A stretch of 64,000 nucleotides of DNA, taken from contig NC_003281.10 of assembly GCF_000002985.6 (NCBI RefSeq), positions 2,604,001 to 2,668,000 of the forward strand, read 5' to 3'. Source of the DNA: Caenorhabditis elegans (Eukaryota > Nematoda > Chromadorea > Rhabditida > Rhabditidae). The notes below the pieces were generated by a model. It had not been told where the DNA came from and made no database searches. It worked only from the letters and a program-made list of their open reading frames with translations. The position numbers and the translations under genes are program-made. Positions 1 to 64,000 of the stretch are shown here, piece by piece. Within the stretch, counting starts at the first letter, position 1. Every line of letters starts with the position of its first letter.

Positions 1-879
1 TTTCCCAAAAATCTCTGTAAAAACCACATAATCTACTAATAATCTACACGAAAAAAGGTACCGTTCGAAATTTAATCGAAATCCAATAATCCGAAAAAAT
101 CGATATAAATTGAATAGCGACGACATTTAATAATAGAATAGTTTTTTGCTCCATTTTTCCCTTTTTGAGCCCCAAAAAAAAACATAAAAAAGTTGAGCTT
201 CTCCCTTCTTCTCGCCACTAATTCAGTTTATTCAGAGATATGGGATCTCGAAAGTTTGCTGAGAATATTCCGGATATCTTCTCTCAAGAAGAAAAAGAAG
301 AAGCTCTAGGAGCTCGAGGAGCAGAAAATTCAAATTCCACGGAGCTTTTGAGTTGGATGAGAAACGATGAAATTGGACGGAATTCTGTGATGGATGGACC
401 ATTTGGAGCAAGAAAAGGTGCTGAAAATGCACGATTTGTGATACAGATTACAGAGAAAAACCGGGAATTTCTTTTAAAAAATCTGAAAAAAACTGATTTT
501 TTGAAGAAAAATTTCCAGACAATTTCAAAAGTTTTATTCTCAAAAAAAAAGTTGTTCAGAAAAATTTTTAAACATTTTTTGGAATTATTTCCAAACAGTT
601 TCTGAATTAAAAAAAAACGGAAATTTTCCAATTTTCTGGAAAAATACATACTTTTTTCGAGATTGCCAAAAAAAGTGGAAATTTCTCGGAAAAAAATAAA
701 CAGTTTTTTTTTCAAAAAAATTGGATTTTTCGGGAAAAAAAAATCCGACAAGTCTTGAAATGAAAAAAATTCAGAAGAAAAATGTAGAACTTATCTAGAA
801 GAAAAATTCGGTTTGAAAGTACAGTACCCTTTAAAGACGCATACTTTTTTGTATTTATCAAAAATTAGGCTTGGGCCTT

Positions 880-914
<35 letters not shown>

Positions 915-1135
915 TAGGCTTAGCTTAGACTTGGGCTTAGAAAAATGAGAAATTCCCAAAAATTCTTAAAAATCCAGAAAAAAATGTCCATGAAATTTTT
1001 TTTTGTCGGAAATTTTCAAAAAGTATCGAAATTTTTTTCCAAAAATTGCTTAAGCTCAGGGAAAAAGAGAAATTCGTGGAAATTCTTCGGAAATTAAAAA
1101 AAAATGTAAAAAAAAAATAATAAAAATTTCGGAAA
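1..1135 (+). repeat. Upstream copy of tandem duplication (promoter, exon 1 and start of intron 1 of the desulfurase-thiolase gene)
   Basis: This stretch is nearly the same as 3782-5060. The shared part starts at or before the window edge and ends near 1135, where both copies read GAAATTTC and then diverge. It carries the same upstream block, the same splice acceptor before an ATG, the same first exon and the same TTAGGC/TCAGGC-like stretch at 868-930. The copies differ by small indels and substitutions in intron sequence, by a longer TCAGGC run here, and by a few changes in the exon. Confidence 0.9.
240..417 (+). pseudogene. Duplicated first exon of the desulfurase-thiolase gene (orphan or alternative first exon)
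   Basis: The ATG at 240 opens 59 codons plus one base, ending at a GT donor (GAAAAG/GTGCTG), exactly as in the exon at 4019-4196. The deduced peptide differs at one visible position: Asn here and Lys there, in IGRxSVMDG. The reading frame is intact. The nearest downstream acceptor (1195) is in the wrong phase: joining here gives a stop after eight codons. The exon would join the acceptor at 5089 in frame, so it could be an alternative first exon reaching over the FTH-like gene, or a dead duplicate. The sequence alone does not decide. Confidence 0.6.
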
Positions 1136-1229
1136 TTTCATCGACACGTATGTTTTGAAAAATTGAGATAAATATTTGTAAATTTTTGATTTCAGGATTC
1201 CACTCGCTGAAACATCCCTGAAGACTATC

Positions 1230-2467
1230 ATGAAAGTCTATGAGCATTCTAGAAAATTCAATACGGTGCTTCTGAAAATTCGCAATGATTGGTTGTTTCA
1301 ATTCGAAATAGATAATGAACGCTTTGAATTCGGGAGAAAAGGTGAAGGATGGCTGCCTTTGATACGTAAAAATACTGCTTTATTCGATGATGATGGATTC
1401 TACAAAATTTACAATTTTTTATTCTACATGTATAGCGAAAAACAAAAATCATTGGAAAACCTAACCGTCTCATTTTTCCACTTGAACTCTGCCGACTCAA
1501 ATGGACTGGGTGCTTCTGTCCTCGAAACTATTTTGTTTCAAATCGAGAGTTTTACGAAATTGTTCAAACTGACGAATGTGAAAATGGATGGCCTTACAGT
1601 GACAGATTGTATACGTCTGTTGAAAAAATTTGATCGAGATTTGTTGGAGAATATATTGATGAATTATTGTAAAAATCAAATGGAAGAAGATGAATTCAAA
1701 TCGTTGGCTGAGGTGGAGTGAGACCTTGTATTCTTCATTATTAATTTGTTTTTATCGTTGCAGGTTGTAAATGAATTTAATTGCTTGAATTCCATGGAAA
1801 TCGTAGGAATTGTTAGACCAGACAAGAATGCTGCGACATCTTCCACCTGGGACAAACATTTCGATAATTCGAAATATGAAGTTAAAACCACGGATTACTC
1901 GTGGAAACTGTTCAGAAATAGTGAGTAATTTATTTGACAATTGAAATTTTATTTAATCTCTGAAGCCATTCCACCCGTGTCATGTAATTTTTTTCTTAAA
2001 AAATATTCAGAAATTTTGAAATATTTTCAGAATTTTTGGATTTTTTTCTTCAAAAATTATCTGAACAATATTCAGAATTTTTTAATCCGAAATCTGAAAA
2101 ATTTCCAAAAATCTAGAAAAAAGTTTTTTCGTAGGAAAAAAAGAAAAAGTTGAAGATTTTTCCGATAGTAATTTTTTTTGTCAAAAATTTTCTGAAAAAA
2201 ATCCGGAAAAATTTTAATTTTTTTAGAACTTTCGAGATTATTTTAATCCGAAAATTTCCCAGAAATTTTTCTGAAAATCTGAAAAATTTCCTAAATATTT
2301 TTGTAGTAAAAAAATGAAAATTTTGATAAGAAATGTTTTTCAAAACTACAAAAAAAAAAAGTTTTTTTTTTTTAAGTCTAAAAAAAATTTTGAAATTTTT
2401 TTTCTAAAATTCAATATTTTCAGAATTCTCCAACTCAACTCACCAACACAAAGCTCATCTGTACTGA
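1230..2467 (+). CDS. FTH/DUF38-like protein without an F-box (possible pseudogene)
   Basis: The model has exons 1230-1712, 1764-1920 and 2424-2467, about 227 residues. The acceptor-like TTTCAG at 1190-1195 could be a trans-splice site or an exon boundary; the frame is open from 1197 and the first ATG is at 1230. The pattern of an ILFQIESFTKLFKL-like segment followed by a leucine-rich helix at about residues 120-150 resembles the FTH/DUF38 half of nematode F-box proteins, which vary rapidly within families. The N-terminal F-box usual in that family is absent, and none was found between 420 and 1190. The first donor (GAG/GTGGAG) is weak; the stronger GTGAG five bases on would bring a stop. It lies directly downstream of the duplicated 5' end of the neighbouring gene. 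Homology is moderate and intactness uncertain. Confidence 0.5.
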
Positions 2468-3545
2468 TCCACTTCGCTATTAATATCATCGATATCCTTC
2501 TGAAAATTAACCTATTTGAAATTAAATTATTTTTTCCCATTTTTTTTTGTTCTTTTTTCTCAATTAATATCAGTCACTATTACCTGATATATCATTACAT
2601 TGACGAAAAAGATTGGAGTGTTGAATCTGATTTGATAGGCGAAGTTGGCAGTTTGGAGGCGGTGTCTTGAAAATTTTAAAATAAAAAAAAAGCTTTAAAA
2701 AAAATTGAATTAAGCCAAAAAAAAATAAAATTTCGGAAAAATTTTCGGATTTAAAAAATTAAAGAAAAATTTGTTTCAGTATTTTTTAATAAAAAAAATC
2801 CAAAAGTTCTAGAAATATTTAAATCTTTTCAAACAAGAAAAATTCAAATTTTAATAGTATCCGAAAATTTATTTTTTGAATTTTTTCTGAAAAACTCCTG
2901 AATACTTTCAGAGAAAAATATAAATTTCCGGAAGTTTAAAAAGTTCTGAAAATATCAGAAAAATCTGAATTTTTTTAAATTTTGGGCTTTTTGAATTAAT
3001 TTTTTTGAAAATTTGGCGATTTAATATCAGAAAAATTCGAATTTTTTTTTGATTTTTCCTAAAATTTCTAATAAATTTTTTGGGATTTTCAAAAGAAAGC
3101 TGGAAGTTTCCAAAATTTTCAAATTATTTATTTCAAAATTTTCTGACAATTCTGAAAAAAATTTGTTGGAATTTTCGAAAAATCCGATTTTTTTTTGAAA
3201 ATTTCTGAAAAAATCAAAAAAAAATTCGCTTTATTTAATTTTAGAAAAAAAATTCAAAACGAACCCGAAAGTTCTCAGAATTTCCGAAAAAAAAATTTTG
3301 AAATTTTTTTTTGCGTTTTTTGAAACATTTTAGAAGAAATTAGGGAATTTTTTGGGTTTTATTTTTTAATTTTAGGCTTTTCCAAAAAAATAAAATTGGA
3401 ATTTTTTTTCGCCTTTTTCAAAAGAAAATCGGCTAATTTTTTTTTAAATTTACGAAAAATTCTGAAAAAATTTTAAATTTGTCAAAAAAAAAAGAAAAAA
3501 ATCAGGAAATTTTCAATTTCAATCCAAACTTTTTAAAATTTTTTT
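2468..3545. other. AT-rich stretch without a recognised gene
   Basis: This holds long A and T runs of intron-like composition (AAAATTTTC and TTTTTTGAAAA words). I see no exon flanked by convincing splice sites. Confidence 0.6.
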
Positions 3546-3548
3546 GTT

Positions 3549-3764
3549 ACTAGTCCTAAATCACCCCGCCACTTTTTTCTTTAAATTTAAATAAATTTTC
3601 AAATAAAAACGTGTGGAGTTTTTGTATTTTAAGGCTTAGGAAATAACCATTTTTAAGCCTAAAGATGGAAAATGGACATCACGTTTTATTAAAATGGATA
3701 ATATTGAAATGAGGGGAAATAATACACAAATAAAAAAAAGTGGCGGGGTGATTTAGGACTAGTA
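3549..3764. mobile_element. Small TIR element (MITE) at the duplication junction
   Basis: The left end CTAGTCCTAAATCACCCCGC, running on into CACTTTTTT, is repeated inverted at the right end (AAAAAAGTGGCGGGGTGATT, then TAGGACTAG). The two ends enclose about 160 bp of non-coding DNA. The flanks are consistent with a TA target duplication, as in mariner-type MITEs. It ends about 17 bp before the second copy of the duplicated segment. Confidence 0.8.
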
Positions 3765-3781
3765 CCATTTTTTTAAATAAA

Positions 3782-5060
3782 ATTTCCCAAAAATCTCTGT
3801 AAAAACCACATAATCTACTAATAATCTACACGAAAAAAGGTACCGTTCGAAATTTAATCGAAATCCAATAATCGGAAAAAATCGATATAAATTGAATAGC
3901 GACGACATTTAATAATAGAATAGTTTTTTGCTCCATTTTTCCCTTTTTGAGCCCCAAAAAAAAACATAAAAAAGTTGAGCTTCTCCTTCTTCTCACCACT
4001 AATTCAGTTTATTCAGATATGGGATCTCGAAAGTTTGCTGAGAATATTCCGGATATCTTCTCTCAAGAAGAAAAAGAAGAAGCTCTAGGAGCTCGAGGAG
4101 CAGAAAATTCAAATTCCACGGAGCTTTTAAGTTGGATGAGAAACGATGAAATTGGACGGAAGTCTGTTATGGATGGACCATTTGGAGCAAGAAAAGGTGC
4201 TGAAAATGCACGATTTGTGATAAATTACAAGAAAAAGCGGGAATTCTTCAAAAATTCTGAAAAAAATTGTTTTCCCATTTTTCGGAAAAAATACATATTT
4301 TTTTTGAGAGTGACGAAAAAATTGGAAATTTCTCGGAAAAGAATTCTAGACACTTTTATTCAAAAAATTCGTATTTTTCAGGAAAAAAAACCCGAAAATA
4401 GTAGACTTTTTTATTTAAAAAAAATAGAAAGTTGCAGAAAAAAACCCGAGAATTTTCTAAATTTTCACAAAAATCCAGTAATCGCTAGGAAAATTCTGGA
4501 AATTTCTGAAAGTTGAAAAAAAAATCAGAAAATTGATCAAAAATTTTTTTTGCAATTTTCTAAAAAATCCAGATTTAAAAAATGTACTTTCATCGAAAAA
4601 ATTGAATATTGAGAAAAATTCGGTTTTTTTCCAGATTTTCAGCACAAAAATATTGAAATCTTTTGAATTTTTAGGAAAAAACAGTAAAAAATTCCAAAAA
4701 ATTGGATTTTCGGGAGTACAGTACTCTTTAAAGGCGCATACTTTTTTGTATTTATCAAAAATTAGGCTTGGGCCTTAGGCTCAGGCTCAGGCTTAGGCTT
4801 AGCTTAGACTTGGGCTTAGAAAAATGAGAAATTCCCAAAAATTCTTAAAAATCCAGAAAAAAAAATGTCCATAAAATTTTTAGAAAAGTCTTGGAATTTT
4901 AAGGATGTCTTTGTCGGAAATTTTCAAAAAGTATCGAAATGTTTTTCCAAAAATTTCATAAAAATTGCTTAAGCTCAGGGAAAAAGAGAAATTCGTGGAA
5001 ATTCTTCGGAAATTAAAAAAAATGAAAAAAAAAATAATAAAAATTTCGGAAATTTCAGAA
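3782..5060 (+). repeat. Downstream copy of the tandem duplication
   Basis: This is the second copy of the segment described at 1-1135. It contains the expressed-looking first exon (4019-4196) and most of intron 1 of the fusion gene. It includes a shorter TTAGGC/TCAGGC run at 4764-4820 and ends shortly before exon 2 at 5090. Confidence 0.9.
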
Positions 5061-8000
5061 AGTTTTTCAAAAATTATTATATTTTCCAGTGACTTACTGT
5101 GACTATACAGCAAGTGCCCGTGCATTCACCTCCATCGAAACATACATTCAACACGAAGTCCTTCCATTCTACGGAAATACTCATAGCTCCGTTACAGTAA
5201 CCGCCGAGCAAACGACACTTTTCATGCACGAAGCGAGACAAGAAATCCGTGCATTCAGTGGATGTGGTGATCAGGATTCTGTAATATTTACTGGAAGTGG
5301 ATCAACTTGTGCTGTTGAGCTTCTTGTTCATTTAATGAGTGATGGGAAGGATGATGAAGAAGTTATAGTGGTACATTCCAGTCAAGAACATCATAGTAAT
5401 CTTCTGCCGTGGCGGAAAATTGCAAAAGAATGCAGAAATATTGAAGAGCTCGAGAATGGACAGATTGACTTGGTGCATTTGCAAAATGTGCTCAAAGGCA
5501 AGCATTTTGCTATGGAATTACTTACAGAAAATTACGAAAAATTTTAATGGCTGTATTTTTAGAAGAATAAAAAAGAAACACTCCAAAATTTTCAGAAAAA
5601 AAATTCTGGACTTCTCTGAAAATTTTCCTAATGGGGTTATTCAAGTAATGTAGCAAAATGTATTAAAATACATGTTTTTAAGTATTTTAACAGTTGTGAC
5701 GTAATTTTTCTACACTTTTTTAAATTTTCCGACACTACTTGAATAACCCCATAAAATTAAACAAAAAACTGGGAATTTTATTTTGAAAATTTCAGAAAAT
5801 TCGAAATTCTGAAAAAAACTTTATTTACCTTTTTAGAAAAAAATCTGTAATTTCTCAACAAAAAAACTAGGATTTTTAAAAAAATATTCTGGAAATTTTG
5901 TATTCTTTCAGAAAAAAAAATTAGTTTTCAGAAAAATTACAAAAAATTTCAAAATTCTCCAAAAAAAGCCAATTATTTTTCCAATTTTCGGGAAAAAAAT
6001 TTATCGCAAAAATTCTAAAAATATGTATTACTAAAAATTAAATATTTTAAAACAATATTCAACAAAAAAAAACCGAAAAATAAATAAATTTCCCAAAGTT
6101 TTCAATTTTTTCAGAAAAAAAAAAGTTATCTAAAATTTAAAAAACATTCGATTTTTTCCGATTCTCCAAAAAAACATAGTTTTTATTCTGAAAAAAAAAT
6201 TGAAAAATTCCTAAAAATCCTATGAAAAATTGAAATTTTTTTGGAAATAATCAAAGAATTGCAGATTTTTTTAATGAAAATACGTAAAATCGCTAATTTT
6301 TTATAACAATTCTCAAAAATTACTGATTTTTCTTTTCTTTTTTTTAAAGCTCACAAATTTTCTATTTTATTTGGCATTTTAATGAATTTTTTAAATTAAA
6401 AAATTCCAGAAAAACCCTGCGGTATTTCGAATTTTTTGATAATTCTTTTTTTTGATAAAAAATCTGAAATTTTCAAAAGAATTATTGGAAAAATACAAAA
6501 TATATCTGAATTTCAGAGAATCTGAATTGTAATTCCGAAAAAAAAAATTTTTGTTATAAAAAAAATCCGCGATTTTCCGAATTTTTCAAAGAAAAAAACC
6601 ACTTTTTTGAAAATCAAAAAACATTTTTCAAAAAATTCCTTTAAAAAATCTATCCATTTCCATATTTTTTAAAACAATTTTCCAGAAATCCGAGAATCCC
6701 ATGGATCTATCAAAATCATCGGAACATTCTGTGCAGCCTCCAACCTTACCGGAATCCTAATCGATATTCAAAATGTCACAAAAATTCTGAAAATGTTCGA
6801 TGCAATTGCGATTTGGGATTTTGCATCGGCGGCTCCATATATTCCAATTTTAGTTAATGGTACATACCCATTGGATGCAGTTTTCTTCTCGGGACACAAA
6901 TTTCCAGGCGGTGTCAGCTCTCCGGGTGTTCTGATTGTCAAAAAATCGATAATTCAGGCGACTAAGCCGAAGAGAATTGGTGGTGGAACGGTTTTCTTTG
7001 TACGTATTGAAAAATTGAATCAATTCGTAAATCGACACGACTATGTGTCGATTTACGCAGCTTGTGTACTCCACGAGGAGAAGGAAATCAAATTATTGAT
7101 TTTTCAGGAAAATCCCCAAAAAAATTGGGAATTTTTACAAAAAAAATCTCAAAAAACAAGAGAATTTACAGATTTTCTCGAGAATTCTTTGAAAAATTAC
7201 CCTATTTTTTGGAAAATACAAAAAATGTTTTAAAATTACTATTTTTTTGGAAATAATAAAAAAATCGTGGATTTTTTAGCAAAAATTTTAAAAAATCCCC
7301 AATTTTTTTATGGAAAAGTATTTGTAAATTGCAGTTGTTCGGAGAAAAATAATAAAAAATCACTGATTTTTCTTGAAAATATATTCCTAGAATTTTCTAA
7401 TAATTTTTATAAGAATTTTCAGAAAAATCCTCTTTTTTTTGGCATTTTAAAAAAATTTGGAAATCAAAATTTTCCAGAAACCCCCCAAAAAATTTTTCTC
7501 AATGTATGTAAGAATTTTTTGAAAAAAAACCACCAATTTCCGAATTTTTCAAAGAAAAAAGCCTCTTTTTTGAGAAAATTCTTTAAAGGGGGAGTAGAGT
7601 TTGTGATGAAATATATGTTTCTGACTCTAATTTTGCCCCTGATGCCGAATATCGATGTGAAAAAATTCAAAAAAATTTCCCTGATTTTATATTAATTTTT
7701 AAAATCCGAAAATTCATTGGATGCCTATATGTGAGTTTTCAAACGCTGAATTTTCCCGCCAGAGACGCCCCGCCCACGAAACCGTGCCGCAGGTGTGGGT
7801 TTACGGGATGAATATTTTCCTTCTATTTTTATTTGATTTTATACCGATTTTCGTCGATTTTTCTCATTTTTTCGCTGTTTTATATTGAAATTTTTGTTAT
7901 TTCTCTTAAATTATGCCTTTCTATTGATGAAATGCACAAAATTCCATGAAAAATTCCATTTTCAGCACAAATTCGACGGGAAACAAGGTGGAGTCAACCG

Positions 8001-11000
8001 TGGACAATAAATCTATTACTTATTCGTGTGTAATGCTTTTGTTTTTTAGACAAAACAAGTAAATTTATTATAAGACTGTTTATATTCAATAAACTTTACA
8101 AAAAAAACATTTTTGGGTAAAAAAACTACAAAAATCGAAGATTGTCCTCGGGAGCGCGACGAATCAACGTGTTCCGGATAACTGAAATGTTAAATGTTTG
8201 TATTAATGTGGAGAACTTTCGTTATTGAGATTTATAAAGAGACTATTGATAAGCACTAGGATTAAAATAGGAAGTTTAATTTAATTTATTACGATAGTAA
8301 GATATTTGCCGAATAAGTCGACATACTGATGATTTTTAGGATGTTTCAGGCTGAATTATTTAGCGATTCTTACTTTTCAATTGTTTTTTAAATAATATTT
8401 TCTATAAGAAGTGCTTTCTTTCCAAAAAATCGTCGTGTCTCCGCGATTTTCCTCGTTTTCCGTCGAATTTGTGCTGAAAATGGAATTTTTCATGGAATTT
8501 TGTGCATTTCATCAATAGAAAGGCATAATTTAAGAGAAATAACAAAAATTTCAATATAAAACAGCGAAAAAATGAGAAAAATCGACGAAAATCGGTATAA
8601 AATAAAATAAAAATAGAAGGAAAATATTCACCTCGTAAACCCACACCTGCGGCACGGTTTCGTGGGCGGGGCGTCTCTGGCGGGAAAATTCAGCGTTTGA
8701 AAACTCACATATAGGCATCCAATTAATTTTCGGATTTTAAAAATTAATATAAAATCAGGGAAATTTTTTTGAATTTTTTCACATCGATATTCGGCATCAG
8801 GGGCAAAATTAGAGTCAGAAACATATATTTCCCCACAAACTCTACTCCCCCTTTAAGAATTTGATTAATTTTTCCAATTTTTTTTTGACAAAAAACTGTA
8901 ATTTTTCGGAATTTTTTAAAAATCATTTTTTTTTGTGCATTTTTTTGAAAATTTTCCGGAAAAACCACAATTCTTTGAAAATTAGAAAAAAAAACAAGTT
9001 TTCTTTTTGAATTTAAAATAAAATCTGCAATTTTATTTCGAAAAATGTATTTTTTAATTTCTTTAAAGATAAAAAAAAACAATATTCCCAATTTTTTTTT
9101 ACATTAAAAAATTTTTAATGGAATTTTTTTTCACTTTTTACAAAAATTTCAAAAAATTCTCAATTTCAGGTGAATTCCACAGACGAATGGTATTTGAAAG
9201 AAGTTGAACATCGAGAAGAAGGTGGCACTGCTGATGCAGTTGGAGCTGTCCGATTGGCAATGGCTGTGAAAATGAAACGATCAATTGGAGAGGATACCAT
9301 TAAAAATCTCGAATCCTCAATTTCACATCTCGTCCTTCAGAAGATCAGAACCATTGAGAATCTTGTACTTCTCGGTCCATCGGTCGTAGATCATCGTCTC
9401 CCAGTATTCTCATTCCTAATTCGTGATCCTCAAAGTCAACTGTTCTTCCATCATAATTATATTTCTGTTCTGTTAAATGATCTTTTTGGAATTCAAACTC
9501 GTGCTGGATGTATGTGTGCTGGTCCGTATTCTCAGAAGCTTCTCGGAATCGATGAAGAGCTGTCACAGAGATTTGTGAGCGCAATTCAAGAATCACCAGA
9601 TCTCGATAGAACACACCTCCGGCGGCAAGCTGAATACTCGCAACAGGAATTCCTGAGACCTGGATTCACGAGAATCTCGTTTCCTTATTTTTTCAAGATG
9701 GCGGAAGTCGATGAGATTTTGGAGGCTATTCGATTTATTGCAAAACATGCGGCCGACTTTTTGCACTTGGTAGGAGCCTTGTGTCGATTTACGCAAATTG
9801 TGTACTCCACGAGGAGAAGTATTTTTTAAAGCCACGTGGTGCTAGGCTGTCCCATCACGGTTTGATCTACAAAAAATGCGGGAATTTTTTGTCCAAAAAA
9901 TGTGATGTCAGCCATGCGAACTCTGCGTCTCTTCTCCCGCATTTTTTGTAGATCTACGTAGATCAAGCCAAAATGAGATACTCTGGCACCACGTGAAACG
10001 AGAAAAATTACCGATTTTTTCCGAAAATTTTTTTTTTCAAAATTCAAAAAACAACCAATTTTTCCGGAAATTATTTTTAAAAAATACACTTTTTTTTTCA
10101 GAAAAATTCAAAAATTGAAGATTTTTCTGAAAATTCTCAAAAAAAAAAATTGAGACAGTAGAATTTCTGAATTTTCACTGAAATTTCTGGAATTCTCGGA
10201 AATTTGGTTGAATTTCTTCGAAAATGCTCAAATTTTCATGAAAATTAAACATTTCCGTTCATTTTTCCATTTATTCCAATAAATTCTATCAATTTTCAGA
10301 CAATTATAGAGAAGTTATAGTAAAATTTGTACAAAACCTTCAAAAATTCCGAAAATTTGGAGAATTTTAGAACAAAGCAATTTTTGGCGAATTTTCAAAA
10401 TTTTTTCGTACATAGAAAAAAATTTAAAATTCTCAATTTTTTGAGAATTTTCCCAAAAAAATCCGCAATTTTTTGGGAATTTTTGGAAAAATCGACAATT
10501 TCCATAAATTCAATTTTTCGAATTTTCTCAAAAAAAATTCTTTACATTTTTGAGAATGAAAATTTTGTGATAGTAGATCATAATCTCTCCAATTTCAGTA
10601 CCAAGTAAACTGTGAGACCGGTGAATGGCATCATCAAAATCAACGAGTATTTCATGGAAGACGATGGCTCGGACATGTTCAATTCACCCCAACCGGCCTG
10701 AAAACTAAGCCTTTGGCTGTTCCAGAAGTGCCTGATATGAAGAAATGCCTGGAAGCGGCAAAAGTGTTGGCTCAAGAGTCGTCGGATGCTCTGAATATCT
10801 CGAAAATTCCAGATGGAAGACTGGCGATTAATTCGGAATATCACGAACTTCGGTGGTTTGTTCTTCCGATTGAGGTGGCTGAAGCTCGAGCTGGACGGGC
10901 GGTTTCATTTCCGATGTGTGTGATTAAACCGAGAAAGTATACAGAAGAAGCTTCACATCAAGAAATTCCATCCGAGCAGCATCAAGAAGCTCCGCAAGAA

Positions 11001-14000
11001 GAGTGTGAAGTGATTTGTGACGATGTGATTTGTTATCTGAAATCAGATAAGCTGAAAGCTTCAGAAGACGTGGGCGATGCTGCTGAAGCTGAGGAGGTGA
11101 AGCAGATGGAAGACTGGAATAAGCGGGTCATCGTGAGACGTGTGGAGAATTTGAGTAAAGAAGACGAACGGCTTCAAGAATGGCATATTCCGTCGTTGGA
11201 AATGTACAAGAAAGTTACAGACATTATTCATCAGCTCAAGATGATTAGGGTTAGTCGAATTTGCCAAAAATAAAAATTTCCAATTTGCCGGAAAAGTGGC
11301 AATTTGCCGGAATTGAAAATATACGTCAAATCGTCCAACCGGCAACTTGCCGATTTTGCCGGAATTGGAATTTTTTAGCAAATCAGCAAGTTGCCGGAAT
11401 CAAAAATTTCCGACAATTTGGCCACCGGCAGTTTCCGGTAATTTACCGAATTTGTTTTTGCCGAAAGCAATTTTTATTGAAAATTTCCGGCAAATCGCCC
11501 AACCGGCAATTCGCCGAAGTTGCCGGAATTTAAAATTTCCGGCAAATTGTTCAACCTTTGTCAATTTTGCCGAAAGTTAAAATTTGCGGCAATTTGCCGA
11601 ATTTGTCAGAAAAGTGGCAATTACCGGAATGGAAAATTACCGGCAAATCGTCTAACCTGCAACTTGCCGATTTTGCCGGAAAAGCGGCCATGCCAAAAAT
11701 AAAAATTTCCGGCAAATTGGCAACTTGCCAGAGTTGAAAATTTCAAGCTAACCGTTCTACTGGCAATCTGCCGAATTTGCCGGAATTGAAAATTTCCGGC
11801 AAATCGGGTAACCTGCAATTTGCCGATTTTGCCGGAAAAGCGAAAATTGAAAAATTGCCGGCAAATGGGAATTTCGCCGGAATTTAAAATTTCCGGCAAT
11901 TTACCGAATTTGCCGGAAAAGCGGCAAATTGCCGAAAGTAAAAATTGCCGGCAAATCGGCAACTTGCCAGAGTTGAAAATTTCAAGCTAATCGTTCAACT
12001 GACAATTTGCCGATTTTGCCGGAATTGAAATTTTCCGGCAAATCGGCAAATTGTCGGAGTTGAATATTTCCGGCGAATCGTCCAACCTGCAATTTGACGA
12101 ATTTGCCGGAATTGAAAATTTTCGGCAATTTTCCGAATTTGCCATGAAAGCGGCAGTTGTCGAATGTTATAATTTCCGGCAGATCGCCGAATTTGCTGGA
12201 ATTGAATATTTCCGGAAAATCGTCTAACCGGCAATTTGCCCAATTTGCCGGAAAAGTGGCATTTGCCGAAAGTGAAGGTAAATCGGCTAATTGCCGGAAT
12301 TGGAAATTTTTAGCAAATAGGCAAATTCCCAGAATTGAAATTTTCCGGCAAATCGGCCAACTGGCAATTTGCCGAATTTGCCGAACTAAAGTTTCGAATA
12401 ATTTCCAGGACGGCGACAAAGTTCTTGTGTGTCTCTCCGGCGGCAAGGATTCTCTATCGCTTCTTCACATTTTACGGCACTATCAACAACGCTGTAATAA
12501 GGCTAGAAGGTATGAAATATCTGGGTCTCGCCACGACTTGTGTCGATTTACGAGCAGCGCAGAAATTTTTTTTTTTGAATGAAATCGATGTCAAAACGCG
12601 CTCCACGGACAATTGACAACGCTCCGCCCCCAACAGCTGGGTCTCGTTAGGTATTTGGCGGCAATAGTGTATATTCAAATTTTTTCAAGAATTTTTGCCT
12701 TTTTCGTTATGATTTTTACATGAAATTATCAATTTCGGCTCAAAAATCTTCAAAAACAATGTAGAACCTAACGAGACCCTTGGCTCGGGGGCGGAGCCTT
12801 ATTTCAGCGCACCCGTAAATCGACACGAGTTACTGTAGCTCGTGGCGAGACCCATGTGCTCAGAATATGGCGAAAATTGTCATTTTTCGTCGGAAATTTT
12901 TGAAAAAAAATTCATATTTCCAGCACCTCCTTCGAACTCGGTGCAATCACCGTTGATCCAGGATCTGCAGAATACAATCCACGCCCATTAATCGAGTATT
13001 GTCGACGGCTCAATATTGATTATTTCTACGAAGAGCAGGATATTATTGGAGCCGCCCGAAAAACGCCCGGACTCCGATCGATTTGCGCGTTTTGTAGTCG
13101 AATGAAGCGTGGCCGACTCGCCGCCGCCGCACAATTACACGGATGGAATGTTCTGGCGATGGGACAACATTTGGATGATCTTGCTGAAAGCTTCTTCATT
13201 GCCGCTTTTCAGAATGGAAATTTGAGCACGATGAAGGCTCAGTATACGACGAAGTTAGTACTGAAAATTAGAAAAATCGATTTTTGTTCGAGTTTTTTGA
13301 GACGAAAATCCTGAAATTAATCTAAATTTCGTTGTTTTTCAGGTAGAAACACCAAAAATCAGTCGATGTTTAAGATTTTCCTTTCAAAAATTCACCGAAA
13401 ATGAAAAAAGATTGATTTGCCACCAAATACCTAACGAGACCCGACTCTTGGGGGCGGATTTTTATGGAAAATTTACGATAAAATCGAAATATTTTCCAAA
13501 TGTTTTGAACTCAAAATCCTGAGAATGCGTATTGCACAACACATTTGACGCGCAAAATATCTCGCAGCGAAAACTACAGTAATGACTACTGTAGGTGTCG
13601 ATTTACGGGGCTTGGCGGCAGCTCGTAAATCCACACTTACAGTAGTGATTACTGTAGTTTTCGCTGCGAGATATTTTACGCGTCAAATGTGTTGTGCAGA
13701 ATATCTCGCAGCGAAAACTACAGTAATGACTACCGTGTTCAAAAAAACAAAAAATTGGGAAAATAACTTGATCTTTCCTGGAAAACACTGAAAAATCGTA
13801 TATTTTCCAGAAAAATACGCTCCGCCCCCAACAGGCGGGTCTCGTTAGGTATTTGTAGACAAAACTTTAAATTCAAATGTTTTTGTCACGTTTTTCATTA
13901 GTTTAATAAATTTTTATGCCGAAATTTATAAAATAACATAAGTTCGACGAAAAAATCAATAAAATCGATGGAAAATTGAAAATTTTCCTAACGAGACCCA

Positions 14001-14719
14001 ACTGTTGGGGGCGGAGCGTTACCAATTGTCCGTGGAGCGCGTTTTCACGTCGATTTCAAAAGGAATTTCAATTTTTTTCCAGAGACGGAGCTCTTCGAGT
14101 CATTCGACCGCTGGTGATGGTTCGCGAGAAGGCTCTACGAAATTTCGCCGAGGATAAAAGTATTTTCAGCGATTTTTTTTTTGAATTTATCTCCAAATAA
14201 ATAATTTTCCAGAACTCCCAGTTGTCGCGGAAAACTGCCCGGCATGCTTCAACCAGGCCACCGAACGTCACCGTGTCAAGCAGCTCCTGGCTCAGCAGGA
14301 GCTCATCTTCCCCGACTTGTTTAATTCACTGAGATCTGCTCTGAAACCACTGCTTTTGGTGGGTGATTTATGGGTTTTCAAGCTCTAGTAACGCGGGATG
14401 TCCCTTGAAATGGCAGAGTTTTGGGAAGCTCGGCCGCGACGCAGCAGCGCGCGGAGCGGCTCAGGCAAAAACGTTGATTCTGTTTTTTTTTCTACCAGAA
14501 AATGATAAAATCAATGTGTTCGTCTGAGCCGCTCCGCATGCAGCTGCGTCGCGGCCGAGCTTCCCAAGCTGAAAACTCTTCCATTTAAATATAAGAGGGA
14601 CTCTGAGCCCCCTTGAGCTCTTTTTTTCAAATCTAATAAATGTTTTCCAGGTTGATTCGGCGCACACCAGCGTGATGCGGAGCCAGGCGGTGCATAATAT
14701 TGTGAAGGAAATGTCATAG
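4019..14719 (+). CDS. Class-V PLP (cysteine desulfurase-like) enzyme fused to a TtcA-type PP-loop tRNA thiolase
   Basis: The exons are 4019-4196, 5090-5497, 6686-6999, 9170-9769, 10599-11249, 12409-12509, 12924-13253, 14083-14159, 14213-14358 and 14651-14719. All phases agree, giving about 957 residues. Residues 60-500 form an aminotransferase class-V fold. It has a TYCDYTASAR opening, EHHSN at about 159-163, Asp240 in IWDFASAAPY (expected to bind the PLP ring nitrogen), Lys267 in SGHKFPGG (Schiff base), and Cys414/Cys416 in RAGCMCAGPY, where desulfurases carry the persulfide cysteine. Residues about 501-717 form a linker with an acidic stretch. Residues 718-957 are TtcA-like, with SGGKDS (727-732), CAFCSRMKRG (Cys805, Cys808), GQHLDD, and a C-terminal ENCPAC (Cys895, Cys898). 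In bacterial TtcA three cysteines hold a 4Fe-4S cluster and a separate desulfurase supplies sulfur for 2-thiocytidine in tRNA. A thiolase with a built-in donor is inferred. The substrate is unproven, and the desulfurase half could have another role. Confidence 0.88.
5498..6685 (+). other. Intron 2 of the fusion gene, with a GC-AG boundary
   Basis: Exon 2 ends AAAG and is followed by GCAAGC. Only this GC donor joins exon 3 (after TTTTCCAG at 6678-6685) in frame, giving VLK-EIRESHGS, a continuous class-V aminotransferase sequence. The nearby GTGCTC would break the frame. The intron is AT-rich and carries a small TIR element. Confidence 0.75.
5633..5753. mobile_element. Short TIR element in intron 2
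   Basis: The left end ATGGGGTTATTCAAGTA is mirrored by TACTTGAATAACCCCAT at the right end, about 118 bp in all. There is an inner palindromic stretch around TTAAAATACATG. It has no coding capacity, so it is a MITE. Confidence 0.75.
7010..7085. repeat. Dispersed repeat with a small palindrome (CGTAAATCGACAC)
   Basis: A hairpin of CGTAAATCGACAC and GTGTCGATTTACG is followed by GCTTGTGTACTCCACGAGGA. The same words recur at 9782-9823, 18389-18428, 18978-19014 and 25915-25958, so this belongs to a dispersed family. Confidence 0.65.
7586..8866. mobile_element. Foldback (long inverted repeat) element in intron 3 of the fusion gene
   Basis: The left arm, about 7586-7983, starts AAAGGGGGAGTAGAGTTTG. 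It is repeated in reverse complement at about 8445-8866. Both arms include CATATAGGCATCCAAT-type and CCCGCCAGAGACGCCCCGCC sequence. A unique loop of about 450 bp (7984-8444) contains no credible ORF. Arms of about 400 bp could form a long hairpin in the pre-mRNA. Confidence 0.85.
9834..9998. mobile_element. TIR element with ends CACGTGGTGC (copy 1)
   Basis: The ends CACGTGGTGCTAG and CTGGCACCACGTG enclose imperfect inverted arms (TTGATCTACAAAAAATGCGG and the inverted CCCGCATTTTTTGTAGATC). It lies in intron 4 of the fusion gene. A related copy in opposite orientation is at 56168-56356. Confidence 0.75.
11250..12408. repeat. CCGGCAAATTGCCG-type satellite filling intron 5 of the fusion gene
   Basis: Nearly the whole intron is made of irregular units such as TTGCCGGAATTGAAAATTTC and CCGGCAAATCGGCAA. 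Accidental open frames here (LPICRKF-like peptides on either strand) are products of the repeat and not genes. The same family recurs at 23.94-24.54, 46.6-47.3, 48.0-48.1, 48.4-48.9, 57.3-58.5 and 59.97-60.9 kb. Confidence 0.9.
12522..12856. mobile_element. TIR element in intron 6 (ends GGGTCTCGCCACGA)
   Basis: The left end GGGTCTCGCCACGACTTGTG, running on into TCGATTTACG, is mirrored on the right by CGTAAATCGACACGAG, a short spacer and TCGTGGCGAGACCC. The interior carries inverted GGGTCTCGTTAGGTATTTGG/CCTAACGAGACCC and GGGGGCGGAGC words that return in the next intron. Confidence 0.75.
13425..14060. mobile_element. Composite of nested inverted repeats in intron 7
   Basis: It is bounded by ACCTAACGAGACCC and GGGGGCGGA words in both orientations (13428-13456, 13803-13853, 13985-14035). 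The middle is a palindrome of TCTCGCAGCGAAAACTACAG (13559-13734) with CGATTTACGGGGCTTGG inside. The right end repeats the AACGCGCTCCACGGACAATT block of 12595-12615 in reverse. This suggests one element inserted into another. Confidence 0.6.
14395..14608. mobile_element. TIR element in the last intron of the fusion gene
   Basis: The inverted arms include GGGAAGCTCGGCCGCGACGC and its complement GCGTCGCGGCCGAGCTTCCC, with outer GGGATGTCCCTTGAAATGG matched imperfectly at the other end. It is GC-rich compared with its surroundings, and the accidental minus-strand frames across it are not coding. Confidence 0.75.
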
Positions 14720-14847
14720 GGAATTTTTCCTATAAAAATTAAAATTTTCCTATTAAAAAAAATATTTAAATATTTTTCTTGTTGTTAAATGTTAATCGTA
14801 ATTCGTCCTTGAGCGTTTGAATGTTTTTTTGATGTTTTGGTTTGTTG

Positions 14848-14870
14848 AATAAAAACTTTCAAAAATAAAA
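14848..14870 (+). terminator. Polyadenylation signals of the fusion gene
   Basis: AATAAA occurs at 14848-14853 and again near 14865, about 130-150 bp after the stop codon. The next gene starts its ATG at 14990, so the gap is short. Confidence 0.6.
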
Positions 14871-14989
14871 CCGACAACTGACACATTGATGAAAAAGTGA
14901 GTAAAAAGTTAGTCAGCTGTTCCATCGGAAGCCGGCTCAAAGCTCTCAAGCTCCAAAGCTCCAAAGCTCCGAGCCAGTCTGCCGCCGGA

Positions 14990-15324
14990 ATGCGGATCGC
15001 CTTGATTTTCCTCGTTCTCCTCGTTTCCTTCGCCTCGTCATGCAAGAATTTCGATAAATATATGAATATGTTCTGCCGTTACGGCTTGGAGCAATCCCCA
15101 TGCACTGTTGAGGATTGTAAGTTTTTTTATTTATTGATTTTTTGTGTTTTGTTTCAAAAGATTCATAATTAATTTCAGATAGCACCTACAAATCCGCGTG
15201 CTGTGCCATGAAGAACAACTGCTCGTACAAGGAATTCCCGAAGGATGATGTCTGCTGCTTCACTGTTGAGTGCCTCAAGAGATGCTTCCCGGAGAAGCTG
15301 CTCAAGAACGATAAAGTCTATTAA
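14990..15324 (+). CDS. Small secreted cysteine-rich protein
   Basis: There are two exons, 14990-15116 and 15179-15324, giving 90 residues. Residues 1-17 (MRIALIFLVLLVSFASS) form a clear signal peptide. The mature part has about ten cysteines, including the adjacent pairs ACCAM and VCCF, spaced as in small disulfide-rich secreted proteins. I do not recognise a named family. AATAAA follows at 15358. The gene lies about 270 bp after the stop of the fusion gene and about 610 bp before ppfr-4, all in one orientation. A short secreted peptide between two cytosolic housekeeping genes is an unexpected neighbour, so operon membership is only possible. Confidence 0.85.
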
Positions 15325-15938
15325 ATAATTGGATTTTGATGTTTTAATTTTTTTCCAATAAAGCCAATTTTTTAGACTAAATTTTCGGCGATTTTCTTCT
15401 TTTTTGAGATAATTTTTCAAATTTCGCGCGGGAAAAGTGATTTTGCGCCACTTTTTGAGCCTCTGCGGCCATAATCGAAGACTTTCAAAAAAACGAGTTT
15501 CTCCACTTTTTGACTCGAAATAAAGCGTTTTCCGAAACATTTTGAACGTTTTATTAAATATGATTTTTGGTCATTTTGACAGTGTTTGAATTGTTTTTCC
15601 GTTGTTAAAGGAAAAATGACACGATTTCCCATAAAAACCCTTTAAAAACAAGCAAATTTGAGTTTTTTTGAACGTTTTCTCCATAAATTTCGATAAAAAA
15701 CCGAAAATTCCGTCTGAAAAGTTGTAAAATGTGTTCCAGAAAAAAACAAAAAATTGTTTTTTCAGAAATCTGTGCAATATTGCGTGAGGGTGTTTGCACA
15801 AGTGTCGTCAAATCGGGTGTTTTCTATTTTCGTTTTGTTTATTGAAAAATTTTCGCTCACTGAAAACGGGTTTTCTCTGCGAAACCTGAATTTTTCCTCG
15901 TTTGTTCAATTAAAAATTGATTATTTAAATTTCAGAGC

Positions 15939-18341
15939 ATGTCAGAGCTATCAGATGAAGAAATTTCCTTGCAAGCGCTTTACGATCCGAGCAAAAAGGT
16001 GATCGGCGATATTGAAGATGGGATTTTTTCCACCCCGGAGCTCCAACCTCGCATCAAAACGGGAATTGATAATCTCCAGTTGGTCACGAAGCTTGTGAAT
16101 CAGATGAGATTGTTTTCGTCGAATGAGCAGGTTTTTTATCGAAAAAAAAAAAGATTATTTCTGAAATTAAATGATTTTTTTTCAGATTGAAGACGTTCCA
16201 ACAAACTCGCTGCCCTATCTCCTTGTCCCATGTTTTTTGGGAATTCTCCACCAAAATTTGATGACTGAGCCCGGCCTGAAGCTCGACGAACTGAGAAAAT
16301 CCAAAATTTATATGCGAAATTTTCTGGATCGCCTCCGAGATTTGTGCCTGATCACCACCAGATTACCATGGGAAGATGAGGATACAGAAGAGCAAAATTT
16401 AAAGGAGAAGCCGAAGCTTGCAGTTGAAGAGATCAGAAGATTGAAGTTGGAGCGTCACAAGAAGAAGCAAGAGCTCAAAATGGCGGAGCTCAGGATCCAA
16501 AAGCAGCTGGAAGCCGTTTCAATTGATGAGCAGAATCTCAGAGAGCTCTATATTACTCAGTTATTGTTCTGGAGTGAAAGATGTTACGAGGAGTTGCAGG
16601 CGATTGATGGTGTGTAGAATATCGCCTAGTTTCCATGGAAAAATTATTTTTAAAAATCACGAAAAATCGGAATTAATGTGATTTTCTGGCAGAAAAACGC
16701 AATGTTATCATATTTTTTTTCTGAGAACTCGAAGAAAACTGGAATTTTTGCTTGAAAAATCGTTTTGTTGCTCTAAAAATGCTCAAAATGGCTTCGAAAT
16801 GCCGAATTTCATGGAAAATAAGGAGAAAAATGGCTAAATTTAGCTAAACTTCCGGATTTCGCACATTTTTTCATTAATTTAACGATGTTTCCAGACGAAT
16901 GGTAACCAAAACACAGAAAAACAGCAAATATGTTCAAATTATGATCTTTTATTCGAGAAAAAAACTATTTTTCTGTGCGACGCTGCTTTTTAAAGATTTT
17001 TTGTAATTTTTTTAAACTATTATTTTAAAAAATCGAAAAATTCAATTTTCAGGGTCATTTTGAGGCTCTAAGAGCTATAAAATTCGTTTTTACCCACAGA
17101 CAATTAAAAAAAAAGCAAAAAAAGGAAAAATAATAATTAACTCATTTTTTAAATTTTTGCAAAACTCCTTTAAAATTAGAAAGTTGTAAAAAAAATTTCG
17201 AATTTTCAATTATTCAAAAATTGGAAAAAAATTAGACAATTAACAGGAAAATTCATTTCTTTTATCAAATCTGGTTTATTTTGATTTGAAAAATCAGAAA
17301 ATATATAGTTTTCTTCTACAAACAAAAAAATGATCAAATCACGACCAAATCGGAGATTTCCGCTAAATTTTGGACTTTTTTCTTGTTTGTAGAAAAAAAA
17401 GATATATTTTCTAAAGTTTTTCATCAAAATAAATCTAAATTTTTTTTTCGATTTTTGAATTAAAAAAATTAATTATTCAAAAATCGAAAAAAAAATTTAT
17501 TTTGATGAAAAACTTCAGAAAATATATCATTTTTTTTCTACAAACAAGAAAAAAGTCCAAAATTTAGCTAAAATCTCCGATTTGGTCGTATTTTGGTCAT
17601 TTTTTTGTTTGTAGAAGAAAACTATATATTTTCTGATTTTTCAAATCAAAATAAACCACATTTGATAAAAGAAATGAATTTTCCTGTTAATTGTCTAATT
17701 TTTTTCCAATTTTTGAATAATTGAAAATTCGAAATTTTTTTAAACAAAAAAATAAAAAAAATTTAAATAATAAGTTAATTATTATTTTTATTTTTTGCAA
17801 ATTTTTTAATTTTCTGTCAGTAAAAAAGTTTTTTAATAGTTTTTAGAGCCTCAAAATGACCCTGAAAAATTGAATTTTTCGAGTTTTGAATAATTTTCAG
17901 TTCTTCATGGCCAAGCCTTTTAAGCCTTTTAGAGCAGAAAGCGACGTTTTTAAAAACGGAAAACAATTTTCAGACGAGCTTCCACTGCTGAAAATGATGG
18001 CTGAACGAGCATCTCACCCACATCGTCATCCAGCTCCACCACCAGCAACAAAGACAGTTCCAACACTTAAACCCTTCATTATTACCAGAGATGCTCAACA
18101 GAAGCAGGTCTTTGGGCTCGGATATCCAGGAATTCCAGCGATGAGTGTCGATGAATGGTATCATCAGAAATTCGGTCATAATCCACAAAATGCTCCACAA
18201 TCGTCGGCTCCAGCCGGGGCAGAAGCTCAAGAATCCGAAGAAGAGGTTGATGATGACGAGGCGAGAGCGAAGGCGATGCGTTGGGATGAATATAAGGATG
18301 ATCATCGACGTGGATGGGGAAATATGCACAATAAAGGATAA
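15939..18341 (+). CDS. ppfr-4: Alpha4/TAP42/IGBP1-family PP2A-type phosphatase regulatory protein
   Basis: The exons are 15939-16130, 16186-16609 and 17974-18341, giving 327 residues. The acceptor-like TTTCAG ends four bases before the ATG, as expected for trans-splicing. The N-terminal two thirds is the helical TAP42 fold, rich in charged helices (for example RLKLERHKKKQELK near residue 160). The C-terminal part has the family pattern KPFIITRDAQQKQVFGLGYP and MSVDEWYHQKFG, then an acidic stretch and a final RWDEYKDDHRRGWGNMHNKG. Members bind and protect the catalytic subunits of PP2A, PP4 and PP6 in the cytosol. Assignment to the family is firm; the symbol is from memory of the C. elegans chromosome III orthologue. 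Intron 2 holds a long perfect-looking palindrome. Confidence 0.93.
17030..17884. mobile_element. Long palindrome in the second intron of ppfr-4
   Basis: The left arm (17030-17457) and right arm (17460-17884) are near-perfect reverse complements with essentially no loop. The outer ends are TCAGGGTCATTTTGAGGCTC and GAGCCTCAAAATGACCCTGA, and the centre is TTTTTGAATTAAAAAAATTA. There is no coding capacity. The transcript of this intron would fold into a hairpin of about 425 bp. Confidence 0.88.
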
Positions 18342-18388
18342 ATTATATTGTAGATCTCTACTTTTACGCGGGATTCCTAGCTCCCGCA

Positions 18389-19014
18389 TGTGTCGATTTA
18401 CGCGGCTTGTGTACTTCACGAGGAGAAGGCGAAAAATTTTGAAAAATCTGCATTTTTTGAATGGAAAAATTGCAGAATTGGCAATTTTCGGCGGATTATT
18501 TTGAGAATTAAAAAAAAATTGCAGTTTTTATGGGAAAAAATTTTTTGATAAAATTATTGAAAATTTTTTCCGCGAAAATCTGCAATTATCCGTTTTTTAC
18601 GATATTTTTCTAGAAAAAAATCAATAAAATTGCGGTTTTCTGGAAATTTCAAAAAATTCCAGGTTTTTCGAAAATTTTGAAAAATAAATTATTCAAATAG
18701 AGATATTTCAGATATTTCTTTCAAAAAACTTGAAAATTTGCGTTTTTTTGAAAATTCTGAAAAAATTCAATAAAACCGCGGTGTTCTCTTTGAAATTCTC
18801 AAAAATCACTGGTTTTTTTTTGGGAAAATTCAAAAAATTGAGGATTTTTCACTAAGAAGTCTCAAAAAAAAATTCGCCGAATTTCCTGAAAATTCTCAAA
18901 ATTTTCCATAAAAATTGCGGATTTTAGCAAGAGTTTTTTTCAAAAAAAAAATCGGATTTTTCCAAAAAAAAGTTCCCTTCACTTCGGGGAGTTCACGAGC
19001 CGCGTAAATCGACA
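18389..19014. mobile_element. TIR element between ppfr-4 and the PHAX gene
   Basis: The left end TGTCGATTTACGCGGCTTGT, then GTACTTCACGAGGAGAAGG, is mirrored on the right by CCTTCACTTCGGGGAGTTCA, then CGAGCCGCGTAAATCGACA. The interior is AT-rich with no ORF. It fills most of the gap between the two genes and makes that gap longer than a typical operon spacer. Confidence 0.75.
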
Positions 19015-19170
19015 TTTTTATACGGCGTCTTATTTTCGTTTCGAATAAATGTGAAACTGTAAATAATTATATTTTATTATATTTTTTTTTGCATTTTTAA
19101 AGGGTTTTTACCTTTTTTATACATAAGTTCCAAAATATTTTTCAGATTTTCAGAAAAAAAAAATTTCAGA

Positions 19171-22100
19171 ATGGCATTCCGTAAGCGTCGTCACGATTCG
19201 GAAGGAGATTCCGATGAAGAGAGACTTCCGATCAATAAAGATGAAGATGAGGATCTGAAAGCTGTAAGGAGCACGATTTTTGGCTGAAAATCGGGGATTT
19301 TCTACCTTGAAAATGAAAAAATTGGCAAAAACTAACCATTTTCGTAACAAATTTCGATTTTTGATTAAAAAAAAACCGAAAAAATCAAGAAAAAGTTTCA
19401 CAATTCGGATTTTCTCTTAAAAAAAACTATTTTTGACGAAATTTTGAAACTTTTTTGTAAAAAATTCAATAAAACAAGATTTTAAGCACTTTTTTCGGAT
19501 TTTTCAGAAAATAAAAATTTTTTAGAACAGTTTCTTTTCAGAAAAAATCAAAACTTTTTTTTTTCAATTTTTAATCGAAAAATCGGCAAAAAGCTACTTT
19601 TGTCTTCAAAATTCTGAGAAAATATCCATTTTTTACATTCTTACTCAATTTTTTGAAAAAAAAAAAGATTTTTCTTAAAAAATGTATTTCCGATAAAATT
19701 TTAGCAATTTTCCTCAATTTTTTTGGCGATTTTTCGATTAAAAACTTGAAAAAATTCGAAAAAAGCGCTTAAAAACTAGCTTTATTGAATTTCACTCAAA
19801 AAAAAACTGAAAAAAAGAGTTATACAAATAACAGGAACTGAAGAGTAAAATAAAAAAACATTCTATTAAAAAAAACCGGTTTTAATTATTTTTTTCTCAA
19901 TGTTTTAATTAATAAATTGATAATTTTGATTTAGTGTTAAAAATAATCAAAAATCTAATTTTCGGTCTATTTTCTAATTTTTTTGAGAGAAATTTCTACT
20001 TTGAAAAAATTATTTTCAAATTTTCAAAGCTTAAGTTTCTCTCAAAAATTAAGAAAATAGACCGAAAATTTGATTTTTTTTAAAGCTAAATCAGAAATTA
20101 TCAATTTATTAATTAAAAAATCGGAAAAAAATTAATTTCATTTTTTAAATAGAAAATACGATTAATATAATTTTTTGAAACAAAGAAAAATACCCGAAAA
20201 TTGTAAATAATTATTGAAAAATATTAAAAAAATTTCCAGGAACCGGCAAAAAAGTCGAAAAACATGTGGTCAGATATGTTGCTCGAGGAGCAACTTCTCG
20301 AAAAAGGTCAACAAATTAATTTGGATCGAACATCAAGAAAGCAGCCAAATGTTTCACGTGGTCCTGAATCTTATTTGATGCCACAGGACGAATTTCAGCG
20401 GAAACAATCGAGAAATGCTAATCAAAAGAAAAAGAATGAGGTGTTCGATGTGAGGAAGCTTGAATTTCTGGGATTTTATTGGAAAAAATGCGATTTTCTG
20501 GCAAAAATTATCAGAAAAATGCGCAAAATTGGTGTTTTCAGCTGCTTTTTTTGAAAAAATAATTTAATTTAAAAAAAAAATGTTGCCTTTTTTTTTTTTT
20601 GGAAAAATTGCAGTAAAAAGCAATTTTTGAAAATGAATGTATATTAATTGTCAGAAAAATAATTGAATTTAATTTAAAAATTCTAAAAAAACTAGTTTTC
20701 TAGCAAAAAGCTACGAAAACCAACATTTTCTGCTCAGTTTTTAAAATTTTGAGAAAAAATTGCAGTAAAATTACAAGAAAAACTGAAATTTTGGAAAAAT
20801 CACTGCAAATTATTCCAAACTCGTGTTTTTTTCTCGAATTATTTTTTTTTATTCTGAAAATCTTTAAAAAATGTGCTTGATTTCTGAATTTTCCGATTAA
20901 AAAAAAGAAGCAGACCAAAAAAAAAAAAACTAATTTTCAAAAAAAAATTTGTTGAAAAATTGGAAAAAAACCAATTGAAATTTATAAAAATCACTCATCT
21001 AATTTTTAAAAAATTTGAAACGCAGAAAATCTTTTTTTTTATACCAGTGCAATTTTCTCGAAATTCTGTACCAGAGATTTCAAGAATTTTTGAAATTGTG
21101 GAAAATAAAAGAAAAATCTAATGTTTCAACAAAAAAAAATCTTTAAAAATTGAATTTTCATCAATTTTATCTAATTTTTAAGGAAACATTATTGAAAAAA
21201 AGCATTATCGTTGCTTTTTTTTGAAAACTTTCAATTTTTCGACAAAAAATTTTCTTTAACTTTAAAGAAAGCCAATTTTCGAAGAAAGAGTTTTAAAAAA
21301 TCACATTTTTCTAATTTCCAGAAGCCCGTAGTCCTTGTCACCCCAGCAAGCGATGATCTCTTCGGAGACGCTCCATCAGCTTTAAACGAGGATTTTGGAG
21401 TGAAAAAGAACGATGTGAAGCTGCCAAAAGACGATGAAGCTGGATGGTGGGGAAAGAAAGGTGCAAATAAGAGATATAATGATCGAATGGGATATCATTC
21501 TGGAGGTCCTCGACAACCTTATCCACGAAAGACAACTGGTCAACTGATGGCTTCTGAGTATTCACTGGAATCTATGGTTGCAGCTGAATTTGCTCCGAAT
21601 TTGAGTACGAAAGAGTTGGGAACTCAGATGGCCGCCGCAATGGGAGAAAAGGATCCGGATACGGTGAAAAAGATTACAAACGCGATTGGCTCGGAACTAT
21701 CGATTAAATTATTCAATGAGACAAAAGAAATCGAGCAAAATGGTGGAATGAAGACTGCGGATGGAAGTCGTCGTCGGACTCCCGGTGGAGTATTCATTAC
21801 ACTTTTCAAGATGGATTCATCGGTTAGCCGAGAGATTAAGGATGGCATTTTTGGAGATATGAGGAATGCTGAAAAAGAGAGAACTAAGAAGAAGAAGGGA
21901 GAGAAACAGTTTACGAGACAGCTTGAAGATGTAAGGATGGAGGAAAATTGGAGAAACTGAAGAGCTTGAAGCTTTAAAGAAATCGAAAAAAAACTTTGAA
22001 AATGTGAAAAATTGAAAATTCTTAGATTTTCCACTATAAAGTCCAATTTTCCTCTGTAAGAGTGGAGAAAATTGGAAAATATTACAATTATGATTTTTCA

Positions 22101-23475
22101 AGTTTTGAAACAAAGAAAAATGTGAAAAATTCTAGCTTTTGGCAATTATTTTCGTCAAAAATAAAATTTGCCTGAAAAATGTCAATTTTCGAACGTTTTC
22201 CCTGATTTTTCAGGCGATTACATTAGAAAATTCAGGAAAAATTGAAAAATATGAGACAGCTTGAAGATGTAAGAAAATTGATTTTCCAATATAAAGTCCA
22301 ATTTTTCTCTGTAAGAGTGGAGAAAATTGGAGAATACTTAAAATTTTGATTTTTCAACTTTTGAAACGGAGAAAAAAGTGCAAAAATCTAGAATTTGAGC
22401 AACTATTTTAGTTGAAAATTGAATTTTCCTGTAAAGTTTCAATTCCCAGCCAAAAAATTCAGGAAAACCTGAAAAATCCGATTTTTCAACGTTTCAAATT
22501 GAGAAAATAGTGTAAAACTGGAGAAAAAAACTGAAAAATTAGTTTTTAAAAATTTTAATTTTTTATCAAAAATTGCAAAAATCACATTATGCAAAAGAAA
22601 ATTCTAAAAAATTAAACTTGGAAATTTTAATTTTAATTTTTAACATAAAAATTCACAAATCAAACCTGAAATTTTCAAAAACAATTACAAAAAATTCTGA
22701 AAATCTGAAAAAATGTGTTTTTTGGAACGAATTTTCTAGAAAATGTACCACAATTCTAACTTTTTTTGAATTTTCCGGTTTAAAAAAATGTATTCAAAAA
22801 CATTTTTCGCAAAAAAAAAAAGATTTCTTAATTTTCTAGTATTTTTCTGATTTTCCCAGTTGAAAATTAAAATTTTTGAAGAAAGTTGAGACACACCTGT
22901 GATTTTATTATCATTTTTTGTAAGATTTTTTCCGACAAAGGCGAAAAACTTAGAATTCGATTTTTGTAAAAATTGAAAAAAAAAACACTGAAATCTCGAA
23001 AAAACACTGCGTTTCTTACTAAAATGTAAAAATTCCATTTTTTTTTCAAATTTTTCAGAAAAAAATAAATCAGAAAATCTTTTTAAAAAATTCGAAACAA
23101 AAAATAGGTTTTAAGCCTAATTTTGATAAATTTGATGACGTTTTTTTTAAAACAATTTCCCAGATTTTTTTAAAAAGTGAAATTCAATTTTTGTTGGCAA
23201 AAAATCTTGAAATTCGATTTTTTTTTCAATATTAAAATAAATTAAAGTTACCTCGAAAATTTAATCTAGAATAAAAAAACGTAAAAAATTCTGAAATATC
23301 TGAAAAAAAATTTCGAAGCATGAAAAATGGGGTTTAAGCCTAATATTTTTTTAATTTCCAGATGAAGAAAACGATGGAACTCGCCGCTCAAGCCGAAACC
23401 GATTTGGCAAACGAAGAGCAGCTCGCCACCGCCGTGGATGCTCCATTCAGTGACGATGCAGTCGATATGGTCTAA
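19171..23475 (+). CDS. PHAX-family snRNA nuclear export adaptor
   Basis: The exons are 19171-19263, 20240-20449, 21322-21930 and 23362-23475, giving 341 residues with phase 0 at every junction. TTTCAG directly precedes the ATG. The N-terminus is acidic with a basic start (MAFRKRRHDSEGDSDEE). A MWSDMLLEEQL segment lies near residue 39. The RNA-binding region at about 190-260 contains KELGTQMAAAMGEKDPDTVK, an SELSIKLFNET helix, and GGMKTADGSRRRTPGGVFI, the conserved PHAX signature. PHAX bridges capped snRNA and cap-binding complex to the exportin CRM1 in the nucleus. The C-terminus is Ala/Asp-rich (AVDAPFSDDAVDMV). Introns 2 and 3 are long and AT-rich. Confidence in the family is high; no gene symbol was recalled. 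Confidence 0.92.
19885..20135. repeat. Inverted repeat in intron 1 of the PHAX gene
   Basis: TTTTCGGTCTATTTTCTAAT, with AATAAATTGATAATTT, on the left is mirrored by ATTAAGAAAATAGACCGAAA and AATTATCAATTTATT on the right, with a short AT-rich loop. It is a possible degraded MITE. Confidence 0.6.
21914..22400 (+). repeat. Local duplication including the 3' end and donor of PHAX exon 3
   Basis: GAGACAGCTTGAAGATGTAAG at the exon 3 end (21914-21934) recurs at 22253-22273 in the following intron. A block with TATAAAGTCCAATTTTCCTC and GTAAGAGTGGAGAAAATTGG at about 22027-22125 also recurs at about 22282-22380. The duplicate carries an intact copy of the splice donor. Confidence 0.75.
22400..23340. 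other. AT-rich intron sequence without recognised features
   Basis: This is the rest of the third intron of the PHAX gene. It is long A/T runs; I see no exon or repeat worth naming. Confidence 0.55.
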
Positions 23476-23822
23476 TTGAATTTTCCCGGTTTAACTCTTT
23501 GTCTCATTGTTCTCTTTGTTTCAATTTTAATCTCCCACTTTTCAAATCGACGGTCGAGTTTTCTCCTATTTTCTAGGCCACCTCTCAAATATCCAACATC
23601 ATGTTCCATTGTCAAAATGTTGTTCAATTGTTATTCTTCTCCCCTTCTCATTTTTTTCCCACTTTTTGTAAAAGAGCACAAATTGGCGTCAATTTTGCTC
23701 TTATGTGTCCCTGCCCAATGGATAATATAAGTTAATAAAGTCGACTATATAATAATAGGTCGACACACGTATTTATAGTTCATAGGCAATAGCTTCCCGA
23801 GGAGGTGAACAGGCGCGCTTGA
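23476..23822 (+). terminator. PHAX 3' UTR and poly(A) region (copy 1)
   Basis: An unusually C/T-rich 3' UTR leads to AATAAA at 23733-23738. The block from ATATCCAACATCATGTTCCA (about 23589) to AGCTTCCCGAGGAGGTGAA (about 23810) is repeated at 24608-24825. Confidence 0.7.
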
Positions 23823-23937
23823 ACCAATTTTTTAGAGCCAAATTTTGTTAAAATCTTGAATTTTTCAGGTTTTATCAAATTCTGGATTTTTGCTCGACAT
23901 TTTTGAATTGACATATTTTTTGGAATTTTTTTCCGAC

Positions 23938-24545
23938 TAATTCGGCAAATCGGCAATTTGCCCGTTTGCCTATTTGCCGGAAAATATGATTTTCGGCAAA
24001 TTGCCGATTTGCCGTTTGCCGAAAATGTTTAGAGGGATTTTTATAAGACGAAAAAAGTGCCTTTTTGAACTTTTTTCCCGTTTTCTTTAGATATTTTCAT
24101 AGAATTTAATGAATTTTCAAAATATATGTATGAAATTTGCCAGAAATATTCAATACTGTCATTTTGCTGATTTGCCGAAAATTTTAATTTTCGATAAATT
24201 CGGTAAGTTGCCGATTTGCCGGAAATTTTCAATTTCGACAATTTGCCGATTTGCCAGAAATTTTCATTCCGACAAATTTGGAAATTTGCCGATGTGCTGA
24301 TTTTTCGGATATATTAAATTCCGGCATTTTGCCGATTTGCCGGAAATTTTAATTTTCGACAAATTTGCCGATTTGCCGGAAATTTTCAATTTCGGAAATT
24401 TGCCGATTTGCCGGAAATTTTAATTTCAGGCAGTTTTCCGTTTTCCCGGCAAATTCGACAATTTTCCGGTTTGCTGATTTGCCAGAAATATTCAATTCCG
24501 GCAATTAGCCGATTTGCCGATTTGCCGGAAAAATCGTTAGCTGCC
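23938..24545. repeat. CCGGCAAAT-type satellite between the duplicated 3' UTR blocks
   Basis: It has irregular TTGCCGATTTGCCGGAAATT units with inserted AT-rich sequence at about 24030-24140. Accidental frames on both strands are repeat products. Confidence 0.85.
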
Positions 24546-24607
24546 CAAAATTTCCACAACCCCCTCTGTTTCAAATTTAAACCTGCTATCCTTGACTTTT
24601 CAATTCA

Positions 24608-24825
24608 GATATCCAACATCATGTTCCATTTCCAATGTTGTTCAATTGTTATTCCTCTACATCATTTTTCCCACTTTTTCCAATTGTAAAAGAGCACAAA
24701 TTGGCGTCAATTTTGCTCTTATGTGTCCCTGCCCAATGGATAATATAAGTTAATAAAGTCGACTATATAATAATAAGTCGACACACTATAGTTCATAGGC
24801 AATAGCTTCCCGAGGAGGTGAAATT
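24608..24825 (+). repeat. Second copy of the PHAX 3' UTR/poly(A) block
   Basis: It repeats 23589-23810 nearly exactly, including GAGCACAAATTGGCGTCAAT, TTAATAAAGTCGACTATATA and AGCTTCCCGAGGAGGTGAA, with small deletions. It therefore provides a second potential poly(A) site (AATAAA at about 24753) about 1 kb further on. Confidence 0.85.
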
Positions 24826-25041
24826 GATAGCGGCGGGGGCGCTTGTTTTTCTCCGTTTTCGCCTTCGTTTGACGATGACCACACATGACTATCCTTGACC
24901 CTTCTCGGCTTCTTCTTATTCTTTTTTACAAATTATTATCTCTGGTTTTTTCCATTTTTCTCTTTTTCTTCTCCTAATTCGAATCAGCTGATCAGATGTG
25001 GTTGCTATTTAGGTCGTTGTTCCCAGTCCACTCCATTCAAT

Positions 25042-27298
25042 ATGGATTACGATAGTAAGAAACTCGAGGAAGCTAGAAAGCAAACTATTCGGTATGGTAT
25101 GGGTTGTGATTTCTGGTATCTTTTGCTTTGATACGCCGTTCGCACACGAGACTTGATTGATGGGCCGGCGCCTCCCACGCGTGTTCGATAATTTATTGGA
25201 ACAATAATAATAATAATCATGAGGAATTTGCAACACATATACGCGTATTTGATAACCGTATGTCACACGGGCGGCTTTGGAATATTCGAGCAATTGAAGC
25301 ACATGGCCGTGAAAATGCACGGCCATGTGGAGATTTACGTGTAGTCCGCGAGGAAAATGTCGGTTTTTTGGCTGGAATCGAAAACGACTTACGATTTTTT
25401 TTCAGGGAAAACTGAGAAAAGTGACATTTTTTGTATTTTTACTGAAAAGTTAAATTTACGATTTTTCGTTCACAGGGGTCGTGGCCTTCTTCATGAGCCG
25501 CGACGCGACACGCAACGCGCCTTAAATCTACCCCAGATATGGCCGAGCCAAAATGGCCTAATTCGGCAAACGCTTCCATTTCAATCTATGAGGGAAGCCA
25601 GAAATCCGTGAGCGAAAAAAAAATTGTTTTCAGTTTTTTTTCCGGATAAAACCGAAATTTTAGTGGTGTTTTCAGGAAAAAAATCGGAAATTTTTCGACT
25701 TTTTTCAAGAGAACCGAGAAAAAAGTACGATTTTTCGGAATTTTCATGAAAAAATGATTTTTTTTTAGTTTTCAGCTTTGTCAGAAAGAATTTTCACGTT
25801 CTTAATTTATTTTCAGAAAAAAAAACCGAAAATTTAAGATTTTCCGCTGTTTTTTGAGAAACAAAGCCCGAAAAAGTTGAAGCCAGCATATTAACCAAAT
25901 TTCTTAAAATCCTCTTCTCCACGAGGAGTACACGAGTTGCGTAAATCTACACAAGGCCGTGGAAGAGTTTTTTTTTCACAAACATTCTTCCATTTTCAAT
26001 TATTTTTTTTTGAAAACCGCGTATGAGTAAAAATGATTTTTAGCGCCGAGATATATTTCAAAAAATCTATTTTTTTCAAGATGGGAAGCATGGAAACGCG
26101 AAGAAGTTGAAGCCCGCCAACGTGGACTCGAATTCAAAATGTATTGGGAGAAGCGGCATAAGGAGGATCGAGATGCGTGGAGGCTTAAGGTGAGCCCGAA
26201 TTTGTGCTCACTCGAGTTAACTTGGCCGTGAAAATGCGAAAACTCGGCCACCGATTTTTGAACATTCTAATAGTGAATTAGGCATCAAACCAAATTGTTT
26301 TTCGTCTAGGAGGTCTAGCAATTACAGTTTTTTCTCGAAAACAATAGCTATTTTTAAACATTTAACATGTCTACTGATAAACCAATGATCGCCCATTTAA
26401 GTGATAAACAGATTAGAAAAAATCTGTAAATTTCTCAAAAAGTCGATAATTTTTCGATTTTCTCGGAAATTTCCGTCAACTTTTTGGCCCCCGAAATCCA
26501 AACTAAACTGACTCTAGTGTGTTATCATATTTATGTATTTTGTTCCTGTTTCTTTATCATTTCGGTATGAAGGACGTTCGTTCGTTTCTACCAGTCAGTG
26601 GTTTTGGTATATCAGGCACGTGATTCTGTTGTTTCCAGGATTTGCAAACAATGCTGCTTACCTACGCCTGCCTACAAACTTGTCACCAAACCCAGAAAAA
26701 GTCGGGCGCTGCAATCAAATTGTTATGTGGCGCCCGACGTTTTCTGGGTTCCAGGCTTAGGCGTACTCTTGGGTTCAGGCTTAGGCTTAGGCTTAGGCGT
26801 AGGCTTAGGTTCAGGCATAGGCATAGGCTTAGGCTTAGGCTTAGGCTTAGACCCAGGCTTAGGATTGGTCCTAGGTTTAATTTTAGGCTTAGGCTTACCC
26901 TTGGGCTTAGGCTTAGGCTTAGTCTTAGGCTAATCCTAAGGCTTAGGCTGTGGCTTTTTCAAAACTCGTTTTTCAGGACTTTGCCAACGCGATCGACAAA
27001 ATGAGCCGTGCGGGGTATAAAGGAAAGCACGGAGATTTTGAAGTTCCAGCTGAACGCTACGAAGAGCTCAATGCACTTTATATGCAGGCGACTGTAGGCG
27101 ATTACGGTACTCTTACAAAATATTTTAATTTTTCAATAATTATTGAAATTTCCAGATGGAAATACGGCTCTGAAATGCGGTCAGTACTGGAAGAAGCATA
27201 GCGGAAAGACACAAATCGAGGCGATTCGGGAGTATATCAAACTGACAAATCAGACGCTGACCAAGTACGGATGGAATCCTCCAGAGGGATGGGTTTAA
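25042..27298 (+). CDS. Acyl-CoA-binding-domain protein with a charged N-terminal extension
   Basis: The exons are 25042-25091, 26081-26189, 26977-27106 and 27156-27298, giving 143 residues with consistent phases. The ACBP signature lies in the C-terminal 90 residues: [12 protein letters not shown] (55-66), [16 protein letters not shown] (80-95), and the last helix [20 protein letters not shown]. ACBPs bind medium- and long-chain acyl-CoA esters in the cytosol. The usual KWxAW motif after the GD is replaced by QYWKKH, a departure from the family. Residues 1-53 are highly charged and helical ([15 protein letters not shown]), longer than the usual N-terminus of an 86-residue ACBP. The acceptor of exon 2 is CAAG instead of the usual CAG. 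Family assignment is good; the exact paralogue symbol is not recalled. Confidence 0.82.
25337..25958. mobile_element. Repeat-derived segment in intron 1 of the ACBP gene
   Basis: GCCGCGACGCGACACGCAAC, then GCGCCTTAAATCTACCCCAG and TATGGCCGAGCCAAAATGGC (25497-25610), is a known-looking dispersed repeat. It recurs inverted at 29935-30060. CTTCTCCACGAGGAGTACAC and CGTAAATCTACAC (25914-25958) match the family at 7010 and 18389. Confidence 0.65.
26745..26948 (+). repeat. Interstitial telomere-like TTAGGC tract (G-strand)
   Basis: TTAGGC, the nematode telomere unit, is repeated with degenerate variants (TTCAGGC, ATAGGC, TTAGGT) for about 190 bp. It lies inside intron 2 of the ACBP gene and ends about 30 bp before exon 3. 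The LGLGLGL- or RLRLRL-like frames it creates are not proteins. Confidence 0.92.
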
Positions 27299-27359
27299 GC
27301 TGGAATTTGTTAATTCTATAATTTTTGATATTAACTTGAATTAATGAAGTGAACATGGC

Positions 27360-28725
27360 TTATTAAATTGTTTGCACATTTCAACAGCTTATATCTCGGC
27401 TCATTTTAATGATATCAAAAAATTGTCAACTACAACATTATAAAAAAGATTTCAAAAGTATTTTGTCAGTTGAAATTTTGTTGTGAAAACTAAAGTCATC
27501 CGGGATATGAACTGTTAAAGTTGAACAAAACATGGTGCATCGAACATCTGACTTTCTTCTCACCAATTGTTTCTAATATTTCCACTCAAATAGTAATTTA
27601 CCAATAATTAGGCAGGCACGTAGGGTCCCCAAATGCATCCCTTATCCTTTCAACCCCCTCAAAAACCGTCTACCTCCAACTTCCGCTTCACTCCAACAGA
27701 GACCATTCCCATCACTTTTTTTCATTTCAAAAGGTCACTATAACTCTTCCTTTGTGCAGGTGTTAAGTATACAATAGTCGTGTGGGCCCCTATGTTGACA
27801 GATAGTAACAGTTCAGCCAGAGCAGGTAAATAAAAAGTTCAGGTGTAGGAGAATGAAAGAGCCGTTTTTTGAAATTGAAAAAAAATTGTTGGTAAACTGA
27901 TAAAAGTGTTGACAAAACCAATGGCCGCGGATAAAATATTGGTGGCCGAGTTTTTCCTAGTTCTACATTTAATTTCTAAGATTAATGGGGTCCTGTCCTT
28001 AAAAATACAAATTTTTTCGGGTACTCAGGCACGAAGAAAAAAGTAAAATAATTTGGTGGCCTAGTTTTCCAAACTGTCTTAAAAATAGACTACCTTTTTT
28101 AATAATATAAATAACTTTCATGGAAGGCCGAATTTCGTTTTAGCGTGCATGACCGCAAAAATTGATGGCCGAGTTTGTTATTTTCACGTTTAGGCCACGC
28201 AGCAAGGGCAACGCTGTAAAAAGTTGGTGGCCGAGGTTTTCATGATAGACGTGTACGGTTTTAGGCTTTTCTGCCTTCTGAAAATTGCTTTGTTTCTAAA
28301 ATTTTTGTTCAATTCACCATGTTTCGTTCAACTTTGGTGGCCGATATCTTGGCTGTCTTAGGTTTTGTCAAAAACTTGTCAACTAACAAAATATTTTCCT
28401 GATCTTTTTCTATAAATTTTTATTTAAAAGTTTATTGGAATCTTCAAAAAGAACCAAGAACGGGACAGTCAAAGCTGCCTGGTGTGTTAGTCTTCGATGC
28501 ACCATTTTTCGTTCAACTTTGGCGGGTTATACCTCGGTTGATTTAGGTGTTATCAAAAACTTGTCAATTGGCGAAACGTTCGCCAAATATTTTTCTACAA
28601 TTTTGCAGTTGAAAGTTTGTCGATATCTCACAAATGAACCGATATATAAGCTAGAAAAGTAAAAAAGCACAAAACGTTGTGGCATGGTGCATTGATGAAA
28701 TTGAACCTTTTTAAATGACTTCAAT
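27360..28725. repeat. GATGCACCATG / ATCTCGG foldback repeat family, first cluster
   Basis: Units have the form GATGCACCATGTTT, then a CTTTGGCGGCTCATATCTCGG-like block, then TATCAAAAAATTGTCAACTG, and the same in reverse ending in ACATGGTGCATCGA. Examples are 27370-27545 and 28495-28695; a diverged region at 28135-28350 repeats GGTGGCCGAG. The family recurs through 30-52 kb. Confidence 0.75.
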
Positions 28726-29619
28726 CGGCACTAAGAAACAGGGAATGCTATCCATCGTGCATCGATAAGAATGTTTTCGTCTAATTCTACTCGAAATTCA
28801 ATAAAGTACCATAACAAAACTCTATAGACAACCAGGCTCATGTTTTTCTGGCCTAATTATTGTTCGACCGACCTACATCCAAATAATATTGGTTACTGAA
28901 CTGATCATCATTTCCTGTTCCACTCTCTCTCTCCCATCATATCTCTAGACTTTCCAAACTTTCCCAGTGATGATACCCTACTTTCACCCGCCGATCTCGG
29001 GAAAGCATCAGAGTAGCATTGCGACCTCCCCTCCATATCACGCAAAAATGCACTTTTCGGTTCCTTGTAGAAGGGCCTGAGAGTAGCATTTCATCTAACA
29101 CACACAGTGAGAAATGTTTTCTTGACAAGTACACACACCTTTAGATGTCTATCTTTACTGTGTCGAATCCCCATTCAAAGCCGCACGTCGTCCCCTTCTT
29201 CTACTTCTCCTGCCCTCTCCCCAACCTAATCGTTCGACGTGATCAGTGCCTCAAAAGATAGTTCATCTCAATGTGAGATGATGACACGTGTTTGTAAGTA
29301 CAGTAATCGGGATAAATGGAGACAGAGAGAAAGGGGAAAAAGAGTAGAAAAACTCTGAGTAGAAGAAGTAGCCGCAAATATTGAGATGAGCGGGTTATTT
29401 ACTGTCTGAGAGATATTGAGGAGTAGGGGACAAAGTCATATTTGCATACGTCTTATCAAAAGTGGGTACACCTAGAATATGGACTCTTGTGCCAAAACAA
29501 TAACAGGAGACGCCTGAGATGATTAGTTGAAACTAGACACATAAAAACTTGGGTCTCGCCATGAAGGGGCACAAAAATTCGGACCAAAGACTGCAACTTT
29601 TAGGCATGCATGCATATCA

Positions 29620-29735
29620 GGGGTGTGTGGCAAATGTTCAAATTTGCCGAGCTCGACAAATCTGGCAAATCACGTTTTTCAATATTTGCCGAGCAAGGCA
29701 AACGGCAGATTTGGCAAATTTGCCGCACACATCTG
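29620..29735. repeat. Diverged TTGCCGAGC/GGCAAAT repeat
   Basis: AAATTTGCCGAGCTCGACAA, CAAATCTGGCAAATCACG and AATTTGCCGCACACATCTG resemble the GGCAAAT satellite, here with GAGC instead of GGAA. Confidence 0.5.
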
Positions 29736-29934
29736 GTACAAATTCCGCTCTCCTAAACAAATTTGGCATGAAACTGTTATACGCCAAAAATTTTGGAAAA
29801 ATGTACAGCAGAAGTTAAAAATAATTTGCCTCTCCACAAATCGTGTGAAATTTGACAAAGTTAAAATGCTTAGACATGAAAATTTACGTTCTGCAACAAT
29901 TCGAGCACGATTCCAAGAAGTACTTTTTGAACGT

Positions 29935-30190
29935 CCCTCACGGATTTCTCGCTTCTCTCATAAATTGAAATGGAAGAGTTTGCCGAACTAGGCCATTTTG
30001 GCTCGGCCATATCTGGGGTAGATTTACGGCGCGTTGCGTGTCGCGTCGCGGCTCGGTTTCAGTTGTAAAACTAAATGCATTTGTCCGTGTGGAGTACACG
30101 ACTTTCCCACGCGTTGTCCGGTGGGCGATTGTCAATGGAGCGCGAAAAATTGAATGAGGAAGGCCAGAACGACGTGCCCCCTTCTAGAAA
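29935..30190. mobile_element. Dispersed non-coding DNA transposon fragment
   Basis: The block GGCCATTTTGGCTCGGCCAT, ATCTGGGGTAGATTTACGGC, GCGTTGCGTGTCGCGTCGCG (29990-30058) is an inverted copy of 25497-25610. It is followed by GTGTGGAGTACACGACTTTC, CCACGCGTTGTCCGGTGGGC and GATTGTCAATGGAGCGCGAA, sequence that I recall as widespread in C. elegans. Confidence 0.65.
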
Positions 30191-30656
30191 GTTTCCAAAA
30201 TTTTGTAAATTTTGGACAAAACCTTTTGGACAAGCAACGCTGAGAAAAAAAATCCATGTCGTCATGCACCATGTTTTGCCGAACTTTGACAGCTCATATC
30301 TCGGTTGTCTTTGGGTTTACAAAAAATTTGTCAACTGACAAAATGTTTGCCAAATCTTTTTCTACAGTTTCGTAGTTGAACGTTTGTTGATATCTATAAA
30401 ATCAACCGAGATATGAGCTAGCAAAGTAATGAGGTACAATGACTTTGTGACATGGTGCATCGATGAAGCTGAAATTCCTTAAACTGTTTTGATGTGGTGC
30501 TCTCAAGTTGAAAGTCAGCTTTATTATAAGCTGAAGTTGGGGCATTTTTAAACTTTATCCATGTGGCAAGGTGGACTATATTGCTCATTTCACCTCCAAA
30601 ACCACCTCTCTCTCTCATTTTGCAACAAACTTTTCAACACCCAAGTTCAGACATAG

Positions 30657-30669
30657 CCCCCCCCCCCCC
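30657..30669. repeat. Poly-C tract (13 C)
   Basis: Thirteen consecutive C on the + strand (G on the other). Such tracts in C. elegans are G-quadruplex-prone. Confidence 0.9.
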
Positions 30670-31339
30670 TTTCAACAACTATCGGTCTCAATAGACAAGT
30701 GAAAGGGGCACTATAAATCACCTTGAGAATAATGTCTTAGGGATTTTCCGAGGGGAAAAGGTCAAAATAGTCGGGTTTCTCGGGAGAAAGTTTTCAACGG
30801 ATGCGGTTGGTGTGCAACATTTGCCGGTTTACTGTACTTGTGTGGGGGGCGCCGCGCGCGCAAAATTTAGAACATGAAATCTGACCTTTTTGTGAGGGAT
30901 GTGGGATGCGAGACCACCGCGATTACTGTACTTTTTCACCCCCATTTAAATGACGACATTGGCATTATTAAATTACTCTTCGTGATCTTTTTATAATTGT
31001 TTTTTTATTGGGTGGTCTATGTCTGGAAGGCCTGGGAGAGGTCTGGCGAGAAGATAACACGAGAGAAACAACAAAACAAATTTTCAAATAAAGGAATCGA
31101 AAAACAAGTAAAGAGATGCATATAAGAGTATATAATCAGGACGGCGCCGGTGATATATATCTACTGATATCAACAAGTTTAGATCACAAGGGCGGAAATA
31201 ATCTTGTAAGTTGATAGGTAGGTTCAGATGCAGGCCATGTGGACGGTAATCTCGAAAACTTTTTAGGAAGAAAATTTCAGAATTTTCAGTTTTTAAGAAA
31301 GCACGTTAAAAACATTTAAAAAATATTTTTTTAAAAATG

Positions 31340-31770
31340 AAAAAAAAATCGATGCACCATGTCACATCTTTTTGTACCACTTCACTTTGTGAGCTTATAT
31401 CTCGGTTCATTTTTTAGGTATCAACAAATTTTCAACTACGCAACTGCAGAAAAAGACTTGCCAAAAATTTTCTCAGTTAACATTTTATTTAAAAAAATTA
31501 AAGATATCCGAGATATGAGCTGCCAAAGTAGAGCAAAACATGGTGCATCGATAGCAGTTATTTTTGCTCATTTTTCTAATGGGTACATACAAATTTACAA
31601 AGCATTTAATGGATTTACCAACAAAAATAGAATCATGGTGCATCGGGCGGAAACTCGGATTCAACATTTTTATTTTTATTGTTAAGCTATAGAAAAACAT
31701 TTGACAATAATTTTTTTCAGTTGACAACTTTTTGATAAAACCATAGACAACCGAGATATGAGCCGCGAAA
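31340..31770. repeat. GATGCACCATG repeat cluster upstream of zmp-2
   Basis: CGATGCACCATGTCACATC starts at 31350. ACATGGTGCATCGATAGC is near 31540, CATGGTGCATCGGGCGG near 31635 and CCGAGATATGAGCCGCGAAA near 31750. These alternate orientation, as in a foldback element with later insertions. Confidence 0.65.
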
Positions 31771-32099
31771 GTTGGGCCAAACTTTGAACATACAGTACAA
31801 TAACAAATGTTAGAAAATGAAAGTTGCCTGTCAAACTACAAACTACAAACTACAAACGAGCAAAAAGTGGTGTCGACTTCAGTTCGGCCCAGACTAGCAC
31901 GAAATTAAAAAATTAGGGAAATTGACAACATTTTTTGCTCGGTGTGAAAAATTTGGAACATGGTGCATCGGCGCCACGTGGAACATTTGGAAAATTGCTC
32001 AGCTTAAATTTTAGGACTTTGTAAAATGATTTTTTGCTCTTCTAACCTTTGCACTTTCGTCTTTTTCAATTTCGGAAGCATTAGTTTTTTTTGGTGACC

Positions 32100-32586
32100 A
32101 GTGGCCTGGAGTAAAAACAAAAGAGTAAGGGTGAAATGTGTTCGTATGATGACACACTTGCTCTTCCTCCTCCTCCCCCCGCTCCTTACGTCTCCAAAAA
32201 CTTTTACTTTTGTGACTAGTTGGGGGGTTCTGTCCCCCCCCCCCCCCCAGTCCACACTCACGCACTCACAAACACACAGTAGAAACCGCCATTTGCCGCC
32301 CCAAACGCAGACCCCCTCCTCTCCTCAAGTCGCCGCGCTCACTCCGATGCATCATCTTTAGGCCACGCCCCGTATTCGACGACAGACGGCTGCCCGCTCA
32401 ACGCACTCGACGCCTTGCTTTTCGGCTGTCGTCGCGACTGTGTAGGGTTGGTTGTCGTCGCGTCGTTAGGTCCCACCATCATTTTTTTTCTAAACTGTTC
32501 ACCCCGCACCAAAAATATTCATAACTATACATATATATTCACCCCCACCCCCACACCAACAAAAAGAGGACTGGATCCGGTATATA
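32100..32586 (+). promoter_or_regulatory. zmp-2: Probable promoter and 5' UTR region of zmp-2
   Basis: This is more GC-rich and less repetitive than the surrounding DNA. A poly-C tract lies at 32234-32248 and there are C/A-rich stretches (CACACTCACGCACTCACAAA). I cannot name transcription factor sites, and the start of transcription is not visible. Confidence 0.4.
32234..32248. repeat. Poly-C tract (15 C)
   Basis: Fifteen consecutive C about 340 bp upstream of the zmp-2 start codon. Confidence 0.9.
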
Positions 32587-35500
32587 ATGACAAAATGGTC
32601 ACCGAACGGGAACCCCCTGTCGACGATCTACCTTATCTTATCCCTATTCACACTTGCACACACCGCACCCACAACACAACACAGCAGGACAACAACACAG
32701 CTCAGATTAGAAGACGAAGACGGTGGAGGTGGTGTCGACGAAGATTCGATTCATTTTGTTAAGGTTTGTGTGTGTGTGTGTTTTTTGTTGAAAAAGACAT
32801 AGGTAGGTAGGAAAAAAAAAGAGAATGAAAAATTATTTTTTTTTATCAAGGCGACCTATCAACCACCCTAGAGAAATAAATCGATCTTCTCTCTTTTCAA
32901 TGTCTGGGGGTAAGAGGGGACACACAATCTTCCATCTACTAGTTTTTAAAACTTTGGTAGAAAGGAAAAAGGGGTAATTTTTGATCTGGTCATTAGCTAA
33001 GGTTCTTGTGCCTAAGTCTAAGTAGGTAAAAACTATGAAAAACGACAAAATTTTCATAATTTCTACTTGTTACCACCAGACTTTAAAAATTTTTTTTTCC
33101 ATCCAAAAGTTTCTACCTGAAAAAATCTTTTTTTTTCTCACCGTAGGTCTAGAAAAAAGCCTAAACTCAAAGCTAAGCCTTAGCCTAAGCCCAAGCCCAA
33201 GAAAAAACCTAAGCCTAAGCCTAAGCTTAAGCAAGAACCTAAACCGGAGCCTAAACTTGAGCCTGAGCCTGTCGAACCCTGCCAAAGCCTAAGCCTAAGC
33301 CTGATTGATGGAATCAATTTGAAACTTCAGACTTAAGCTTCTTGGTGGTCTATACAACTCTGTGTTAAATTTCGCTTTGATCGGCCAACGGGAACCCTTT
33401 GAAAAATGAAAAAAACGCTATAAACCCAAGCCTGAGCCTAAGCCTAAGCCTAAGCCTAATTCAAAGCCTAAGCCTAAGCCTAAACCTAGTTCAAAGCCTA
33501 AACCTCAGCCGAGAACGTGCTAGATCTTCTGACTTTATACCTACACCACCATGATAAGAAATCACGGTGATCTTTATACTATGTTCTATTCAACTTTTCC
33601 TTTTTCTTTTTCCATCCCACCGTTCATGACAAAAGAGTAATAATAGAGCCAATATCGTAAACCGCGGGAACATTTTTTATTCCCCTTTCATTCCCAAAAA
33701 TACCCAGGTAGGTATGACGTAGAGACCCCCACTTCTATAAAAGGCGAATAAGATACCCGAGGGGCAGAGAACACGAAGAGATAGATACGTAAGACGCTGA
33801 ATCGATTTTTTGCTTGTTTCTTAAAGGTTAAGTGTTTTAGGCCATTTTAAGCATTTTTAGACAGCGGACAAAACATAGATGTCGATTATGTTGCGATGCA
33901 CCATGTTTTACTTATCTTTGGCGGCTTATATATCAATTATTTTTGGTTTTATCGAAAAATTTTCAACTGACAAATTACTCTTCACATTTTAAACTATGAC
34001 TTTGTAATGAAAAATTAATCGATAACTTAAATATGAGCCGAGATATGTGCTGTCTTAGACATGATGCATCGATGAAACAACGTCGTAAAATTTTTACGAA
34101 CGATGCACCATGTTGTGCTCATCTTTGACGGCTTATATATCGATTATCTTTGGTTTTATCCAAAATTTTCAACTGACAAATTATGCGTTATAAGTTTAGC
34201 TGTAACTTTGTAGTAAAAAATTTATTGATACCACTTATCTGAAGCGAGATATGAGCAGTCTTAGATATGGTGCATCGACGAATTCTAGTGCCCTTTTCTA
34301 GAACCGTCTCTCCCTTTGTTCCTGCTTCTACAAATCATCGTTCCAATATACACCTCGCCCTCTATATTATTCCTATTACTCCCCCTCTTTCCGAAAAACG
34401 GCCTAGTTTTCTTCGAGAGTGAAGATGAAGAAAAGAGATTTTCTCGTAGAAAATAAGTGATGGATTGGCGCAATAACATGCGACAAAAAACTGCTTACGG
34501 TCATGTAGGTCAATGGCGAGGTGCCGAAGAATCAGTGGGGGAGGAATAAGACAAAAAGTTTTCAACACACACAACTGTGCAAGTTTTTCAGGGTCAAATG
34601 GAAAAGTATGGTTATCTCAAAGGCATCGATCACTCGTCACCGCAAGAATTTCGGCAAGCTCTCATGTTCTTCCAAGTGTGCAACTAACGCATCAGACACG
34701 ATTAATAATCTCGAAATTGTTTTAGGAAGTTCTCGAGGTGGAACAGACTGGAAACGTCGATGAGATGACTGTCGAGGCGGCGTCAAAGCCAAGATGCACA
34801 CAGACTGATGTTCGACAAGAGCAGACAAAGCGGACGAAGCGATTTAGTGAGTTTTTTGGAATTTGAAAGTATAGAAATTTTTAAAATAAAACAAAAACAA
34901 TTGATGCACCATGTTTTCCTCAAATTTAGCGAATTTTATCAGACATGGTGCATCGATGAAACCAAAACTGTTTTTAAAACTGTTCAAAGTTTAAAAATCT
35001 TCAAATAATCTAAAAATCTCGAACTCGACACTCTACAAGTGAAAAATATTTATTAACTATTAAATACAGTGCATTTTTTTCCAACTTCTACGACTTTAAA
35101 GGCGCGAGCATTTTCGCGCAATGGTCTCGCCACGCGCATCCCATTGACTTGTTGAGCGCGTGGCGAGACTAATGACGGGACCATTTTGTATAAATGCGCG
35201 CGCCTTTAAAGCTGTAGAAGTGGAAAAAAAATGCACTGTAACTGCTGTCGATGCACCATGTTTCCTCTACTTTGGCTGCTTATACCTCGCTTGTCTTTAG
35301 TTTTACCAAAAACATTTCAACTGAGAAATTGTGCTCCACATGTTTCGCTATAACTTTCGAGTTAAAAACTTATTGATAACTCAGATATGTGCCGAGATAT
35401 GAGCAGTCTTGGGCATGGTGCATCAATAAATAAAACATTGTCCCAAAAACGCGAAAACCAAAAATTATTTTCCCGCCTTTTTGTTGGCCAAGCATGCAGT

Positions 35501-38258
35501 TTGGTCTACAAAAATTGCGGAAAATGTGTTTTTAAATAGTGTGACGTCACATAATTGTAGGTCAAACAGTGAGATCGAAAATTTTGGAAAAAACAATTTT
35601 CGCAAAAATTCGACATATCGGACTTGCGACGAAAAAATTCCAAAAAAACCCATTTTTTTAAACAAAAGCTTCGAAATTTGTTTTGAACAAAGATGGACGA
35701 AATACTGGTATTTATATCTAAAATATATCTAAAATTTGGAGCCCAAAAATAAAAATTCTATCAGAATCCAATTTATCATGACTAAACTGCAATCTTTCAG
35801 CTCTCTCAAAACGAGCCAAGTGGGCGCACGCCTCCGGTCAATCCGTGACGCTTAAATGGTATATCTCCGACTACACCAGCGATATCGATCGTCTCGAGAC
35901 CCGGAAAGTTGTCGAGAAGGCGTTCAAGCTGTGGAGCTCGCAGAGTTATATCAAGAATGAGAAGAAGGTCACGTTGACGTTCCAGGAAGCATCGTCGAAG
36001 GATGAAGCCGATATTAATATTCTATGGGCCGAGGGGAATCATGGTGATGAGCATGATGTAGGTTTTTTTTTTGGAAATTTAAGTCGGAGAAAAAAATTCT
36101 GAAATGTTTTGAAAAGAAAAAAATCTAGCAGATTGCAAAATCTAGGTGATCATCGTGGTGAGACCCATCGTGGTGAGACCCATCGTGGTGAGACCCATAT
36201 ATTTTGCAAAAAAAATTGTATAGAGGAGAACCCTGGCCAAAAGCTAGATCAATTCTTAATAAAAAAAACCTTGCAGTTTGACGGAGCCAATGGAAAAATC
36301 GAGGGAAACAAGAAGGAAAATGTGCTCGCGCATACCTTCTTCCCCGGCTACGCTCGCCCATTAAACGGAGACATTCACTTTGACGATGCCGAAGACTGGG
36401 AAATCGATGTGGATCAGGTTGGACACGGAAGCAATAAACGATTTTTCCCATATGTCCTGGCTCACGAAATCGGACATGCTCTGGGCCTCGATCACTCGCA
36501 GAAGGCCGACGCTCTAATGCATCCGTATTACAAGAACGTTCCGATCAACGAGATCCAGTTGGACATTGATGATAAGTGTGGAGTGATCTGGAATTACGGT
36601 GGAGCATCCGACTTTTGCCTGTACGTCTGGCTTATGAGCCAGATCGTCGAGGCACACAACAGCTCGGCACAGAATAATCGTAAGTGTGCAGTGAGCAGCT
36701 GCTGCGACAAGGTCAAGCTCTAGATTGATGAATTTCAGATGGAGTCGGCTCGATTACCAGCTCGAGGACCAACAAGAAATCTTTTAAAAGTGAGGGTTTC
36801 TTTCTTTTTCAATTAAAATTTCCTCATTCCACACTCACACACACGGATGACGTTGTGATGCGCGAAAAAGATAAAAGATCGTATCGTGGGGGTATTTGTC
36901 AAGTTGGGAAAGTCTCGAAAATTGAAAACTAAACCATTTAACTTTTAGACTCAAAGATTCCAAAGTGCTCATCGAATAACTCAAGTCAACGGACGCTTGC
37001 CGAGAAGAAGCTCACACTCGGCTTGCATTTGAGTGAAGCCGATGCAAAACGATACAGTGAGTTTTTTTTTTTGAAAAATGAGCCCATTGAAGCTCTCGGG
37101 CACTGAATTATAAATTGACAACATAATTTGCTCACTTTTATAATTGGATAAAATATCTCAATTTCATAGGGAAAAATGAGCAAAACCTGTTGTTCATTTA
37201 TTTTTTGAAATTGTTTCTTTTAGTAGGTTTTATTGTTATATAGGTATGCGTACCTGCCTACTAAGATTCAATAGATTTTTTAGAATTAAAAAAAATAAAA
37301 ACTCGAATTTTTAACATTTTTTTAAAAAATTATTTCATTTAAGTTAAGTCCTTTGAATTGCCAAAAGTTTGATGAAACATCTAGAAATACCAAATTAGGA
37401 GCGGCACATAAATTTCCAACATGCTTCCCGAAATATACCAGAAATCCCCTAAAAAACTTCCTAAAAATCCCAATTTTTTCAGCCGAAATGGTGTGCAACT
37501 TCCTCGCCGGCCTCCACATGTGGCGTACAAATCCCAACCATCACGCGTCGGAATCACTCGAAAAAGAATACAAAGGAGTCTCACAGGAGATGGGCACTTT
37601 CAGCGGAAAGTCCATTGCAGTGAGACGTTTGATACGGCATGCCGAACATCAAAAAGAGCGAAGTGAAAAAGGTCCACTGGGTTAGTTTTTACGCAATTTT
37701 TAAATTGAATTTTGAGAAAAGTTGAAAAAAAAAAAACCAAAAACTAAGTCTTAGCCTAAGCCTACGCCAAAACATGAGCCTGAGTCTAAGCCTAAGCCTA
37801 AGCCGAAGCCTAAACTTTAGCTTAAGCCTAATCCCAAGCCTAAGCTTAAGCATAGTCCTAAGCCAAAGCATAATCTTAAGCCTAAGCCTAAGATTTAGCC
37901 GAAGCCTAAGTATATGCCTAAGTCTAAGCCTACGCCTAGACCTAAACCTAGGTCTACGCCTAAACCGAAGCCAAAGCCTAAGCCTAGTCGTTAGCCTAAA
38001 CCTACGTCTAAACCTAAGCCTAAGACTAAACATATGCCTAAACTTAAGCCTGAACCTAAGCCTAAGCCTAAGCCTAAACCTAAGCCTAAGCCTAAGCATA
38101 AGCCTGAGCTTAAACCTAAGCGTAAGCATAGTCGTGAGCCTAAACCAACGCCTAAGACTAAGCCTAAGCCTAAGCCCAAACTCATCCTCTAACTTGCAGA
38201 CCCCGACTACTTCGACGACGATTTCTTCGAAAACTTCTTCATGGAATACTCCAAGTAA
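32587..38258 (+). CDS. zmp-2: Secreted zinc matrix metalloprotease without a hemopexin domain
   Basis: The exons are 32587-32763, 34592-34675, 34726-34846, 35801-36057, 36277-36679, 36739-36789, 36949-37056, 37483-37680 and 38200-38258. They give 485 residues in consistent phase. A signal peptide is at about 1-27. The propeptide has a cysteine-switch variant, KPRCTQTD, with Cys111. The basic RTKR at 123-126 fits furin-type activation. The catalytic domain (about 128-310) has [21 protein letters not shown] and the zinc site [11 protein letters not shown] (276-286), then Met294 of the Met-turn in ALMHPYY. Such enzymes cut extracellular matrix or cell-surface proteins. The last 160 residues have no hemopexin repeat; they are a helical, basic segment ending in an acidic [17 protein letters not shown] tail. 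Introns are large and repeat-loaded. The symbol is from memory of the C. elegans order zmp-2/let-805. Confidence 0.93.
33155..33520 (-). repeat. Interstitial telomere-like GCCTAA tracts in zmp-2 intron 1
   Basis: Two degenerate GCCTAA runs (33155-33300 and 33420-33520) are separated by about 120 bp of unique sequence. This is the complement of TTAGGC, opposite in orientation to the tract at 26.7-26.9 kb. Confidence 0.88.
33893..34277. repeat. Two head-to-tail GATGCACCATG foldback units in zmp-2 intron 1
   Basis: Each starts GATGCACCATGTT and ends ATGGTGCATCGA (33893-34075; 34103-34277). In between come GGCTTATATATCGATTAT, TGGTTTTATC and TTTTCAACTGACAAATTA. The two units are clearly similar, so one may have arisen by duplication. 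Confidence 0.75.
35066..35240. mobile_element. TIR element (MITE) in zmp-2 intron 3
   Basis: TACAGTGCATTTTTTTCCAA, then CTTCTACGACTTTAAAGGCG, is mirrored by CGCCTTTAAAGCTGTAGAAG, TGGAAAAAAAATGCACTGTA. Inside are inverted GTCTCGCCACGCGC and GCGCGTGGCGAGAC arms. Total about 175 bp, with a plausible TA target duplication. Confidence 0.85.
35245..35430. repeat. GATGCACCATG foldback unit in zmp-2 intron 3
   Basis: It runs from CGATGCACCATGTTTCCTC (about 35250) to GGGCATGGTGCATCAATA (about 35412), with CTTTGGCTGCTTATACCTCG inside. A small related fragment, GATGCACCATGTTT to GACATGGTGCATCGA, is at 34902-34957. Confidence 0.7.
36140..36202 (+). repeat. Short tandem repeat, unit of 15 bp, in zmp-2 intron 4
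   Basis: CATCGTGGTGAGACC is repeated three times, followed by a partial unit. It lies in the 219-bp intron between exons 4 and 5. Confidence 0.85.
37738..38185 (-). repeat. Interstitial telomere-like GCCTAA tract in the last intron of zmp-2
   Basis: About 440 bp of GCCTAA units with variants (GCCTGA, GCATAA, GTCTAA) fill the intron between exons 8 and 9 almost completely and stop about 12 bp before the acceptor. The long serine/leucine-rich and arginine/leucine-rich frames over it are repeat artefacts. Confidence 0.92.
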
Positions 38259-38841
38259 ACCCTTCATCACCTCCATCCATAGTCGCTTCTTTTTGCTAGC
38301 TGTCTTAGATTCTCCAGCTTTTTTTCCTATATACCTTCCTAGCTTAACCACATTCTGATCTTTGAAACCAAATCCCCAGTGCAATTGATAGCACCCAATT
38401 AGGCGTCTCCGTTGCTCCTGCTTTTTCTTCTTCATATCATTATTTGATATATATACGAGTTGATTAATTAATTAATTAATTATTTTTCATAATAATATTA
38501 TTTTTCCTTTCGTGTGTGTGTTTGTGTGTATGTTTGTAAAATTTGCTTGCTCCCCAATCTTCCTCCCCTAACTCACTTCACATTTCCAAATTGTTTCAAA
38601 ATCTTCCAAACTCATATTTATTCATGTTTTTATGACAAGAATGATATTACTTTCCCCCTTATCCGTCTCCTGGTGTGTACCATTGATCTCCGTGTGTGTG
38701 TGTGTGTGTGTGCTCTGTGCTCTTTTTCTGTATATGTGGTGGGATCCCTTTTCTTTTTGAAATTTCTGTGCGTGCAATAAGTTCTAGCTTTTCCTCTTTC
38801 CAACATTTCGTGTGTCTCTTCCCGTTCAAATCAATGATGGC

Positions 38842-38847
38842 AATAAA
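38842..38847 (+). terminator. Polyadenylation signal of zmp-2
   Basis: AATAAA lies about 585 bp after the zmp-2 stop, at the end of a T-rich, non-repetitive stretch that reads like a 3' UTR with GT repeats. Confidence 0.5.
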
Positions 38848-38934
38848 AACATTTCCAAACTTTATTTAATTGTGACGTCACAGACTACAAACTACAAACT
38901 ACAAATTAGAAACTAACAGGAGTACTGTATCGGA

Positions 38935-39525
38935 GTGCTGTAGGAGGACTGTAGCACTACTGTAGCAATACTTTAAGGGGTACTGTAGGAGTACTGTATA
39001 AATACTGTAAAAGTACTGTAAGGGTACTGTTTGTGAGAGTACTATAGTAGTACTGTAGGGATACGGTGGCAGTAATCTAATGGTACTGTCAAACTAATGT
39101 GAGAGTACTGTAGGACTACTATAGGATTTTTGCAAGAGTACTGTAGGAGTACTGTAGGAGTACTGTAATGACACTGTGAGAGTATTGAAAGGGTATTGTA
39201 GTAGTACTATAAGGGTACTGTAGGAAAACCGAAAGAGTACTGCAGGAGTACTGTAGTAATACTGTAGGAGTACTGTATTAGATCACTGTACAGGGTATGT
39301 GAGTGTACTGTAGAAATACTGTAAGGGTACTGTAAGAGTATTGTAGTAATACTGGGAGAAAACTGCTCACAATCAGTACTGTAAAGATCATTCTAGAGTA
39401 CGGTATGATATCTGTCATAGTACTGTTGTAATGCTGTAAGGATACTGTTCGAGTTCTGTATCGGAGTACTGTAGGAATACTGTAGGACTACTGTAAGGGC
39501 ACTGTAGAGGTACTGTAAGTAAACC
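38935..39525 (+). repeat. GTACTGTAG-type minisatellite
   Basis: About 590 bp of loosely repeated GGAGTACTGTAG units (variants with TTACTGTAAGGG and ATACTGTAGTAA), about 10-12 bp each. Shorter inverted traces (CTACAGTAGTAGTACCC, CTCCTACAGTATC) follow at 39.88-39.93 kb. Confidence 0.9.
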
Positions 39526-40544
39526 AGAAAAATGTAAAAATTATTAAAACAGATTTAGTTAATTTTCTCGTTTTTTAGAGGTTGATCAAGCTACGTATAT
39601 CTTTACATTCTCTTATGTACTTTATATTTATCACACGGTGGCCGATTTCCCGCTCAATCAAAAAAGTTTCTCCAAAACTGCAACAGCAAAGTTCAAAAAC
39701 GCACAATTTGATAACAACTCCCAGTGTGTTTTGTTACCTCCCGATGGGTTACCGTGAAAGTGCAAAGATTCACGTGAAACGATCACAGATCACTGGGAAA
39801 TTGAAATGGGTCAACGGGGTTTTCACTGCACACAAATAATACGAATTCTTAGGCCAGGGGCTCAGTGGCCTCACAGTAACTCTACAGTAGTAGTACCCAA
39901 GCTCCTACAGTATCTTTAAACTCCCCACAGTAACGCTGACGGTATAAGAAATAAGGAGTCGCGAACCTCTATAGATGTCAGCTGCACATATTCCACACAT
40001 CTTCAAAGTATCTTCTTTAGGCGAACATGTTTGCCTACCTACGCGCCTGCCTGCCTAATTTCTGCATATGGCTTCAAGCAAGGTAGGCCATTGACAGGCA
40101 TGTAGGCATCATTTTTGCGCTTTTCTTTTGTTTACAAACTTCTAATAACCACGAATTATCAAAGTTGACGTAGGCACCTACCTACAGAAAAAGTGACATA
40201 GTTTGTTGTTTTTTCCAGCGAATAGTTGGGCGTTGTTCGTCGTCACGAGGTGTGTATAAGTGCAGATGAGATAATATCCCGAATAGTGCGCCAAATTATA
40301 TTTCGGTCAGTGCAAAAACGGATCACAGAAATCATGGGAAGGTGTTGTGGCACGTTTATGTGATTTTTTTGGGGGTTCTGCCGAGCTGTTGTATATTTAA
40401 AACGCGAATTTACATTTTAACAACATCGATTGAAAATGAGAAATGAGAAAAAAGTGTGAACAATTTACGCTTATGTGAAATTTCTAGTCGGGTCTTTCTA
40501 GTGCAAAATCTTGGAATTTTCATCCAGAAAATTTTTTTCCTTCA

Positions 40545-40850
40545 TAAAACTGTTCAACATAGTCAAATGTACCAAAAAATACCAATCAAAGTATGCTAGT
40601 TTGTACGGAAGATTATTTTAAAAAATTCAAAAAATGCATCAAAAGCTGTTTTTTTCAAAAATTCAAAAGTACTAAAAAATCATATGAAGTCATTCTTTTT
40701 TTTCTTTAAAAACTGTTCAACATAGTCAAATGTACCAGAAAATACCACACAAAGTATGCTAGTTTGTACGGAAGATTATTTTTAAAAATTCAAAAAATGC
40801 ATCAAAAGCTGTTTTTTTCAAAAATTCAAAAGTATGGGAGAATCATATGA
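40545..40850 (+). repeat. Tandem duplication of about 163 bp
   Basis: AACTGTTCAACATAGTCAAA through TTTTTCAAAAATTCAAAAGT occurs at about 40549-40670 and again at about 40711-40832 with few changes. Confidence 0.85.
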
Positions 40851-41090
40851 AGTGCTTCTTCTTTCTTTTTTAAATCTGTTCGGGCGTAGGTTGCCTTAAA
40901 CTTGCACCTACAAGGTAAAGCCTGCCAAGTTATTTAGCCTAGTAGGCACGCAGGCAGGCATCTCAGCAAACCACACCGAAACTGTTATTTCTTGTACTTA
41001 CAACGCACTGTATTTTTCCACCTCATTCAAAACAAATACCTTCCTCCTAGCGAATGAAATCTTGGCAGAGAGTGTCAAATAGTAGTGAAG

Positions 41091-41105
41091 CCCCCCCCCC
41101 CCCCC
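41091..41105. repeat. Poly-C tract (15 C)
   Basis: Fifteen consecutive C following GTAGTGAAG. Confidence 0.9.
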
Positions 41106-41489
41106 TCCTGGCTCCAAGTTTACTCTTTCGGTATCCCACCGTCTTCTCCCTACGTTTCGCAATTCTTTGCACTATTTGCATTAATTTTTTGCGGGGGTTC
41201 TATGTTTCGAGATGCTCAAGTGAAGAGCCACCGCGGCGGCAGCACACTCACACTTTTTTCAAAAAAAAAGTTTGTTCATTTTATATTGGAAACCTCCTAC
41301 CTCTTAATCCGTAAATCCAACAGTTTTTGAAATGTTTCCAACGACCATAGTTACTTAGTTAGTAAGCACCAGTATGCCTACATGACTACCTGCCTGAGAA
41401 AATAGGTTGTAGGCAGGTAAGCAGCCAGGTACTTGGAGACGTGAGAAGTTAAAAATAGACATAACATAACAGCACATAATTGTCAAGTT

Positions 41490-42780
41490 TCTTTCGATGC
41501 AACATGTGTTTCTTAGCGGGTCATATGTTTGTTGTCTTAAAGTTTATCAAAAAATTGTCAACTGACAAAATTTTTAGCAGCTTATTTTCTTAGGCTTTAG
41601 GTTTCAGCTGTAGGGTTCAGCCTAAAATTTATAAACATCTTCAAATATAGCTTTCAAAATGATAAATATGCCAGCAATGGTGCATGAAAAAATCACTGAA
41701 AAAGGTGCCTTCGATGCACCATGTCTCAGTCAACATTGGCGGTTTTAATTTAAAGAATTTTTATCAGTTCAAATATATCCAAAAATAGTAGAGATGCAAA
41801 AGTAAAAATTAAAATTAATATCAAATGCTCACGGTGGTCTTTTTTTGTTTGAAAAGTGGGTTAAAAAATATTGAAAACTGCAAATTTTGTAAAAATCTAA
41901 AATGCCCACACATTTTCCTTTTTTTTTTCAATTCAAAAATTTAAAATTTGAAGTTTTAATAATTTTGATGCACCATGTCCTTGGCGGCTCATATCTCGAT
42001 TGCCTTGATTTTATTTTAAAAAAATGGCCAACAAAAAATTATTTATCTGCTTTTTTATATAATCAAAGTTTTTAGATAAAGTAAAAATTAATAGTCATGT
42101 TTGACATGGTGCATCGAGAAATTCAAAATCTTTTTAAGTACGCATATATTTTAACAAGTTTAAATTTAACTAAAAAAATTGTTTTGTTTTTTCTACATCG
42201 CACTCAAAAAATATATTCAAAATGAAACAATTAACTGCCAGAATTTATAATTTCTATCGGTGTTTCTTAACTTACTAAACGTTTTTTGTTTGTCAATTCA
42301 TAAGAATTTCTGAATTTTACTTCAAATTATCAATTCAATTTTTTTCATGTATCACATATACATACCACTAACAATTTTCATAAATTTGGATAGTTAATTT
42401 TTTTTTAAATATTATTGGTACATTTCTGGACCTAGATATTGAATTATAGCCCCGCTAGAGGGGTTTTTGTCTCGAATTTCAATTTCAACAGGCCTTGCGA
42501 AAAAAGGGTGGCACAAAAATTTTGGAATTTCGGTACAATTGATATGGGAGTCGGGTGACAATTTTTTTTCAATATTATGGGTACATTTTTGGACTGGTGA
42601 AATTAGATTTTACCCGCGCTACAGGGTTTTTTGTTTCAGAATCCATTTTTTCACATACATATGACTGCACATTTTTGCAAAAAAAAAATTGTGTAAGCAA
42701 AATTATTGCTCAATAACTGTCGATGCACTATGTTTTGCTAAACTTCGACAGCTCATATCTCGATTGTTTTTGGTTTTATC
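41490..42780. repeat. GATGCACCATG repeat cluster with a 150-bp tandem duplication
   Basis: GATGCACCATG or its complement occurs near 41495, 41675, 41714, 41969, 42107 and 42722, mostly with the CTCATATCTCG companion block. At 42405-42640 the unit TTTAAATATTATTGGTACAT, TTCTGGAC, CGCTAGAGGGGTTTTTG is duplicated with about 20% divergence. Confidence 0.6.
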
Positions 42781-43309
42781 AGAAAACTGCCAACTGACAA
42801 ATTGTTGATTATATATTTTTCTACAGCATTGTAATTTAGTATGTACAAATAGTTTTCAAACAAACAAAAATATCACAGTTCAATCCCTCCTCGATAACTA
42901 CAAACCAGTTTGCAGTATAACAACAATTAGTATTAGTGATAAGGTAACTGCACAGATCCCCCTTCATTCACATCTCTCATCTTTCTCCCACATATTCATT
43001 CACTTATCAGTCATATCTCAACTGCCTCTTCCTGTCTCAAGGATGATCGTCTAATTAAGGTCGCCGCCCTCTACACCCCCCGCCAAACCGTTTGTCCCCT
43101 CATACCACTGTACTACATTCCAATTGTTAACAGCTTTCTCATCACACTTTTTTTTGCAATCCATTTGGGAAAAAATTCTAATATGAATTTCCAAAAAATC
43201 AATTTTCAAATTTTTGACAAAAAAGTTTTGTTTCAAAAATTCAGATTTCCAAGTTTTCAAAAAAAAAAACTAAAATTTAATTGATTTAAAATTTGATTAT
43301 TGCTAATGT

Positions 43310-43485
43310 GAACTAAGCCTAAGCCTGAGCCTAAGCCTAATCCTAAGCTTAAGCCTACACCTAAGCCTGAGCCTAAGCTTAAGCTTAAGACGAAGGCTAA
43401 GCCTAATGCAAAGCCTAAGCGTAAGCCTAGGCCTAAGCCTAAGTTCAAGCCTAAGCCTAAGCATAAACCTCGGCTTCAGTCTAAA
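43310..43485 (-). repeat. Interstitial telomere-like GCCTAA tract
   Basis: About 170 bp of GCCTAA units with variants (GCTTAA, GCGTAA, GCCTGA), on the same strand as the zmp-2 tracts. Confidence 0.9.
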
Positions 43486-44456
43486 TTGGCGGCCGAACTT
43501 TTTCCAGGCCACATAGCAAAAGCCTGCAATGATAACCCAAATTCCTGGTGGTGATAATGATAGAATCGGGTGATAAATAGTTAGTTGGAGAATCATTTTC
43601 CCATTTTCGTTTCCGATAAATTGTTTTTTTTGTTCATTTTTCTCAGTGATTGGTTGTTGATGCGGGGGAGAAGATTGCAACCAGTCTTTTTCTTATCAAT
43701 AAATAGTTTCTCTCTCCGAAAAAATGTATATCTCTCGTCGTCTTGCTGCAGTGAGTTCATTAGGAAATAGAGACTGTTGAAGAGAGAGAGTGAGAGTGTG
43801 AGAGACGCAGAGAGTTAAATTGAAATAGGTGGTAGAAGCACATTTGTTCAACGCATGGACATGGGTTCTCACAACCGTGAGTTCACTCGTTTTCCAATTT
43901 TCGCAATTTTCGAGATTTTGAAATTTTGTAAGTTCACACATTTTTTTGCCACATGAATCTGAAACAGAAGCCCCTAACTTTCCATTTTTTTCAAAAAAGA
44001 AGTTTAAAAAAAAATGAAATAATGCGTGTCAAATCTGGTGTATTTTAGTCCGTAAGGCAAAATTGTGCAAACACTAACCCTAATGCATGATATCTTACGC
44101 ATATCTTGGCCGTCAATAAAGAAAACTAGGCCACGTTCAATATGGAAAATGTGTCGATGCACCATGTTTTTGTCAAAAAATTTCAAACTCCCGCCAAAAC
44201 AGTGTAAAGGTTCATCCTTCCCAATTCTCTGCCATTCCCCACGTGGCAAAAAAGAGAGAGAGAGAGAAGTACAATAAATAAAGCGTTCTCTCGAGTGCGC
44301 GCGCATGCCTTCAGAGCTTTTCTAAGGCGCTGGGCGAAGTAGGAATGTTTGCACTCGTATGGTCTCTAGCTCCTGGGCGAAGCTTCTGCTCATCGCTCCT
44401 GCTCGCCGAGCTGCATTTCTTGTGCTTCTTGAGTCGTTGTGCTCCGCAACCGACAA

Positions 44457-44478
44457 ATACACACACACACACACACAA
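44457..44478. repeat. CA microsatellite
   Basis: A run of alternating A and C (ACACAC...) within a complex, non-repetitive area. Confidence 0.85.
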
Positions 44479-46659
44479 TCACATATTCGTTATGAAGCTT
44501 TTTGTCTTTTTCTCTTGAAACTTTCTGGTTTTTCCGTCGTCGGCAATTTTTCTTACCTAATTCACCACTCTCTCTGATTCATTTATTTGTTGATGTTTGC
44601 TTTCTTGCCAATGTCCATTGCTTGTTTATTATGGTTTTCGGGGTGCCAAGTTGACCAATTTTCAAACTTTGATAGCTTTTATCTTGGATATCCTTGGTTT
44701 TTTTAATTAACAATTGTCCATATTTTAATGTTACTTATTTTTACCTTTTCAATGAAACATGTTTTATGTAAAAGAGAATATTTTAATTAGGTCCCTACAA
44801 AAAATTATGATCTGCATTGTTCTAGAGTAGTCTTTTTCATAAAATACATTCCAATTGCGTTTTTTAAGGAGAAACAATTAACGACATTTTTAAGAAATTT
44901 AAATTTATTGCGAAAACTTTTTTCCAGTTTTTTTGTAAGCTTTGAAAAACAATTAGAAATTTCTCAATATAACACTTTAACGCTATAAAGCAAAATTTTA
45001 AAATATTTTATTTGTTTTCTGTGTCATCATCTTCTCCCCGCAAAAGGTACCAAATTTTCAGGTGACCTTTTAGATTTATGGCACAGAAAACACCGCAGAC
45101 ATTTAAAATTATGTTTGAAAACATTAAAATTATCATTAAAACCTTGCTACTTAATTCCCACAGTTTCAGAAAAATTAAACCAAAAAGATTTTTCACTGAA
45201 AAGTTTGCAAGCAAATAATATTTTTAAAACCATCTTTAAAACTATAATAGACTCAAAAAATCACATTGAACGTCAGTTCTAAATAACTCATTTTGATGAG
45301 AATAAAAGAAAATAAATCGTTTGAAAATTAGTGTTTTAGTGATGTTAATTGTTTTGTTGAAAAGATCTTCTAAAATATGTTGCAGACTTTTTTTTTCCGA
45401 TTTTCGTTTTTTAAGCACTTCTAAAATTTTAAAATCTTTCAGTAACAAATGATGATTATTCAACGTATGTTATTATTAAAATGGACCAGTTATAGTCTTC
45501 TTTTTGAATTTTGCATATTGCATTATGTTACTGGTCGGATTCATCTCCGGATTGCCCTATTTTTCCGGCATTTTTTCTAGAATTATCAGCAATAAGTATT
45601 CTTGGCTAAAACAATAAATTGTTTAATTTTGTCAGCTAATATCAATTAATTGCCATTCTTTTCTACACTTTCTGGTACCCTGAAATGAAAAATGCCAAAA
45701 TTGAGCAGTGAAACTAATGACTAATTAAACTAATGTGTTTTTTTGGTCAAACTAGTTTTGTGAAAAGTAAGTGAAAGTAAACAAGTGTTCAGTTTCTCAA
45801 AAGTACGTTATAGTTTACAGTTTTTCTGGGTATTAGACAAGTTCAACAAAAATTAAATTTTGTGAAAATACGCAAGTTTCGGCAAAATTTTTGGCAATTG
45901 TAAAAAAGATTTTGGCATTTTTTTTTGAGATTTTTGAGATAGAAATACCCCTGAATTTCTGAAAATTTTGATACTTTGCATTTTTGAGCTATCAAAATGA
46001 AATTGAAAGTACCTATGATTTTTCAGCTGCCGAATCCGATAAAAACATCAGTTTTCTCTCAAAAAGTTCACAAATATCTGAAATTCGAAATTTGACGGAT
46101 AATAGTCCAATTACCCTCTCTACACATAATCATTGGTTGATTTCAACTCTATCCTGCCCTACACCTGCCTCTGCCATACAACAAAAATCGTGTGTTACAA
46201 GTGTTTACGCTTCGAATTATCGTGTCGTTTTGAGATAGCGAAAAGCGTAGTAGAGGGAGGCGAGAGCCGCCGTAAAACAGAGCCCCCACCAACAGTTCTC
46301 AAGTACATTTTTTCCAACTTATGCTCTTTCTCTCTCTCACAATTCTTTTTTTTTGTTCTAAAGTGCTTAGAGGAAGGGGAAGTTGGTCAAAAGGAGTGCA
46401 TCTAACTGTTGGGTTTTGTTGCTTTATTTTGAAGACCTAGCTGACCATGTGAGTACGGTAGGGGATGAGCAGCAATTTCGGAAATTTGGTAGTTTTAAGA
46501 TTTCCGCAACTCTGGCAACTTTGAAAATGTCGGCAGCTTTCTAATTTTGACCATTTCGGCAATTTCGACGTCTCTCACAATTCTGGCTATTTCAGCGTAT
46601 AGGCAGGCGGTAGGCTCACAGAGGCTCCGCAAGTTCAGAAATTTTTACATCTTTTCAGC

Positions 46660-47290
46660 TACGTTTGCCAAGAAGCAAAATTTCCGGCAAACGTTAAAAT
46701 TTGGCAAATTTGGCAAACCGGTAATTTGCCAGTTTTGAAAATTCACCTTTAAACGGCGAAACTCAATGAAAATTTCAAAAATACACAGTTGTAAGAGTTT
46801 GTCTTGTAAAAATAACTTTTTTTTCGGCTAATATCGGCAAACCGGCAATTTTTCAAAATTTGCCGAAATATAGTTTCTTTTTTCCTGGCGAATCGGCAAA
46901 TTCGGCACTTGTCAGAATTAAACATTTTTGGCAAACGGCAAAGTCGTCGTTTTTCAAATTTTCGGCAATTTCGGCAAACCCGCAATTTCTCAAAAATGAA
47001 AAATTTCGGCAAATTGGCAAACCGGCAATTTTCCAAAAATGAAAATTTCCGGCCAACCGGCAGATTACCGGAATTGAAATTTCCGGCAAAGCGTCAATTT
47101 TTTTCCTATAATCTATCTCAAAAAATCAGTAAATTCTATGAAATATCCAGAGAAAAAGAGACAATTTTTTCTAAAAGGCACCGTTTCAAGTCTTCTCGTT
47201 TTATGAAACATCCCTTCAAAAACTTCCGGCAAGTTGATATCCGGCAAATCGGTAAACCAGCAATTTGCCGAATTTGCCGAACGGCAAGTA
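46660..47290. repeat. GGCAAAT satellite block
   Basis: Degenerate AATTTCGGCAAACCGGCAAT units, interrupted by a segment (47105-47215) with AGAAAAAGAGACAATTTTTT and CACCGTTTCAAGTCTTCTCG. A related segment recurs at about 48660-48760, so the two blocks share an older common structure. Confidence 0.8.
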
Positions 47291-47984
47291 TCTCCCATCT
47301 CTGGACTCAAGCTTCCACAACAGAGCTCGGCATTCCATCCTGGAGAAACAATGATTAAACTAGTTTTTGAAGTGTGCGGAACCTATACAACGAAGAAAGA
47401 GAGGGGGTTTTCACAGGACACCCCCCAACCCCTCCAGCATATACAACATATACAACACAAGCAAACCTCTCCCTTTTCTTCTTCTTCTTCTTCCATACCG
47501 TCTTCTTCACGTACAGGTACTTCTTGGGCGAGAGACGAGAAAACGGGCACCACGCCCTTCTCCATCTTTTTCGATTTGGGGGCTGAAGAAAGAATCGAAG
47601 ATATAGATGTCTTCTGCTGCTTTCTTCAATCTTCTTTTTCTCGGTACCAACCAAACCTTTTTCATTCAAGAATTCCAATTTTTCATTCCCCACTCACACA
47701 CCTCACCACCTCATTGTTTTATCGCTTATTCATCTAGAGGTGTTGATGAATTCTCTAATTGACCCATGATGCTATCTTTTACTTTTTTTTGAGGAGCCAC
47801 GCCCTTTTTCTGAATACCCTTTGGGTGTTCAGTAGGACACCCAAGGTCGCCTATTTCACTGCTATTACTCACTCGGTTTAAGTATCCCGTTTTATCCATA
47901 GCCTTGATATCGCTTGTTTCGCTTTTTAGAGATTTCTTAGCAGCAAATTGTTCCGAGTTTTTTTCCCATATGAAGGTGTACCTT

Positions 47985-48115
47985 TCCAAAAATGAAAATT
48001 TCCGGCAAATCGGCAAATCGGCAATTTCCAAAAAGTGAATATTTCCGCCAAATCGGCAAATCGGCAATTTCCAAAAAATGAAAATTTCCGCCAAATCGGC
48101 AAACTGCCGATATAT
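47985..48115. repeat. GGCAAATCGGCAAT triplication
   Basis: Three near-identical units of about 40 bp containing CAAAAATGAAAATTTCCGGC or CGCC variants and AAATCGGCAAATCGGCAATT. Confidence 0.8.
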
Positions 48116-48374
48116 CTACAATTTCCGTTAGTTCATGGTGCATCGAAGCCAGTTCATTATACGCTGAGTTTTGGTTAAATTTCTTATTGTTTGACTTTTT
48201 TCCGGAAAAAAATACTGTTTTTTTGAAGAAAAAATTCGCAAAAAAAGTACTACCCCCACTAATTTCAGCAAAAAAATTCTCGCTGTTTCGTGATTACGGT
48301 CATTTTTTTTTAAATTTTCTTATCCAAAATAACTTAATTTTCCAGCAGAACATTTTCGGAGAAAAATCCAGAAC

Positions 48375-48870
48375 TTTTCAATCGACAAACCGGCGAATTG
48401 CCGGAATTGAAAATTTTTGGCAAATCGGCAATTGCCGAAATTTTTAGATTTTCGGCAAATCGGCAAAGTGCCGGAATTCAAATTTCCGGCAAATTGGCAA
48501 TTGCCGGAATTGAAAATTTCCGGCAAATCGGCAAATTGCCGGAATTGTAATTTCCGGCAAATCCGCAAATTGCTGGAATTTAAAATTTCTGGCAAATCCG
48601 CCAATTTCCGAAATTTAAAATTTCCGGCAAATCGGCAAATTCGCGATTTGCCGAAAATAAACAAATTCTATTAGAATAACTAAAGAAAACGGGAAGAAAT
48701 TTCAAAAAGGCACAGTTTCAAGTGTTTCCGTCTTATAAAAAAACCCTCTAAAAACTTCCGGCAAATTGATATCCGGCAAATCGGCAAATTGCCAAAAATG
48801 AAATTTTCCGGCAAACCGGCAAACCGTCGGAAATTTGTCGGAAAAAAAATTTGGCGAACGGCAATTCTCG
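48375..48870. repeat. GGCAAAT satellite block
   Basis: Regular TTCCGGCAAATCGGCAAATT and GCCGGAATTGAAAATTTCCG units; the second half (48.66-48.86) resembles 47.1-47.28 kb. Confidence 0.85.
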
Positions 48871-48902
48871 TCCACTCCTTTACCCTGATCCCATTTTTCT
48901 GG

Positions 48903-48978
48903 TTCCCGCGGCCTAGTGGGTTAAGGCGCTGCACTCCACTTAAACCACTTTCGCCTTGCAAGTTCGACCCCCATTGCA
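48903..48978 (+). pseudogene. tRNA-derived sequence (pseudo-tRNA or SINE head)
   Basis: GCGGCCTAGTGGGTTAAGGC resembles a polymerase III A box in a tRNA D arm. AAGTTCGACCCCC, about 40 bp further on, resembles the B box/T arm. The 3' acceptor-stem partner of GGTTCCC is not found; the sequence runs on into TTGCATATGCAAAATCCCCA. It is therefore not a normal tRNA gene but a decayed tRNA or the head of a SINE-like repeat. Confidence 0.55.
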
Positions 48979-49197
48979 TATGCAAAATCCCCACTTTGCA
49001 TGTTGTGATGATCTAATTAATATGTTTTTATCATCAACAAACACGCTTCTTCTGCAGTCAAATGAGTGATGATGAGGAGGTGTTTCAAAAAAGTCTTGCC
49101 CACCCGGTTTCAAAGACATTTTTCTTATCACTTATCACACTTATCAACACAAAACTTTCTTTTCTTATATGTATTATATTATACAATACACAAAAAA

Positions 49198-49217
49198 CCC
49201 CCCCCCCCCCCCCCCCC
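49198..49217. repeat. Poly-C tract (20 C)
   Basis: About twenty consecutive C, the longest homopolymer of this kind in the window, followed by CA- and CT-rich sequence. Confidence 0.9.
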
Positions 49218-49387
49218 ACTCACTCTCACACACACAAAAACCGTTGAGCCCCCCCTGCCTTTTTACTACTCACACACACACGTTCAACTCGTTTTCTCTC
49301 GCCTCTCTATCTCTCTTACTGATTTCTAAATAAATGTGCACCATAACGAAATATGGCCCCGCCCACTATTATTTATTTATTTACCAG

Positions 49388-49435
49388 ACTCTCTCTCTCT
49401 TACTCTCTCTCTCTCTCTCTCTGTTTCTCTTTTTC
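49388..49435. repeat. CT microsatellite
   Basis: CTCTCTCTC runs, interrupted by TTA and GTT, of the kind of (GA)n tract often found near nematode promoters. Confidence 0.85.
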
Positions 49436-49959
49436 TTGACTATATTTATATGACTATAAGCATTTTGAACTTGCCGCCATTTTTAGAGCAAATTCTCTCT
49501 GCCGTACAAAAATTTTAATACTATCAATTTTCGATAGTATGTATACTGATAGACTATTATTCTTAGTGAGTGTTGAGAACATTTTTCTGAATTTTTCTCA
49601 AAACATTTTTACTACCCTCTCTTTTTCCTCGTGGAGGAGTTTAGCTATTTTGAAATTGTTCTCTAAATATCGTATTCCATTTTTTTTTCTAGGCCATGAG
49701 TATCCTCTTCCACTGATTGGGAAAATCTAGGCCACGCGTGACGTCACTCATCTTCCATTTTTGAGGGTATTAGACCATTTTTTTTTGTCATTTTCAAATA
49801 AATATCAAGTTCATTAATGACACTTTCAAGAATTTTCTGTAATATTTTTCCCCTTTTTTTGAGTTTTCTAGGCCACTTCTGACGTCACTTGTTTTCAACT
49901 TTGTACATTTTCTAGGTCGCACTTCCTTTTTCCTGGCGAAATGTGTTTTCTGAAGAAAA

Positions 49960-50280
49960 AAAATTTTGGAGAAAATTTGAATTTACCGCTAAAATTAAAA
50001 AAAAAGGGTCTCACCACGATAAGGTCCGCCAACATTTTTTTTTCTCAAAAAATTACAATATCAAAAATAATAAGGTCCGCCAAAAACTTTTCTGAGAAAA
50101 TTTGAATTTCCCGCTAAAATTAAAAAAAAAGGGTCTCACCACGAAAGGGCCCACCAACAATTTTTCTACAAAAATTTGATGGTCCTACCTACCTACCTCC
50201 TACCTCTTCTTACCTACCTACCTAGATACCCGCCAAAAAGTGTTTCCAGAGAAAATTTGAATTTCCCGCCAATTTTCTAT
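49960..50280 (+). repeat. Three degenerate tandem units with GGGTCTCACCACGA
   Basis: GAGAAAATTTGAATTTACCG, CTAAAATTAAAAAAAAAGGG, TCTCACCACGA occurs at 49970-50021 and 50096-50145, with a truncated third unit (GAGAAAATTTGAATTTCCCG) at 50250. They are spaced about 125-155 bp and are accompanied by AAGGTCCGCCA words. Confidence 0.7.
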
Positions 50281-50896
50281 ATTTTTCTCCTATTTTTTAG
50301 GCCATCTACCTTGGTCATGTCTATCATATATGATTCAATGTGTCTTCCAATCCATACATCTTTTCATGTTCGCTTCTTTTTGCTTCTTCGCACATTTGTA
50401 TCAAATAATGGGTCTCCTCCGGCCCCCGCGCAAGCCTCCCGAGATATACATTCCAATCTTAACATGCTATTTCGCATCAGTGGATCAGCAGCTTCACCAG
50501 CATCCTTGAAAGTTTTCTCCCATCATTTCGGAAAAATTTGCATAAACAGTAGCAGCAGATTCTTTTCACTTTTCCATGTCTTCTCCCATCTCTCCGAAAC
50601 TAATTAGGTTTTTATTAGAAGTTCTCATGGATGATGATAATATTTCGATTTCAATCTTTTCAATTCAAAAAAAAACGGGGCGTTGATTGAGAAACTGAAC
50701 GCCCTCCCGGGCGGCGCAAACATTGACCCCCTCCTCTCTATTAGTCATTTGAGAATGTCTGGCAAATAATGGAGGAATTAATGAAAAAGGAGTGGGTGTG
50801 GTGGTACACTGTTTTTGGAAATATTAAAGGTACATGCCCTCCTGACTCATGCATTTCTTCGTTTTGTAGAGGCGTTTTCCAAGTTTTCTTAACCTG

Positions 50897-51845
50897 TTCG
50901 ATGCATCATGTCCCTTTACTTTTCTGACAGTTTTTCTCCGATTATTAGAATTTACACATAATTTTGAAGATTTCGAAGAGTGTTCCAAAAAAAATATCAA
51001 AAAAATAATTTATTTTTTTTCGATGCACCATGTCCCTAGAACCATTTTTAATAGTCTAGGGACTACTTTTAATGACTAATTAAATATACTCAAAAATAAA
51101 AATAAAATCCATTTTCCCCATTTTTTCGAAGCACCATGTCCTTGACTCTTTTTATTTAATATTTGAGGATCTACCTTTTCGATCGATTAAAAAAAAACAA
51201 AAAAATAAACTTTTATACCTAATTTTGGAAAAAAAATTCAAAAAATTATTCCGAACTTATTCTAACAGTAGGACTTATTTTATGATTTTATACAGTAAAT
51301 GATATTCACTTTTAATAGAATTACATACATATATTCAACAAAAACATCCATTTTTCCCAATTTTTTGATGCACTATGTCTCTGACATTCTTTTTTAATAG
51401 TCCAGAATCTAAATTTTTGGCCCGTTTTCGTTTTAGCATTTTTAATGTACTTTTAATATACATTTAAAAAAAACAAGTTCACATTTTCCCAATTTCTCGA
51501 TGCACCATGTTTCTTTGGGCCCTTCATCAGTTTTTGACCGATTTTAGAATTTCATTCTTAGTTTTTGAACATAAAAATAATATTTTCCAACTTCTCAATG
51601 CACCATGCCGCCTTGGACCTTTTCTAAAAAACAGTTTAGGGTCATTTTTCACTGAATTTTTGATGCAATGTGTACTTTCAACAAATTTTTCAGTACATTT
51701 TAAAAATAATTCAAAATATTTTTTTTCCGATTTCTTGATGCACCATGTCTCCGAGAGTTTTTATACTTTTATATTGGCGCTATTTTTGTTCGGTTTTCCT
51801 TTTTTTTCAATTTCTTTTTGAGATTTTGTTTTGATGCACCATCTC
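50897..51845 (+). repeat. Periodic same-strand GATGCACCATGTC array
   Basis: CGATGCACCATGTCC or close variants appear near 50898, 51020, 51129, 51366, 51499, 51597, 51737 and 51831, all on the same strand. Each is followed by about 90-110 bp of diverged, T-rich sequence (AGTTTAGGG- and ATTTTTAATAG-type words). Unlike the foldback units elsewhere, no inverted ATGGTGCATC partner is present. Confidence 0.75.
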
Positions 51846-53069
51846 GGAAACCTCTCTATTTATGATAGTTTAGGGCATTTTTCGTAGTGTTTACGAAATT
51901 ATACATTTGAAATTTTTTTAAACTATATAACCTTCTTTTAATCGTTTTTTGAAGTTAAGAAAACGATTTTTTTTGAATTTCTAAACTGTCATACTCCAAA
52001 AACTTTAAGTCCAAATGTTCCCAATTTTTTTTGGGCAAATTCTAGAGCAAACCCTTTTTAATGTACCCCACCCCATCCTTTCCCAAACTGTGAATTTAAA
52101 TGCATCTTCTCCCGTATCTCCAATTCCTATCAAAACCCATCTCTGTGATAATTAATCACCATATACCTAACTTATCTTCTCGCTCTTTGGTGTTTTATTC
52201 TCTCCATCCCCTCCTTCTAAAAAACACACCCTCTTGAGAAAGGGGAGTAACCTGGGGGCCAAGAAGGAAAGAAAAAAAAAATCATAACTGAAAACGGTTT
52301 CGTTATATTCCTCCTCTTTCTCTAAGAAAGCCACACCCTAAATTCTCTGTACGCTTTGTCTCTTCGTCTCCGTGTACTATTTCTCTTTCTCTCCGGGGTA
52401 AGGGTGGGGAAAGGGGCACCGAGAAGAAGATGTGTTGCCTCTTTTTTTTTGCATTGCTGACTGTGTGTGTGTGTTGTCTAAACGACCGTTTGTGATTGAT
52501 TCTGTGTTATATATGGGGATGGGGAAGGGGAGAGAAGAATCGGATGAGAAAAGATGGAATGGGATTTCTGATACTACTTTGTTATTCTAGTACAGCCCCC
52601 TATAAAGTTTCTTATCACACTAGCGTTTCGCCTATAAACTGACTAGTTTTGGTAGTTTTAGGTTTGAGCTGGGTTTTTGGCCTGAATTTAGAAATTAGAA
52701 GCAAAACAAAATTTTGAATAAAAATTTTTTTTTCGAGGAAATTTTTTCTAAATTTTCCCAAAGTTTTAGTGCTAATTTTGTTTAGAAAGTAAGTAGTAAG
52801 GTATTTTAGGTTGCACTTGTAATTAAATACGTATATTATTCAACATTTCAATAAAAAGTGTTTTAATCGCCTAATTTGTTTTACCGATGCACCATGATTT
52901 GGGTTACCCTTACAGCTGCTAGATTTGAATAATTTTTTTGATACCCGTCACTTCCTAAACTATGAAAACCCTTTTCTAACTTAAAAAAACAAAAATTTCA
53001 GGAATTTCACAAAACATTTTGTCAAAATTGAGTTAAACCCGTGAGAAATCAATTTCGGTTTGCTTTTTG

Positions 53070-53395
53070 TCCGAGAGGAGTACACAAATCTAAATTCTCG
53101 TAAAATTTTTAATATTGTGGATTATGAACTTGTACGTTTAAGAAGTTTAAAAAACGTTAACAAAGCTGATTTTTACCTGAATTTCATCGTGTACTCCTCG
53201 TAGACAAGCGAATTTTCGAGCTATTTCATTAATTTTTTTCAGGCGGATTTTGGTGCTGTAAACATCCAAAAAAAATTTTAAAGTGAATTATTTTACTTCT
53301 GAAATTAAATTTTTCTAAAAAATCTCGAAGACACAAAAAATTACACAAGAAAAAATTTGTGTAGTCCTCTCGGACAACCGAACTTTCAATTTTTT
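53070..53395. repeat. Degenerate repeat with GAGGAGTACAC boxes
   Basis: TCCGAGAGGAGTACACAAAT (53070), CGTGTACTCCTCGTAGACAA (53190) and GTGTAGTCCTCTCGGACAAC (53362) form inverted pairs around AT-rich sequence. They are related to the TGTACTCCACGAGGAG family. Confidence 0.55.
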
Positions 53396-54095
53396 GATTT
53401 ACTTCAAAACAGGGCACACTTTTCGGCTATAAACTAAATTTTTTGTAGCTTCCCATTGTTTTTTTTATTGTACTTCTTAATAGTATTTTGGTATATTGAA
53501 CATTATGTAGCTCACATTTCAATTGTCCGTCCACACTACCTCCTCCCATTCAATCTCCCGCTCTGTTTTTTACCTTTTTAATTTGATTGCTGATATCTCA
53601 GCGAGTTTTACAGATATCAAAAAATTACCAATTACCGTAATGTAGACCATAAAATTTTCTACATTTTTGTACTTTACAAAATTTTACCAGCTTGTAAACG
53701 AACAGAGATATTCACTGTCAAAGTGAGAAAGGGGTAATAACAAGCATGGCTGCATACACCTGTCATTTCGTGTCAGGAATGAATTTCAAACAACGGTTTT
53801 CGTTCAAATGAAAACTTTTTCACCTTTTTCTTTTTTCCTGTCACAATTACCCGGTTACAACAACAGCCGCCCCCCTCTCGATTACACAATAAACAATGCC
53901 GAAAAATTGGGAGGTAGAAAAAATGTAGACTAGCCCCCCCTCCCCGGCCTCTGCTGACTCAAACTAATCTACTACTGTTCGTTTCCCCCCTTTTTTAGCT
54001 ATTACTATTACTTTTATGCTTTCCATTTTCATTTTCTTGTTTCTTCGTCTTCTTCTTATCAATCAATTCCTCCCAATTACAGGTCTTTCTCTAGG

Positions 54096-57000
54096 ATGGG
54101 TCTCCGTTCGAGGGGTCTCCTTCTCCTCTCCCTCGGGATATGCTATCTTCAGTTATTTACCCTAGCAAATGTAGCATTAAACTCCAGTAAGTTTCAGTTT
54201 TAAGTGTATTTATAGAACGTTGAAGGAAAACAAAATTAAAAGTTTTAAGGCCAAAAAATTTTAGCAAAAAAAAAAAAATTTTAAGCCTAAAATGTCTATG
54301 CCAAAAATTTTTTAGCCTCAAATTTTTTGGAAATTTCATAAAACAGCTTTAACTTTGTTGAAATTTTGAAATTTTAGCTTAAAAAATATTTAGCATAGAT
54401 TTTGTGGAAATTCCAAAAAATCTAATTTTTTTTTGAGATTTAAAGAAATTATGGAATTTGGCAAAATTCTTAAATATCCTGAAACATGTTTTTTTCAAAA
54501 TTTTTGTCCCTAAATTTTTGTGATTTTTTACTGAAATTTATTGGCTAAATAAAAAAAATCTGATTTTAATCAAAAAACGCCAAAAAAAGTAGGAAAGTTG
54601 CTAATCAAAAAAAACATTTCCATTTCTGAAATTTGTCTTTATAAAGCTAAAGAGAATTGGAAAACAAATAAATATAAAAAAAATCTGCTAACTTCTTAAA
54701 CACTTTTTTTTTCAAATTTTGAGCAAAAATTTGTTTTTTTAATTTTGGAAAAGCAACCTTTTTTTTTGTGGCTTAAAGCCTAAATCTAAAAAAACTCTAA
54801 AAAACCTATTTTTTTCAGACGTCAGAGTTAAACGCCAAAGTGGAACAGATAGTCTTCTCACAGTCGAATGGGAAGGAATTCAAACTGGTAAGTCTCACAT
54901 TTTTACCTAAAAGCCCTGAGGCCCGAGCTTGAAGCCTAAAACGCAAATAGAGAATATTTAGATGCGAAGACTGAGTAAAAAAGCCTAGTTTTTCGTTGAA
55001 AACGCGCTCTATTGAATTCTTTTTTCCAGGAGATCACGCTGACTCAGAAGTAAAAGGATTCCTCGTTGAATACCGGCCCGAGCGAAGTGGAGAATGGCAG
55101 CTGCATCCGGGAATCATACCGTACAAGGGACCAAATCATCAGTACCGGGTACAGATTCCCAAGCTCCCCACCGGAATCTCCTATCTCGTACGGATCAAGG
55201 TTATCGGCGAGAATAACGAGGTTCTTGTGGAGACACCCGAGATTCGGGCTCACAATGAAATTGTCTCGATTAAATGTGAAAATGGTAAGATTTTTAGAAA
55301 CAGCTTAAAAAAAAACAAAAAACCGTAATTTCAGATGACCTAACTGCACCTCGCTACCCACAAGTGACAGAAGTCGCCCAATACTCTCTTGCCATTAAGT
55401 GGGATGCTCCAGACTGTGGATCCGTCGGAGACTACCAGGTCGAGTTGACCGGTGTTTCTGCTCCATTTGACATCCACCGACAAACTGTCACTCAGCCACA
55501 CGTCTCTGTCACAAATCTTCTGCCGGGCACCTTCTACAGTGTGAAGGTTCGTGCCGCCGATCGCAGCCGCAACGTTGGACCATGGAATTCGGAAGTTTTG
55601 GAGGCAAAGACCAAGGGAGACGCACTTCCGATCTCGAATAATATTCAACTTTTGTATCGTACCGACTCGGAACTCCGTGTCAGCTGGCAACCATTCACCG
55701 ATCCTAGACTTCAGCATTACGAGGTAAGCAGTTCTTAAGAGTAGATCTAGACATTTTCAAAATCTGAGTGGGTACTCAGATGCCGGCTAATACGTTTTAT
55801 GGCCTTGATCATTTTGTATCGATTAGGCTCCCGCCGCCGAAAATTTACCCGATTCGTCGGGTCTTGGTACTGAAGTCCCAGATCTGATACCGTCAAATTT
55901 TGCAAGCCACTGGCACGGTCCTTGGAAAATTTTCAGTGATTTTCGAAAATATGGCGCTATTTGTTCTACTGAACTTGAAAGTAGGGGCATTTTTGGCTAA
56001 TTCGCTACGAAAATTAGACGGCAAAGTGTTAGAAGTATCATTCGTGGGCTACATGGCAAACGGGCCGCCTGACAATCTGCTGAGCCGAGGACATGACATG
56101 CATCTTCTCCGATGGCAATTTTTGAAAACCCCTAAACTAACTTAGATATATTCTAGCAATTCCGAGTGCACGTGGTGTCAGAGTGTCTCATTTCGGCTTG
56201 ATCTGCGTAGATCTACAAAAAATGCGAGAGAAGAGAAGCAGAGTTCTCAACTGAATTTGCATGGTTAAGAACGTGCTGACGTCACATATTTTTGGCGAAA
56301 AATTCCCGCATTTTTTGTAGATAAAACCGTGACGGATCAGCCTGGCACCACGTGTGAGGCCCGTAAAATTTCTAGAAACGCCATCAAAACCTTCATTTTT
56401 CAGGTCACCGCGGTGGAAGTAGACGATGACTCCCGACGCGTCGAACGTCGTCGTGTCGATCCAGCCCTCAACTCGTTCGCCCTTACCGGTCTCCGCCCGA
56501 ACACCAAGTACACGATTGGAGTCATCGCTTTCGTTGATCATGAACCAAAGCAGGTCTACCAGATCGAGGCTTACACCACATCCGGTGGAATCGAGAGTTG
56601 GGAGGAGAAGCCGCAAGTTGTCGATCAGGGAAAACAACAGTTCGCAGTTCACTGGAAGCTTCCGACCACCTCGATCACGGTGAGCAAGTTCATTTTGGAG
56701 TACAGACTTCCAAATGAGACGACATGGAGAACAAGTGAACAGAAGGGAGTTGCCGATGAGTCAGGAGACTATTCAGTTGCTCTTTCACAAATGAATGCAC
56801 CATACTACACTGTCAGAATCGTTGCTATCGATGATCAGAACAAGGTTGTCGCTAGAACCGAGGAATTGACTGTCGGAGAAGCAGCCGAGACATCCTGCAT
56901 CGGATCCGCCGGTGTTCCAACCAACATCCGATCCGCCGACGTTGATGGTCAATCCATCAAGTTGGAGTGGGATGTTCCAAGATGCGATGAGACTCACACA

Positions 57001-60000
57001 CCAATCGATGGATATGAATACATTGTGTACGAGGCATCACAGAGTGCACCAGTCGATGGAGCATCTTATGTCGGGGCTCCACACGTCATCATCAAGGGGC
57101 TCAAGCAGAATGTTGATTACACATTCAAAGTAAGATCTCGAAGTGTTAATGGACATTCTCAATGGAGTAAAGACGTGATCATCGAGACAGCAGTCGCAGG
57201 AAGTGTCAGATCAGGTATTACTTTTTGAACATTTTTTTAAATGTATTAACAATTGAGTAAAGTAAACCCTAACCTTGTTCTTATATATGTCAGGGATGGG
57301 CGGCAAATTTTTTTGTCTACAAGTTCGGCAAATCGGCAAATTGCCGGTTTGCCAATTTGCCGGAAAATTTGATATCCGTCAATTTGCCGATCGGCCGATT
57401 TGCCGGAAATTCTCAATTCCGGCAATTTGTCGGCTTGCCGATTTGCCGGAAATTTTCAATGCCGGCAATTTGTCGGTTTTCCGATTTGCCGGAAATTTTC
57501 AATTCCGGCAATTTGCAGATTTGTCGAAAATTTCAATTACGGCAATTTGCCAATTTGCCGGAATATTTCAATTCCGGTAATATGCCGATTCACCGGAAAT
57601 TTGATTTTCGGCGAATTGCCGGTTTGCCGGAAATTTCGATTCCGGCAATTTGTCGGTTTGCCGATTTGCCGGAAATTTTCAATTCCGGCAATTTGCAGAT
57701 TTGTCGAAAATTTCAATTACGGCAATTTGCCAATTTGCCGGAATATTTCAATTCCGGTAATATGCCGATTCACCGGAAATTTGATTTTCGGCGAATTGCC
57801 GGTTTGCCGGAAATTTCAATTACGGCAATTTGCCAATTTGCCGGAATATTTCAATTCCGGTAATATGCCGATTCACCGGAAATTTGATTTTCGGCGAATT
57901 GCCGGTTTGCCGGAAATTTCGATTCCGGCAATTTGTCGGTTTGCCGATTTGCCGGAAATTTTCAATTCCGGCAATTTGCAGATTTGTCGAAAATTTCAAT
58001 TACGGCAATTTGCCAATTTGCCGGAATATTTCAATTCCGGTAATATGCCGATTCACCGGAAATTTGATTTTCGGCGAATTGCCGGTTTGCCGGAAATTTC
58101 GATTCCGGCAATTTGTCGGTTTGCCGATTTGCCGGAAATTTTCAATTCCGGCAATTTGCAGATTTGTCGAAAATTTCAATTACGGCAATTTGCCAATTTG
58201 CCGGAATATTTCAATTCCGGTAATATGCCGATTCACCGGAAATTTGATTTTCGGCGAATTGCCGGTTTGCCGGAAATTTCGATTCCGGCAATTTGTCGGT
58301 TTGCCGATTGGCCTGAAATTTCAATTCCGGCAATTTGCCGATTTGCCCGAAATTTTCAATTCCGGCACTTTGTCGGTTTGCCAATTTGCCGGAAATTTTA
58401 AATTCCGGCAATTTGCTTTTTCTTGCCGATTTGACGAAAATTTTAATTGCCGCCCACCTTTTTGGTATATGTCAACTAATTGAATTGCTTCAACAAATAT
58501 TCAAAAAATTAATACTTACTGTGAGAAAGCTAAACTGAAAGAGTTTAATCATTTGTAATTAATAAATAAATGTATACTATTTCTTAACAGGGGTAATCTA
58601 AAACCAAACTTTCCTTTCATTCTAATCTAGGTACACTCTTTGTACCGTCTAACCCCTCTTCTAATATCTTCCATTTTCAAACAGGAGAACTGGGAGAACC
58701 TAACCAACTTCTAAGAGTGAAGCGACAAGCTAAACATTTAATCAAAGGTTTGTACCAACTAACTTTTCCATTTTTTCCATTTTCAACTACTAAAAACTAA
58801 TTCAGATTCACTCAACATTTTTAAGTTGCGAATCGTTCTCTCGCCACCGTGCTCGTTTCTAGTCTGGACACCGTTAACCCAACATTCTCAGATAATAAGT
58901 AAATTCAAGTTTGTGCAGTTTTCGAGTGTCTAACACCAGGTCCGTTTTTCATATAGGCTGATGTACAAGGAAGTGAGCTCTTCGAAATGGATCAAGCTCA
59001 TCGGTGGGATGGATCATTTTCGATGCCCGCCGGGAATCGCGGATCCAGAGGATTATTGTTATCAGTTGAAGGGATTGTTCTTTGGTGTTCATTATATTAG
59101 CAGTGTAAACTATAACTATTTTAACAGTGTGTTGAATTATATAATTTAACAGATTTCCTACAAACTAACAAATGGAGAGGAGCTACCATCCAGTAACCCA
59201 TTGCACTTCACTCTAGTTCAACTTGGTACTAACCCTTTCCTTGTGGGAACTTATACCCTATTTTAATATATTATAAACTTCCAGATGGATCCGCCGCACC
59301 AAGCAATGAAAGAGTAACACTCACTCAACCACGAATCGAACAGTCGGCTTCTCGATCAGTTGCCTATTGGTCAGTGGTCGGAGATCGTGCCGCTGTCACC
59401 GAATATCAAGTCGACATTCGATCGACCGACGAACGATCATGGAGAGCCGTCGAGCCATCCGTTCAGAACGAGCAATCCCAGACTCATTACCGCCTTCCAC
59501 TAGGCCAGCTGAATGTTGCCTCCACCTACCTGGTCAGAGTCCGTGCGTTAGATTCTTCCCGAGCAACTGTCGCCACCTCACCATCTGCATCGTTCTCAGT
59601 TTTGTGCCAAGGTAAGTGCACATTTTAATAAGTTTCCTAATTAATGAATTTCCAGTCCCATCCGCCCCAGAAAACGTGCGTTTGGAGCGTGTCTCCGAGC
59701 AGCTCGTGCGTGCCGCCTGGGATTCCAGCCAAGAAAGTGGTGACTGCCAATCGTACTTCTTCATCACGGGACAACAAAACGGACAAGCCATCAATCAAAG
59801 AGTTCCAGGAAGTGATAGAAGTGTCGATATTGCTGGATCTTCTCAAGGAGACTGGAGAGTTCAGGTACATTTTTTAAAGTTTGAAAACGTGCACTGTCAG
59901 AATTGCTCTAGAACGTTTGAACTACTTTAGAAAACTTATAAGGCTTAAGGCTAAGGCTCCAGAATTTAGAAAACCGGCAATTGCCGATTACCGGAAGTTA

Positions 60001-63000
60001 TGAAAACCCGCAATTTCCGAAATCTAGAAAACCGGCAATTGCCGAAATGGCCGATTTCCGGAAATTTTGAAAACCGGCATATACCGGAATTTGCGAAATT
60101 GCCGGAAATTTTAAAAACCGGCAATTGCCGAAATGGCCGATTTCCGGAAATTTTGAAAACCGGCATATACCGGAATTTGCGAAATTGCCGGAAATTTTAA
60201 AAACCGGAAATTGCCGGAATAACCGATTGCTTTTTGAAAATCGGCAATTTGAAATTTTGAAAATCGGCAATTTGTCGGTTTGCTGATATGCCAGAAGTTT
60301 TCAATTCTGGCAATTTTGCCGGTTTGCCGGAAAATTTTCAATTTCGGCAATTGCCGAAATTGCCGCTTGCCGGTAATTTTGAAGCCCGACATCTGCCGAA
60401 ATTGCCAATTGCCGGAAATTTTAAAAACCGGAAATTGCCGGAATAACCGATTGCTTTTTGAAAATCGGCAATTTGAAATTTTGAAAATCGGCAATTTGTC
60501 GGTTTGCCGATTTGCCCGAAATTTTCAATTCCGGCAATTTGCCGGTTTGCCGAATTGCCGGAATTTTTCATTTCCGGCAATTTGTCGGTTTGCTGATTTG
60601 CCGGAAATTTTAAACACCGACAATTGCCGAAATTGCCGCTTGCCGGAAATTTTGAAAACCGGCAATTGCCGAAATTTCCGTTTGCCGGAAATTTTGAAGC
60701 CCGACAACTGCCGAAATTGCCGTTTGCTGGAAATTTTGAAAACCGGCAATTGCCGAAATTCTGAAAACCGGCAATTGCCAAAATCGCCGATTGCCGGATA
60801 TTCTGAAAACCGGCAAGTGCCGGAATTGCCGATTGCCGGAAATTTTGAAAACCGACAATTGCTGGAATTGTTAATTTCCGAAATTGCTGATAGTCGGTAA
60901 TTTCCGATTATGCACCCATGTAACGTAGCCAATCAAACGAGCAACTTTCCAGGTTCGTGGAGTGAACACCGCTGGCTCAGGAACCCCATCCCGTGATGCC
61001 ATCTTTGCCTCCTCTGCTCAACAATGTAAGTTACCCTGATATCATTTTTCCAGCTCTCTTTCAGATTCATATTCCTTATCTCTTCATTTAAAATTAAACG
61101 AAAAAACAAATACAGCACGCCGCTCAAAGCGCAGTGTTTGCGACCCGAGAACCGATTTCTGGTGCAAAGGGGAATTCTCGAACTCGCCACTCAGAGAGCC
61201 GGACTCTGGTGAAGGTGCAGTCAGTGTGTGATATACTTCTACATATAACTTTTTTCTCAACAACCTCTCTTACAACCAATTTTCTGAGTTGACCAAAAAA
61301 ACCAAGCGAACAATTTAAGTTCTCCCTTCTCTAAAACCTAAAAATTCCCTACCTACCTACTTAAAAGAATAACCCAAAATTCCTTTATTTCCAAAAAAAA
61401 AAAATCATAATTTTCATTTCAAATGCGCATGAGTTCTGAACTTCTACTCCTAACCATCAATCCCCATCCCATACCATCACCTAATCCTTCTCAATTTCCA
61501 GCTTTGTGCTCCACTCCACGAGTGCTTGCTCAAGAGAATGACTTGATCGTCAAATGGAAGTCTGAAGGAGATGGACGTGGTGTCTACGGATACCATGTTC
61601 AATTCCGCAACGAGAACTCTGGATGGAAGACCTATGGACAGTTAGTCCCATATGTTCGCGATAATATGGAATATACTCAAACGCTGACGGGACTCGAGCG
61701 TGGACACGCCTACTTTATTCATGTTCAGGTGTTGGATCGTAACTCGTATGTGATGTACACATCGGCTCAATCCAGTGCCAAGAGCAGCTGTTCTCGTAAG
61801 TTTTTGTCTTGTTTTTATGTGGGGGCAATTATGAGAAAGTAATTAAAAGAAATTTAATCAAAAAGTCGAAAATTTGCCTTTAAAATTTTTAAAAAAATTC
61901 ATCCAAAAAGTACAAAAATTTAATTTATAAGTCTGAAAATTTATCCAAAAAGTCAAAAATTTGAAAATTCCATTTAAAAATTGAAATTAAAACAAAAAGC
62001 AAAAGTTTGACTACAAAATTGAAAATGTGGCCAAAAAATTTGAAACTTAATCAATAAATCGAAAACGTCATCAAAAATTCAAAAATTCATTAAAAAACCT
62101 AAAAGTTTTAATCAAATATTTGAGGAAAAAGTCAAAATTTTCAAAATTTGAGTAATACTAGGCAACGCCCCGAAAATGGGCGTGGTTTTTCACAGCTCGA
62201 ATGTCCAAAAATATTACAATTTTAAGAGAGAAACAATTTTTTTGTATCCAAGAAAAAACTATTCAAAAATGTTGGCATTTTGACATTTTTTGGCCAAACT
62301 TGATAATCAATTCAGCTCAAATTTTCAGCCCCAACCCACACCCCATCCCATCTCCAAGTGGCCGCTCCAGACGCCAGCCACGTCCGTGTTCAATGGGCTC
62401 TTCCACCACAATCCACATGGGGATGCTCGGATATTCAATTCGAAATCCAACCCGAAGAGCCACGTGGCCAACCTGCCGTCGTGCTCGGCAGCCATCAAAC
62501 TTCTCATATTTTCAACTCGGCACCGAACCAAATGTGGTCCGTCAAGATCCGTGCAATCAACTCTGCCGGTCATTCTGCCTGGACTCCAGCTGCCCAGACA
62601 AAGACCCCACCTGGAGGTGAACTGATCATTGGACCAGACGTCAGCTATCGACAGGGAAAACCAATCATCTCATGGAGATCAAAAGAGAATACCAATGATC
62701 TTATTGAATCCTTCGTTTTGGAGTGGAAGTCGACAACTGAATCATCATGGAGACAACATCGCAATCCAATTCCTTATAATGGATGGCAACGTCCTTACTC
62801 TGTAGATCTTGGGGAACTTCCACAGGGTCATACTTACCAAGTAAGAATTGTCGCCAAGGATCCTAACAGAGGAAATGCCTATACCTCCCCGGTTGTTCAA
62901 GTTCAAACACAATCCCAGTGCAAGGCTCCCCGAAGAGCTCCAGCTGATGTTCAGGTCTCACCACTCGGACCAACTCAAATCCGTGTTCAATGGGCCCCAC

Positions 63001-64000
63001 TTCACGAGTCTGAATGGAATTGTGATCGCTTATGGTACATTGTCAAGCACTCCACTCCACAAAATCAGGGATTCAAGAACTTGACGAATGGAGAGAATTT
63101 TGTTGTATTCGACTCGGATCCATATACCCAATGGAACTTCGAAGTTCAAGCTGCCAATCCAGCTGGAGAATCCCAGTGGTCGAGAGCTCAATCGGCTCAG
63201 ACTCAGGGAGTTGCTCCGGGAGCTGTTGCGAACCTTCGTGTTCAACCAATTGGGCCAGATTCTCTTCAGTGCAGCTGGCAGCCACCAGTCAACCCGAATG
63301 GAAGAATTACTCAATACGAAGTCACCTATCAGCTTATTTCAAGGTAATTTTGAATTTTTGGGCAAAACTTTTTGATAACTTTAAATTGGAAATTTTTAAT
63401 TTGTGCCAGAATTTTTATTTTTGTGAAGCATTTAGCTTCAAACCCAGTATCGAAATTTCTAGCTACAAACTATAAACTATAAACTACAAACTACATTATT
63501 CATTTTCAGAGGAAATTGCGACAACAACCAGGAGGCTCCACGCACCATCACAGTCAACGGACCACACTTCACCATCACCGGACTCCACCCACACTCGAAG
63601 TACCGTGTCGGAGTGGCCGCCAAGTCAAACGTCGGAGCCGGAGAACGTGTCTCCCTGGAAATCCAGACCGATCAAGCTGCTCCAAGTGGTGCTCCATTAT
63701 ACCTCCGAACAGAGGACATTCGTCCAACTGATGTTAGTATTTCCTGGCAGGCACCACCATGCCTTCAGACCAATGGAGAAATCACCGAGTACGAGTACGA
63801 GGTAACTGCTGGAGATCGTAGACAGACAGTTCAAAAGACCACTGAAAACATCCGTGGAACACGTGCCAAGATTGAGAACCTCCAACCACAGACTCGCTAC
63901 AATGTCAAGGTTCGCGCGTACACGGCTCGTGGAGCAGGACCCTGGTCAACAGAGGTTCCATTCCAAACATCCGCTGGACAGCAAAACGTTCAGGCACCAG
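54096..64000 (+). CDS. let-805: Myotactin: large signal-peptide-bearing protein with many fibronectin type III modules (5' part, open at window end)
   Basis: The exons are 54096-54186, 54819-54887, 55030-55284, 55335-55723, 56404-57214, 58685-58747, 58806-58908, 58957-59104, 59153-59225, 59285-59611, 59656-59864, 60953-61025, 61116-61214, 61502-61795, 62329-63343 and 63510 to beyond 64000, with consistent phases. About 1500 residues are in view. A signal peptide at about 1-26 (LLLLSLGICYLQLFTLANVA) is followed by about 14 FN3 modules, recognisable by W in strand B (TVEWEG, SWQPF, QWALPP), the conserved Tyr or Leu before strand F (TFYSVKVRAAD, NVDYTFKVRSRS) and PDS/P boundaries. LET-805 is a transmembrane receptor on the epidermis that holds body-wall muscle to the cuticle through hemidesmosome-like structures. 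The gene name rests on family, size and synteny with zmp-2. The transmembrane part lies outside the window. Confidence 0.92.
55724..56403. other. Intron 4 of let-805
   Basis: It contains the second CACGTGGTGC TIR element (56168-56356). The rest (55740-56160) is unusually non-repetitive and GC-richer than other introns, with a GGTACTCAGATGCCGGCTAA-type stretch that could be an old element. No exon is seen. Confidence 0.5.
56168..56356. mobile_element. TIR element with ends CACGTGGTGC (copy 2)
   Basis: It has CACGTGGTGTCAGAGTGTCT on the left and CAGCCTGGCACCACGTG on the right, with inner GATCTACAAAAAATGCG and CGCATTTTTTGTAGAT arms. Compared with the copy at 9834-9998 it lies in the opposite orientation and has a longer centre. 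Confidence 0.8.
57300..58450. repeat. GGCAAAT satellite with a 180-bp higher-order repeat in let-805 intron 5
   Basis: GCCGGAATATTTCAATTCCG, GTAATATGCCGATTCACCGG starts at about 57557, 57737, 57840, 58020 and 58200. The spacings are 180, 103, 180 and 180 bp, so the higher-order unit is 180 bp with one copy shortened by 77 bp. Basic units are TTGCCGGAAATTTTCAATTC. The array gives accidental long + strand frames (LPICRKF/FRQFADLPEI-like) that are not genes. Confidence 0.93.
59965..60910. repeat. GGCAAT satellite with AAAACCGGCAATTGCCG units in let-805 intron 11
   Basis: It has shorter, AAAACC-linked variants (TTTTGAAAACCGGCAATTGC, CGAAATTGCC). One internal block (60120-60240) recurs at about 60400-60510, including the ATAACCGATTGCTTTTTGAA stretch. 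It fills most of the 1.09-kb intron. Confidence 0.9.
61796..62328. other. Intron 14 of let-805
   Basis: AT-rich with repeated AAAAAGTCAAAAATTT words and no recognised element. Two TTCAG-type acceptors lie close together near its end (62311-62315 and 62324-62328); the second is used in my model. Confidence 0.55.

What the first reader, a model, noticed from the sequence alone, without database searches (positions are those of the whole stretch)
4019..14719. Cysteine desulfurase-like enzyme fused to a TtcA-type tRNA thiolase in a nematode nuclear gene
The N-terminal half has the PLP hallmarks of a class-V desulfurase-like enzyme: Lys267 in SGHKFPGG, Asp240, EHHSN, and Cys414/416 in RAGCMCAGPY. 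The C-terminal half has the TtcA signature: SGGKDS, CAFCSRMKRG and a C-terminal CPAC. Animals normally thiolate cytosolic tRNA with the CTU1/NCS6 and MTU1 systems. The TtcA type is known from bacteria, archaea and some protists, where a separate desulfurase feeds sulfur. A single polypeptide carrying donor and acceptor suggests channelled persulfide transfer and perhaps 2-thiocytidine or another thiolated base in worm tRNA. This is inference; the domains are seen.
Basis: partly seen in the sequence, partly recalled or inferred. Interest (0 to 1): 0.78.

Follow-up and report, generated by a model that had tools for sequence, protein, structure and literature searches.

The report
Fused sulfur-donor and tRNA-thiolating animal enzyme
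A C. elegans gene encodes one protein that joins a cysteine desulfurase-like (sulfur-releasing) enzyme to a bacterial-type tRNA-thiolating enzyme; the same fused protein occurs in many invertebrate animals, so animals may make a sulfur-modified tRNA base that is listed only for bacteria and archaea.

Summary
Observation confirmed. Window 4019-14719 (C. elegans chromosome III) splices into one 957-residue protein: a SufS-like PLP desulfurase half (K267, C414/C416), a middle part and linker, then a TtcA-like PP-loop thiolase half (SGGKDS, CAFC, CPAC). It is not nematode-specific: the 120 listed of 1714 database hits include fusions from 11 animal phyla, sponges to tunicates, with K267, C414, C416, SGGKDS and C805/C808 kept in 120-121 of 121 fusions. 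The C-half is 51-55% identical to bacterial TtcA-like proteins of about 245 residues, 32-36% to canonical TtcA, 23% to worm CTU1. In 274 gammaproteobacterial genomes, 91 carry this short form, at most 4 of them with a second related match, and 125 others have a canonical-level best match; the short form looks like a TtcA replacement. The N-half belongs to a separate bacterial family; no TtcA-like gene was found in 80 of its bacterial loci, so the fusion was probably assembled in eukaryotes. Best reading: a self-supplied tRNA thiolase making 2-thiocytidine at C32, persulfide passed within one chain. Domains, residues and distribution are shown; joined worm transcript, activity, product and channelling are not.

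The parts
4019..4196 (+). exon 1 (aa 1-59), start codon at 4019
240..417 (+). tandem duplicate of exon 1 with its upstream flank: possible alternative first exon, 58 of 59 residues identical
5090..5497 (+). exon 2 (aa 60-195), desulfurase half; followed by a GC-AG intron
6686..6999 (+). exon 3 (aa 196-300), desulfurase half with PLP lysine K267
9170..9769 (+). exon 4 (aa 301-500), desulfurase half with C414 and C416 (C416 at the SufS catalytic-cysteine position)
10599..11249 (+). exon 5 (aa 501-717), partly conserved middle region (about 500-600), low-confidence linker (about 610-680 in the C. remanei model), start of the PP-loop half
12409..12509 (+). exon 6 (aa 718-750), PP-loop SGGKDS
12924..13253 (+). 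exon 7 (aa 751-860), first CXXC (C805/C808)
14083..14159 (+). exon 8 (aa 861-886)
14213..14358 (+). exon 9 (aa 887-935), second CXXC (C895/C898)
14651..14719 (+). exon 10 (aa 936-957), C-terminus and stop codon

Best explanation
The gene encodes a bifunctional, self-supplied tRNA thiolase. The N-terminal SufS-like half (PLP on K267) takes sulfur from L-cysteine and holds it as a persulfide on C416, perhaps relayed by the nearby invariant C414. The sulfur passes within the same chain (or dimer) to the C-terminal TtcA-type half, where C805, C808 and C895 would hold an iron-sulfur cluster and the SGGKDS loop uses ATP to activate the C2 position of a cytidine, most likely C32 of some cytosolic tRNAs, giving 2-thiocytidine. 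Shown: one reading frame, domain identity and fold, co-conserved active-site residues, wide animal distribution, relation of the C-half to a bacterial subfamily that behaves like a TtcA replacement. Inferred: desulfurase activity, the cluster, the transfer route, the tRNA substrate and the base.
Against: No activity, transcript or modified-base data. Curated cut-offs of the TtcA and SufS models are not reached (180.6 of 272 bits; 152.5 of 475.1). AU tests do not reject holding the C-half with group II sequences. In bacteria the two halves show no link: 0 of 80 N-half loci hold a TtcA-like gene (many loci have under 10 kb of flank), and 0 of 9 N-half-bearing gammaproteobacteria carry the short TtcA, 7 of the 9 having a canonical-level match. 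The mutual exclusion may partly reflect lineage structure. Passages of HPLC work on C. elegans tRNA (PMC2702823) report mcm5s2U and mention no s2C nucleoside.
Confidence: 0.62

Rival explanations
1. Fused desulfurase and PP-loop sulfurtransferase as described, but the product is another thiolated base or another RNA (for example s2U33, or a site outside tRNA), not s2C32.
For: The animal C-half is only 32-36% identical to canonical TtcA, and substrate choice cannot be read from sequence; s2U33 exists in trypanosomatid tRNA-Trp (PMC5372739, passages seen).
Against: Mutual exclusion with canonical TtcA in gammaproteobacteria suggests the same job for the bacterial short form; both CXXC pairs are placed as in TtcA.
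Confidence: 0.2
2. The N-half is not a sulfur donor to the C-half: it is a class-V PLP enzyme with its own role (cysteine or selenocysteine lyase, sulfide release), fused for co-expression or scaffolding.
For: Bacterial N-half relatives were not found beside TtcA genes and not together with the short form; several animals have standalone N-half paralogues of about 640-790 aa.
Against: The PLP lysine and both loop cysteines are kept in 120-121 of 121 fusions, and C416 has the SufS catalytic position.
Confidence: 0.12
3. Two separate gene products: exons 1-5 and 6-10 are used as distinct transcripts and the fusion is a gene-model artefact.
For: Some databases carry split models, for example C. 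nigoni P0241 and P0151 (both on a 12,836-base contig) and Heligmosomoides P0270 and P0208 (both on a 100,722-base contig).
Against: Fusions are annotated in 11 phyla and occur in transcript assemblies of other animals; exon 5 is in frame with both halves.
Confidence: 0.04

Closest known systems
[quoted passage not shown]
   Same: PP-loop SGGKDS, two CXXC pairs in the same places, no further CXXC(H) pair; best NCBIfam match of the C-half
   Different: 32-36% identity; below the equivalog cut-off; fused to its own desulfurase-like half; in animals. Canonical TtcA is a separate protein fed by IscS via IscU (PMC7694415, passages)
Short bacterial TtcA-like proteins of about 245 aa (rows named Thiotrichales, Cocleimonas, Thiothrix, Gammaproteobacteria)
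   Same: 51-55% identity in the five bacteria-named rows, same motifs, one clade with the animal C-half
   Different: Standalone and bacterial; not found together with the N-half family in 274 gammaproteobacteria
SufS-type cysteine desulfurase
   Different: CxC loop (RxGCxCAGPY) where the two SufS-like sequences have RVGHHCARP and RTGDHCAQP; C-terminal extension; below the SufS cut-off; a likely acceptor on the same chain
[quoted passage not shown]
   Same: PP-loop, first CXXC and third cysteine align, same fold class
   Different: Group II has five CXXC(H) motifs (PMC3980101, passages), the fusion two; the own-genome locus on contig 4 is 23% identical (that it is CTU1/tuc-1 is inferred from recalled map position)

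Membership tests
TtcA family, group I | PP-loop SGGKDS | tested here: met
   residues 727-732; kept in 120 of 121 fusions
TtcA family, group I | two CXXC motifs (and not the five of group II) | tested here: met
   CAFC 805 and CPAC 895 are the only C..C or C..H in the whole protein; both aligned with 10 of 10 canonical TtcA
TtcA family, group I | [4Fe-4S] cluster on three of these cysteines | not testable with these tools
   needs purified protein
TtcA family, group I | groups with TtcA rather than group II or TilS in a tree | tested here: inconclusive
   97/98 for the clade with short TtcA-like proteins, but AU tests do not reject holding it with group II (p 0.142, 0.208)
TtcA equivalog (E. 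coli type) | NCBIfam NF007972 curated cut-off, 272 bits | tested here: not met
   180.6 bits; eight short TtcA-like homologues scored 208.5-236, also below; ten canonical sequences 332-501, above
TtcA equivalog (E. coli type) | makes s2C at tRNA position 32 | not testable with these tools
   needs mass spectrometry of tRNA
Cysteine desulfurase, SufS-like | PLP-binding lysine | tested here: met
   K267, 120 of 121 fusions, one gap
Cysteine desulfurase, SufS-like | catalytic cysteine in the C-terminal loop | tested here: met
   C416 aligns with the cysteine of RVGHHCARP (L114) and RTGDHCAQP (L115)
Cysteine desulfurase, SufS-like | fold | tested here: met
Cysteine desulfurase, SufS-like | releases sulfur from L-cysteine | not testable with these tools
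   needs an enzyme assay
SufS subfamily proper | NCBIfam TIGR01979 cut-off, 475.1 bits | tested here: not met
   152.5 bits
CTU1/NCS6 group II | five CXXC(H) motifs | tested here: not met
   two only; group II control L109 has five

The most novel reading that the evidence does not exclude
Animals of at least 11 phyla, C. elegans included, make their own 2-thiocytidine in cytosolic tRNA with a single polypeptide that both extracts sulfur from cysteine and inserts it: a modification listed only for bacteria and archaea and recommended as a sign of bacterial contamination in eukaryotic samples. Vertebrates would have lost it.
Probability: 0.5. Interest if true: 0.86.

Novelty: new variant of a known kind. 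Interest (0 to 1): 0.72.

Why it matters
A 2020 review lists s2C for archaea and bacteria only (PMC7694415, passage seen). [quoted passage not shown] elegans belongs (PMC6356711, passages). If this enzyme makes s2C, that rule fails for many animals and a tRNA modification pathway has been overlooked in a standard model organism. The fusion also offers a single-chain system for the open question of how sulfur reaches TtcA; a sequence search of the PDB copy with a short TtcA found NcsA, TtuA and TilS but no TtcA structure (9 sequences).

Tried and rejected
Nematode-only oddity: rejected, fusions in 11 phyla. Transfer of a ready-made bacterial operon or fusion: not supported; 0 of 80 bacterial N-half loci (the best 80 kept of 592; many with less than 10 kb of flank) hold a TtcA-like gene, and 0 of 9 gammaproteobacterial N-half genomes carry the short TtcA. 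Neighbours of nine bacterial N-half loci were looked at by eye only; many of the frames shown look spurious, nothing recurs, and they were not scanned with profiles. CTU1 membership: rejected on motifs, identity and profile scores, though the AU tests were not decisive. A C. elegans paralogue of the N-half: of five own-genome Aminotran_5 loci tested outside the window (L089, L091, L092, L095, L096), only L096 on the X gave a weak hit (E 5.9e-5); I take it for MOCOS by recall.

Literature: a search for Y71H2B.5 found 0 papers; that gene name is my guess from recalled clone order. No paper on an animal TtcA or on this fusion stood in the listings shown: 20 of 773, 20 of 888 (13), 20 of 348 (26), 20 of 2,135 (45), 12 of 12 (46), 12 of 45 (69), 15 of 4,226 (70). 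One krill paper names a transcript annotated TtcA in passing (PMC3714250, one passage). The library lacks most subscription journals and holds no bioRxiv preprints. Bouvier 2014 on the TtcA cluster is not held.

Limits. The protein search scored only the 7981 candidates sharing most words and listed 120 of 1714, 120 of 4036 and 120 of 3310 hits. None of the 120 rows names a vertebrate, fly, beetle, moth or wasp, but 1594 hits were not shown, so losses are untested. Trees used samples: C-half, 27 of 121 fusions plus the worm, 25 of 120 C-only rows (most without a source name) and 20 genome sequences; N-half, 18 fusions plus the worm, 23 of 116 N-only rows, 29 bacterial rows and 2 SufS-like rows. 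Position 32 of worm tRNA-Ser(GCU) could not be checked; the pattern search gave 7 matches against 10 for its reversed control.

Full report

It is not nematode-specific. A full-length search returned 1714 proteins at E 0.001 or better among 7981 scored candidates, of which the best 120 were listed. By their names they cover nematodes, arthropods, a tardigrade, molluscs, annelids, a nemertean, echinoderms, hemichordates, chordates (amphioxus and tunicates), cnidarians and sponges: 11 phyla. None of the 120 rows names a vertebrate, fly, beetle, moth or wasp; since 1594 hits were not shown, absence there is only a suggestion. Two rows come from transcript assemblies (P0049, P0074). P0336, from an unnamed source, has the N-half, linker and the start of the PP-loop domain, and its N-half groups with oomycete and chytrid sequences (100/94), so the fusion may predate animals; that rests on one gene model.

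Active sites are conserved together. Of 357 fetched proteins, 121 align with both halves, 120 with the C-half and 116 with the N-half only. Among the 121, K267 is kept in 120 (one gap), C414 and C416 in 121, SGGKDS in 120, C805 and C808 in 120 (one gap), C895 in 113 (8 gaps), C898 in 116 (5 gaps). C416 aligns with the catalytic-loop cysteine of two SufS-like sequences; CAFC and CPAC align with the two CXXC pairs of 10 of 10 canonical TtcA sequences, all of which pass the TtcA cut-off. These are the only CXXC or CXXH in the worm protein. Seventy-seven of 80 bacterial N-half relatives have the RxGCxCAG loop.

Where the halves come from. The C-half is 51-55% identical to the five bacteria-named proteins of about 245 residues in the list, 32-36% to ten canonical TtcA sequences and 23% to the other PP-loop locus of the worm genome, which I take for CTU1. 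A 73-row tree puts the 28 fusion rows in one clade with the short form (97/98), next to canonical TtcA, with group II and TilS outside. Two AU tests did not reject holding the fusions with the two group II rows, whose branches are very long (p 0.142 and 0.208), so I rest the CTU1 question mainly on motifs, profile scores and identity. The eukaryotic N-halves form one clade (99/98) near a standalone bacterial family found in many phyla. Nine standalone animal paralogues (about 640-790 residues) form a clade (96/93) beside the clade that holds all 19 fusion rows and 7 further standalone rows (91/93). In 80 bacterial N-half loci no TtcA-like gene was found.

What the C-half does. In 274 gammaproteobacterial genomes searched with a short-form protein, 91 have the short form (E 2.9e-69 or better), 125 a canonical-level best match (E 1.4e-24 to 8.4e-53), 7 only a weak match and 51 none; 4 of the 91 have a second match, whose kind was not shown. 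Under independence about 41 genomes would have both. That pattern is what a functional replacement gives, though lineage structure can add to it. N-half relatives occur in 9 of the 274, none with the short form. TtcA makes s2C32 with a [4Fe-4S] cluster held by three cysteines of two CXXC motifs, and depends on IscS (PMC5372739, passages seen). The fused enzyme would bring its own donor. From this I infer cysteine to C416 persulfide, transfer within the protein to the cluster or to activated cytidine, and s2C as product.

What is known. A 2020 review gives s2C to archaea and bacteria only (PMC7694415, passage). PMC6356711 (passages) names s2C among indicators of bacterial contamination and could not quantify it in its eukaryotic samples, which included worms. 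Laboratory worms eat E. coli, which makes s2C, so an animal signal would be easy to dismiss. No paper on an animal TtcA or on this fusion stood in the listings of my searches (most listings were capped). Databases already name some rows tRNA-cytidine(32) 2-sulfurtransferase, so the family is visible but, as far as I could see, unstudied.

Verdict. Real, conserved, and a new variant of known kinds: two known enzyme families in a fused form that animals keep widely. The function is a strong inference, not a demonstration.

Noticed in passing
window 1-499 and 3783-4273; exon copies 240-417 and 4019-4196: The upstream flank and first exon are tandemly duplicated (96% identity over 499 aligned bases); both first exons encode the same 59 residues but one, so the gene may have two alternative starts. 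The duplicated unit seems to include the 3' end of the upstream gene (L155 8227-9030 resembles window 1991-2706 at 66-74%).
   Followed up: partly
L155 3794-8782 (upstream of the window, same strand): A relative of the Med19 part of C. briggsae P0004 lies directly upstream; the C. briggsae and Haemonchus (P0015) gene models join PF10278 (Med19) to this protein, so the gene order is old and may be an operon.
   Followed up: partly
window 7587-8852, intron 3: Long inverted repeat (arms about 7587-7950 and 8490-8852 give nearly the same peptides on opposite strands), probably a DNA transposon or foldback element.
   Followed up: no
window 11250-12400, intron 5: A dense degenerate repeat of gccggaaaatttgccg-like units, seen by eye, fills the intron just before the PP-loop exon.
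   Followed up: no
window 5498: Intron 2 appears to use a GC donor (GC-AG).
   Followed up: no
window about 14992-15324 and from about 15939: Downstream on the same strand: a small cysteine-rich, apparently secreted protein, then a gene that I take for TAP42/IGBP1-like ppfr-4 (recalled resemblance only).
   Followed up: no
L002-L081: A widespread bacterial SufS-like family of about 570 aa with loop RGGCSCAGPYG and unknown role; at L004 a divergent Lrp/AsnC-type frame that resembles the cysteine-responsive DecR (recalled) sits beside it.
   Followed up: partly
P0263, P0266, P0275, P0281, P0289, P0291, P0297, P0304, P0314: Several animals also have a standalone N-half paralogue of about 640-790 aa, some annotated 'probable cysteine desulfurase', without a PP-loop domain; none was found in the five C. 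elegans loci tested.
   Followed up: partly
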